From: Alphaproteobacteria bacterium | GTDB lineage: Bacteria > Pseudomonadota > Alphaproteobacteria > MPNO01 > VGEU01 | DNA: 49,572 nt | Direction of reading: 5' to 3' | Assembly (NCBI GenBank): GCA_016869145.1 | Contig: VGEU01000014.1 | Location: 1 to 49,572, forward strand | In this document: piece after piece, positions 1 to 49,572 of the stretch | Layout of the letters: every line of letters starts with the position of its first letter | Numbering within the stretch: the first letter of the stretch is position 1 | Notes under the pieces: model-generated | What the model was told of the DNA's origin: nothing | Database searches by the model: none | The model's input: the letters and a program-made list of their open reading frames with translations, nothing else | Translations under genes and position numbers: made by a program

Positions 1-51
1 CAGCGGCGCAATCAGCGACCACTCGAAATCCGTCAGATCAAAGCGAGCCAT
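1..51 (-). mobile_element. IS5-type transposase, N-terminal fragment cut by window edge
   Basis: Reading leftwards from the ATG at 51-49 gives MARFDLTDFEWSLIAPL. This is the characteristic opening of IS5-family (IS427-like) DDE transposases, which usually begin M-A-R-x-D-L-T-D-x-E-W. Only 17 codons are inside the window, so catalytic residues and the far end of the element cannot be seen. A purine-rich GGAGGA lies about 10 bases upstream of the ATG. The 60 bases between this start and the sucD stop are probably the IS end. In alphaproteobacteria odhA usually follows sucD, but this translation does not resemble OdhA. The family call is recognition of a short motif, so it is moderate in strength. 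Confidence 0.7.
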
Positions 52-113
52 GATCCAAGCCTCCTCCGTTTGGAAGCTTGAATCACATCTCCCGCCTCAG
101 GGGAATCCCATTA
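52..113 (-). mobile_element. Probable IS terminal region abutting the sucD stop codon
   Basis: The bases between the sucD stop codon (TAA on the minus strand, 113-111) and the transposase ATG begin with GGGATTCCCCTGAGG and run into the transposase ribosome-binding site. This is the right length and position for the left end and terminal inverted repeat of an IS5-type element. TAA would fit the short TNA target duplications used by parts of this family, so the target may be the sucD stop itself. The other end is outside the window, so neither the inverted repeat nor the duplication can be confirmed. Confidence 0.45.
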
Positions 114-1001
114 TGAGTACAGGACCTGGGCGTTCAAGACCTTCTTCATCGTGGTGCCGAGGGCGGCCGGGGAGTCGGCCACGTGGATGCCGGCGGCCTT
201 CATGGCCGCGATCTTGTCCTCCGCCCCGCCCTTGCCGCCCGAGATGATGGCGCCGGCATGGCCCATGCGGCGGCCGGGCGGCGCGGTGACGCCGGCGATG
301 AAGCCGACCACCGGCTTCTTCTTGCGCGCGCGCTCGAGGAAGGCGGCCGCGTCCTCCTCGGCCGAGCCGCCGATCTCGCCGATCATGATGATCCCATCGG
401 TCTCGGGATCGTCGAGGAAGAGCTTCAGGCAGTCGATGAAATTGGTGCCATTGACCGGATCGCCGCCGATCCCGACGCAGGTCGACTGGCCGAGACCGGC
501 CGCCGTCGTCTGGGCGACCGCCTCGTAGGTGAGCGTGCCCGAGCGCGACACGATCCCGACCCGGCCGCGGCGGTGGATATGGCCCGGCATGATCCCGATC
601 TTGCACGCGTCGGGCGTGATGATGCCGGGACAGTTGGGGCCGATCAGCCGGGTCGTCGAGCCGGCGAGCGCGCGCTTGACGCGAACCATGTCGAGGACCG
701 GGATGCCCTCGGTGATGCAGACGACGAGCGGCAGGCGCGCATCGACCGCCTCGAGGATGGCATCCGCCGCATAGGGTGGCGGCACGTAGACGACCGAGGC
801 GTTGGCGCCGGTCTCGGCGACAGCGGCCGCCACGGTGTCGAACACCGGCAGATCGAGATGGCGCGTGCCGCCTTTGCCCGGCGTCACGCCGCCGACCATC
901 TTGGTGCCGTAGGCGATGGCCTGCTCGGAGTGGAACGTGCCCTGGGAGCCGGTGAAGCCCTGGCAGATGACCTTGGTGTCGGCGCCGACCAGGATGGCCA
1001 T
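111..1001 (-). CDS. sucD: Succinate-CoA ligase, alpha subunit
   Basis: ADP-forming succinyl-CoA synthetase alpha subunit, which binds CoA and carries the phosphohistidine in the TCA step succinyl-CoA to succinate. The 296-residue length is normal. The N-terminal CoA-binding fold shows [16 protein letters not shown] and GGVTPGKGG. The catalytic His is at about residue 248 in [13 protein letters not shown], and [12 protein letters not shown] precedes it. Its ATG shares one base with the sucC stop (TAATG), so the two are translationally coupled. The last residues (NAQVLYS) look atypical for the family, and the stop codon lies directly at a putative IS end, so the C-terminus may have been slightly altered by insertion. 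Confidence 0.96.
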
Positions 1002-2170
1002 TATGCCGCCTCCTTCGCCTGGCGGACGACCTGCTGGGCGGCATCGGCGAGGCTGTCGGCCGAGACGATCGGCAGCCCCGAATCGCGGAGCAGCTTCTTG
1101 CCGAGCTCGACATTGGTGCCCTCGAGCCGGACCACGAGCGGCACGTTGAGGCTCACCTCGCGCGCCGCGGCGACCACACCCTCGGCGATCACGTCGCAGC
1201 GCATGATGCCGCCGAAGATGTTGACCAGGATCGCCTCGACATTGGGGTCGGAGAGGATGAGCTTGAACGCCGCGGTGACGCGCTCGCGCGAGGCGCCGCC
1301 GCCGACGTCGAGGAAGTTCGCCGGCGCGCCGCCGTGCAGCTTGATGATGTCCATCGTCGCCATGGCGAGGCCGGCGCCGTTGACCATGCAGCCGATATTG
1401 CCGTCGAGCTTGATGTAGTTGAGGTCGTGCTTGGCCGCCTCGCGCTCCATCGGGTCCTCCTCGTCCTCGTCGCGGAGCTCGAGGAGGTCGCGGTGGCGGA
1501 ACAGCGCGTTGTCGTCGAAGCTCATCTTGGCGTCGAGCGCGATGACGGCGCCGTCCTTGGTGACGACGAGCGGGTTGATCTCGACGATCGAGGCGTCGAG
1601 GTCGACGAAGGCCTTGTACATGCCGGTGAGGAAGTCGACGCAGGCCTGGACCTGCTTGCCCTGGAGGCCGAGCCCGAACGCGACGGTTCGCCCGTGATGC
1701 GGCTGGAAGCCGGTCGCCGGATCGATCTCGACGATCTTGATCCGCTCCGGGGTCTTGGCGGCAACCGCCTCGATGTCCATGCCACCCTCGGTCGAGGCCA
1801 TCAGCGTGACCCGGCTCGAGGCGCGGTCGATCAGCAGGCCGAGATAGAGCTCGCGCGCGATGGCGCAGCCGTCCTCGACATAGATGCGCCTGACCTCGCG
1901 CCCCTGCGGGCCGGTCTGAGGCGTGACCAGGACCTTGCCGATCAGCTCCTTCGCCGCGGCGCGCACGTCCTCGAGCGAGCGGCAGAGCTTGACACCGCCC
2001 GCCTTGCCGCGCCCGCCGGCGTGGATCTGCGCCTTGACGACCCAGATCGGACCGCCGAGGTCGCGCGCCACTTTCTCGGCCTCCTCGACCGTATAGGCGA
2101 CGCCGCCCTTGAGCACGGCGACGCCGTAGCGCTTGAGAAGGCCCTTGGCCTGGTATTCGTGGATGTTCAT
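1001..2170 (-). CDS. sucC: Succinate-CoA ligase, beta subunit
   Basis: Nucleotide-binding beta subunit of succinyl-CoA synthetase, 389 residues, partner of the adjacent sucD. It opens with [16 protein letters not shown], the standard SucC start, so I placed the start at 2170 rather than at the in-frame codon 45 bases upstream. The N-terminal ATP-grasp domain includes a glycine-rich [11 protein letters not shown] segment. The C-terminal flavodoxin-like ligase domain contains [20 protein letters not shown] and [11 protein letters not shown]. It follows mdh after about 100 bases and overlaps sucD by one base, so mdh-sucCD is probably one transcription unit. Cytoplasmic. Confidence 0.96.
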
Positions 2171-2233
2171 CGGGACCGGGCCCTCTGGCCGTGGAAGCCG
2201 CTCGAATAGCCGCAATCGGTATTACAGTCGGTT

Positions 2234-2274
2234 AACCCTCGGCGCAGCTGGGCCGCTCCGCGCGCGCCCGAGGG

Positions 2275-2275
<1 letters not shown>
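2234..2275 (-). terminator. Weak hairpin between mdh and sucC
   Basis: The inverted repeat ACCCTCGG / CCGAGGGT spans 2235-2242 and 2268-2275, overlapping the first base of the mdh stop codon and enclosing a GC-rich loop of 25 bases. On the minus strand it is followed only by TTAACCG, not a real U-tract. It could be an attenuator or an mRNA-stability hairpin separating mdh from sucCD rather than a strong terminator. Confidence 0.35.
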
Positions 2276-3315
<1,040 letters not shown>

Positions 3316-3350
3316 CTAACTAGCGCGATTTCCGATGAAGAGCAAGTAAA

Positions 3351-3394
3351 CGCGCCCGCCCGATTCGCGTCGAGCCGCGAATCGGGCGGGCGCG
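3351..3394 (-). terminator. Strong stem-loop terminator after zapE
   Basis: Perfect 19-bp inverted repeat (arms 3351-3369 and 3376-3394) with the six-base loop TCGAGC, lying 7 bases beyond the zapE stop codon. On the minus strand the stem is followed by TTTACTTGCTCTT, a modest U-rich tail. This is the longest perfect hairpin I found in the window, and it should separate sdh/zapE transcription from mdh. Confidence 0.75.
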
Positions 3395-3401
3395 ACGGTG
3401 G

Positions 3402-4553
3402 TCATGCGGCGCGCTCGGATGCGGGCGCCGAATCACCGTGATGGGGTAGCGCGAGATAGGCCTCGCCCTGCATCTCGAACAGGCGCGAGACCGTGCGCTG
3501 GAACGACTCCGCCTCCTCGCCCGCCGGGCAGAGCGAATCGGGGACGGCCTCCGCCGAGCACACGAGCTTCACCCGATGGTCATAGAGGATGTCGATCAGG
3601 TTGATGAACCGGCGCGCCGGGCCACGCCTTTCGGGCGTGAGGTGCGGGATGTGGGCGAGTATGATCGTATGGTAGCGCTCGGCGATGGCGAGATAGTCGG
3701 CCGCCCCGAGCGCCGCCTCGCAGAGATCGGCGAAGCTGAACCGCGCGACGCCGCGCGCCTGGGCCGGCACGGCGAGTGCGCGCTCGTGGACGATCAGCGT
3801 CTCCGGCCCCGGCGCCGCGCCCTCGATCAGCTGGTCGAAGGCCCGGCCGAGCGCGCGGTCGGCGGCGGGACCGAACGGCGCGTGGTAGAGCGTGAGCCCG
3901 CGGAGCCGCGCCCGGCGGTAATCGGTCGGCCCGTCGAGCATGAGGACGTCGAGCCGCTCCTGGATCAGCGCGATGAAGGGGAGGAACGCACCCCGCTGCA
4001 GGCCGTCCTTGTAGAGATTGTCCGGGACCGTGTTCGACGTCGCAACGACGACGGCGCCGGCCTCCAACAAGGCCGCGAACAGCCGGCCGAGGATCATCGC
4101 ATCCGCGATGTCGCGCACCTGGAATTCGTCGAAACAGAGAAGCCAGCCGGTCTCGACGATCTCGCGCGCGAGGCGCGGAATGGGATCGGTCTCCTGCCGC
4201 CCGCCGCCGGCCCGCCGCCAGGCATGCATCTGGTCGTGCACCTCGAGCATGAAGGCGTGGAAGTGGACGCGGCGCTTCTTCGCGACCGGCGCGGCGGCGA
4301 AGAAGAGATCCATCAGCATCGACTTGCCGCGGCCGACCGGCCCGCACAGATAGAGGCCCTGCGGTGGATCCTCGGCCCGGCGCGCGAGGCCGAACCGCTC
4401 GCGCCAGCCGCCCTTGCCGGTGCGCGGCTCGTAGGCGGCGAGCGCGTTGTGGAGGCTCTGCAGTTTCTCGGCGGCGAGCGCCTGGAGGGGGTCGGCGGTC
4501 ATCGCGCCACTCGCCACCCGGGCGCGATAGGCCGCCAGCGGACCGTCGGTCAT
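3402..4553 (-). CDS. zapE: Cell division protein ZapE (AFG1-like ATPase)
   Basis: AFG1/ZapE-family P-loop ATPase, 383 residues. In E. coli ZapE is a Z-ring-associated ATPase; mitochondrial relatives act in inner-membrane protein quality control. Walker A GPVGRGKS lies at residues 71-78, Walker B LLCFDEF at about 138-144, followed by QVRDIADAM and a sensor-like ATSNTVPDNLY. The N-terminus MTDGPLAAYRARVASG is typical. It is followed by a perfect 19-bp hairpin terminator and sits between sdhB and mdh, a position common in alphaproteobacteria. Confidence 0.92.
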   Translation of the reverse strand: MTDGPLAAYRARVASGAMTADPLQALAAEKLQSLHNALAAYEPRTGKGGWRERFGLARRAEDPPQGLYLCGPVGRGKSMLMDLFFAAAPVAKKRRVHFHAFMLEVHDQMHAWRRAGGGRQETDPIPRLAREIVETGWLLCFDEFQVRDIADAMILGRLFAALLEAGAVVVATSNTVPDNLYKDGLQRGAFLPFIALIQERLDVLMLDGPTDYRRARLRGLTLYHAPFGPAADRALGRAFDQLIEGAAPGPETLIVHERALAVPAQARGVARFSFADLCEAALGAADYLAIAERYHTIILAHIPHLTPERRGPARRFINLIDILYDHRVKLVCSAEAVPDSLCPAGEEAESFQRTVSRLFEMQGEAYLALPHHGDSAPASERAA

Positions 4554-4659
4554 CGGGTTCTCGGGGGCACCGGGATCGAGCTCGGGAACAGGCGGAGGAG
4601 ACGGGCGGAGAGCCTAGGCGGGGCGGGTTAACGGATCGTCGCGGGCCTGCGGCGTCGGA

Positions 4660-5436
4660 TCAGCGCCGCGCCACCATGAGCTTCTTGATCTCGGCGATCG
4701 CCTTGGCCGGATTGAGGCTCTTGGGGCAGGTCTTGGTGCAATTCATGATCGTGTGGCAGCGATAGAGCCGGAACGGGTCCTCGAGCGCATCGAGCCGCTC
4801 GCCGGTGCATTCGTCGCGCGAATCGGCGATCCAGCGATAGGCCTGGAGCAGGATCGCCGGGCCGAGATAGCGGTCGCCGTTCCACCAATAGGACGGGCAC
4901 GACGTCGAGCAGCAGAAGCAGAGGATGCACTCCCAGAGGCCATCGAGCTTCTCGCGCTCCTCCGGCGACTGCAGCCGCTCGCGGTCGGGCGCCGGCGACT
5001 TGGTCTTGAGCCAGGGCTCGATCGAGGAATACTGCGCGATGATCGTCGTGAGGTCGGGCACGAGGTCCTTCACCACCGACATGTGCGGCAGCGGATAGAC
5101 CTTCACATCGCCCGCGACGTCGGCGATGTACTTGGTGCAGGCGAGCGTGTTGGTGCCGTCGATGTTCATCGCGCAGCTGCCGCACACGCCCTCGCGGCAG
5201 GAGCGGCGGAAGGTGAGCGTCGAATCCTGCTCGTTCTTGATCTTGATGATCGCGTCGAGGACCATCGGTCCGCACTTGTCGAGATCGACCTCGTAGGTGT
5301 CGACGCGCGGCGTCTCGCCCGAATCCGGGTCCCAGCGATAGATGCGGAAGGTCTTCGGGCGCGCCGCGCCATCGGGCCGCGGATGGCGCTGGCCCTCACG
5401 GATGCGGGAGTTGGCGGGCAAAGAGAACTCGGCCAT
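4660..5436 (-). CDS. sdhB: Succinate dehydrogenase iron-sulfur subunit
   Basis: Iron-sulfur subunit of complex II, 258 residues. It carries electrons from the SdhA FAD to ubiquinone through [2Fe-2S], [4Fe-4S] and [3Fe-4S] centres. All three cysteine sets are visible: [16 protein letters not shown], then [17 protein letters not shown], then [17 protein letters not shown]. The start at [12 protein letters not shown] has GAGAGGG about 6 bases upstream; a longer in-frame form starting at 5487 would run into the end of sdhA. It begins 10 bases after the sdhA stop, so it is part of the sdhCDAB operon. Confidence 0.96.
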
Positions 5437-5446
5437 CGCGTCCCTC

Positions 5447-7240
5447 TCAGTACACCCGCGCCTTGGGCGGAAAGGACTGCACCTCATTGGTGAGCGTCGT
5501 CTGCGTCACCGGCTTGTAGTCGAACCGCACGCGGCCTTTGTCGTCGAGCCAGGTGAAGGTGTGCTTCATCCAGTTGACGTCGTCGCGCTCGGGATGGTCC
5601 TCGCGCGCGTGCGCGCCGCGGCTCTCCTTCCGGTTGGCGGCGGCCTCGATCGAGACGACGGCCTGGGCGATCAGGTTCTGGAACTCGAGCGTCTCGGCGA
5701 GATCGGAGTTCCAGATCATCGACCGGTCGCCCACCTGCAACGCGCCCGACTTCTCCCATACCTGGGAGAGCTTCTTGCGCCCCTCGTCGAGGATCTCGCC
5801 GGTACGGAACACGGCGCAGAAGTTCTGCATGATCTGCTGCATCTCGAGCCGGAGCGCGGCCGTCGGCATGCCTCCCTTGGCGTGGCGGGTCTTGTCGAGC
5901 CGCGCGACCGCCTGGTCGCCCGCGTCCCGTGGCAACGGCTTCTGCGGCGCGCCCGCGCTCACCACCTCGGCGCAGCGCTCGGCGGCGGCGCGGCCGAACA
6001 CGACGAGATCGAGGAGCGAGTTGGAGCCGAGCCGGTTCGCACCGTGCACCGAGACGCAGGCCGCCTCGCCCACCGCCATCAGACCGGGAACGACACGCGA
6101 TTTGTCGCCGTTGACCGGGATCACCGCCTCGCCGCGGTAATTGGTTGGCACGCCGCCCATGTTGTAGTGGACGGTCGGCAGCACCGGGATCGGCTCCTTG
6201 GTGACGTCGACATTGGCGAAGATGCGCGCGGTCTCGGCGATCCCCGGCAGCCGCTGGTGGATGATCGCGGGATCGAGATGCTCGAGGTGGAGGTGGATGT
6301 GATCCTTGAGCGGGCCGCAGCCGCGTCCCTCGCGGATCTCGATCGTCATCGAGCGCGAGACGACATCGCGCGAGGCGAGGTCCTTCACGTGCGGCGCATA
6401 GCGTTCCATGAAGCGCTCGCCAGCCGAGTTCGTGACATAGCCGCCCTCGCCGCGCACGCCCTCGGTGATCAGGCAGCCGGCGCCGTAGATGCCGGTCGGG
6501 TGAAACTGGATGAACTCCATGTCCTCGAGCGGCAGACCGGCGCGGAGCACCATCGCGTTGCCGTCGCCCGTCTGCGAGTGCGCGCCGGTGCACGAGAAGT
6601 AGCAGCGGCCATAGCCGCCGGTCGCGATCACCGTCATGTGCGCGATGAAGCGGTGCAGCGTGCCGTCGTCAAAGTTCCATGCGACGCAGCCGCGGCAGGC
6701 GCCGTCCGGGTCCATGATCAGGTCGATCGCGAAATACTCGATGAAGAACTCCGCGTCGTGCTTGAGCGACTGCTGGTAGAGCGTGTGCAGGATGGCGTGG
6801 CCGGTGCGGTCGGCGGCGGCGGCGGTGCGCTGCGCGGGCGGGCCCTCGCCGTATTTCGTCGTCATGCCGCCGAACGGCCGCTGATAGATCTTTCCCGACG
6901 GCGTGCGCGAGAACGGGACGCCGAAATGCTCGAGCTCGACCACCGCGTCCATCGCGTTCCGGCACATGAACTCGATCGCGTCCTGGTCGCCGAGCCAGTC
7001 GGCGCCCTTGACGGTGTCGTACATGTGCCAGCGCCAGTCGTCCTCGCTCATGTTGCCGAGCGCCGCCGAGATGCCGCCCTGCGCCGCGACCGTGTGGCTT
7101 CGCGTCGGGAACACCTTGGTGATGCACGCGGTCTTGAGGCCCTTGACCGCGAGCCCCATCGTCGCGCGGAGTCCGGCGCCACCGGCGCCGATGACGAGGA
7201 CGTCGTAGACGTGGTCGACGATTTCGTAGGCCTTGGTCAT
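5447..7240 (-). CDS. sdhA: Succinate dehydrogenase flavoprotein subunit
   Basis: Catalytic flavoprotein of complex II, 597 residues, oxidising succinate to fumarate. The FAD-binding GAGGAG is at residues 18-23. The covalent FAD-linking His is in [11 protein letters not shown] (about His49). Substrate-site motifs [39 protein letters not shown] and the C-terminal [13 protein letters not shown] are all present, so it should be fully functional. The start [14 protein letters not shown] was chosen because the frame stays open far upstream into sdhD without family similarity. Compare the second, non-canonical homologue at 42102-43826. Confidence 0.97.
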
Positions 7241-7245
7241 TCCAT

Positions 7246-7626
7246 TCAGCCCTTGACCGCGATCCGCACCACCGCGAACACGGCGGCGACGCCGAGCGCG
7301 AAGGCCGCGAGCTTGACGAGGACGAGGACGACGACCTTGGTCCCTTCGTGGTGGACGTAGTCCTCGATCACCGTCTGCATGCCGAGCTGCGCATGATGAA
7401 ATGTCGCGATTACAAGAAGGATTAACAAGATCGCGACCACGGGGTTGGCCACCCAGGCGAGGACGGCGGCGTGCCCGGCGCCAGCCATCGCGGCGATCGA
7501 GGCGACGAACCAGATCGTGAGCGGCACCAGCGCGGCGGCCGTGATGCGCTGCGCCCACCAGTGCGCGGTGCCGTCCTTGGCGGCGCCGAGGCCGCGGACG
7601 CGCCCGAGCGGCGAGCGAAGGGTCAT
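7246..7626 (-). CDS. sdhD: Succinate dehydrogenase membrane anchor subunit D
   Basis: Small membrane anchor of complex II, 126 residues with three hydrophobic segments. It contributes to haem b and quinone binding together with Sdh[16 protein letters not shown] and the [21 protein letters not shown] stretch (His and Asp-Tyr residues) match SdhD features. The ATG overlaps the sdhC stop in an ATGA arrangement, and the stop is five bases before sdhA, so the four subunits are coupled. Confidence 0.93.
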
Positions 7627-8021
7627 GACGCGCCTCCGAGCGAGGCATAGGCCCAGATCCAGGAGACCGCCGTCAGCGCCACGGCACCCGCGATCGCGGT
7701 CCAACCCGATTTGGTGACGGTCGGGATATCGAAGCCGTAGCCCGCGTCCCAGAACAGATGCCGGATGCCGCAGCAGAGATGGAAGAAGAGCGCGAACGAC
7801 CAGCCGAGGAGGAGAAGCTGGCCGATCCAGGACCTGAGGACGCCCTGCACGGTCGCGAAGGGACCGGGGCCCGCGGCGGCGGCGACCAGCCACCAGACGA
7901 GGACCAGCGTGCCGACGACGAGCGCGATCCCGGTCGCTCGATGGGTGATCGAGAGGACCGAGGTTATCTGGGGCTTATAGACCTGGAGGTGCGGCGAGAG
8001 GGGACGGTTCGCCTTGTTCAT
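7623..8021 (-). CDS. sdhC: Succinate dehydrogenase cytochrome b556 subunit
   Basis: Cytochrome b subunit anchoring complex II to the inner membrane, 132 residues with three membrane helices. [18 protein letters not shown] is the classical SdhC opening. SITHRATG holds the conserved Ser and Arg of the quinone site, and [12 protein letters not shown] includes the expected haem-ligand His. It is the first gene of sdhCDAB, and a candidate promoter lies about 50 bases upstream. Confidence 0.95.
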
Positions 8022-8073
8022 CGAGGGGCCTTCGGACCGACGAGGTCAGCGCCGGAAAGCGGCGCGGAACCGT

Positions 8074-8102
8074 CCTTTAGACCCCGGGGCCGGACAAGTC
8101 AA
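8074..8102 (-). promoter_or_regulatory. Candidate sigma-70 promoter for sdhCDAB
   Basis: On the minus strand TTGACT (8102-8097) is followed after 17 bases by TAAAGG (8079-8074). The -35 matches five of six consensus bases, the -10 only three. The spacing is ideal, and the element sits about 50 bases before the sdhC start in a 132-base gene-free gap. No terminator with a U-tract separates it from sdhC. Confidence 0.4.
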
Positions 8103-8153
8103 TTGTAGCGCCGGCCGGGATTCGGGCCGGCCGCGAATCGGTGCCGGATGAGC

Positions 8154-9035
8154 TCAGGCCGCACCCTTCTCCATCGCAGCGATCGTGTCGGCGAGCGCGA
8201 CCAGCCGCTCGGCCTCGACGACGTGGAGGCCTTCGATCAGCTTGCCGTCGACGACGGTGACGCCCTTACCCTCGGCCGCCGCCGCACGATGGGCGGCCGC
8301 GATCCTCCGCGCCCAGGCGATATCATCGGCCGACGGGCCATAGATGCGGTTGGCGGCCTCGATCGTCTTCGGATGGATCAGCGTCTTGCCGTCAAACCCG
8401 TAGGCGCGCCCCTGACGGCAGGATTCGGCGAAGCCCTCGTCGTCGGCGAGATCGAAATGCGGCGCGTCGAGAACCGCGAGCCTATGCGCGCGCGCGGTGA
8501 GAATGACGAGACCGATCGAGGTGAGGAGCGGCAGACGGTCCTTGGTGTGGAGCGCATGGAGCTCCTTCGACAGATCGGCCGACCCGAGGAGGAGCGCGCC
8601 GAGCCGCGCGCTCGCGCCGGCGATCTCGCGCGCATCGAGGACGCCGAGTGGCGTCTCGATCATGCACCAGATGCCGAGACCGGCCGGCGCCCCGGCATTG
8701 CCGAGGAGACCGGCAGCACGGCGCACCGTCTCCTTGCCGTCGACCTTGGGGATCAGGATCGCATCGGCACCGGAGCCCGCGAGCATGCGGAGGTCGGTCT
8801 CGAACCACGGCGAACCGATGCCGTTGATCCGGATCACGAGCTCGCGGCGGCCGTAGCCGCCGGCCTTGATGGCCGAGGCGATGCGCGCCCGCGCCTCGTC
8901 CTTCATCTCCGGCGCGACGCCGTCCTCGAGATCGAAGATGAGGACGTCGGCGGCGAGCGTTCTGCCCTTCTCGAGCGCGCGCGCGTTCGATCCCGGCATG
9001 TAGAGCGCGCTGCGGCGCGGCCTCGGCGTGGGCAT
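8154..9035 (-). CDS. CitE-like HpcH/HpaI lyase (malyl-CoA lyase/thioesterase type)
   Basis: CoA-ester lyase of the HpcH/HpaI aldolase/citrate lyase beta family, 293 residues, a Mg-dependent TIM barrel. Family marks are RSALYMPGSNARALEK at the N-terminus, the metal/substrate segment LIFDLEDGVAPEMKDEAR, MIETPLGVLDAREIA (conserved Glu) and HPKTIEAAN. In Rhodobacter a family member near the sdh genes encodes (3S)-malyl-CoA thioesterase (mcl2), so that or a malyl-CoA lyase is the most likely activity; sequence alone does not separate them. It precedes sdhC on the same strand. A GAGGA ribosome-binding site supports this start. Confidence 0.85.
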   Translation of the reverse strand: MPTPRPRRSALYMPGSNARALEKGRTLAADVLIFDLEDGVAPEMKDEARARIASAIKAGGYGRRELVIRINGIGSPWFETDLRMLAGSGADAILIPKVDGKETVRRAAGLLGNAGAPAGLGIWCMIETPLGVLDAREIAGASARLGALLLGSADLSKELHALHTKDRLPLLTSIGLVILTARAHRLAVLDAPHFDLADDEGFAESCRQGRAYGFDGKTLIHPKTIEAANRIYGPSADDIAWARRIAAAHRAAAAEGKGVTVVDGKLIEGLHVVEAERLVALADTIAAMEKGAA

Positions 9036-9109
9036 GGCGTCCTCGATCCCCAGAGCGGTCCGGTCCGACTATACTGAGCGCCCGTGCCGCCGCCAACGTG
9101 ACCGCGACC

Positions 9110-9967
9110 ATGAACGTCCTGTCGATCCAGTCGCACGTCGTCTACGGCCATGTCGGCAATCAGGCCGCGACGCTCCCGTTGCAGCGGCTCGGCCATGCCG
9201 TGTGGCCGATCCACACGGTGCGGTTCTCGAACCATCCCGGCCACGGCGGCTTCGCCGGTCGCGCGACCGAGCCGGCCGAGATCGTCGATCTGGTGCAGGG
9301 GCTCGAGGCGCGCGGCTTCCTCGCCCGCTGCGATGCCGTCCTCTCGGGCTATGTCGGCGCGCCGGAAACCGTCGGCGCGATCGCGGCGGCGGTCGACCGG
9401 GTCAAGGCGGCAAACCCGGACGCCGTCTATTGCTGCGATCCGGTGATCGGCGATGCCGAACGCGGCGCCTTCGTCCGCGCCGGTGTCGCCGAGGCGCTGG
9501 TCGCCGAGGCCATCCCGCGCGCCGACATCCTCATGCCCAACGCGTTCGAGGCGGCGCGGATCAGCGGCATCGACCCCGCTTCGCTCGCCGACGCCGCGGA
9601 TGCCGCCGCCCAGCTCCGCGCCCGCGGTCCCGGGATCGTCGTGATCAAGAGCCTCGCGCGGTCCGACGCACCTCAGGGCGAGATCGAGACGTTTGCGACC
9701 GACGGCGCCGCGACCTGGCTCGCGGCCGCGCCGCGTCTCGACCTCGGCCGGCGCCCGGACGGGGCGGGCGACCTCTTCGCCGCGATCTTCCTCGGCCATT
9801 GGCTCGACCATCGCGACCTCCGAAGCGCCCTCGGCGCGGCGGCGGCCGCGGTCCACGGCGTCCTCGCCCGCACGCTGGCGTGCGGCACCGACGAGCTCGC
9901 GCTGATCGTGGCGCAGGACGAGATCGTCGCGCCCACCCGCCCGGTGCTGCCGGTCCGGATCGGCTAG
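9110..9967 (+). CDS. pdxY: Pyridoxal kinase PdxY
   Basis: Ribokinase-superfamily pyridoxal kinase of the vitamin B6 salvage pathway, phosphorylating pyridoxal with ATP. The N-terminal MNVLSIQSHVVYGHVGNQAA closely follows PdxY/PdxK. CDPVIGD is the Mg-ATP region, and DGAGDLFAA holds the catalytic Asp (about Asp221, variant of the usual GTGD). It is 285 residues from this ATG; a GTG four codons upstream is an alternative, and neither has a strong ribosome-binding site. It converges with the glycosyltransferase gene, leaving four bases between the stops. Confidence 0.9.
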   Translation: MNVLSIQSHVVYGHVGNQAATLPLQRLGHAVWPIHTVRFSNHPGHGGFAGRATEPAEIVDLVQGLEARGFLARCDAVLSGYVGAPETVGAIAAAVDRVKAANPDAVYCCDPVIGDAERGAFVRAGVAEALVAEAIPRADILMPNAFEAARISGIDPASLADAADAAAQLRARGPGIVVIKSLARSDAPQGEIETFATDGAATWLAAAPRLDLGRRPDGAGDLFAAIFLGHWLDHRDLRSALGAAAAAVHGVLARTLACGTDELALIVAQDEIVAPTRPVLPVRIG

Positions 9968-9971
9968 CCCG

Positions 9972-12041
9972 TCAGGCCATGCGCGCGCACCAGGTCCGCC
10001 ACATGGTGCGGTAGGCGGCCTCGAGGTCGCGGGCGAAGGCGATGCCGTCGCAGAGCGGCGACGCGGCGACGCGGCCGCGGAGCCCGGCCCGCATCCGGGC
10101 GAGCGCGCCGAGATCGGCGGCGAGCCGCACCGCGTGGGCGACATAGGTGTCGTCGTCGGGCGCGACGAGCCCGGCGTGGCCGGCTGCGGCGAGGATGCTG
10201 GCCGACTGGCGGCCGACCATCCGGTCGACATAGAGCGAGACCACCGGGACGCCCATCCACAAGGCCTCGAACGTCGTCATCGCGCCGGAATAGGGGAAGG
10301 TGTCGAGCGCGATGTCGATCTCGTCATAGGTGGCGAGAAACTCGCCGCGCGGTGCGCCGCCGCGGAGATCGATCCGGTCGGGCGCGATGCCGCGCGCGGC
10401 GAAGGCGTCGCGAAGGCGGGTCTGGACGCCGGTATCCTGGAGCCCGCGATAGCGGAGGAGGAGGCGGGCGCCCGGCACCGCGGCGAGGACCCGGGCCCAG
10501 ACGTCTAGCACCGGGTCGACGATCTTGGCGGGGTTGTTGAGGCTGCCGAACGTCACGACGCCGCGGCTCGAGGCCGGCAGCGGCGCGACCGGCGGCGCCT
10601 CGTCGGGCGGGGCGATGCAGAGCCCGGTACGCGGCAGGCGCACCAGGGTCTCGGTCGCGTCGGCCTCCGACCCGGGCGGCATCTGGGCAGCATCGCCGAT
10701 CAGATAATCGATCGCCGGCAGGCCGGTCGTCATCGCATAGCCGGCCCACGTCGCCTGCACCGGCGCCGGCCGGCGCGCAAAAACGCCGAGCCGGTTGCCC
10801 GCGGTATGACCGGCGAGATCGATCAGGATGTCGATCCGGTCGTGCGCGATCATCGCGGCAGCATCCCCGTCGCCGAGGCGGGTGATGTCCCCCCAATGCG
10901 GCACGGTCGCCCGGATGCGTGCCGTCACCGCGTCGTCGGACGGCCGGCTCGCGTAGCAGAAGACCTCGACCGCCGCGGGGTCGTGATTGGCGAGCGCCGG
11001 CAGGACCATATAGCCGACCGGATGGCGCCGGAAATCGGGTGAGACATAGCCGACGCGGAGCCGCCGGTCCGGTACCGGGTCAGGCGGTTCCGCCGCGACC
11101 GGCTCGACATCGGCACCGTGCCGCGCCGCCCAGCCGCGATGCTCATCGAGCAGCGCCTCGTTGCCGATCGTGGGATCGGCGAGGAGCGCGAACAGGAGAT
11201 TGGAATGGTGGACCGCGCTCCCCGGCGCCAGCGCGACCGCGCGGCGATAATGCTCGAGCGCGTCCTCGGTGCGCCCGGCCTTGCGCAGAAGCCCGGCGAG
11301 CGCACCATGGCCCGCGGCCTCGTCGGGACCGAGCTCGACCAGCTTCCGGTAGTAGCCCTCGGCCTCGGTCAGCCGGTCCTTCTCCTCCATCAGGAGGCCG
11401 AGATTGCGGTAGGGCTCGGCCGAGGACGGCGCGAGCGCGATAGCGCGCCGGAGCTCGTTCGCCGCCTTCTCGACCTCGCCCTTGGCCTGGAGCGCGAGCG
11501 CATAGGTGTTGCGCATCTCGGGCGAGGCGGGCAGCCGTCGCACGAGACCCTCGGCGATCGCGAGCGCCTCGTCGACGGCGCCGTCGGTGAACAGGGTCGC
11601 GGCGAGGTTGTTGAGCGCCTCGGCATCGTCAGGCGCGCGCGCGACCGCGGCGCGGAGCGCGGCGACCGCCTCCTCGGTCCGGCCGAGACTGCGCAGGATC
11701 GTTCCCTGCGTGTTGCGGTAGCCCGGCTCGCCGGCATCGAGCGCGACCGCGCGCTCGGCGTGGGCGAGCGCGCGCTCGAGCCGGCCGGTCGCCAGGTAGG
11801 CGACCGCGAGATTGCCGTGGAACTTGGCGATGCTCGGGTCGCGCTCGATCGCCCGCGAGAACCCGTCGATCGCATCGTCGTAGCGCCCCTCCTGCACCGC
11901 GACGACGGCGAGGAGGTGGCAGAGCTCCGCGTTGTCCGGATCGGCGTCGGCGAGCGCGCGGTAGCGGCGCGCGGCCTCGGCGATGTCGCCGGCCTTGTGG
12001 AGATCGCGCGCGGCCGCGAGGAGAGCGGGATCGGTCGTCAT
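9972..12041 (-). CDS. TPR protein with OGT-like (GT41) glycosyltransferase domain
   Basis: A 689-residue protein in two parts. Residues 1 to about 310 are tandem tetratricopeptide repeats of about 34 residues with the usual A-x-x-x-Y/L-x-x-A pattern. The C-terminal half is a family-41 (SPINDLY/O-GlcNAc transferase-like) glycosyltransferase. Visible landmarks are VGYVSPDFRRHPVGYM (His equivalent to the OGT HPTSH segment), DLAGHTAGNR, VTFGSLNNPAKI (Lys binding the nucleotide sugar) and DTFPYSGAMTTFEALWMG. Bacterial members modify flagellin, adhesins or unknown proteins; no such target gene is nearby. The start MTTDPALL is preferred because the upstream in-frame residues are low-complexity. It converges with pdxY. 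Confidence 0.9.
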   Translation of the reverse strand: MTTDPALLAAARDLHKAGDIAEAARRYRALADADPDNAELCHLLAVVAVQEGRYDDAIDGFSRAIERDPSIAKFHGNLAVAYLATGRLERALAHAERAVALDAGEPGYRNTQGTILRSLGRTEEAVAALRAAVARAPDDAEALNNLAATLFTDGAVDEALAIAEGLVRRLPASPEMRNTYALALQAKGEVEKAANELRRAIALAPSSAEPYRNLGLLMEEKDRLTEAEGYYRKLVELGPDEAAGHGALAGLLRKAGRTEDALEHYRRAVALAPGSAVHHSNLLFALLADPTIGNEALLDEHRGWAARHGADVEPVAAEPPDPVPDRRLRVGYVSPDFRRHPVGYMVLPALANHDPAAVEVFCYASRPSDDAVTARIRATVPHWGDITRLGDGDAAAMIAHDRIDILIDLAGHTAGNRLGVFARRPAPVQATWAGYAMTTGLPAIDYLIGDAAQMPPGSEADATETLVRLPRTGLCIAPPDEAPPVAPLPASSRGVVTFGSLNNPAKIVDPVLDVWARVLAAVPGARLLLRYRGLQDTGVQTRLRDAFAARGIAPDRIDLRGGAPRGEFLATYDEIDIALDTFPYSGAMTTFEALWMGVPVVSLYVDRMVGRQSASILAAAGHAGLVAPDDDTYVAHAVRLAADLGALARMRAGLRGRVAASPLCDGIAFARDLEAAYRTMWRTWCARMA

Positions 12042-12154
12042 CGCTGGACGGTGTGCTGGGGACCCGGCGGCGACGGCGGGGAACCGTCGCACCGGGTCAT
12101 CATAGCACTCGCGTCAAGCCGATAAAGGACGCTGCCGCGACCCGCGCCGTCTGG

Positions 12155-13177
<1,023 letters not shown>

Positions 13178-13201
13178 GGTCGTAATCCTTGACGCTGCGA
13201 T

Positions 13202-13223
13202 GCGGGCCGCGCGCGCGGCCCGC
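13202..13223. repeat. Perfect 22-base GC palindrome upstream of asd
   Basis: Eleven-base arms (GCGGGCCGCGC and its complement) with no spacer, made only of G and C. It lies 25 bases before the asd start codon. It could be an operator, or it could act as a leader hairpin in asd mRNA. There is no U-tract on either side close enough for a terminator. Confidence 0.6.
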
Positions 13224-13262
13224 ACAAAACGAACGCCGGGCAACCCGACCGGCGCCCGGCGT
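13224..13262 (-). terminator. Terminator between small exported protein and asd
   Basis: Inverted repeat ACGCCGGGC (13233-13241) / GCCCGGCGT (13254-13262) with a 12-base loop. On the minus strand it is followed by TCGTTTTGTG (13232-13223). It lies about 50 bases after the stop of the small exported protein, so it should end that transcript before asd. Confidence 0.6.
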
Positions 13263-13313
13263 CTGTCGAAATCGAACGGACGCGCGACCGGTCAGGGCCG
13301 CGCGTGGCGCGGC

Positions 13314-13475
13314 TCAGCCGCCGGTTTTCGGCGCCGGCGTGATCGGCGCGTCCTGGGCGGTCGTGGTCGGCTTCGGCGTCTGCACCATCTTGGCGGAATC
13401 GGCGCAGGCATAGGCGGAGCCCGCGGCACCGATCGCGAAGAAGCCGGCGAGCGCGGCGACAATCAGGGTCTTCAT
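13314..13475 (-). CDS. Small exported protein of unknown function
   Basis: A 53-residue protein with a clear signal peptide: MKTLIVAALAGFFAIGAAGS followed by AYACADS. The Cys after the hydrophobic stretch could be a lipidation or disulfide residue, but the lipobox match is poor. The mature part is short, rich in Thr, Pro and Lys, and ends in PAPKTGG. AGGATG eight bases upstream supports this ATG over an earlier one. A terminator follows. I do not recognise the family. Confidence 0.6.
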   Translation of the reverse strand: MKTLIVAALAGFFAIGAAGSAYACADSAKMVQTPKPTTTAQDAPITPAPKTGG

Positions 13476-13626
13476 GGCGGTCATCCTATCGTCGTGATCC
13501 CAGTCGCCTTGAACATAGGGCATCGCGGTCGAAAAGCCAATTGCCGCGCCCGGGTGCGGCCTTGCGGTGCGCGCCGCGGCGCAATACCTCTAGAACCTGC
13601 CGAAGATGCGCGCCGGGAGGCGACCG

Positions 13627-14886
13627 ATGGAGCTGGAGGACGGCCGCACCCATGGCGGTGGCAGCCTGATCGACGCGACGGCCGATTGGCTGATGGCCGA
13701 GGCGCTCGGCGACGCCGAGATGCAGGCGCTGTTCGAGGGCACCTGCACCCGGCTCGCCGCGGCCGGCATCCCCCTGTCGCGGGTCAACCTCGCCTTCGGC
13801 ACGCTCCACCCCCTCGTCGCCGCCGTCTCTCTGACCTGGACCCGCGACCGACCGCTCGTCGCCGAGGGCTTCCCGCACGGCCGCGAGGACAGTCCGGCGT
13901 GGGTGACGAGCCCCTATCGCCACATGATGGAAAGGCGGGTCCCGTTCCTCCGCCGCCGGCTGACCGGCGACCACGCGCAGCTCGACTTCCCGATCATGAC
14001 CGAGCTCCGCGACCGCGGCGCGACAGAGTATCTCGCGATCGCAACGCCGTTCAAATCGCGACCGGCGGACTGGCCTCGCCAGCCGTCGTCGTCCGAGGGC
14101 ATCTTGGCGTCCTGGGCGACCGATCACCCGCCCGGCTTCAGCGCCCAGGACCAGCTATCGCTCCTCCGCATCCAGCGCCGGCTCGCCGTCGCCTGCAAGG
14201 TCGCGATCCAGGCCCAGATCGCGCGCAACGTCGCCACCACCTATCTCGGCCCGACCGCAGGCGCCCGCGTCCTCGACGGCCAGATCAAACGCGGTGATCA
14301 CGACACCATCCACGCGGTCATCTGGTACAGCGACCTCCGCCGCTCGACCCAGATCGCCGATTCGATGCCGGCGCTCGACTACCTGACGCTCCTCAACACC
14401 TATTTCGAGTGCACCGCCGGCGCCATCCTCGCCGAGCGCGGCGACGTGCTTGGCCTCGTCGGCGATTCGGTGCTCGCGATCTTCCCGACCGGGAGCGAGG
14501 CGGCGAGCGAGCGGGCGGCCCGCGCGAGCGCGCTCGCCGCCTCGCGCAACGCCCACCAGCGGCTCGCCGAGATCAACCGCACCCGCGCCGAGGGCGGGCT
14601 CGACCCGCTCGCCTTCGGGATCGCGCTCCATATGGGCGAGGTGATGTACGGCAATATCGGCGTGCCGGAGCGGCTCGAGTTCTCCGCCGTTGGTCCCAGC
14701 GTCAACGAGGCCGCCCGCTCGAGGGGCTGACCAAGTCGCTCGGCCATTCGATCCTCGCGAGCGGCGCGGTCGCGCGCGCTCGATGCGCGGTGGATCCCAC
14801 TCGGCTCGCATCGGCTGCGCGGTGTCGGCGACCCGATCGAGGTGTTCGCGCCGGGCGAGGCGGAGGCCGCGGCGACCGCGGCCTGA
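13627..14886 (+). pseudogene. Class III adenylate/guanylate cyclase, frame-disrupted near C-terminus
   Basis: Nucleotide cyclase with a roughly 200-residue N-terminal domain (WTRDRPLVAEGFPHG, ATPFKSRPADW) and a C-terminal class III catalytic domain: YSDLRRSTQIADSM (first metal Asp), LVGDSVLAIFP (second metal Asp), EVMYGNIGVPERLEFSAVG and NEAAR (catalytic Asn and Arg). Translation stops at 14728-14730, just after NEAAR. An apparent one-base deletion near 14717 shifts frame; the expected LEGLTKSLGHSILASGA continues in another frame. A second indel near 14770-14780 restores the original frame, which then encodes WIPLGSHRLRGVGDPIEVF to a stop at 14884-14886. This is a pseudogene, a real truncation or a sequencing error. 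A GGGAGG ribosome-binding site precedes the ATG. Confidence 0.75.
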
Positions 14887-14913
14887 TCGGCGTCACCGCT
14901 CCGTCATGGGGCC

Positions 14914-15918
14914 ATGGAAGTCTTGCGGCTCCATCCCCGGAGCCGACAGATGCCCGCCGCCGTCCTCGCTTTCGCCCTCGGACTCGTTCTGGCTTCGACC
15001 GGCGCGACCGTCGCCGCCGAGATCGGGGGCCCGCGCGCGTTCACCTTCGTCGCCCTCGGCGACATGCCCTACCGCGAGGCCGATGAGCCGCGCTTCGAGG
15101 CGCTGATCCGCCGCATCAACGCGCTCCGCCCCGCCGTCTCGATCCATGTCGGCGACACCAAGTCGGGCTCATCGCCCTGCACGGATGCCGCCTTCGACAA
15201 GACGCGCGCGCAGTTCGCCCTCTTCGACCACCCGCTCGTCTACACGCCGGGCGACAACGAGTGGACCGACTGCCACCGCGAACGTGCCGGCCGCTTCGAC
15301 CCGCTCGAGCGTCTGGCCAGGCTGCGCACGCTCTATTTCGGCGAGCCGCGCTCGCTGGGCCCGGTGCCGATCGCTCTCGAGCGGCAGGCCGACGTGATGG
15401 CCGAGCACCGGATCTTCGTCGAGAACAGCCGCTTTCAGCGGAACAGCGTCCTCTTCGTGCAGGTCCACGTCGTCGGCTCGAACAACGGCTTCGAATCGAC
15501 CCGGCCCGATCCGGCAGAGGAATTCTTCGCCCGCGACCGAGCGAACGTCGCCTGGCTCGATGCCGGCTTCGCCAAGGCGCGCGCCGACGGCGCAGCCGCC
15601 ATGGTGATCTCGCTCCAGGCCGATCTCTGGGACATCCGGCAGACGCATCGGGGCTTGCCCTCGGCCTCGGGCTTCATCGCGACGATCCGCGCCATCGAAC
15701 GCGGCGCGCGCGCCTTCGGGCGGCCGGTCCTCGTCGTCAACGGCGATGCACACGAATTCGTCGTGACGCCGTTCCTCGGCACCAATCTCGAGCCGGTCGC
15801 CAACGTAACGCGGATGCAGGTGATGGGCGATACCGTGATCGGCGCGGTGCGCGTCTTCGTCGACCCCGACGACCGGTCGGCGCCGTTCGCGTTCCAGCCG
15901 GTCTATCTCATCGAATGA
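14914..15918 (+). CDS. Exported metallophosphatase-like protein
   Basis: A 334-residue protein with a basic N-region and hydrophobic signal sequence (PAAVLAFALGLVLAS, likely cleavage near VAA-EI). The mature part resembles calcineurin-like phosphoesterases: FVALGDMPY (metal Asp), SIHVGDTKSGSSPC, YTPGDNEWTDC in place of the GNH motif, and VNGDAHEFVV (metal His). Function is probably a periplasmic phosphoesterase of unknown substrate. A second ATG at 14950 has a better ribosome-binding site, but starting there would remove the positive residues of the signal peptide. It follows the cyclase after 27 bases. Confidence 0.75.
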   Translation: MEVLRLHPRSRQMPAAVLAFALGLVLASTGATVAAEIGGPRAFTFVALGDMPYREADEPRFEALIRRINALRPAVSIHVGDTKSGSSPCTDAAFDKTRAQFALFDHPLVYTPGDNEWTDCHRERAGRFDPLERLARLRTLYFGEPRSLGPVPIALERQADVMAEHRIFVENSRFQRNSVLFVQVHVVGSNNGFESTRPDPAEEFFARDRANVAWLDAGFAKARADGAAAMVISLQADLWDIRQTHRGLPSASGFIATIRAIERGARAFGRPVLVVNGDAHEFVVTPFLGTNLEPVANVTRMQVMGDTVIGAVRVFVDPDDRSAPFAFQPVYLIE

Positions 15919-15924
15919 GCGCGC

Positions 15925-17040
15925 TCAGCGCGCGAGGCGGTCGATCTCGGCGACGATCGCCTGGCCCATCTCGGTGGTCGAGACGAGCTTTCTGCCGGGC
16001 TGCATGATGTCGCCGGTCCGAAGCCCGGCGTCGAGCACCTTGTTCACCGCGGTCTCGACGCGGTCGGCGTCCTCGCCCATGTCGAACGAGTAGCGGAGCA
16101 TCATCGCGAAGGAGAGGATCATCGCGAGCGGGTTGGCCTTGTTCTGCCCGGCGATGTCAGGCGCGGTGCCGTGCACGGGCTCATAGAGCGCGTTGCGCCG
16201 GCCGGTCGCCGGATCGACGGCGCCGAGCGAGGCCGACGGCAGCATGCCGAGCGAGCCGGTCAGCATCGCAGCGCAGTCGGACAGGATGTCGCCGAACATG
16301 TTCTCGGTGACGATGACGTCGAACTGCTTCGGATTGCGCACGAGCTGCATCGCCGCGTTGTCGACGAGCATGTGCGAGAGCTCGACGTCCTTGTACTCGG
16401 CGGCGTGGATCTTGATCACCTCCTCGCGCCACATCTTGGTGCACTCGAGGACGTTGGCCTTGTCGATCGAGCAGACGCGCCGGCCGCGCTTCCGCGCGAG
16501 GTCGAAGGCGACGCGCGCGATCCGATGCACCTCGGGCGAGGTGTAGACGATCGTGTTGATCCCCTTCCGCGTCCCGTCGGAGAGCGTCGTGATGCCGCGC
16601 GGCTCGCCGAAATAGGCGCCGCCCGTGAGCTCGCGGAGGATCAGGATGTCGAGCCCCGCGACGAGCTCGCGCTTGAGCGTCGATGCGTCCGCGAGCGCCT
16701 CGAACACGAGCGCGGGCCGTAGATTGGCGAACAGCCCGAGATCCTTCCGGATCTTGAGGAGACCCGCCTCGGGCCTGATGTCGAAGGCGACGTTGTCCCA
16801 TTTGGGGCCGCCGACCGCGCCGAGGAGGATCGCGTCGGCCGACCGCCCTTCCGCGATCGTCGCGTCGGTGATCGGCACGCCGTCGGTATCGATCGCAATG
16901 CCGCCGATGCGCCGCTCGCTGACGTCGAACGAGACCTGGCGCTTGCGGTCCATCCAGTCGAGGAGGCGCTTCACCTCGCCCATCACCTCGACGCCGATGC
17001 CGTCGCCGGGCAGCATCAGGATCTTCTTGTTCGCGGCCAT
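15925..17040 (-). CDS. leuB: 3-Isopropylmalate dehydrogenase
   Basis: NAD-dependent oxidative decarboxylation of 3-isopropylmalate in leucine synthesis. 371 residues, opening [16 protein letters not shown]. Substrate and metal motifs are visible: [28 protein letters not shown], the catalytic Lys in [27 protein letters not shown] and [12 protein letters not shown]. It is the last gene of the leuCDB set and is about 65 bases beyond leuD. Its paralogue at 33287-34345 is a tartrate/malate-type enzyme. Confidence 0.97.
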
Positions 17041-17104
17041 GTTCGCCTATCTGTCCTCTGCGGCGCGCGGCAGCGGCCTGCACCCGTCGTCGGTTCGCGC
17101 GCGC

Positions 17105-17722
17105 TCAGTGCGGCGGCACGAGCCACGGCGTCTGCGAGGATGCCGTGGCCTCGTAGCCCTTGATCTTCGCGTCCTTCTGGAGCGTGAGCCCGATGTCGTC
17201 GAGACCGTTCAGGAGGCAGTGCTTGCGGAACGGGTCGATGTCGAACTTGACCGTCTCGCCGTTCGGCCGCGTGATCTCCTGTTTCTCGAGATCGACGGTG
17301 AGCCGGGCATTCGAGCCCTTCTCGGCATCGTCCATGAGCTTCGCCACCACCGCGGCCGGCAGCTTGATGAGCAGGATCCCGTTCTTGAAGCTGTTGTTGT
17401 AGAAGATGTCGGCGAAATCCTCGGCGATCACGCAGCGGATGCCGAAATCGAGGAGCGCCCACGGCGCGTGCTCGCGCGAGGAGCCGCAGCCGAAATTCCG
17501 CCCGGCGACGATGATCTCCGCCTTGCGGTAGGGCCCCTTGTTGAGGACGAAATCCGCGATCTCCCGGCCGTCCGGCGTGTAGCGGATGTCGTTGAACAGG
17601 TTCTTGCCGAGACCGGTCCGCTTGATGGTCTTGAGGAACCGCGCCGGGATGATCCGGTCGGTGTCGATGTTGATCATCGGCATCGGCGCGGCGACGCCGT
17701 CGACCCTAGTGAACTTTTGCAT
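17105..17722 (-). CDS. leuD: 3-Isopropylmalate dehydratase small subunit
   Basis: Small swivel-domain subunit of isopropylmalate isomerase, 205 residues. [22 protein letters not shown] is a typical start, with [28 protein letters not shown] and [17 protein letters not shown] as family signatures. GGGAGA upstream supports the start. It begins 14 bases after the leuC stop codon and pairs with it. Confidence 0.96.
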
Positions 17723-17736
17723 CGCGCGTCTCCCGC

Positions 17737-19143
17737 TCAGAGAAATTTGCGCACGTCGGTGAGATGGCCGTCGATCGCCGCCGCCGCCGCCATCGCCGGG
17801 CTCACCAGATGGGTGCGCCCGCCCGGGCCCTGGCGGCCCTCGAAGTTGCGGTTCGACGTCGAGGCCGAACGCTCGCCCGGCTGCAGCATGTCGCCGTTCA
17901 TCGCGATGCACATCGAGCAGCCCGGCTCGCGCCAGTCGAATCCCGCCTCCTTGAAGATGCGGTCGAGCCCTTCGGCCTCCGCCTGGTGCTTCACGAGGCC
18001 CGAACCCGGCACGACCATCGCGTAGACGCTGGACGCGACCTTGCGCCCCTTGGCGACCGCGGCGGCCGCGCGCATGTCCTCGATCCGCGAGTTGGTGCAC
18101 GAGCCGATGAACACCTTGTTGACGTGGATATCGGTCAGACGCTGGCCGGCCTTGAGACCCATGTAATGGAGCGCGCGCTCGACCGACCTGCGCTGCGCCT
18201 CGTCGGCGATGTCGGCGGGATTAGGCACATTGGCCAAGATCGGCAGCACATCCTGCGGGCTTGTGCCCCAGCTCACCTGCGGCTCGATCGCGGACACTGC
18301 GAGCGTCACTTCCTTGTCGTAGCGCGCACCGGCATCGGAGGGCAGCGTCTTCCAGAACGCGACCGCCTGCTCCCACAACGCGCCCTTGGGCGCCATCGGG
18401 CGGCCCTTGATGTAGTCGAAGGTCTTCTGGTCGGGTGCCACGAGCCCGGCGCGCGCGCCCGCCTCGATCGTCATGTTGCAGACCGTCATGCGGCCTTCGA
18501 TCGACATGTCCTCGATCGCCTTGCCGGCATACTCGATCACGCAGCCGGTCCCGCCGGCGGTGCCGATCTTGGCGATGATGGCGAGGATCAGGTCCTTCGG
18601 CGTCAGACCGCGCGGCAATGCGCCGTCGACCGTGATGCGCATGTTCTTCGACGGGCGCTGGATCAGCGTCTGGGTGGCGAGCACGTGCTCGACCTCCGAG
18701 GTGCCGATGCCGAAGGCGAGCGCGCCGAGCGCGCCGTGCGTCGCGGTGTGGCTGTCGCCGCAAACGAGCGTGAGCCCCGGCAGCGTGAAGCCCTGCTCGG
18801 GCCCGATGACGTGGACGATGCCCTGGCGGACGTCGTTGAGCTCGATATAGGGGAGCTTGAACGCGATCGCGTTCTGCTTGAGGACGTCGATCTGGAGTCG
18901 CGATTCCTCGTTCTCGATCTCCTTGTCGCGGTTGGCCGTCGGCACGTTGTGGTCGGGCACCAGGATGTGGAGCTCGGGATGGCGGACCGTGCGCTTGGCC
19001 TCGCGCAAGCCGTCGAAGGCCTGCGCGCTGGTGATCTCGTGGATGATGTGACGATCGATGAAGATCAGGGCCGTGCCGTCGTCCTGCACGTCGATGACGT
19101 GGCTGTCCCAGATCTTGTCGTACAACGTCTTCGCCGTCGCCAT
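17737..19143 (-). CDS. leuC: 3-Isopropylmalate dehydratase large subunit
   Basis: Aconitase-family large subunit of isopropylmalate isomerase, 468 residues, converting 2- to 3-isopropylmalate with a [4Fe-4S] cluster. The three cluster cysteines are in [13 protein letters not shown] and [30 protein letters not shown] and [11 protein letters not shown] are conserved. The start [16 protein letters not shown] is standard. It starts 38 bases after rplS on the same strand, so leucine genes appear joined to the ribosomal/tRNA-modification operon, a common alphaproteobacterial arrangement. I see no leucine-codon leader peptide in the gap. Confidence 0.97.
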
Positions 19144-19181
19144 CGCGTGCCTCTCCTCTCGCTCGTCGGACGCGCCGCGCG

Positions 19182-19583
19182 CTATTCCTCGGTCGATGCG
19201 GCCGCGGCGGCAGGCTCCTCGCGCCGCTCGGTCCGCTCCGCGATGCGGGCGCTCTTGCCGCGCCGGCCGCGGAGGTAATAGAGCTTGGCGCGCCGGACGT
19301 CGCCACGCCGGAGCACGTCGATCGACACGATGCGCGGCGAATAGAGCGGGAACACGCGCTCGACGCCCTCGCCGTAGGAGATCTTCCGCACCGTGAACGC
19401 GGAATTCACGCCGCGGCTCGAGCGCGCGATGCACACGCCCTCGAACGCCTGGACGCGCTCGCGGTCGCCTTCGACGACCTTGAAATTGACCTTGAGCGTG
19501 TCGCCGGGGCCGAATTCGGGGACCGGGCGCTCCGCGGTGAGCCGCGCGATCTGCTCGCGCTCGAGGGTCTCAATCAGGTTCAT
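19182..19583 (-). CDS. rplS: 50S ribosomal protein bL19
   Basis: Large-subunit protein at the 30S-50S interface, 133 residues. [48 protein letters not shown] and [18 protein letters not shown] are diagnostic. The C-terminal tail is Ala/Glu-rich ([12 protein letters not shown]), as often in high-GC alphaproteobacteria. Its start codon lies inside the end of trmD, an overlap of 14 bases, so translation is coupled. Confidence 0.96.
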
Positions 19584-20346
19584 CGTTCCGCTCCTTCGTC
19601 GAACCGTGCTCCGCGACGTGACGCGCCCAGAGATCGGGCCGCCGCGTCTGGGTGATGGTCTCGGCCTGGCGCCGCCGCCATGCCGCAATCCGCGCATGGT
19701 GCCCGCTCAACAGCTCGGCCGGCACCGCGCGCCCCTGCCACTCGGCGGGGCGCGTGTAGTGGGGGTATTCGAGAAGCCCCCGTTCGAAACTCTCCTCGGC
19801 GAGCGAGGACACCGCGCCCACCACGCCCGGCAGGAGGCGCACGCACGCATCGATCAGCACGATCGCCGCCGGCTCGCCGCCCGACAGGACGAAGTCCCCG
19901 ATGCTGAGCTCCTCGACCGCACGGGCCTCGAGGACGCGCTGATCGACGCCCTCGAACCGGCCGCACAGGAGGACCACGCCCGGCCCCGCCGCCAAATCCC
20001 GCACGCGCGCCTGATCGAGGCGGCGCCCGCGCGGCGACAGATAGATCAACGGCCCCGCCGCCCCGTCCGCGGATACCGCCGCGATCGCGGCATCGACTAC
20101 GTCGGCGCGCATCACCATGCCGGGGCCGCCGCCGAACGGGGTATCGTCGACCGAGCGGTGTTTATCGCGCGCAAACCCCCTGATGTCCACAATTTCGAGC
20201 CGCCATCGGGCTTCGGCGAGCGCCCGTCCGGCGAGCGATTGGCCGAGCGGCCCGGGAAAGATTTCGGGCAGGATCGTCAACACCGTCGCGGTCCACGGCG
20301 CGGTCGGGGGGCGGCCCGCCGGCACGCTCTCCGAGGCCTCAGCCAT
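19570..20346 (-). CDS. trmD: tRNA (guanine37-N1)-methyltransferase
   Basis: SPOUT-class enzyme making m1G37, which protects the reading frame during translation. 258 residues. [21 protein letters not shown] starts the conserved domain. The deep trefoil knot is marked by [12 protein letters not shown] and [20 protein letters not shown], followed by [13 protein letters not shown]. The start chosen at MAEASES overlaps the rimM stop by 8 bases; an earlier in-frame start would extend further into rimM. Its 3' end overlaps rplS. Confidence 0.95.
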
Positions 20347-20848
20347 CACCGACCTCGCCGCCGTCGTCGAGAAGGCCCGCCGGCGGCTCGGCGACGATCC
20401 GCCCGGCCGCGACATCGACCTCGGGCACCACGTCGCGGGTGAACGGCAGGAGGAATGTCCGCCCCCGCGACGGCGCGACCTCGAGAAGATCGCCGGCGCC
20501 GAAATTCTGGACCGCGACGACCGTGCCGAGCGGGCTCCCGTCCGCGCGCACGACCGCGAGCCCGATGAGGTCCGATTGGTAGAACTCCTCGCCCGCGAGC
20601 GCCGGCAACGCGCGGCGATCGGCGTAGAGGATCGTGCCGGCGAGCGCCTCGGCCGCCAAGCGATCCGCGATACCCTCGATCGTCGCGATGACGTTGCCGC
20701 GTACCATGCCGGTCACCTTCAGGCGGAACGACCGCGCGCCGGTCTCGTCCGAGAGCGCGCCATAGCCGGCGATCGCCGCCGGGTTCTCGGCGAAGCTCCG
20801 GATGCGGACCGCGCCGCCGATCCCGTGCGCACCGACGATCTCGCCGAT
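20339..20848 (-). CDS. rimM: Ribosome maturation factor RimM, with no canonical start codon
   Basis: 16S rRNA-processing factor acting on the 30S head. The C-terminal PRC-barrel half is clear ([40 protein letters not shown]). The N-terminal domain is also coded: [20 protein letters not shown], then [13 protein letters not shown]. The first in-frame ATG or GTG (20707, 20716) would delete that whole domain. Between the rpsP stop (20913) and the conserved region there is no ATG, GTG or TTG in any frame. The given start is an ATC at 20848-20846, used as a placeholder giving about 169 residues. A rare start codon or a base error is possible. Confidence 0.85.
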
Positions 20849-20912
20849 CCGAACCCGCCGGTGTGGATCGCCGCCGCCGGAGGCGCGCGTGTCGCGATCG
20901 CGCGCCGTCGCG

Positions 20913-21269
20913 CTACTCCTTCGCCGCGGCCTTCGCCGCCTCTGCCGCGGCCTTCATCCGCTCCTGCGCCTTCTTGCGCGGCATGTTCTTCTTGGTCTGG
21001 GTCGGGATCTTCGGCTTCTCGCCGAGACCGACCTCGGCGAGAAATCGCGCGACGCGATCGCTCGGCAGCGCCCCGACGCCGATCCAGTGCTTGATCCGCT
21101 CGACCTCGAACTTGACGCGGTTCGGGTTCTCGCGCGGCAGCATCGGATCGTAGCTGCCGACATGCTCGATGAAGCGGCCGTCGCGCGGGCTCCGCGAGTC
21201 GGCGACGACGATCCGGTAGAACGGCCGCTTCTTCGCGCCGCCGCGCGTCATGCGGATCTTGAGGCTCAT
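20913..21269 (-). CDS. rpsP: 30S ribosomal protein bS16
   Basis: Small-subunit assembly protein, 118 residues. [20 protein letters not shown] and [16 protein letters not shown] are standard bS16. The C-terminus is extended with Lys/Ala-rich sequence ([19 protein letters not shown]), usual in alphaproteobacteria. It lies 60 bases after ffh and before rimM, the canonical order. Confidence 0.97.
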
Positions 21270-21329
21270 ATCGGGTTCCTTCTTCTCGTGCCTGTTGTCG
21301 TGTCTCTGGTCGTTGCGCGCGTCGCGCGC

Positions 21330-22682
21330 TCAGTTGCGGGTGAACAGCGACTGGAGGCCGTGGCGCATCAGGCCCTTGTTGCCAAGCTTCTTCATCTGCT
21401 TCATCACGCGCGCCATCTCCTGGTGCTGCTTGAGGAGCTTGTTGACGTCCTGCACCGTGGTGCCGGAGCCTACGGCGATGCGCTGCTTGCGCGAGGCCTT
21501 GATGATGTCGGGGTTGCGGCGCTCCTTCGGCGTCATCGACAGGATGATCGCCTCCTGGCGCGCGATGATGCCGTCGTCGATGCGCGCATTCGCCATCTGC
21601 GACTTGATCTTCTGGACGCCGGGCAGCATGCCCATGAGGCCGGACAGCCCGCCCATCTTGCGCATCTGGCGGAGCTGGGAGAGGAGATCGTCGAAGTCGA
21701 AGCTCCCCTTCTCGAGCTTCGCCGCGATCTTCTCGGCCTCCTTCTGATCGACGACCTCCTGCGCCTTCTCGACCAGGCCGACGACGTCGCCCATGCCGAG
21801 GATGCGGGACGCGATGCGATCGGCCTGAAAGACCTCGAGCGCGTCGACCTTCTCGCCGACGCCGAGGAGCTTGATCGGGACGCCGGTGACCGCGCGCATC
21901 GAGAGCGCCGCGCCGCCGCGCGCATCGCCGTCGACGCGCGTCAGCACGATGCCGGTCGCGCCAACGCGCTCGTGGAAGCTCTTCGCGACGTTGACCGCGT
22001 CTTGGCCGGTCATCGCATCGGCGACGAGGAGCGTCTCGACCGGCTTCACCACGTCGCGCACGCGCGCGACCTCGTCCATCAGCTCGTCGTCGATGTGGAG
22101 CCGGCCGGCGGTATCGAGGATCACGATGTCGTAGCCCTCGAGGCGCGCGGTGTCGATCGCGCGGCGCGCGATGTCGACGGGGCCCTGGCCGGCGACGATA
22201 GGGAGCGTGGCGACGCCGGTCTGGCGGCCGAGGACGGCGAGCTGCTCCTGCGCGGCGGGGCGACGCACGTCGAGCGACGCCATCAGGACCTTCTTCCGCT
22301 CGCGTGACTGGAGGCGGAGCCCGATCTTGGCCGAGGTCGTCGTCTTGCCCGAGCCCTGAAGGCCCACCATCAGGATCGGCAGCGGCGCCGGCGCGGCGAG
22401 GTTGAGGGGCGGTGTCTCCGCGCCGAGTGTCGCGACCAGATGGTCGTTAACGATCTTGACCACCATCTGGCCGGGCGTGACCGAGCGGATCACCGCCTCG
22501 CCGACCGCCTTCTCGCGCACCTGGTCGATGAAGTCCTTGACCACCGGGAGCGCGACGTCAGCCTCGAGGAGCGCGATCCGGATCTCGCGCATCGCCGCGC
22601 CGACATCGGCCTCGGAGAGCGTGCCGCGCTTCCTCAGCCGGTCGAATACGTCGCCGAGCTTGCCGGTCAGGCCTTCGAACAT
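21330..22682 (-). CDS. ffh: Signal recognition particle protein Ffh (SRP54)
   Basis: SRP GTPase that binds signal peptides of nascent membrane proteins and 4.5S RNA. 450 residues: helical N domain (1-90), G domain with P-loop VGLQGSGKTTTSAKI at about 106-121, DVRRPAAQEQL, ILDTAGRLHIDDELM, and GVGEKVDALEVF, then a Met-rich M domain (LSQLRQMRKMGGLSGLMGML, GSGTTVQDVNKLL). Its receptor ftsY is also in this window at 29.2 kb. It heads the rpsP operon, with a candidate promoter and a leader hairpin upstream. Confidence 0.97.
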   Translation of the reverse strand: MFEGLTGKLGDVFDRLRKRGTLSEADVGAAMREIRIALLEADVALPVVKDFIDQVREKAVGEAVIRSVTPGQMVVKIVNDHLVATLGAETPPLNLAAPAPLPILMVGLQGSGKTTTSAKIGLRLQSRERKKVLMASLDVRRPAAQEQLAVLGRQTGVATLPIVAGQGPVDIARRAIDTARLEGYDIVILDTAGRLHIDDELMDEVARVRDVVKPVETLLVADAMTGQDAVNVAKSFHERVGATGIVLTRVDGDARGGAALSMRAVTGVPIKLLGVGEKVDALEVFQADRIASRILGMGDVVGLVEKAQEVVDQKEAEKIAAKLEKGSFDFDDLLSQLRQMRKMGGLSGLMGMLPGVQKIKSQMANARIDDGIIARQEAIILSMTPKERRNPDIIKASRKQRIAVGSGTTVQDVNKLLKQHQEMARVMKQMKKLGNKGLMRHGLQSLFTRN

Positions 22683-22731
22683 CGCCCTCGACGCTCCTCG
22701 AAGTCACCGACCCGGTCGGACCAAACGCAAA

Positions 22732-22764
22732 CGCGCCAGTGCGCGAACCTCGCGGACTGGCGTG
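22732..22764 (-). promoter_or_regulatory. Leader hairpin in the ffh 5' region
   Basis: The inverted repeat CGCCAGT (22734-22740) / ACTGGCG (22756-22762) encloses a second short stem CGCG-AACCT-CGCG, giving a two-tier hairpin about 50 bases before the ffh ATG. No U-tract follows on either strand, so it is not an obvious terminator. It lies downstream of the candidate ffh promoter, so it would be in the 5' leader of the transcript. Confidence 0.5.
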
Positions 22765-22809
22765 CGCCCTCGGGCGCGCGGGGCCGAACCGGGCCAAAGA
22801 TGCGGTGAA

Positions 22810-22837
22810 ATTAGTATTCGCGGCCCCGCGCCGTCAA
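22810..22837 (-). promoter_or_regulatory. Candidate sigma-70 promoter for ffh-rpsP operon
   Basis: On the minus strand TTGACG (22837-22832), a 16-base spacer, then ACTAAT (22815-22810). Five of six and four of six positions match consensus. It lies in the local AT-richer part of the 307-base gap 22683-22989 between the divergent ffh and the PPP-like gene. It predicts a leader of about 120 bases containing the hairpin at 22732-22764. Apart from these two elements I see nothing else in the gap. Confidence 0.45.
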
Positions 22838-22989
22838 GGCGCGGACGGATAGAGCGGGGCGTCGCGACGCGGCGACGGCGGCGCATTCACGGCCGGGTGG
22901 CGGGCGCCGTGACATCGCCGAATCCATCTGCGTCGATGCGGCGATGAATCGCCACTTCTCCACAAGATGTGGTAGAGACATGGCCGGAC

Positions 22990-23808
22990 ATGCACAATTG
23001 CAGCCTTCATTCCGGCAACCCGCGCTTCGCGGTGCTGCGCCGGCCCGGCCGGGTCTGGGCCATCGGCGCGGTGCACGGTGATGCGCGACGCCTGGCCGGG
23101 CTCCATGCAGCGCTCGCCCGGCGGGTGGCGCCCCACGACCGCCTGGTCTATCTCGGCAACGTGCTCGGGCGCGGCCGGTCGATCCCGGACTGCCTCGACG
23201 AGCTCCTCGCGTTCCGCTGCGCCTTCCTCGCCCGCCCCATGGCCTTCGCCGCCGACGTCGCGATGCTGCGCGGCGGACAGGAGGAGATGTGGCAGAAGCT
23301 GTTCGAGCTCCACTTCGCGATCGGCCCGCTCGATGTCCTCAACTGGATGGTCGACCAGGGGCTCGGCGCGACGATCGAGGCCTATGGCGGCCAGGTGCGC
23401 GACGGGCTCAGCGCCGCCCGCCAGGGGCCGATGGCCATCACGCGCTGGACCAACGCGCTCCGCGCCCAGTTCCAGCGCCACGACGGCCACCGCGACTACT
23501 TGAGCGCGCTCCGCCGCGCCGCCTATGCCGATGACGGCTCGCTCCTGTTCGTAAGCGCGGGCCTCGACCCGGAGCGTCCGCTCGACACCCAGAAGGACGC
23601 GTTCTGGTGGTCGGCGCGCAAGTTCGAGGCGATCGACCGGCCCTATGGCGGGTTCCGCCGCATCGTGCGCGGCCTCGACCCCGACCACCGCGGCGTGGTC
23701 GCGACCGACCACACGCTCAGCCTCGATTCCGGCTGCGGCTTCGGCGGCTCGCTCGCCGCCGCCTGCCTCACGCCGGACGGCCGCGTCGCCGAGGTGATTG
23801 AGGTCTAG
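22990..23808 (+). CDS. Degenerate PPP-family (calcineurin-like) phosphatase homologue
   Basis: A 272-residue protein with the layout of bacterial PPP serine/threonine or ApaH-like phosphatases but with most metal ligands changed. GDxHG is GAVHG (26-30, Asp to Ala), GDxxDRG is GNVLGRG (56-62, both Asp lost), and GNHE reads GGQEE in LRGGQEEMW. VHAG is VSAG in FVSAGLDPERPL. The late His motif survives in ATDHTLSLDSG, and the closing GFGGSLAAACL matches the family. It may be a non-catalytic fold or use a different metal site. The start is uncertain: there is no clear ribosome-binding site, and a GTG at 22969 is in frame. Confidence 0.7.
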   Translation: MHNCSLHSGNPRFAVLRRPGRVWAIGAVHGDARRLAGLHAALARRVAPHDRLVYLGNVLGRGRSIPDCLDELLAFRCAFLARPMAFAADVAMLRGGQEEMWQKLFELHFAIGPLDVLNWMVDQGLGATIEAYGGQVRDGLSAARQGPMAITRWTNALRAQFQRHDGHRDYLSALRRAAYADDGSLLFVSAGLDPERPLDTQKDAFWWSARKFEAIDRPYGGFRRIVRGLDPDHRGVVATDHTLSLDSGCGFGGSLAAACLTPDGRVAEVIEV

Positions 23809-23809
23809 C

Positions 23810-24622
23810 CTAGCCCTTGAGGAACGCCGTGATCGCCGCCGCGGTCTCGGCCGGCTTCTCGACCTGCGGGCTGTGGCCGGCACCCTCGATCAGCTGGAGC
23901 CGCGCGTTCGGGAGCCCGGCCGCATAGGCGGTGGCGTGCGCGCGCGGCACCATGCGGTCGGCCTCGCCCCACACGACGAGCGCCGGGCGGTCATAGCGGT
24001 GCAGCCGGTCGCGGAGCGTCCGGTTGTGGAGATAAGGCGGCTTGAAGCCGACCCGCGAGGCGAAGCGGAACGTCTTGTAGCGCTCGAGCTCGGTCTCGAC
24101 GTCGAGGCGGGCATCGGGGAACATCGCCAGGCCGATCGGCGCCTCCGGCGAGGCGAACAGGAGCCGGCGGATCCCCGCGAAATTGGTGCCGTCGACCGGC
24201 TGCACCTCCCAGAAGATGTCGCCGATCGGCTGCTGGCTGACGAAGAGGCCGGTCGCGCCGACCAGCACCAGCCGGTCGAAGCGCTCGCGCCAGCGCACCG
24301 CCATCTCGGCCGCGATCCAGCCGCCGATGCAGCTCCCGACGAGCGTCACCCGCTCGAGGCCGAGCGCATCGATCGTCTCGAGATAGTGGAACGCCACGTC
24401 CTCGATCGTCTCGATGGCGGTGTTCTCGTCCGAGCCGCCGCAGCCCGGATGCGCCGGCGCGATCAGCCGGTGCGATCTGGCGAGCGTGTCGTGGAACGGG
24501 AGCCACACCGTCTGGCCGCCGTGAACGTCGGCGAAGCCGTGCAGATAGAGGACCGGCGGACCGGCGCCGATCTCGGCCACCTGGACCTTGCGCCCCCGCA
24601 CCTCGATCACGCGCCCGGACAT
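23810..24622 (-). CDS. Alpha/beta hydrolase with Cys in the nucleophile position
   Basis: A 270-residue alpha/beta-hydrolase-fold protein. The oxyanion segment is LYLHGF (26-31). The nucleophile elbow reads GSCIGGW (96-102), so the G-x-Nu-x-G position is Cys98 rather than Ser, as in dienelactone hydrolases. VVWGEADRMVP holds the likely acid, and EGAGHSPQVEKP the catalytic His. The substrate is unknown. The gene lies 34 bases after a molybdenum hydroxylase large subunit on the same strand, so it may act on that enzyme's product. It converges with the PPP-like gene one base apart. Confidence 0.85.
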   Translation of the reverse strand: MSGRVIEVRGRKVQVAEIGAGPPVLYLHGFADVHGGQTVWLPFHDTLARSHRLIAPAHPGCGGSDENTAIETIEDVAFHYLETIDALGLERVTLVGSCIGGWIAAEMAVRWRERFDRLVLVGATGLFVSQQPIGDIFWEVQPVDGTNFAGIRRLLFASPEAPIGLAMFPDARLDVETELERYKTFRFASRVGFKPPYLHNRTLRDRLHRYDRPALVVWGEADRMVPRAHATAYAAGLPNARLQLIEGAGHSPQVEKPAETAAAITAFLKG

Positions 24623-24656
24623 GGCCTGCCCCCTTTGTCCTGCTTTCTCGTTCGCG

Positions 24657-26978
24657 TCAATTCACCCGCGCGGCGCGGATCGCCTGCCACACGCGCTCCG
24701 GCGTCGCCGGCATGTCGACATGCGTGACGCCGAGCGGGCCGAGCGCATCGACGATCGCGTTGACGACCGCGGGTGGCGCGCCGACCGTGCCCGCCTCGCC
24801 CGCGCCCTTGACGCCGAGCGGATTGGTCTGGCACGGGACCTGGTTCTCGTCGGTGACGAACGAGCAGAAATCATCGGCGCGCGGCATGCAGTAGTCCATG
24901 AACGAGCCGGACAGGAGCTGGCCGGACGCCTCGTCGAACACGATCGCCTCGCACAGCGCCTGGCCGATGCCCTGCGCCAGACCGCCGTGGATCTGGCCGT
25001 GCAGGAGGAGCGGGTTGAGCGCGAAGCCGACATCGTTGACGGTGGTGAAGCGGACGATCTCGACCTTGCCGGTGTCGAGGTCGACCTCGACCTCGCACAC
25101 CTGGCAGCCGTTCGGGAAGTTGGGCGGGCCACCGAAGGACGCTTCCGCCTCGAGCCCGATGCCGCCCGTTGCGGGCACGCCGAACGGGATCGCGAAGGCG
25201 GTGCCGGCGACCGCCTGGATCGGCACCGCCTTGTCGGTGCCGGCGATGCGGTAGAGCCCGTCCTTGAACTCGATGTCGCCCTCGGCCGCCTCGAGCATGA
25301 AAGCCGCCATCTTGCGGCCCTTCTCGATCACGATATCGGCCGCCGCCTTGAGCGCGGAGCCGCCTTGAGTGCCCGAGCGCGAGCCGAACGTGCCGCGGCC
25401 GAAATTGATCGCGTTGGTGTCGCCCTGGATCAGGCGCACACTCTCGAACGGCACGCCGAGCCAGTCGGAGACGAGCTGGGCGTAGACCGTCTCGTGGCCC
25501 TGGCCGTGACTGAACGTGCCGGCGAGGACGGTGACGGTGCCGCCCGGCTCGAAGCGGATCTCCATCCGCTCGTTGAAGAAGGCCGAGATCTCGATGTAGT
25601 AGCAGAGCCCGATGCCGCGCCGGCGGCCGCGGCGTTCGGATTCGGCGCGCCGCGCGGCGAAGCCGTTCCAGTCGGCGACCGCGAGCGCCTTGTCCATCGT
25701 CGCGGTGAAATCGCCCGAATCGTACATCGTCTCGAGCGAGGTCGTGTACGGCATCGCGGATGCCGGGATGTAGTTCCGCCGCCGCAGCTCGGCCGGCGCG
25801 ATCTTCATCTCGCGCGCCGCCAGGTCGATCAGCCGCTCGAGCTGGTAGATCGCCTCCGGACGCCCGGCGCCGCGATAAGGTGCGAGCGCCTGGGTATGCG
25901 TGAAGACCCCGCGCGTGACGGCGTGGATCAGCGGCACGTGGTAGACGCCGGTCAGCATGCCGAGCCCGGTGATCGCACACACCGCCGCCGCGCTCGACAG
26001 ATAGGCGCCGAGATTCCACGCCATCTCGGCGCGGAGCGCGAGGATGCGCCCGTCCTTGTCGAAGGCGAGCGCGAGATCGGCAATCTGGTCGCGGCCGTGC
26101 TCGTCGGCGAGGTGGGACTCGCTCCGGTCCGCCGTCCAGCGCACCGGCCGACCCACCTTCCGCGTCGCCCAGACGAGGAGCGCGTCCTCGCAGAACAGCG
26201 TGCCCTTCATGCCGAAGCCGCCGCCGACATCGCGCGCGATGACGCGGAAATGGTTCTCCGGCACGCGGAACAGCTCGGCGAGCGCCTGGCGCTGGGCGTG
26301 CGGCATCTGGGTCGAGGTGTAGAGGATCGTCTCGCCGGTGCCGACATCGTGGGTCGCCATGCAGCCGCGCGGCTCCATCGTGTTGGCGCTGACCCGATTG
26401 TTGACGACCGCGAGCCGCGACACGTGGTGGGCGGCGGCGAAGGCGGCGTCGACCGCGAGCTTGTCGCCGCGCGGCAGCGTGAACGAGACGTTGTCCGGCA
26501 CCTCCGGCCACACCGCGGGCGCACCCTTGGCCATGGCGGCGCCGATCGAGCTCGCCGCGGGCAGGATCTCGTAATCGACGTCGACGCGCTCGGCCGCATC
26601 GCGCGCCGCCTCCGGCGTCTCGGCGACCACGATCGCCACCCGGTCGCCGACATGGCGGACGGTCTCGACCAGGAGCGGGCGAAGCGGCTTCGGCACCTCG
26701 GGCCCGGCATGCATGTCGGCCGGCATCACGTGGCAGGCGATGCCGGTGATGCCCGCGGCCGCGATGTCCTTCGCGGTCGCCACCAGGACGACGCCGGGCG
26801 CGGCCGCGGCCGCCCGCGTGTCGATGCGCCGGACGCGGGCGTGGGCATGGGGCGCGCGGACGAAGACCGCGTGGGTCTGGCGCGGCAGCACGATGTCGTC
26901 GACATAGACGCCGCGGCCGGTCAGGAAGCGCGGATCCTCGGAGCGGGGCACGGGCTGGCCGACGCCGAACTTGTTCAT
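24657..26978 (-). CDS. Xanthine dehydrogenase-family molybdenum-binding subunit (first copy)
   Basis: Molybdopterin-cytosine-dinucleotide-type large subunit of the xanthine/aldehyde/CO dehydrogenase family, 773 residues. It starts with VGQPVPRSEDPRFLTGRG. VGGGFGMKG, PYRGAGRPEAIYQLERL, FSHGQGHETVYAQLVSDWLG and the C-terminal GVKGAGEAGTVGAPP with the base Glu are visible. The active-site loop lacks the CoxL AYRCSFR signature, so it is not CO dehydrogenase form I. The usual FAD (CoxM-like) and [2Fe-2S] (CoxS-like) subunits are not adjacent. It is followed by the alpha/beta hydrolase and diverges from dapF. The substrate cannot be assigned. Confidence 0.9.
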   Translation of the reverse strand: MNKFGVGQPVPRSEDPRFLTGRGVYVDDIVLPRQTHAVFVRAPHAHARVRRIDTRAAAAAPGVVLVATAKDIAAAGITGIACHVMPADMHAGPEVPKPLRPLLVETVRHVGDRVAIVVAETPEAARDAAERVDVDYEILPAASSIGAAMAKGAPAVWPEVPDNVSFTLPRGDKLAVDAAFAAAHHVSRLAVVNNRVSANTMEPRGCMATHDVGTGETILYTSTQMPHAQRQALAELFRVPENHFRVIARDVGGGFGMKGTLFCEDALLVWATRKVGRPVRWTADRSESHLADEHGRDQIADLALAFDKDGRILALRAEMAWNLGAYLSSAAAVCAITGLGMLTGVYHVPLIHAVTRGVFTHTQALAPYRGAGRPEAIYQLERLIDLAAREMKIAPAELRRRNYIPASAMPYTTSLETMYDSGDFTATMDKALAVADWNGFAARRAESERRGRRRGIGLCYYIEISAFFNERMEIRFEPGGTVTVLAGTFSHGQGHETVYAQLVSDWLGVPFESVRLIQGDTNAINFGRGTFGSRSGTQGGSALKAAADIVIEKGRKMAAFMLEAAEGDIEFKDGLYRIAGTDKAVPIQAVAGTAFAIPFGVPATGGIGLEAEASFGGPPNFPNGCQVCEVEVDLDTGKVEIVRFTTVNDVGFALNPLLLHGQIHGGLAQGIGQALCEAIVFDEASGQLLSGSFMDYCMPRADDFCSFVTDENQVPCQTNPLGVKGAGEAGTVGAPPAVVNAIVDALGPLGVTHVDMPATPERVWQAIRAARVN

Positions 26979-27162
26979 CGAGACACCCGGTTAACGATGT
27001 CTGGGATGCGGCATGATGGCCAAGACGCCGCTTCCTGTCGAGCCGGACGGAGGCGGCCGCGAAAGGGTGGACTGCGGCCGTGACCGGCGCCTATAAGGGG
27101 CGCAAACGTGCACGCTGTCGACCGGCTTGCCGCATCGCAGCCCTTGAACCGCGCCTCGACAG

Positions 27163-27996
27163 ATGACGGGTATCGCCTTCACGAAGATGCATGGCCTAGG
27201 CAACGACTTCGTCGTCGTCGACGGCCGCGACCGTCCGCTGCCGCTGACGCCGATCCAGGTGCGCGCGGTCGCCGACCGGCACACCGGCGTCGGCTGCGAC
27301 CTCCTGATCGTCGTCGAGCCGGCGCGCTCGGCGGCGGTCGATGCGTTCATGCGCTTCTACAACGCCGACGGGGGCGAGGTGTCGGCCTGCGGCAACGGGA
27401 CGCGCTGCGTTGCCCAGCTCCTGATGGACGAGCTCGGCCGCGATCGCGTCCGGCTCGAGACGCACGCGACCATCATGGCCGCGGCGCGCATGGAGCGCGG
27501 CCTGATCGCGGTCGACATGGGCACGCCCCGGTTCGACTGGCAGGACATCCCGCTCGCGCTGCCCGAGAATACGCTCCACGTCGATCTGATCGACGGCCCG
27601 TTGCACAACCCGGCGGCGGTCAACATGGGCAACCCGCACGCCGTGTTCTTCGTCGCCGACGCCGAGGACATCGACCTCGAGCGCTACGGCCCGGGGCTCG
27701 AGACCCACCGCCTGTTCCCCGAGCGCGCCAATATCGGCATCGCCCAGATCATCACCCGCCGACGCATCCGGCTTCGTGTCTGGGAGCGCGGCGTCGGCAT
27801 TACGCTCGCCTGCGGCACCGGCGCCTGCGCCGCGGCCGTGACCGCCCATCGTCGCGGCCTCACCGAGCGTGCGGTCGATGTCGTGGTCGACGGCGGCGTC
27901 CTCGCGATCGAGTGGCGCGAGGACGACCACGTCATGATGACGGGCCCGGTCGCGACCAGCTTCGCGGGCACGATGGACCGCTCGCTTCTTTCATGA
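27163..27996 (+). CDS. dapF: Diaminopimelate epimerase
   Basis: Cofactor-independent epimerase converting LL- to meso-diaminopimelate for lysine and peptidoglycan. 277 residues. FTKMHGLGNDFVVVD is the diagnostic N-terminus. The two catalytic cysteines are in SACGNGTRC (Cys76) and LACGTGACAAAV (near 220). MGNPHAVFFV and ANIGIAQII are also conserved. The stop overlaps the mtaB ATG by four bases (ATGA). dapF-mtaB-ftsY is a recurrent alphaproteobacterial trio. Confidence 0.97.
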   Translation: MTGIAFTKMHGLGNDFVVVDGRDRPLPLTPIQVRAVADRHTGVGCDLLIVVEPARSAAVDAFMRFYNADGGEVSACGNGTRCVAQLLMDELGRDRVRLETHATIMAAARMERGLIAVDMGTPRFDWQDIPLALPENTLHVDLIDGPLHNPAAVNMGNPHAVFFVADAEDIDLERYGPGLETHRLFPERANIGIAQIITRRRIRLRVWERGVGITLACGTGACAAAVTAHRRGLTERAVDVVVDGGVLAIEWREDDHVMMTGPVATSFAGTMDRSLLS

Positions 27997-29243
27997 GCGA
28001 GCCGCGCGTCATCACCTTCGGCTGCCGACTGAACGCCTTCGAATCGCAGGTCATCCGCCGTCACGCGAAGGCGGCGGGCCTCGCCGACGCGGTGATCGTC
28101 AACACCTGCGCCGTGACGGCGGAGGCGACGCGCCAGGCGCGCCAGACGATCCGCCGCGCGCGGCGCGAGAACCCGGGCGCGCGGATCATCGTCACCGGCT
28201 GTGCCGCGCAGGTCGAGGCGGCGCGCTTCGGCGCGATGCCCGAGGTCGACCTCGTGCTCGGCAACGCCGAGAAGATGAAGGCCGAGAGCTACGCCGCGCT
28301 GGCGCCCGAGCGCATCGTCGTCGACGACATCATGGCCGTGCGCGAGACGGCCGCGCATCTCGTCGAGGGCTTCGACGGCCGCGCGCGCGCCTTCGTCCAG
28401 GTGCAGCAGGGCTGCGACCACCGCTGCACGTTCTGCATCATACCCTACGGGCGCGGCCCCAGCCGGTCGGTCCCGATCGCCGACGTCGTTGCCCAGGTGC
28501 GCAACCTCGTCGCGCGCGGCTGGCGCGAGATCGTGCTGACCGGTGTCGACATCACCGGCTATGGCCGCGATCTCGCCGATGTGCCGACCCTCGGCCGCCT
28601 CGTCGACGCGATCCTCGACGGCGTGCCCGAGCTCGCCCGCCTCCGCCTCTCCTCGCTCGATCCGGTCGAGATCGACGCGGCACTCTTCCGCGCCATCGCC
28701 GAGGAGCCGCGCGTGATGCCGCACGTCCATCTCAGCCTCCAGGCGGGCGACGATCTGGTGCTGAAGCGGATGCGCCGCCGTCACGCGCGCGCGGACGCGA
28801 TCGCGCTCTGCCGCGGGCTCCGCGCCGCGCGGCCGGAGATCGTGTTCGGCGCCGATTTCATCGCCGGCTTCCCGACCGAGACCGAGGCGATGTTCGCGCG
28901 CACGCTCGACCTCGTCGCCGAATGCGACCTCGCGCTCCTCCACGTGTTCCCGTACTCCGAACGCGAGGGAACACCCGCGGCGCGCATGCCGGCGATGCCG
29001 ATGGACATTCGCCGCGAGCGCGCCCGACGGCTCCGCGCTGCCGGCGAGGCGCGTCTTCGCGACCACCTCGACCGGCGCATCGGGACGACGGCCGCGGTCC
29101 TGATCGAGGGCGCCGGCGCGGGCCGAAGCGAGGACTATCTCGCCGTCGCGACCGAGGGTGAGGCGCTCGCACCCGGCACGATCGTAGCGATGACGATCCG
29201 CGCGCGCCGCGATCTCGGCCTTCTCGGCGCCGTCCGTCCGTGA
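27993..29243 (+). CDS. mtaB: tRNA t6A37 methylthiotransferase MtaB
   Basis: Radical-SAM methylthiotransferase, 416 residues, converting t6A to ms2t6A at position 37 of tRNA. The N-terminal UPF0004 domain carries cysteines at 11 (TFGCRLN), 39 (VNTCAVT) and 70 (VTGCAAQ) for the auxiliary cluster. The radical-SAM triad is CDHRCTFC at 141-148. LSSLDPVEI and GADFIAGFPTETE follow, then a C-terminal TRAM domain. The frame is open upstream through dapF, but MSEPRVITFGCRLN is the family start and is coupled to dapF by ATGA. Confidence 0.94.
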   Translation: MSEPRVITFGCRLNAFESQVIRRHAKAAGLADAVIVNTCAVTAEATRQARQTIRRARRENPGARIIVTGCAAQVEAARFGAMPEVDLVLGNAEKMKAESYAALAPERIVVDDIMAVRETAAHLVEGFDGRARAFVQVQQGCDHRCTFCIIPYGRGPSRSVPIADVVAQVRNLVARGWREIVLTGVDITGYGRDLADVPTLGRLVDAILDGVPELARLRLSSLDPVEIDAALFRAIAEEPRVMPHVHLSLQAGDDLVLKRMRRRHARADAIALCRGLRAARPEIVFGADFIAGFPTETEAMFARTLDLVAECDLALLHVFPYSEREGTPAARMPAMPMDIRRERARRLRAAGEARLRDHLDRRIGTTAAVLIEGAGAGRSEDYLAVATEGEALAPGTIVAMTIRARRDLGLLGAVRP

Positions 29244-29250
29244 ACCGCCG

Positions 29251-30180
29251 ATGAGCGAGAAACGCGGCTGGCTGTCCCGGCTCCGCGAGGGGCTTCAACG
29301 CACCTCGCAGCGCATCTCCGACGGCATCACCGCGATCTTCACCAAGCGGAAGCTCGACGAAGCGGCGCTCGCGGAGCTCGAGGAGCTGCTGATTGCCGCC
29401 GACCTCGGCGTCAAGACCGCCGCGGTGCTGACGCAGACGCTCGCCAAGACGCGCTTCAACCAGGAGGTCGCCGTCGAGGAGGTGAAGGCCGCGCTCGCCG
29501 AGGACATCGCGGCGATCCTGGCACCGGTGGCGGAGCCCCTGATCCTCGATCCGGCGCGCAAGCCGCACGTCGCGCTGGTCGTCGGCGTCAACGGCTCGGG
29601 CAAGACGACGACCATCGGCAAGCTCGCCAAGATGTTCAAGGACGACGGCAAGAAGGTCGTGCTCGCCGCCGGCGACACGTTCCGCGCCGCGGGCGTGAGC
29701 CAGCTCCAGATCTGGGGCGAGCGGATCGGCTGCCCCGTCGTCGCGCGCGAGACCGGCGCCGACGCGGCCGGCCTCGCCTTCGATGCGCTCGAGCAGGCCC
29801 GCAACGAGCGCGCCGATCTCCTCGTGATCGATACCGCGGGTCGGCTCCAGAACCGCGCCGACCTGATGGCGGAGGTGCAGAAGATCATCCGCGTCCTCAA
29901 GAAGCTCGACCCCGACGCGCCGCATAGCTGCCTTCTCGTCCTCGACGCGACGACCGGCCAGAACGCGCATGCCCAGGTCGAGGTGTTCCGCGCGATGACC
30001 CAGGTGACGGGCCTTCTCGTCACCAAGCTCGACGGCACCGCCAAGGGCGGCGTGCTGGTGGCCCTCGCGGAGCGTTTCGGTCTCCCCGTGCACGCGATCG
30101 GGGTCGGCGAGGGCGCCGATGACCTTCGCCCGTTCGAGGCGCTCCCCTTCGCCCAGAGCCTGGTCGGCCTCGAGCCCTGA
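29251..30180 (+). CDS. ftsY: Signal recognition particle receptor FtsY
   Basis: SRP receptor GTPase that docks Ffh-ribosome complexes at the membrane. 309 residues, a short form lacking the long acidic A domain of E. coli; the N-terminus KRGWLSRLREGLQ is a membrane-binding amphipathic helix. The P-loop GVNGSGKTT is at 112-120, followed by AGDTFRAAGVSQLQIWGER, VIDTAGRLQNRADLM, TKLDGTAKGG and GVGEGADDLRPF. It starts seven bases after mtaB. Confidence 0.97.
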   Translation: MSEKRGWLSRLREGLQRTSQRISDGITAIFTKRKLDEAALAELEELLIAADLGVKTAAVLTQTLAKTRFNQEVAVEEVKAALAEDIAAILAPVAEPLILDPARKPHVALVVGVNGSGKTTTIGKLAKMFKDDGKKVVLAAGDTFRAAGVSQLQIWGERIGCPVVARETGADAAGLAFDALEQARNERADLLVIDTAGRLQNRADLMAEVQKIIRVLKKLDPDAPHSCLLVLDATTGQNAHAQVEVFRAMTQVTGLLVTKLDGTAKGGVLVALAERFGLPVHAIGVGEGADDLRPFEALPFAQSLVGLEP

Positions 30181-30234
30181 GCCGGGCCGATTCTCCGCAC
30201 GTCGCCGCCCGGGGTTGTGCTAGACGTGCGGCCC

Positions 30235-31164
30235 ATGACGAGCCCGCCTCTGTCCGCCCCCTCGAGCGTCCCCCGCGTGGCGGCGGACGCCGTGTTGCGC
30301 GGGCTCCTCTGGATGTTCCTGTCGGCGCTCGCCTTCGCCTCGATGATCATGTGCGTCCGCGTCTCGTCGGCCAAGTTCTCGACCTTCGAGATGACGTTCT
30401 GGCGCTCGCTGTTCGGCGTCCTGATCCTCCTGCCGTTCATGGCACGCGGCGGTTTCGTCCGCTTACGGACGCGCCAGCTCGGCTACCACACGCTCCGCAG
30501 CGTCATCCAGTTCACCGGCGTCGTCCTCTGGTTCTACTCCATCGGCCTCATCAACCTGTCGCAGGGACAGGCACTCCAGTTCACGGTGCCGCTGTTCACC
30601 GTCGGGCTCGCCGCGATCTTCCTCGGCGAGCGCGTCGACCTCTTTCGCTGGATCGCGACCCTGAGCGGTTTCGCCGGCGTCCTGATCATCCTGAGACCCG
30701 GCTTCACCGAGGTCTCGCTGGTGGCGATCCTCACCGTCATATCGGCGGCCTGCTATGGCGGCGCCAATGTCGTGACCAAGATCCTCCAGCGCGAGGACTC
30801 GAGCGAGACCATCGTCTTCTACATGTGCCTGATGCACACCCCCGCCGCGCTGATCATCGCGCTCGCACTCGGCTTCACCATGCCGGCGCTCGGCGACTGG
30901 CCGGCGCTCGTCGGGATCGCGATCGCGGCGACGCTCGCGCATTATTTCCTCGCCCAGGGCCTCGGCGCGGCGCCGGCCGGCGTCGTCATGCCGTTCGACT
31001 TCCTCAAGCTCCCGGTCGTGACCGTGCTCGCCTATGTCCTTTTCACGGAGATCCCCGATCTCTGGGCCTGGATCGGCGCGGTCGTGATATGCGGCGCGAC
31101 CTATGTCGTCATGCGGCGCGAGACGCGGCTCGGGCGCGCATCGGCCAAGGCGGCGAGCGCCTGA
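30235..31164 (+). CDS. EamA/DMT-family transporter (first of tandem pair)
   Basis: Drug/metabolite-transporter superfamily permease, 309 residues with two EamA repeats and about ten membrane segments. The first repeat ends in a conserved PLFTVGLAAIFLGERVDLFRW and the second in PFDFLKLPVVTVLAYVLF. The substrate is unknown; family members export amino acids or other metabolites. A GTG 18 bases earlier is an alternative start. It is separated by one base from a paralogous permease, so the pair may be co-expressed or form a heteromer. Confidence 0.88.
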   Translation: MTSPPLSAPSSVPRVAADAVLRGLLWMFLSALAFASMIMCVRVSSAKFSTFEMTFWRSLFGVLILLPFMARGGFVRLRTRQLGYHTLRSVIQFTGVVLWFYSIGLINLSQGQALQFTVPLFTVGLAAIFLGERVDLFRWIATLSGFAGVLIILRPGFTEVSLVAILTVISAACYGGANVVTKILQREDSSETIVFYMCLMHTPAALIIALALGFTMPALGDWPALVGIAIAATLAHYFLAQGLGAAPAGVVMPFDFLKLPVVTVLAYVLFTEIPDLWAWIGAVVICGATYVVMRRETRLGRASAKAASA

Positions 31165-31165
31165 C

Positions 31166-32089
31166 ATGGATACGAGCGCGCGACCGGCCGGCCCGCGCCG
31201 GACCTCCGACGTCATCCGCGGCGTCCTCTGGTTCATCGCCTCGCTCGTCTGTTTCCTCGCGATGGCGATCGCGGTGCGCGATCTTTCGGACACGATGAAC
31301 GCGTTCGAGGTGCTGACCTGGCGCGCCATTGTCGGGCTCCTCGTCACCCTCCCGTTCCTGATGCGCCGGGGCATGCTCGCGCCGTTCCGCACCAGGCGGC
31401 CCGGGCTCCACGGCATCCGCAACTTCATCCATTTCTTCGGCCAGGCATCCTGGGTCTATGCGCTGAGCTTCATCTCCTTCGTCGACGTGACCGCGATCGA
31501 GTTCTCGATCCCGATCTTCGCCGCGCTTCTGGCGCCTCTCATCCTCGGCGAGCGGGTCGACGCCCATCGCTGGGGCGCGATCGTGGTCGGGTTCATCGGC
31601 GTCGTCATCGCGCTCCGTCCCGGGGTCGGCGCGATGAACCCGGCGGCGCTGATCATGGTGGCGGGCGCTGTATGCTACGCGGGCTCGGCCGTCCTGGTCA
31701 AACTGCTGACACGGACCGACAGCGCCGGCACGATCGTCCTCTACATGAACCTAATGCAGCTCCCGCTCGCGGTCGGGCTCGCGGTCTGGGTCGGCTGGGT
31801 CGACCCGACGCTCGCAGACGTGCCGGCGATCCTCGTCCTCGGCATCGGCGGCGTCCTCGCCCATTACATGATCGCGCGCGGCCTCGCGCTCGCCGACGTC
31901 ACCATCCTCTACCCGCTCGACTTCCTGCGGCTCCCCTTCATGGCGCTGATCGGCTATTTTCTCTATGCGGAGGGGATGGACCTCTGGGTCGTCGTGGGCG
32001 CCGTCGTCATCTTCGCGAGCAACCTCTACCTGGTGCAGCGCGGGGCACGAGACGCCCGGCTCCGCGAGGCCCGCGCTGAGGCCGCCTGA
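31166..32089 (+). CDS. EamA/DMT-family transporter (second of tandem pair)
   Basis: Second EamA-type permease, 307 residues with about ten membrane segments. It shares the same architecture and many positions with its upstream neighbour (FWRSLFGVLILLPF versus TWRAIVGLLVTLPF; FLGERVD versus LGERVDAHRW; PFDFLKLP versus PLDFLRLP). This points to an old tandem duplication. The start MDTSARPAG follows the upstream stop by one base. The substrate is unknown. Confidence 0.88.
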   Translation: MDTSARPAGPRRTSDVIRGVLWFIASLVCFLAMAIAVRDLSDTMNAFEVLTWRAIVGLLVTLPFLMRRGMLAPFRTRRPGLHGIRNFIHFFGQASWVYALSFISFVDVTAIEFSIPIFAALLAPLILGERVDAHRWGAIVVGFIGVVIALRPGVGAMNPAALIMVAGAVCYAGSAVLVKLLTRTDSAGTIVLYMNLMQLPLAVGLAVWVGWVDPTLADVPAILVLGIGGVLAHYMIARGLALADVTILYPLDFLRLPFMALIGYFLYAEGMDLWVVVGAVVIFASNLYLVQRGARDARLREARAEAA

Positions 32090-32106
32090 GCGGCCGGGAG
32101 ATCACC

Positions 32107-32580
32107 ATGGGAATCCTCACGCCCGAGATGAAGGACGCCGTCGCGACCTGCAAGCTCTCGTTCTGCGCGACGACGAACGCCGACGGTACACCGAATCTCT
32201 CGCCCAAATCCTCGCTCGCCGTCTACGACGACGACCATCTCGTGTTCGCCAATATCGCCTCGCCCAACACGATCGCGAACCTCCGCCGCAGCCCGACGAT
32301 CGAGGTCAACGTCGTCGACATCTTCTTCCGCAAGGGGTTCCGCTTTCGCGGCACCGCCGAGATCCACCCGAGCGGCCCGGTGTTCGACTTCGTCGCGCTG
32401 CCGTTCTGGGCGAAGCAGGGCCGCCACTACCCGGTCCACGAGGTCGTCAAGGTGCGGGTCGAGCGCGCCCTTCCCGTTCTCTCGCCGGCCTATGTGTTCA
32501 ACGACAATGTCGACCCCGAGGCCGTGCGGCGGTCCTGGCTCGGCGAATACGGTGTCGCGCCTCTCGGGGACAAACGCTGA
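32107..32580 (+). CDS. Pyridoxamine 5'-phosphate oxidase-fold protein
   Basis: A 157-residue protein of the split-barrel FMN-binding PNPOx-like family (GTPNLSPKSSLAVYDDDHLV, ANIASPNTIANLRRSPTIEV). These often act as flavin reductases or in B6 metabolism; the true role is unknown. GGGAG lies 8-9 bases before the ATG. It follows the permease pair by 17 bases on the same strand, and converges with the GST gene, whose stop is three bases away. Confidence 0.8.
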   Translation: MGILTPEMKDAVATCKLSFCATTNADGTPNLSPKSSLAVYDDDHLVFANIASPNTIANLRRSPTIEVNVVDIFFRKGFRFRGTAEIHPSGPVFDFVALPFWAKQGRHYPVHEVVKVRVERALPVLSPAYVFNDNVDPEAVRRSWLGEYGVAPLGDKR

Positions 32581-32583
32581 GGC

Positions 32584-33276
32584 TCAGCGCCGGGTGAACT
32601 GCGTCGCGCCGAACAGCACCTCGCGCGCGGCATCGGTGATCCGGCCGATCCGCCGCTTGTCGTCGAGGAGCATCATGCCGCGCGCGACCGCAGGCCGCTC
32701 GCGGATCGCCTCGAACCAGCGCGCGAGGCTCGGAAAGTCGGCGAGCGCGACGCCCTGGCGCTTCCACAGCCGCACCCACGGCCAGGACGCCATGTCGGCG
32801 ATCGAGTACGCGCTGGCGAGGTAGGGCGCGTCGGCGAGCCGGCGGTCCATCACGCCGTAGAGCCGGCCCACCTCTTTCGTGTAGCGCTCGATCGCGTAGG
32901 GCACCTCGACGGCGGCCATCCCGCGGAAATGATGCGCCTGGCCGCACATCGGCCCGAGCCCGCCCATCTGCCACATCAGCCATTCGAGAACGGCCGCGCG
33001 CGGACGCGGCTCGCGCGGCAGGAAGCGGCCGGTCTTCTCCGCGAGATAGAGGAGGATCGCCCCCGATTCGAATACCGAGAGCGGTGCGCCGTCCTGCGTG
33101 TCGTGATCGACGATGGCGGGGATGCGGTTGTTCGGGCTGATGGCGAGGAATTCGGGTGCGAACTGCGCACCCTGGTTGATGTCGACGGCGATCACCCGGT
33201 AGGCGAGCCCGGTCTCCTCGAGCATGATCGAGACCTTGTGGGCGTTCGGCGTCGGCCAGGCATGGAGATCGATCAC
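32584..33276 (-). CDS. yfcG: Nu-class glutathione S-transferase (YfcG-like)
   Basis: Glutathione-disulfide reductase/transferase type GST, 230 residues. The thioredoxin-fold half holds TPNAHKVSIMLEETGLAY with the Thr and Asn (residues 9 and 11) used by YfcG in place of Tyr/Ser/Cys. ISPNNRIPAIVDHD and FESGAILLYLAEKTGRFLP bind glutathione. The start is the GTG at 33276, preceded by TGAGG at good spacing; there is no ATG near. It begins ten bases after the tartrate/malate dehydrogenase stop, so the two are co-transcribed. Confidence 0.88.
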   Translation of the reverse strand: MIDLHAWPTPNAHKVSIMLEETGLAYRVIAVDINQGAQFAPEFLAISPNNRIPAIVDHDTQDGAPLSVFESGAILLYLAEKTGRFLPREPRPRAAVLEWLMWQMGGLGPMCGQAHHFRGMAAVEVPYAIERYTKEVGRLYGVMDRRLADAPYLASAYSIADMASWPWVRLWKRQGVALADFPSLARWFEAIRERPAVARGMMLLDDKRRIGRITDAAREVLFGATQFTRR

Positions 33277-33286
33277 GGGCGCGGCC

Positions 33287-34345
33287 TCAGATCGCGGCCG
33301 TGATCGCGGCGCCGACGTCCCGAGTGCCGGCGTTGCCGCCGAGATCGCGCGTCTTCGGCCCGCCCTCGGCGAGGCTGCGCTCGATCGCGGCGACGATCGC
33401 GGCGGCGGCATTCGCCTCGCCGAGATGGTCGAGCATCATCGCCCCGGACCACATCGCGCCGATCGGGTTGGCGAGACCCTTGCCCGCGATGTCAGGCGCC
33501 GAGCCGTGGACGGGCTCGAACATCGACGGGTGCGCGCGCTCGGGGTTGATGTTGCCGGCCGGCGCCATGCCGATCGAGCCCGTCACCGCGGGCGCGAGAT
33601 CGGACAGGATGTCGCCGAAGAGATTGCTGCCGACCACGACGTCGAACCAGTCGGGGCTGGTGACGAAGCGGGCGCACAGGATGTCGATGTGGTACTGGTC
33701 CGAACGAATGTCGGGATAGTCCTTGCCGATCGCCGCGAAGCGCTCGTCCCAGTACGGCATCGAGTGGATGATGCCGTTCGACTTGGTCGCCGAGGTGACG
33801 TGCTTCTTCGGCCGCGAACGCGCGAGCTCGAAGGCGAATCTCAGGATGCGGTCGACCCCCTTCCGGGTGAACACCGCCTGCTGGATCGCGAGCTCGTCCT
33901 CGGTGCCCTGGTTCATCCGACCGCCGATCTGCGAATACTCGCCCTCGACGTTCTCGCGCACGACCCAGATATCGATGTCGCCCGCCTTGCGATCGCGGAG
34001 CGGCGAGCTGACGCCCGCGAACAATCGCGCCGGACGCAGATTGACATACTGGCGGAACGAGCGGCGGATCGGGATCAGCATGTCCCACAGCGACACGTGG
34101 TCGGGAACGCCCGGCCAGCCGACCGCGCCGAGATAGATCGCATCGAAGCCCGCGAGCTGGTCGATCCCGTCGGCCGGCATGATGCGACCGGTCCGCGGAT
34201 AGCTCGCGCAGTCCCACGGGAACTCGGTCCACCGGATCGCAAAATTGTGCCGCCGCGCCGCCGCCTCGAGCGCGCGCTGGCCCTCGGGGATCACTTCCTT
34301 GCCGATGCCGTCACCCGGAATCACGGCGATGCGATAGGTCTTCAT
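33287..34345 (-). CDS. Tartrate/D-malate dehydrogenase (isopropylmalate dehydrogenase family)
   Basis: NAD-dependent beta-decarboxylating dehydrogenase, 352 residues. MKTYRIAVIPGDGIGKEVI starts the fold. VPDHVSLWDMLIPIRR and FRQYVNLRPARLF are typical of the TtuC/DmlA branch rather than LeuB. VVRENVEGEYSQIGGR, ATKSNGIIHSM (catalytic Lys) and NLFGDILSDLAP follow. The substrate could be tartrate, D-malate or a related hydroxyacid. The same-strand partner is a Nu-class GST. Confidence 0.88.
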   Translation of the reverse strand: MKTYRIAVIPGDGIGKEVIPEGQRALEAAARRHNFAIRWTEFPWDCASYPRTGRIMPADGIDQLAGFDAIYLGAVGWPGVPDHVSLWDMLIPIRRSFRQYVNLRPARLFAGVSSPLRDRKAGDIDIWVVRENVEGEYSQIGGRMNQGTEDELAIQQAVFTRKGVDRILRFAFELARSRPKKHVTSATKSNGIIHSMPYWDERFAAIGKDYPDIRSDQYHIDILCARFVTSPDWFDVVVGSNLFGDILSDLAPAVTGSIGMAPAGNINPERAHPSMFEPVHGSAPDIAGKGLANPIGAMWSGAMMLDHLGEANAAAAIVAAIERSLAEGGPKTRDLGGNAGTRDVGAAITAAI

Positions 34346-34353
34346 GCGCTCAT

Positions 34354-34388
34354 CCTCAAAACGAAACGGGGCGGCCGAAGCCGCCCCG
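34354..34388 (-). terminator. UUCG-tetraloop terminator after the peroxiredoxin gene
   Basis: Perfect 9-bp stem CGGGGCGGC / GCCGCCCCG (34367-34375, 34380-34388). On the minus strand the loop is TTCG and the stem is followed by TTTCGTTTT. It lies 40 bases after the peroxiredoxin stop and ends nearly at the start of the dehydrogenase gene. This is the clearest intrinsic terminator in the window. Confidence 0.85.
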
Positions 34389-34427
34389 CAATGTACACAA
34401 ACCGCACCCGCCTCAAACGTCCCCGCC

Positions 34428-35063
34428 TCAGATGCTGGGATCCCGGGTCAGTCGGAGATAGGGCTTGAGGGCACGGAAGCCCTTGGGGAACTTCTTCTTC
34501 GCGTCCTCGTCGGAGACCGACGGCACGATGATGACGTCCTCCCCCTTCTTCCAGTTGACCGGCGTCGCCACCGTGTAGGCATCGGTGAGCTGCATCGAAT
34601 CGATCACCCGGAGGATCTCGTCGAAGTTCCGCCCCGTCGTCTGCGGATAGGTGATCATCAGCCGCACCTTCTTCTTCGGATCGATCACGAAGACGGTGCG
34701 AACGGTATGGGTCGAGTCCTCCTCGGGGTGCATCATGCCGTAGAGGTCGGCGACCCGCTTGTCGGGGTCGGCAATGATCGGGAAGTTGAGACGCGTGCCT
34801 TGCGTCTCCTCGATGTCCTTCGACCAGCCCTTGTGCGACTGGACGGGATCGATCGAGAGGCCGATCGGCTTGACATGGCGGCGATCGAAATCGGGCTTGA
34901 GTTTCGCGACATAGCCGAGCTCGGTCGTGCAAACCGGCGTGAAATCCTTCGGGTGCGAGAAGAGGATCGCCCAGCGGTCGCCGATCCAGTCGTGGAAGCG
35001 GATCGGGCCGTCGGTCGTGTCGGCGGAGAAATCCGGCGCCAGATCGCCGAGACGGAGCGTCAT
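34428..35063 (-). CDS. 1-Cys peroxiredoxin (Prx6 type)
   Basis: Thiol peroxidase of the Prx6/AhpC-TSA group, 211 residues. The peroxidatic Cys45 is in HPKDFTPVCTTELGY; no resolving Cys is seen in the usual place. The C-terminal Prx6 domain is marked by GRNFDEILRVIDSMQL and TPVNWKKGEDVIIVPSVS. GAGGAGAA before the ATG is a strong ribosome-binding site. A UUCG terminator follows. It removes H2O2 or organic hydroperoxides in the cytoplasm. Confidence 0.95.
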   Translation of the reverse strand: MTLRLGDLAPDFSADTTDGPIRFHDWIGDRWAILFSHPKDFTPVCTTELGYVAKLKPDFDRRHVKPIGLSIDPVQSHKGWSKDIEETQGTRLNFPIIADPDKRVADLYGMMHPEEDSTHTVRTVFVIDPKKKVRLMITYPQTTGRNFDEILRVIDSMQLTDAYTVATPVNWKKGEDVIIVPSVSDEDAKKKFPKGFRALKPYLRLTRDPSI

Positions 35064-35104
35064 GGTCTTCTCCTCGAGGCTGGGGTTGACGGGCAGCCGG
35101 GGGC

Positions 35105-35353
35105 TCAGCGACCGCTCCCGCGGCGGAAGGCCAACGTGACCGCTGGCTCGTCGTCGACGAAGGCGGTGAGGCTCGCGCCGATGATGAGGCGGTCGAGCAC
35201 CGCGGCCTCGGCGAGGATCGTCGCCGCGACCTCCGCCTCGGGCGAGGTGATCGCGACCGCGTCGTCGGGGCTCGCCGCCCAGGTGTTGTAGCGGCCGAGA
35301 TAGACGACCGCGCCGTCGCCGCGGCGGTTCGCCCTCATCACCTTGAACGACAT
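35105..35353 (-). CDS. Small protein of unknown function
   Basis: An 82-residue protein, MSFKVMRANRRGDGAVVY at the start and VTLAFRRGSGR at the end. GGGAGGG at ideal distance supports the ATG at 35353; a longer in-frame version starting at 35503 lacks such a site and would cross the AT-rich regulatory gap. No membrane segment or signal peptide. It lies 41 bases before the peroxiredoxin gene on the same strand and is divergent from the Lrp-type regulator, so it could be a target. I do not recognise the family. Confidence 0.65.
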   Translation of the reverse strand: MSFKVMRANRRGDGAVVYLGRYNTWAASPDDAVAITSPEAEVAATILAEAAVLDRLIIGASLTAFVDDEPAVTLAFRRGSGR

Positions 35354-35466
35354 GGCTCCCTCCCGCAGCGCCGCGCCGATCGCCTCGGTCGGCGGGGCTT
35401 CCGCCCTTTCCCATCGCCAGATACGCACGGCCGGACCGGCGGTCAACGCGTCTAGAGATGGGGATT

Positions 35467-35481
35467 GCGAAATTTCTTCTA
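35467..35481. promoter_or_regulatory. Possible second Lrp-type box
   Basis: GCGAAATTTCTTCTA matches 11 of 15 positions of the enterobacterial Lrp consensus YAGHAWATTWTDCTR and contains the palindrome GAAATTTC. Its centre is 42 bases (four helical turns) from that of the better box at 35509-35523. Confidence 0.4.
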
Positions 35482-35508
35482 TCTCACGCGCATATGATGG
35501 CATGTTCG

Positions 35509-35523
35509 TAGAAAATCATTCTA
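35509..35523. promoter_or_regulatory. Lrp-type operator upstream of the Lrp/AsnC gene
   Basis: TAGAAAATCATTCTA is a TAGAA-N5-TTCTA inverted repeat and agrees with the Lrp consensus YAGHAWATTWTDCTR at 14 of 15 positions (C instead of T at position 9). It lies 41 bases upstream of the regulator's GTG, in an AT-rich gap of 210 bases between divergent genes. Autoregulation is inferred. Confidence 0.7.
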
Positions 35524-35563
35524 AGAATGACCTCTTTGCCGGTATTCCGATAGCAGAGGCCCC

Positions 35564-36031
35564 GTGGACGATCATGACCGCAAGATCCTCGCTTGCCTCC
35601 AGGAAGACGCGACGATGCCGCTGTCGGAAATCACCAAGCGGGTCGGGCTGAGCTCCACGCCGTGCTGGCGGCGCATCCAGAAGCTCGAGGAGACCGGCGT
35701 CATCCGTGCCAAGGTCGCCCTCCTCGACGCGGCCAAGCTCAATGTCGGGGTGACCGTGTTCGTGTCGATCCGCACCAGCCAGCACAGCCTGGACTGGCTC
35801 CGCCAGTTCGCCGAGGTCGTCCAGGATTTTCCCGAGGTGGTCGAGTTCTACCGGATGAGCGGCGACATCGACTACCTGATGCGGGTCGTCGTCCCCGACA
35901 TCGCGGCCTATGACCGCTTCTACAAGCGACTGATCGAGCGGATCGCGCTGTCGGACGTGAGCTCGAGCTTCGCGATGGAGGAGATCAAGTACACGACCGC
36001 GCTGCCGCTCGACTACATCCGGATGCGCTGA
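35564..36031 (+). CDS. Lrp/AsnC-family transcriptional regulator
   Basis: A 155-residue feast/famine regulator. The N-terminal helix-turn-helix is MPLSEITKRVGLSSTPCWRR with IQKLEETGVI following. The C-terminal RAM ligand-binding/oligomerisation domain shows EVVEFYRMSGDIDYLMRVVV. It starts at GTG (35564), with AGAGG seven bases before it. A near-consensus Lrp box precedes it. The likely targets are itself and the divergent 35105-35353 gene. The effector is probably an amino acid. Confidence 0.92.
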   Translation: MDDHDRKILACLQEDATMPLSEITKRVGLSSTPCWRRIQKLEETGVIRAKVALLDAAKLNVGVTVFVSIRTSQHSLDWLRQFAEVVQDFPEVVEFYRMSGDIDYLMRVVVPDIAAYDRFYKRLIERIALSDVSSSFAMEEIKYTTALPLDYIRMR

Positions 36032-36040
36032 GCGGCCGGC

Positions 36041-36583
36041 TCACTCCATGTCGCCGAGATCGCCGGCCGGGTTGCCGAACGGCGGAAAGCTCCGCGTGTC
36101 CTTGACGCGGTCATGGTGCCCGAGCGCCCAGCGCACGGAGGGAAAGGCGAGGTCGGACCACGGAATCGCGGCCCAGTCGAACAGCCCGACCTCGAGGCTT
36201 TCGGGCCCCGCCTCGATCTCGGGCACGACGAGTCGCGCACGATAGATGAGCTGCACCTGGCTGAGGCGCGGGATGTTATAGAGCCCGAGGAGCGCCTCGA
36301 TCTCGATCCGCGCGCGCGCCTCCTCCCACGCCTCGCGCACCGCACCCGCATCCGCGGTCTCGTGCTGTTCGAGATAGCCGGCGGGCAGTGTCCAGAAACC
36401 CTTGCGCGGCGGGATCGCGCGGCGGCAGAGAAGGATGCGCTCGCCCCACAGCGCGACCGAGCCGACGACGATCTTGGGGTTCTCGTAGTTGACGAAACCG
36501 CAGTCCGGGCACACGAGACGCTCGCGCGTGTCGCCGTCCGGCACCGCGCGGACGGACGGGCCGGGCCGCGGTTTGTCGTTCAT
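36041..36583 (-). CDS. Nudix hydrolase with N-terminal zinc-ribbon-like motif
   Basis: A 180-residue Nudix-family hydrolase. The Nudix box runs from [12 protein letters not shown] (from 69) through AVREAWEEA (81-89), with the full REx2EE core. [13 protein letters not shown] (25-37) resembles half of the NudC zinc ribbon, but only one CxxC pair is present. The substrate is probably a nucleoside diphosphate derivative such as ADP-ribose or NADH. The start MNDKPRPG was chosen over a GTG two codons upstream. It converges with the Lrp gene. Confidence 0.87.
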
Positions 36584-36646
36584 GGGCACAGTCTGTCGTC
36601 GAGCGGGCGCGGTTTCAAGCCCGCACCCCCGGAGCCGGGACCGGTG

Positions 36647-36859
36647 TCAGACGCGAATGTCGACGTGGCTGCCGCGCGGCAGAGGGCGGCGGTTGTCGCG
36701 GCTCTCGGCCGGCTTGGTCTCGACCGCCTCGGGCCGGATGCGCTCGATCCGGTTGGGATCGGGCCGTGTCTCGCGCGCCCCGGCCTGCGGCGTTTCCGAA
36801 CGCGCGGCTGCGGTGCCGCCTGCGATCTGGAAGAAGGCCTTGCCGGGCGTGATCTGCAT
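36647..36859 (-). CDS. Small conserved-looking protein of unknown function
   Basis: A 70-residue, very polar Arg/Pro-rich protein that starts MQITPGKAFFQIAGG and ends RGSHVDIRV. The middle is low-complexity, but the two ends look constrained; similar ends occur in small unnamed alphaproteobacterial proteins as far as I recall. There is no clear ribosome-binding site. It is divergent from the DUF2336 gene and lies 63 bases from the Nudix gene. The 175-base gap to the DUF2336 gene has no obvious element. Confidence 0.5.
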   Translation of the reverse strand: MQITPGKAFFQIAGGTAAARSETPQAGARETRPDPNRIERIRPEAVETKPAESRDNRRPLPRGSHVDIRV

Positions 36860-37034
36860 GCGCGATCCAATCTCGCTTCTCGCTGGCGACAGACTCGCGC
36901 GAGGGCGTTAACCCGCGCTCTACGAAAAGCGTTAACGGATCGCCAATCGCCCGCGACCTTGCACGGTTCATGGTCGCTTAAGGCGGCCTTGTCATTGATG
37001 ACCGGGATATCAATGCGAGTTGCGGCCGCGTGTC

Positions 37035-38192
37035 ATGAAGATCTCGGCACAACCGGAGCTGGAAGAGCTCCTGCAGATCGCGCGCGACAAGTCGTCGGCG
37101 GGGCGCCAGCGGCTGACCGAGCTCGTCGGCGACCTGTTCCTCGATCGCCACCAGAACGTCGGCGACCGCGAGCGGTCGCTGATGATCGAGATCCTGAGGA
37201 AGCTCGTCCACGACGTCGAGATCCACGTGCGCAAGGCGCTCGCCGAGCGCTTCGCGACGAGCGCCGATTCGCCGCCCGAGCTCGTGCGCGACCTTGCCAA
37301 TGACGAGATCGAGGTCGCCTATCCGATCCTGATCGCGAGCTCGGTCCTGCAGGACGCCGATCTCGTCGAGATCGTCCGCGAGCGCACGCTCGAGCACCAG
37401 CTCGCGATCGCGATGCGGACCGAAATTTCCGATACAGTCTCCGATGCCCTGATTGCGACCGGCGAGACCGACGTCGTCAAGACGCTCATCGAGAACCAGA
37501 ACGCCCAGATCTCGGAACGCGCGATGGCGTATCTGGTCGAGGAATCCAAGCGCATCGATGTCTACCAAGAGCCGCTCCTCCGCCGCCAGGACATGCCGAA
37601 GGAACTGGCGCAGCGCATGTACTGGTGGGTGTCGGCCGCGCTCCGCCAGCACATCGTCGCGCGCTTCCGGTTCGATCCGACGACGGTCGACGAGCACGTG
37701 CAGGAGACGATCCACCGCGTCCTCGGCGAAGGGCACGGCGACGCGACGCCGATCCGCAAGGCTGCCGAGCGCGCGCTCCGGCTCAAGGAGACGCGCTCGA
37801 TCACGCCGCAGCTCCTGGTCCAGACGTTGCGCCAGGGCGAGGTCGCCCTCTTCGTCGATCTGTTCGCGGTCCTGACCGAGCTCCGCGCGACGCTGGTCAA
37901 CCGCATCCCCTACGAGCCCGGCGGCGAAGGTCTCGCGATCGGCTGCCGTGCCGTCGGAATCAGCAAGGCTGAGTTCGCCTCGCTCTTTCTCCTCAGCCGC
38001 AAAGCGCGCCCTGGCGAGAAGATCGTCGATCCGGCCGAGCTCTCGACCGTGCTCGGATTCTTCGATCAGCTGAAGCCCGAGACGGCGCAGAAGGTGCTCC
38101 GCCACTGGCGGCTCGACCCCGATTATCTCTACGCGCTGAAGCGGCTCAATGAGCGGCGCGGCGCGGGCACCACCACGGACGAGGTCCACTGA
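37035..38192 (+). CDS. DUF2336 domain protein
   Basis: A 385-residue, all-helical cytoplasmic protein with HEAT-like repeats (LTELVGDLFLDR, VRKALAERFATS, VAYPILIASSVLQDADL, ISERAMAYLVEESKRI). It matches the DUF2336 family, found mainly in Rhodospirillales, Rhizobiales and Caulobacterales and thought to have regulatory roles in some species. No catalytic motif is visible. The ATG at 37035 is preferred over a TTG 15 bases earlier; the ribosome-binding site is weak for both. Confidence 0.8.
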   Translation: MKISAQPELEELLQIARDKSSAGRQRLTELVGDLFLDRHQNVGDRERSLMIEILRKLVHDVEIHVRKALAERFATSADSPPELVRDLANDEIEVAYPILIASSVLQDADLVEIVRERTLEHQLAIAMRTEISDTVSDALIATGETDVVKTLIENQNAQISERAMAYLVEESKRIDVYQEPLLRRQDMPKELAQRMYWWVSAALRQHIVARFRFDPTTVDEHVQETIHRVLGEGHGDATPIRKAAERALRLKETRSITPQLLVQTLRQGEVALFVDLFAVLTELRATLVNRIPYEPGGEGLAIGCRAVGISKAEFASLFLLSRKARPGEKIVDPAELSTVLGFFDQLKPETAQKVLRHWRLDPDYLYALKRLNERRGAGTTTDEVH

Positions 38193-38275
38193 GCCGGATC
38201 CCGGCGCCGGCCGGGTGACAGGACCGCGCACCGGTTGTACGGTGCGTCGTCATTCAGCAAGGCCTGTCGCCGCTC

Positions 38276-40594
38276 ATGTTCGGACATCGCGTCGCCCGCA
38301 TCGAGGACCCCGCACTCCTGCGCGGCCGGGGCACCTATGTCGACGACATCCATTTGCCCGGCATGGTGCATGCGCACTTCGTGCGGAGCCCGCACGCGCA
38401 CGCGGTCCTGGTCTCGATCGATCGCGCCGCAGCGGCCGCGGTGCCGGGCGTCGTCGGCGTCTATACGCTCGACGATCTACGCGGCCACGTGAGCTGCGAG
38501 CGGCTGCCGGTCGGCATGCCGAGCGGGGCGTTGAAACAGACCGTCGATCCCTGGATTCTCGCCCGCGACGAGGTCTGCCATGTCGGCGAGGCCTACGCCG
38601 TCATCCTCGCCGAGAGCCGCTATGCCGCCGAGGACGCCGCCGCCCGTCTCGATCCGGTGTTCGAGCCGCTCGCCGCCGCCGGCGACTGCCGTGACGCGCT
38701 CCGCGCCGATGCGCCGCGCGCCCACCAGTCGAGCCCCGACAACGTGGTCGCCGCCTTCGCGCTCGCCTATGGCGAGACCGAGGCCGCGTTCGCGCGCGCG
38801 GCCCATGTCTTTCGCGAGGATTTTTTCCAGCACAAAGGCGGCGGCCAGGCGATCGAGTGCCGCGGTGTGGTCGCGCGCCATGACGCGGCGCGCAATCTGA
38901 CCACGGTCTGGTCGGGCACGCAGATGGCGCACCGCGCGCACGGGCTCCTCGTCCAGATCCTCGGCTGCGCCGAGACCGAGCTCCGCGTAATCGCGCCCGA
39001 TGTCGGCGGCGGGTTTGGGCCCAAGTTCATCTTCTACGCCGAGGAGGCGGTGGTGCCGGCGCTGGCGCGCGCGACCGGCCGTCCGGTCAAGTGGATCGAG
39101 GACCGGCGCGAGCACTTCGTCTCGGCGACGCAGGAGCGCGACCAGTACTGGTCGGTGGAGATCGCGGTCGACGGCGACGGGCGCATGCTCGGCGTGCGCG
39201 GTTCGATGATCCACGACCACGGCGCCTATTCGGCCTATGGCGTCAACCTACCCTACAACTCGTCGACCAATTTCATCGGGCCCTATATCCTTCCCGCGCT
39301 CCGGCTCGACGTGACTCTCGTCCTCACCAACAAGGTGTCGGTGACCCCGGTGCGCGGCGCCGGCCGTCCGCAGGGCACGTTCGCGATGGAGCGCCTTCTC
39401 GACCGCGTCGCACGCGAGCTCGGGCTCGACCGCACCGAGGTGCGCCGGCGCAATCTCGTCCCCGCCGACCGCATGCCCTACACCGTGCCGATCACGACGC
39501 GCGACGGCTCGACCATGACCTATGACAGCGGCGACTATCCCGAGGCGCTCGCCCGGGCGCTCGCCGCCGCGGGCTACGCCGCGTTCCCGGCGCGCCAGGA
39601 GGCGGCGCGGCGCGCCGGCCGCCATCTCGGCCTCGGCGTCGCCAACTATGTCGAGGGCACGGGCCGCGGCCCGTTCGAGGCGGCGACCGTCCGCATCGGC
39701 CCGTCGGGTCGCGTCTTCGTGTTCACCGGCGCGACCGCGCAAGGCCAGGGCCTCAAGACCGCGCTCGCCCAGATCTGCGCCGACCGGCTCGGCGTCGCAC
39801 CGGCCGACATCACCGTCGTCGCCGGCGACAGCGCCGCGACCCCGCTCGGCCTCGGCGCCTTCGCCAGCCGCCAGGCGGTGACCGCGGGGAACTCGGTCCG
39901 CATCGCCGCCGATGCGATCCGAGACAAGGCGATCCGCATCGCCGCGCTCCGCCTCGAGGCCGCCGAGGACGACCTCGAGCTCGCGGGCGGGCGCGTCCGG
40001 GTCAAGGGCTCGGACATGGCGGTCTCGCTCGCCGACATCGCGCGCTCGGTCGCCGGCATGCCCGGCTTCGCGCTTCCGGGCGGTGTCACCCCCGGCATGG
40101 AGGCGACCAGCAATTTCCAGCCGGCGACCCTCACCTATTGCAACGGCACACATGTGTGCGAGGTCGAGGTCGATGTCGAGACCGGCGCCGTCCACATCCT
40201 CCGCTACGTCGTCGTCCACGACAGCGGGCGGCTGATCAACCCGATGATCGTCGACGGCCAGGTGATCGGCGGCACCGTGCACGGGATCGGCAGCGCGCTC
40301 TACGAGTGGATGGGCTATGACGACGGCGCCCAGCCGGTGACGACGACGCTCGCCGAATATCTCCTCCCGACCGCGCCCGAGCTGCCGCGCATCGATGTCC
40401 ACCACATGGAATCGCCCTCGCTCACCAACCCGCTCGGGGTCAAGGGCGCCGGCGAGGGCGGCACGATCCCGGCGACCGCCGTGATCGCGTCCGCGGTCGA
40501 GAACGCGCTCGCGCCGTTCGGGGTGCGCATCACCGACACCCCGATCACGCCGCCCGCCCTCCTCGCGCGGATCCGGGCGGCCGCGCAGGCCTGA
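38276..40594 (+). CDS. Xanthine dehydrogenase-family molybdenum-binding subunit (second copy)
   Basis: Large Mo-cofactor subunit of the xanthine/aldehyde/CO dehydrogenase family, 772 residues. It starts HRVARIEDPALLRGRGTYVD. VGGGFGPKF, PVRGAGRPQGTFAMERLLDR, ATAQGQGLKTALAQI, FASRQAVTAGNS and GVKGAGEGGTIPATAV (catalytic Glu) are present. Like the copy at 24.7 kb it has no adjacent FAD or [2Fe-2S] subunit. It sits upstream of a Rieske oxygenase on the same strand, 84 bases apart. The substrate is unknown; aromatic aldehydes or N-heterocycles would fit the neighbour but are speculation. Confidence 0.9.
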   Translation: MFGHRVARIEDPALLRGRGTYVDDIHLPGMVHAHFVRSPHAHAVLVSIDRAAAAAVPGVVGVYTLDDLRGHVSCERLPVGMPSGALKQTVDPWILARDEVCHVGEAYAVILAESRYAAEDAAARLDPVFEPLAAAGDCRDALRADAPRAHQSSPDNVVAAFALAYGETEAAFARAAHVFREDFFQHKGGGQAIECRGVVARHDAARNLTTVWSGTQMAHRAHGLLVQILGCAETELRVIAPDVGGGFGPKFIFYAEEAVVPALARATGRPVKWIEDRREHFVSATQERDQYWSVEIAVDGDGRMLGVRGSMIHDHGAYSAYGVNLPYNSSTNFIGPYILPALRLDVTLVLTNKVSVTPVRGAGRPQGTFAMERLLDRVARELGLDRTEVRRRNLVPADRMPYTVPITTRDGSTMTYDSGDYPEALARALAAAGYAAFPARQEAARRAGRHLGLGVANYVEGTGRGPFEAATVRIGPSGRVFVFTGATAQGQGLKTALAQICADRLGVAPADITVVAGDSAATPLGLGAFASRQAVTAGNSVRIAADAIRDKAIRIAALRLEAAEDDLELAGGRVRVKGSDMAVSLADIARSVAGMPGFALPGGVTPGMEATSNFQPATLTYCNGTHVCEVEVDVETGAVHILRYVVVHDSGRLINPMIVDGQVIGGTVHGIGSALYEWMGYDDGAQPVTTTLAEYLLPTAPELPRIDVHHMESPSLTNPLGVKGAGEGGTIPATAVIASAVENALAPFGVRITDTPITPPALLARIRAAAQA

Positions 40595-40678
40595 GCGCCC
40601 ACGGCACGGCGCGCGGCGCCCTTGCGCGGATCGGATGGACCGATATCATCCGCGATCGAGCGATCGACGGAGAGACGG

Positions 40679-41713
40679 ATGTTCCTGCGCAATTCCTGGT
40701 ATGTGGCGGCCTGGGACCATGAGGTGCCGGCCGGCACCATTCTCGCCCGGACCTTCCTCGACGAGCCGGTGGTGCTGTTCCGCGACGAGGCCGGCGCGCC
40801 GGTCGCGCTCGAGGACCGCTGCGCCCACCGCCATCTGCCGCTCGCCTGCGGCCGGATCGTTGGCTCGACCCTCCAGTGCGGCTATCACGGCCTCGTCTTC
40901 GATCGCACCGGGCTCTGCGTCAGGGTGCCGGGCCAGACCCAGGTGCCGCCGGGCGCCCGCATCCGCTCCTACCCCGTCGTCGAACGCCATCGCTGGTTAT
41001 GGATCTGGATGGGCGATCCGGCCGCGGCCGATCCGGCGACGATCCCCGACTACCACTGGAACGACGACCCGAAATGGGTCTCGGTCGGCGACCGCTTCCA
41101 CGTCAAGGGAAGCTACACGCTGATCGTCGACAATCTCCTCGACCTGTCGCATGTCCAGTACGTTCACGGCACCACCCTCGGCACCGACGCGGTGGTCGAC
41201 TTCCCGGTCCATGTCACCCGCCACGACGACCGCGTCCAGATCGACCGCTGGATCCTCGACAACCCGCCGCCGCCGATGTTCTGGCGCGCCGGCAATCTCG
41301 ATCCGGCGGCCCGCGTCGACCGCTGGCAGCTCATCAGCTTCTACCCGCCGACCCACGTCGTGATCGACGTCGGCTGCGCCCCCGCCGGCTCCGGCGCACC
41401 GCACGGCGACCGGTCGAAGGGAATCGAGATGTATTCGAACCACACGATCACGCCCGAGACAAAGACCTCCTCGCATTATTTCTGGCACCATGCGCGGAAC
41501 TTTCGGCGCGACGATCCGGCCATCACCGAGTTCCTCAAGAAGGCGGCAGGCGGGGCGTTCTTCGAAGACGTCGGCATCATCGAGGCGCAGCAGGCCTCGA
41601 TCGACACCGACGTCGAGAAACTGCCCCGGGTCGACATCAACGCCGACGCCGGCGTGATCGCAGCGCAGCGCCTCCTCGCGCGGCGGATCGAGGACGAGGC
41701 GGCGCGGCGCTAG
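40679..41713 (+). CDS. Rieske non-haem iron oxygenase (VanA-like)
   Basis: Oxygenase subunit of an aromatic-ring hydroxylating or O-demethylating system, 344 residues. The Rieske ligands are C48-x-H50 (DRCAHRHLPL) and C67-x2-H70 (LQCGYHG). The mononuclear iron site is DNLLDLSHVQYVHG with H158 and H163. FLRNSWYVAAWDHEVP is like vanillate O-demethylase VanA and related monooxygenases. No reductase (VanB-like) gene is next to it. GGAGA before the ATG fits. It converges with the short iron-sulfur gene. Confidence 0.9.
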   Translation: MFLRNSWYVAAWDHEVPAGTILARTFLDEPVVLFRDEAGAPVALEDRCAHRHLPLACGRIVGSTLQCGYHGLVFDRTGLCVRVPGQTQVPPGARIRSYPVVERHRWLWIWMGDPAAADPATIPDYHWNDDPKWVSVGDRFHVKGSYTLIVDNLLDLSHVQYVHGTTLGTDAVVDFPVHVTRHDDRVQIDRWILDNPPPPMFWRAGNLDPAARVDRWQLISFYPPTHVVIDVGCAPAGSGAPHGDRSKGIEMYSNHTITPETKTSSHYFWHHARNFRRDDPAITEFLKKAAGGAFFEDVGIIEAQQASIDTDVEKLPRVDINADAGVIAAQRLLARRIEDEAARR

Positions 41714-41724
41714 GCGCGGCCCGT

Positions 41725-42105
41725 TCAGCCGCGCTCGGCGAGGATGTTCCTGAGCCGCTCCTTCGGCGGCACGATGTCGGTGACGAGATCGCGGATCAGC
41801 TCCTTGTTGTCGAGCGGATCGAGCGTCATCGTGCCGGCCTTGAGCCGCGCTGTGCAGGCATACTCGACCTTGCCGTCGACCAGCAGCATGCACTCCTTGC
41901 ACGCGTTCGCGTTCACGCAGGAATAGCGGATCGCGAGCGAGGGATCGACGTGGCCGTGGATCCACATCACCGCATCGAGCACCGAGGTGCCATCCTGGTA
42001 CGGCACCTCGAACGTGTCGTAGCGCGGCGTCTCTCCGGGTCCGCCGCGGCGGATTCGGAGCGTCATGGTCTTGCCGGCGGAGCCGGAGTTCAGGGCTTCG
42101 CTCAT
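41725..42105 (-). CDS. Half-size FrdB/SdhB-like [2Fe-2S] protein
   Basis: A 126-residue protein equal to only the N-terminal plant-ferredoxin-like domain of SdhB/FrdB. Cluster cysteines are C63, C69, C72 and C84 (SCVNANACKECMLLVDGKVE, YACTA). The first pair is spaced by five residues instead of the SdhB four. The C-terminal domain with the [4Fe-4S] and [3Fe-4S] centres is absent, and the protein ends NILAERG. Its ATG overlaps the flavoprotein stop (ATGA), so the two are a pair. It is probably a cytosolic electron carrier for that flavoprotein. Confidence 0.82.
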   Translation of the reverse strand: MSEALNSGSAGKTMTLRIRRGGPGETPRYDTFEVPYQDGTSVLDAVMWIHGHVDPSLAIRYSCVNANACKECMLLVDGKVEYACTARLKAGTMTLDPLDNKELIRDLVTDIVPPKERLRNILAERG

Positions 42106-43826
42106 TCCGCGGCCACCGCATTCTCGAGCTGGAAGGGATAGCGCACGACCGGCGCCTTGCCGAGCCGGAGCGCGCCACCGGCGAGCTCGACCGTCTGGTT
42201 GTAGGTCTGCGCCGGGTCCATCTCCTCGTGGTCCTCGCGCTGGTGCGCGCCGCGGCTCTCGGTCCGCGCGATCGCCGCGACCGCGACCGATTCGGCGACC
42301 AGAAGCGAGGCGCGGAGGTCGTGCCAGTCGAGGAGCGCGAGGTTGAACGGCGTCTCGGCCGGGAACGGCAGGCGGTCGAGCTCGGCCCGCATCGCGCGGA
42401 TGCGGGCGAGCCCGGCCTCGAGCTTCGCGCCGGTGCGGAGGAGCCCGACCTGGTCCCACATCACCGTCTGGAGCTCGGCGAGCATCCGGCCGGTCGGCGA
42501 GTCGGTCCATTTCCGGCCCTGCGTCTCACGCGCCGCGACCGCGCGCATCCTGTCGAGGACGGGCGCGGCGGCGCGCGCGTCCCAGGCCTGGCGCCGGTTC
42601 TGCGCGTAGAGCCCGGCGAAACGTCCGGCGCGCTCGCCGAACACGAAGGCTTCGGTGATCGCGTTGCCCGACAGCCGGTTCGCGCCGTTGGCGCCCCCGA
42701 CCGCCTCGCCACCAGAATAGAGCCCGGCGATCCGCGTCTTCATCTCGGCGTCCACCCGCACGCCGCCCATGTGGTAATGCGCAATCGGGGCGACCTCGAC
42801 CGGCTCCTTCAGAAGGTCGATGCCGTTCTTGAGGAGCCGATCGATCACCGGTCCGAACGCGGCGCGGAGCTCCCGCTCCGGAATGTGCTGGAAGCTGAGC
42901 CAGGCGCCGCCGTGCGGCGAGGCGCGGCCGGCTTCGCCCTCCTTGATGATGGCGTAGGAGGTCACGTCGCGCATCGCGGTGTACTTGCCGGAATCGCTCG
43001 CGCCGTATCTGTGGATGAACTCCTGCATGTCGCCGTTGAGGAGCCGGCCGCCGAGCTTGTAGCGGAACGGGTCCCACATGATCGGGTCCATGCCGACGAG
43101 CCGCGGCGCGAGGTGGCCGATCGGGAAGAACTGGACGAACTCCATGTCGATCAGCTCGGCGCCCGCCTCGAGCGCGAGCGCGTAGCCATCGCCGCCCATG
43201 TTGATCGAGGCGCTGTTGCGCCGGTAGAGCTTGGTCAGCCCGCCGGCGGCGAGGACGACCGCCTTGGCCTCGATCGTCACCGGCTCGCCGGTCTCGACAT
43301 CGAGCCCGACCGCGCCGACCGCCTGGCCGTCGCGCACGATCACCGCGATGATCGAGAGCCCGCCCACGCGCGTGATGCCCGAGCCTTGCGCGACCTGGGT
43401 GCGCAGGCACTTCGCGACCGCCGGTCCGGTGTTGAGGAAGTCGACATAGACGCAGCGCGGCACCTTGTGGCCCGGCGCCATCACCTGGGTCATGCGGCCG
43501 CCCTTGCGCGCCCAGCCGACCTTCCAGCGGTCCATCTCGTGGATCCTCTCGGCCGCCTCGCGGCAGAGGATCGCCGACAACTCCTCGTGGCAAAGGCCGC
43601 GCCCGGCCTCGATGGTGTCGGCGAGGTGGTGCGTCCAGTGATCGGGCTCCTGGTGGCCGACCGCGGCGGCGACCGTCATCTGCGCCATGATCGTCGCGCC
43701 GCCGCGGCTGATCATGCTCTTGTCGACGAGGAGCGCCTCGGCGCCGTTGCGCGCGGCGGCGATCGCGGCATACATGCCGGCGCCGCCGGCACCGACCACG
43801 AGCACGTCGGTCGCGAGATGAGACAT
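42102..43826 (-). CDS. FrdA/SdhA-like flavoprotein with altered active site
   Basis: FAD-dependent oxidoreductase of the succinate dehydrogenase/fumarate reductase superfamily, 574 residues. FAD motif GAGGAG is at 12-17, GGEAVGGANGANRLSGNA and RTESRGAHQREDH near the end. It differs from true SdhA: the covalent-FAD His is missing (ISRGGAT at 39-45), QFHPTG reads QFFPIG, and TEGVRGEGG is not found; HYHMGGVRV is kept. FAD is probably non-covalent and the substrate may not be succinate. The start MSHLATDVLVVGAGG was chosen because the open frame continues upstream through unrelated sequence. Paired with the short ferredoxin. Confidence 0.85.
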   Translation of the reverse strand: MSHLATDVLVVGAGGAGMYAAIAAARNGAEALLVDKSMISRGGATIMAQMTVAAAVGHQEPDHWTHHLADTIEAGRGLCHEELSAILCREAAERIHEMDRWKVGWARKGGRMTQVMAPGHKVPRCVYVDFLNTGPAVAKCLRTQVAQGSGITRVGGLSIIAVIVRDGQAVGAVGLDVETGEPVTIEAKAVVLAAGGLTKLYRRNSASINMGGDGYALALEAGAELIDMEFVQFFPIGHLAPRLVGMDPIMWDPFRYKLGGRLLNGDMQEFIHRYGASDSGKYTAMRDVTSYAIIKEGEAGRASPHGGAWLSFQHIPERELRAAFGPVIDRLLKNGIDLLKEPVEVAPIAHYHMGGVRVDAEMKTRIAGLYSGGEAVGGANGANRLSGNAITEAFVFGERAGRFAGLYAQNRRQAWDARAAAPVLDRMRAVAARETQGRKWTDSPTGRMLAELQTVMWDQVGLLRTGAKLEAGLARIRAMRAELDRLPFPAETPFNLALLDWHDLRASLLVAESVAVAAIARTESRGAHQREDHEEMDPAQTYNQTVELAGGALRLGKAPVVRYPFQLENAVAAE

Positions 43827-43928
43827 CGGTACTCTCTTTCCACGCTGCGGCAATAAGACGCCCGCAGCATCCATCGCGGCCCGACCCGGGCCGCTTCGCG
43901 GCGCTATATTGGCCAGCTTCCGCAGCCC

Positions 43929-44696
43929 GTGCAACCATCGGGGTCCGTCCCGCCCGTGCCCGACGCGCAACGCCCCTATGCCTCGCCGAACGCCGCCTGG
44001 CGCGGCGGCGCGCGCGACTATCTGGGCGGCGCCGCGCTCGCGATGGGCGCGTCCTTCATGGGCTTCGACGCCGCCGCCCGCGACATCGGGCTGTCGCTCG
44101 CGCAGTCGGTCGCGACGACCGCGGGCATGGTGTTCGTGCCGAGCCAGATGGTGATGGCCGATCTCGCGCGCTCGGGCGCCGGCATCGTGACGCTCATCGT
44201 CGCGGTCGCGCTGGTGAGCCTTCGCCTGTTCCCGATGAGCCTCGCCTTGATGCCGCTGTTGCGCGAGGGCCGGACCGAGCGGCTCCGTTTCTATGCCGGC
44301 GGCTACGTGCTCGCGACGACGGCCTGGGCCTATGCGATGAAGCGGTGCCCGACGCTCCCGACCGACCAGCGTCTCGGCTATTTCTCGGGCGCCGCGATCA
44401 CCAACTATGTCGTTATCCTGTTCAGCACCGCGATCGGCTACCAGCTCGCCGATGCGATGCACCCCGCGGTGACGGCCGGCCTCGTCCTGTTCGCGCCGCT
44501 CTTCTTTCTCCTGTTGTTCATCGCCGACGTGGTCGACCGCGCCGGGCGCGTCGCGCTCGCAACCGGTGCCGTGCTCGGGCCCCTCCTCTTTCTCGTCGAC
44601 CGCGAATGGTCGATCGTCGCGACCGGGCTGATCGGCGGCACGATCGCCTTCGCCGTGCACCGGGCGGGCGAGCGCCGCGGAGCGCGCGATGGGTGA
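43929..44696 (+). CDS. azlC: AzlC-family permease
   Basis: Large subunit of the AzlCD/YgaZH branched-chain amino acid exporter family, 255 residues with about six membrane segments. AMGASFMGFDAAARDIGLSL and FVPSQMVMADLARSGAG align with AzlC; FYAGGYVLATTAWAYAM and GYFSGAAITNYVV follow. It begins at GTG; a second GTG at 43956 is equally possible and neither has a good ribosome-binding site. The stop overlaps azlD by eight bases. It is divergent from the flavoprotein gene. Confidence 0.8.
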   Translation: MQPSGSVPPVPDAQRPYASPNAAWRGGARDYLGGAALAMGASFMGFDAAARDIGLSLAQSVATTAGMVFVPSQMVMADLARSGAGIVTLIVAVALVSLRLFPMSLALMPLLREGRTERLRFYAGGYVLATTAWAYAMKRCPTLPTDQRLGYFSGAAITNYVVILFSTAIGYQLADAMHPAVTAGLVLFAPLFFLLLFIADVVDRAGRVALATGAVLGPLLFLVDREWSIVATGLIGGTIAFAVHRAGERRGARDG

Positions 44697-45012
44697 GGGC
44701 TCGCTCGCGATCCTGATGGCGTCCGCCGTCAATTACGCATGGCGCGCGCTGGGCGTCGCGATCGGCGGCGCCGCCGATCCGCGCCACCCGGTGATCCTGT
44801 GGGCGGGGCTCGTCACCTATGCGATGCTGGCCGGCCTCTTCGTGCGCATGATCGTGATGCCGGCGGGCGCGCTCGCCGCGGTCGGGCTCGATGTCCGGAT
44901 CGGTGCCACGGCGGTGGCGCTCGCGGTGTTCCTCGCCGTTCGCCGCAACGCGCTCCTCGGCACGCTCGCCGGCATGATCGCGCTGATCGCCGCGACCGTC
45001 CTCGCGCGGTAA
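44689..45012 (+). CDS. azlD: AzlD-family small permease subunit
   Basis: A 107-residue protein with about four membrane segments, partner of AzlC. VILWAGLVTYAMLAGLFVRM and LAVFLAVRRNALLGTLAG match the AzlD pattern. It overlaps azlC by eight bases, so the two are translated together. The substrate is probably branched-chain or other neutral amino acids. Confidence 0.8.
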   Translation: MGEGSLAILMASAVNYAWRALGVAIGGAADPRHPVILWAGLVTYAMLAGLFVRMIVMPAGALAAVGLDVRIGATAVALAVFLAVRRNALLGTLAGMIALIAATVLAR

Positions 45013-45072
45013 TCACCCTGGGTTGCATCCGGCGGCGCCACTCGATATCGTCGCGCCGCACGGAGCGGCAGT

Positions 45073-45819
45073 ATGAGGATGGCCATGGACCGGAACGCGA
45101 TCATGGAGAAGCTCGTCGCGGTGGCGACGCCCTATTGGGAGGCGGAGGGCGAGATTGCCAAGCGCTTCTTCGCCAAGGCGAGCCCGGACGACCACGCCTT
45201 CTATCTCCGCGCCCAGCTGTGGAAGGAGCTGCACCCGGTCGACGGCTTCTTCAACGGGCTCCATCGCGAGCTCGCCGAGCTGGTCGAGATGTATCCGCGC
45301 GTCGACAAGGACATCGACCGCCACCACTACCACTTCCTCCTGATGCAGCTCACCCAGGAATTCAACCACTACGTCCTTCTCGCCGATATCTTCGAGCACG
45401 TCTGCGGGCGCAAGATCCGGCCCGAGGACACGATCCAGCTTCCCGAGGAGAAGAAGCTCGGCGATCTCCGCCGCGGCTATGCGAGGTCCGGCTCCGAGAT
45501 CGACCGCATGGCGGTCGCGGTGACCGAGGGCGGCGGCGCGCGGCTGTTCCGCGAGGGCGCCAAGCTCAAGGGCGACAGGCTGGCCGAGATGACCGCGAAG
45601 GCGATGCAGACGATCTACGACGACGAGCAGGACCACTATGTCGAGCAGGCCAAGGCCGCCGCCGAGCTGGTCCGCTCCAACGCCGATCTCGAACGGATGA
45701 TCGGCGCCGTTGTCGCGATCAGCCGCCAGCGCGTCGCCATGCGGAACGAGATGTTCCGCATGCCCATGACGGAGGCCGAGCTCGAGGCCTTCATCGCGGC
45801 GCAGAGTAAGGCGGCCTGA
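45073..45819 (+). CDS. Unrecognised helical protein with two ExxH motifs (di-iron-like)
   Basis: A 248-residue, soluble, all-helical protein. Two E-x-x-H motifs lie in separate helices: LTQEFNHYVLL (E96, H99) and YDDEQDHYVEQ (E185, H188), with GFFNGLHRELAEL and RHHYHFLL between helices. This is the arrangement used by ferritin-like and haem-oxygenase-like di-iron proteins, but I do not recognise the family. Three in-frame ATGs (45073, 45079, 45085) are possible; both the first and third have purine-rich upstream sequence. It follows azlD by 60 bases. Confidence 0.7.
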   Translation: MRMAMDRNAIMEKLVAVATPYWEAEGEIAKRFFAKASPDDHAFYLRAQLWKELHPVDGFFNGLHRELAELVEMYPRVDKDIDRHHYHFLLMQLTQEFNHYVLLADIFEHVCGRKIRPEDTIQLPEEKKLGDLRRGYARSGSEIDRMAVAVTEGGGARLFREGAKLKGDRLAEMTAKAMQTIYDDEQDHYVEQAKAAAELVRSNADLERMIGAVVAISRQRVAMRNEMFRMPMTEAELEAFIAAQSKAA

Positions 45820-45830
45820 GCGGACAGAGA

Positions 45831-46178
45831 CTACCGCGTGCGGAGGAGGCTCGCCGCGACCACGGCGAGCCCCACCGTGCCGAGCACCGCCCACGCGGAC
45901 GCGAGCAGCACGGTATCGGCGAGCGTGTCCCAGATCGCCGGATGCACATTTCGCTGGATCACCGCCTGTGCGACGTTGAGGCTATTTTGGTCGAGCGCGT
46001 ACCACACCTCGCCGGCGGCGAAGGCGCGGTACATGCCCGACATCACGGCGGCGGCGATCTCGGCGACGAAGGCGGTCGCGGCGAGCAGTAACAGCCAGCC
46101 GCCGGCGAGCGCGCCGAGGCGCGGCAGCCGCGGGCGGCCGATGCGGCTGAGATCGGGTTGGTGGGTCGTCGCGTTCAT
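45831..46178 (-). CDS. Small membrane protein of unknown function
   Basis: A 115-residue protein with two strong hydrophobic helices (LGALAGGWLLLLAATAFVAE and TVLLASAWAVLGTVGLAVVA) separated by a roughly 45-residue, probably periplasmic loop (ALDQNSLNVAQAVIQRNVHP). GGAGGACGCC before the ATG supports this start over an earlier one. It is on the same strand as pgk, 138 bases downstream, and converges with the di-iron-like gene. Family not recognised. Confidence 0.65.
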   Translation of the reverse strand: MNATTHQPDLSRIGRPRLPRLGALAGGWLLLLAATAFVAEIAAAVMSGMYRAFAAGEVWYALDQNSLNVAQAVIQRNVHPAIWDTLADTVLLASAWAVLGTVGLAVVAASLLRTR

Positions 46179-46315
46179 GGCGTCCTCCATCCTCATCAAG
46201 GGACGCCCGATCCTCACGCGCGGCCGGACGCGGCGGAAATGCCGGCTATCTAAGGATTCGATGCCGTCTGGTCATGAGCCGGGCGGCGATGCCCGGCGCG
46301 GCCATGCGCGCGCCG

Positions 46316-47503
46316 CTACGCCCTGAGCGCCGCGACGCCCGGGAGCTCCTTCCCCTCGAGCCATTCGAGGAAGGCGCCGCCCGCGGTCGAGACATAGGTG
46401 AACGCCTCGACCACGCCCGCCGCGGCGAGTGCGGCGACCGTGTCCCCGCCGCCCGCGACCGAGAGAAGCTTTCCCGCACGCGTGAGCTCCGCCGCCCGGC
46501 GCGCGACCGCGACCGTGCCGGCATCGAAGGGCGGGGTCTCGAATGCGCCGAGCGGCCCGTTCCACACCAGTGTCCGGCACTCGGCGAGCGTCGCCGCGAG
46601 CGCCTTCGCGGTCGCCGGGCCGACGTCGAGGATCATCGAATCCGACGGCACCGCCGCGACCGGCACCGTGTGGCTCGGCGCATGCGCCTTGAACTCGCGC
46701 GCGACGACGACGTCGGACGGCAGCACGACGAGGCATTTGCGCCGGTCGGCCTCGGCGAGGATGGCGCGCGCGGTGGCGGCCATGTCGCGCTCGCAGAGCG
46801 ACTTCCCGACATCGGTGCCGAGCGCGTGGAGGAACGTGTTCGCCATCGCGCCGCCGATCACGAGCACGTCGACCTTGGCGACGAGATTGCCGAGGAGGTC
46901 GAGCTTGGTCGAAACCTTCGCGCCGCCGACGATCGCCGCGACCGGGTGCTTCGGGCTCTCCAGCGCATGGTGGAGCGCCTCGATCTCGGCCTGCATCAGC
47001 CGGCCGGCGGCCGCCGGTAGCACGTGGGCGAGGCCCTCGGTCGAAGCGTGCGCGCGGTGCGCGGCCGAGAACGCATCGTTGACGTAGAGATCGCCGAGCT
47101 TCGCGAGCTGGGCGACGAACGCCTCGTCGTTCTTCTCCTCGCCGGCATGGAAGCGGAGGTTCTCGAGCACCGCGACATCGCCGTTCTTCAGTGCCGCGAC
47201 GCCGGCCTCGGCGACGGGACCGATACAGTCGGCGACGAAGGCGACGGGACGGCCGAGCACGGCGCCAAGCGCCGCGGCGATCGGCTTCAGCGATTGCGAC
47301 GGATCGACCCCCTTGGGGCGGCCGAAATGCGACAGCACGACGACCCGGGCCCCTTTGCCGGCGAGCTCGTCGATGGTCGGCTTGAGGCGTTCGAGCCGCG
47401 TCGCATCGGTGACCTTGCCGTCCTTCGCCGGCACGTTGAGATCGCCGCGCAGGAGGACGCGCCGGCCGGCGACCGCGAGACCGTCGAGCGTGCGATAGGC
47501 CAT
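46316..47503 (-). CDS. pgk: Phosphoglycerate kinase
   Basis: Reversible transfer between 1,3-bisphosphoglycerate and ADP in glycolysis/gluconeogenesis. 395 residues. [62 protein letters not shown] and [12 protein letters not shown] are all standard. It starts four bases after the gap stop, completing a tkt-gap-pgk operon. Confidence 0.97.
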
Positions 47504-47507
47504 CGGC

Positions 47508-48515
47508 TCAGAGCTTGCCCATCTTCACCGCGGTGTCGACCATCCGGTTGGAGAAACCCCACTCGTTGTCGTACCAGGAGAGCACGCGCACCAGCGTGCC
47601 GTCGATCACCTGCGTCTCGGTGAGATCGAAGATCGAGCTCGCCGGATTGTGGTTGAAGTCCTGCGACACCAGCGGCTCGTCGTTGACCGTGAGGATGCCC
47701 TTGAGCGATCCGGAGGCGGCCGCCTTCTTGATCGCCTCGTTCACCTCGGCGGCGGTCGTCTTCTTCGCCGCGATGAACTTGAAGTCGATCATCGAGACGT
47801 TCTCGGTCGGCACGCGGATCGCGGTGCCGTCGAGCTTGCCGTTGAGCTCGGGCAACACCTTGCCGACGGCCTTGGCCGCGCCGGTCGAGGTCGGGATCAT
47901 CGAGCGCGCGGCGGCGCGGGCTCGGCGGAGATCCTTGTGCAGCGTATCGACGAGGCTCTGGTCGCCCGTGTAGGCGTGCACGGTCGTCATGTAGCCCTTC
48001 TCGATGCCGATCGCCTTGTGCAGCGCATAGGCGACCGGGCCGAGGCAGTTGGTCGTGCAGGATGCGTTGGAGACGACCGTGTGGGCGGCGGCGAGCTTGT
48101 CGTCGTTGACGCCGTAGACGACGGTGATGTCCTCGTCCGTCGCCGGCGCGGAGATCAGGACGCGCTTCGCCCCGGCCGTGATGTGCTTCGCCGCATCGTC
48201 GCGCTTGGTGAAGATGCCGGTGCACTCCATCACGACATCGATCTTGAGCCGGCCCCATGGCAGCTTCGCCGGATCGCGCTCCTTCAGGACCTCGATCGTG
48301 TGGTTGCCGATGATGATCGCGTTCTCGGTCGTCTTGACCTCGTGCGGGAAGCGGCCATGCGTCGTGTCGTGGCGCAGGAGATGCGCGTTCGCCTCGACCG
48401 AGCCGAGGTCGTTGATCGCAACCACCTCGATGTCGCTCCGCTTGTTCTCGTAGGCGGCGCGGAGGGTCAGCCGACCGATCCGCCCGAACCCGTTGATCGC
48501 CACGCGAACTGCCAT
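47508..48515 (-). CDS. gap: Glyceraldehyde-3-phosphate dehydrogenase, type I
   Basis: Phosphorylating GAPDH, 335 residues. The Rossmann INGFGRIGR is at 7-15, the catalytic Cys153 in [11 protein letters not shown] and base His180 in [25 protein letters not shown] keeps the Asp typical of NAD use. [15 protein letters not shown] is near the C-terminus. It lies between tkt (11 bases) and pgk (4 bases) on the same strand. Confidence 0.97.
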
Positions 48516-48526
48516 TGTTCCCTCCG

Positions 48527-49572
48527 CTAGCTGCCGGCGCGCCGCGCCAGACAGGCCCTGGCCGCCGCCGCGACATGCTCCGCCGTGATTCCGAATTCTT
48601 GGTAAAGGTCCAGATAAGGCGCCGACGCCCCGAATCCAGCCATGCCGACGAAGGCGCCGTCGGCGCCGATATAGCGATCCCAGCCGAAACCGACAGCCGC
48701 CTCGACCGCGACACGGACGGTGTCGGGGCCGAGAACGGCACGGCGGTAGACCTCGGGCTGGCGGTCGAACAGCGTCGTCGACGGCATCGAGACGACCGCG
48801 GTCGGGATGTCATCCTTCTGCAACAGGGTACGCGCGGCGAGCGCGATCGTAACCTCGGACCCGGTCGCGATCAGCGTAACGCGAGGGCTGCCGTCCGCCG
48901 CGGCCAGCACGTAGCCGCCGCGGGCGGAGAGGTTCTCCGCGTCGGCGTTCCGCCTGAGCGTCGGCAGCGCCTGGCGCGTCAACGCGAGCGCCGACGGCCC
49001 GTCGACGTTCCGGAGCGCGATGTCCCAGCACTCCACCGTCTCGACCGCATCCGCCGGGCGGAACACGAGGAGGTTCGGGATCGCGCGGAGCGCGGCGAGA
49101 TGCTCGACCGGCTGGTGCGTCGGCCCATCCTCGCCGAGGCCGATCGAATCGTGGGTGAGGACGTGGATGACGCGCTGGCCCATCAGCGCGGCGAGGCGAA
49201 GCGACGGCCGCAGATAGTCGCTGAAGACGAGGAACGTCCCGCCATAGGGGATGAGGCCTCGATGGAGCGCGATGCCGTTCATCATCGCGGCCATCGCGTG
49301 CTCGCGGACGCCGTAATGGATATAGCCGCCGGCGAAGCTCGACGCCTTGACCGGCGCCTGGCCCTTGGCGCGCGTGTTGTTCGAGCCGGTGAGATCGGCC
49401 GAGCCGCCGAGGAGCTCGGGCACCACGCCGACCAGCGCATCGAGCGTCTCGCCCGAGGCCTGGCGCGTCGCGACCGTCGGCGCGGCGGCGGCGACGCGCG
49501 CCTTGTACGCCGCGATCTCGGCCGCGAAGCTCTCCGGCAACCGGGCGGACACTGCGCGCTCGAACGCGGCAC
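48527..49572 (-). CDS. tkt: Transketolase, C-terminal part (truncated by window edge)
   Basis: Thiamine-diphosphate enzyme of the pentose phosphate pathway and, in some relatives, the Calvin cycle. About 348 residues are inside the window; the N-terminal PP domain lies beyond 49572 and the frame stays open to the edge ([13 protein letters not shown]). The central pyrimidine domain is clear: [55 protein letters not shown]. The C-terminal domain holds [15 protein letters not shown]. First visible gene of tkt-gap-pgk. Confidence 0.96.

Follow-up and report, generated by a model that had tools for sequence, protein, structure and literature searches.

A probable pseudo-PPP locus

In the window (the whole 49,572-nucleotide stretch of alphaproteobacterial DNA analysed here), the forward strand carries an intact open reading frame that runs from an ATG at position 22990 to a stop ending at 23808 and encodes a protein of 272 residues, here termed the pseudo-PPP gene (22990..23808, +). 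An in-frame GTG at 22969 is a possible alternative start, and in most homologues the start falls about six residues inside the ATG of the window protein. The initial annotation had read this protein as a PPP-family phosphatase homologue with four altered motifs, all of which are present in the translation: GAVHG (residues 26–30; 23065..23079, +) in place of GDxHG, with Asp27 lost and His29 kept; GNVLGRG (residues 56–62; 23155..23175, +) in place of GDxxDRG; GGQEE (residues 95–99; 23272..23286, +) in place of GNHE; and VSAG (residues 188–191; 23551..23562, +) in place of VHAG. A sixth ligand, missing from that reading, is lost as well, the C-terminal GH having become GL in RGLD (residues 227–230; 23668..23679, +; xGHT in PPPs, with the last metal ligand). 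His29 is the sole ligand still in place in the window protein, which upholds the earlier statement that almost all of the six had gone. The C-terminal segment LDSGCGFGGSL (residues 245–255; 23722..23754, +) is kept, including the terminal GxGxGGxL noted at the outset (residues 248–255, within SGCGFGGSL), and its LDSG (245–248) corresponds to the C-terminal (I/L/V)D(S/T)G motif that the available text of PMC535813 defines for bacterial PPPs. The PPP signature motifs GDxHG, GDxxDRG and GNH(E/D), as given in the available text of PMC535813 and PMC8220851, occur neither in the window protein nor in its family.

The pseudo-PPP gene lies 307 bp from ffh (21330..22682, −). Between the two, upstream of ffh, there is a match to the Rfam RF01793 ‘ffh’ sRNA motif (22726–22777, −; 37.1 bits, gathering threshold 35). 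In the window's order the neighbour on the opposite side is dapF (27163..27996, +), separated from the pseudo-PPP gene by an alpha/beta hydrolase gene and a xanthine-dehydrogenase-like gene (23810–26978, −); in several relatives, unlike the window, dapF lies directly 3′ of the pseudo-PPP gene.

A class-wide family with substituted metal ligands

A protein search of 143 genomes gave a match in 69, with the family comprising 49 matches besides the window's own (31–61% identity, E = 6e-106 to 7e-30) and the weaker matches being ordinary PPPs, as judged on the 21 that were aligned (L003 among them). A named collection contributed 47 further loci, including those of Azospirillum, Niveispirillum, Nitrospirillum, Tistlia, Pelagibius, Denitrobaculum and Micavibrio, names that suggest Alphaproteobacteria as the class. 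Using a profile, the family was found in 144 of 387 genomes of the class (188–436 bits), separated by a wide score gap from the next match (75.9 bits), the ordinary PPP L110. All 14 matches in a sample of the phylum (397 genomes, the share from outside the class not being given) belonged to the same class. Searches of viral contigs and plasmids found no relatives, and a phage or plasmid origin was rejected on these grounds.

The motif alignment contained all 117 family members that were fetched (the window's included; a subset of the 144-genome profile set plus others) and 21 canonical relatives, among them a copy from the window genome itself (C137, L003). At each of the positions compared, the canonical relatives were uniform (21 of 21) and possessed six of six ligands. 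The family was nearly as uniform at several of them, with other residues: Asp was absent at position 27 (0 of 116; Ala, n = 78; Ser, n = 35), at position 57 (0 of 116; Asn, n = 114) and at position 60 (0 of 116; Gly, n = 115), as was the GNHE Asn at position 96 (0 of 117), while the catalytic His at position 97 occurred in a single member (1 of 117; Gln, n = 107). His29 was more persistent (99 of 116). Position 189 was divided between His (n = 45), Asn (n = 42) and Ser (n = 18) among 116 members, and position 229 was rarely His (6 of 116; Tyr, n = 51; Phe, n = 44), such that the Ser189 and Leu229 of the window protein are minority states. Other residues were held tightly, including Glu98 (117 of 117), Arg227 (110 of 115) and Asp246 (109 of 116).

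Counted by member, the number of ligands kept out of six was zero (n = 12), one (n = 59), two (n = 43) or three (n = 1), with gaps in two members. No intermediates with a nearly intact site were present among the aligned members, and the site is eroded further in the most divergent of them (L103, L139, L141–L143 and others). The search for the same substitutions in relatives, proposed in the initial annotation, thus found them fixed across the 117 aligned members, and its counter-case, that relatives carry intact motifs, fails, as none of the 115 members readable at all six positions keeps more than three ligands.

In a tree built by a quick method, from which the fragments L080 and L095 were left out (as they were from the pair statistics), a branch with support of 100 divided the 115 family rows from the 21 canonical rows, which makes the family monophyletic against the sampled canonical relatives. 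Twelve rows of the window's order formed one clade (support, 97) nested inside the family; their tree label, ‘ffhcontext’, was assigned by order membership and also covers L008 and L009, in which an ffh neighbour was not seen. One genome (G024) carries two family copies, one adjoining ffh and the other (L097, G024:C234; 41% identity to the window protein) in a carD string. In the tree the latter lies close to L155, whose genome belongs to another family, and it may be a contaminant. A member on a contig labelled Chromatiaceae (L037, JANQFI010000289.1) groups with Kiloniellales members and probably represents a mislabelled MAG.

Fold, conservation and a probable binding role

AlphaFold, run on a 44-row alignment, predicted a calcineurin-like PPP fold with high confidence (mean pLDDT, 93; pTM, 0.91), and Foldseek and VIA-align placed the model among the PPP phosphatases; the initial annotation had proposed a structural comparison with ApaH/PrpA. 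The best structural match was the Rhizobiales-like phosphatase RLPH2 (5vjv; VIA Z = 21.5, rmsd = 3.4, 223 residues, 20% identity), followed by the PnkP phosphatase domain (4j6o; Z = 21.0, rmsd = 3.0, 214 residues) and E. coli ApaH (9ojd; Z = 17.5, rmsd = 3.1, 196 residues). A 44-member profile compared with solved structures matched RLPH2, a putative Ap4A hydrolase, PnkP and the Ap4A hydrolase 9t9n (E = 0.0002–0.002). Domain models recognised the protein poorly: a Pfam scan of the window protein matched no family, and with 44 members the best Pfam E values were 0.01 (Metallophos, PF00149) and 0.006 (Metallophos_3, PF14582), neither of which assigns the domain. The closest NCBIfam model was that of ApaH (NF001204, TIGR00668), which 32 of the 44 members matched at E up to 1 (best E = 5e-8), though the window protein scored 17.8 bits against a cut-off of 176.

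The family thus resembles several known systems and departs from each. It shares with the alphaproteobacterial PPP phosphatases (23–28% identity between the 21 canonical proteins and the window protein) the fold, the motif order, the Gly before the last ligand, Q201, W207, the H167 column and the D246 tail, but these enzymes have all six ligands and the catalytic His, whereas the family keeps 0–3 of the six. The group of ApaH, PrpE and the ApaH-like phosphatases (ALPHs), which supplies the closest profile, differs in that its catalytic motifs are lost here. With PnkP there is a common C-terminal D-x-GC-x-FGG segment, but the PnkP phosphatase domain is an active enzyme domain with two metals that forms part of a larger protein. 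The Rhilphs, to which RLPH2 belongs, keep all of the expected metal ligands according to the available text of PMC535813; the family does not.

The old active-site positions are the most conserved part of the family, though with new residues. Within the five old active-site motifs, 12 of 26 positions were at least 90% identical, compared to 33 of 240 elsewhere (odds ratio = 5.4, p = 0.0002, with row relatedness uncorrected), and among the residues that mark the family and that the canonical relatives lack are W23, N57, G60, T154, W206 and R227. Such conservation suggests a pocket that was remodelled and is in use, and homology to the solved folds would place the new residues in a cluster in space. 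Among the 40 closest pairs listed, the 17 with protein identity of at least 90% (two of them duplicates, as L039 and L157 are identical) had dN/dS values from 0 to 0.153, indicating strong purifying selection in the lineages, all other than that of the window, from which these pairs come; the nearest relative of the window protein is 60% identical (dN = 0.36, dS = 0.59, which is unreliable). No weight was placed on the values over all 1695 pairs (median, 0.465; maximum, 1.28), given the saturation and GC bias of synonymous sites in distant pairs. The idea of a pseudo-phosphatase retained under selection is supported by this purifying selection in other lineages and by the class-wide fixation of the substitutions.

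The reading favoured here, with a probability of roughly 0.75, is that of a PPP-fold protein without catalytic activity and probably without metals, in which a rebuilt pocket binds a small ligand or a protein partner. The PPP fold would be kept in such a protein while the two-metal centre could not be built, and phosphate esters would then not be hydrolysed. The former active site would have been rebuilt as a fixed and probably metal-free pocket, lined by Asn57, Gly60, Arg94-Gly95-x-Gln97-Glu98-Glu99, Arg227-Gly228 and, in most members, Tyr or Phe at 229, along with His29, His167, Trp206 and Asp246, and the bound ligand or partner would have a role in general cell physiology. We infer that the protein no longer acts as a phosphatase, carries no bound metals and serves in binding; one weak metal site may remain, given that His29 persists in 99 and His189 in 45 of 116 members. 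In the available text of PMC8220851, engineering the GDVIG of the Sphaeroforma arctica ALPH to GNVIG abolished decapping activity. The GN of this dead mutant is the rule in the family, and six members read GNVIG naturally at the second motif.

Vps29 and the DNA polymerase B-subunits are dead metallophosphoesterase-fold proteins in which the fold is kept for binding; by analogy, the family may work in the same manner, though these proteins come from different organisms and from different branches of the superfamily. Dead proteins of this fold are already known elsewhere, while the bacterial family, which apparently lacks a name, appears to be undescribed: a literature search, with most subscription papers outside its scope, recognised no description of it. 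With members in more than one-third of the sampled genomes of the class (144 of 387) and, in the window protein, no Pfam match, the family looks like an overlooked housekeeping component that annotation as a phosphatase would misrepresent. The fixity of the substitutions also makes it possible to define a set of mutants with which to probe what the rebuilt PPP pocket binds.

Neighbourhood, transcription and competing readings

The divergence from ffh described in the initial annotation is real but specific to a lineage. An ffh gene adjoins the pseudo-PPP gene in 10 of the 12 rows from the window's order, whereas in most of the class the upstream neighbour is carD, found directly upstream on the same strand in 89 of 111 loci (those with ≥900 bp upstream), with rpoH directly downstream in 46 of 106 loci (those with ≥1200 bp downstream). 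The usual gene string is helicase – S4 protein – fdxA – carD – pseudo-PPP gene – rpoH – M48 peptidase, in which the neighbours were named by reading their sequences and CarD alone was checked against Pfam (PF02559, in the window's order). In nine relatives within the window's order the carD string persists without the pseudo-PPP gene and without rpoH beside it; in the window genome, S4 – fdxA – carD lie on a contig that ends 123 bp past carD; and L008 has dapF, mtaB and ftsY downstream of the pseudo-PPP gene and no adjacent ffh. These arrangements are most simply explained by a move of the gene in the ancestor of the window's order, in which case its divergence from ffh says nothing general.

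In 45 of 103 loci a terminator-like hairpin stood between carD and the pseudo-PPP gene (frequency in base-shuffled sequence, 1%), which argues against one transcript and makes an operon with carD unlikely. A heat-shock promoter upstream of the gene was rejected, as a sigma-32-like sequence was present in none of 116 upstream regions (1.2% in shuffles). Nor was there a general signal of TTGAC-type promoters across the family (17 of 115, compared to 10% in shuffles). In several members of the window's order (L008, L009, L010 and L012) the ATG is preceded, at a distance of a few bases, by a TTGACG – about 17 nt – CCTAAT pair; this promoter-like arrangement, not seen in the window itself, suggests a leaderless transcript.

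The CarD and RpoH neighbourhood suggests a connection to transcription, but one that is weakened by separate transcription and by the relocation of the gene. A narrower form of the favoured reading would make the protein a transcription-linked regulator working with CarD or RpoH, for instance by sensing a nucleotide alarmone, as the frequent adjacency to both genes and the presence of Ap4A hydrolases among the closest solved structures might imply; the hairpins argue against a simple operon, however, no upstream region has the sigma-32-like promoter, and the window's order keeps its carD block without the pseudo-PPP gene, such that this role is unlikely. A more particular version, in which a dead PPP/ApaH-type phosphatase serves class-wide as a sensor that takes up in its rebuilt site either a nucleotide alarmone or the 5′ end of an RNA and acts on transcription with CarD and RpoH, is a long shot.

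Slightly less plausible than the regulator is a remodelled site that carries out some other reaction, using a single metal or no metal, through His29, Glu98/Glu99, His167 and Asp246. In its favour, the polar residues of the former site hardly vary, but no usual ligand set is complete, His29 is missing from 17 of 116 members, and no known family with this residue set was found in Pfam or NCBIfam. An active PPP enzyme with unusual motifs is very improbable. The available text of PMC8220851 describes ALPHs that are active without the second Asp of GDxxDRG, so loss of Asp60 alone need not be fatal, but here the motif lacks its first Asp too, the other motifs have lost their Asp, Asn and His, and GNVIG is the sequence of the dead ALPH mutant. 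That the window genome carries one phosphatase copy in decay, a pseudogene in progress to which the minority residues Ser189 and Leu229 might be attributed, is hardly credible and is contradicted by a family spanning 144 genomes, by core substitutions common to 117 members, and by an intact reading frame, with a stop (TAG) in just one of the 144 family matches (G331).
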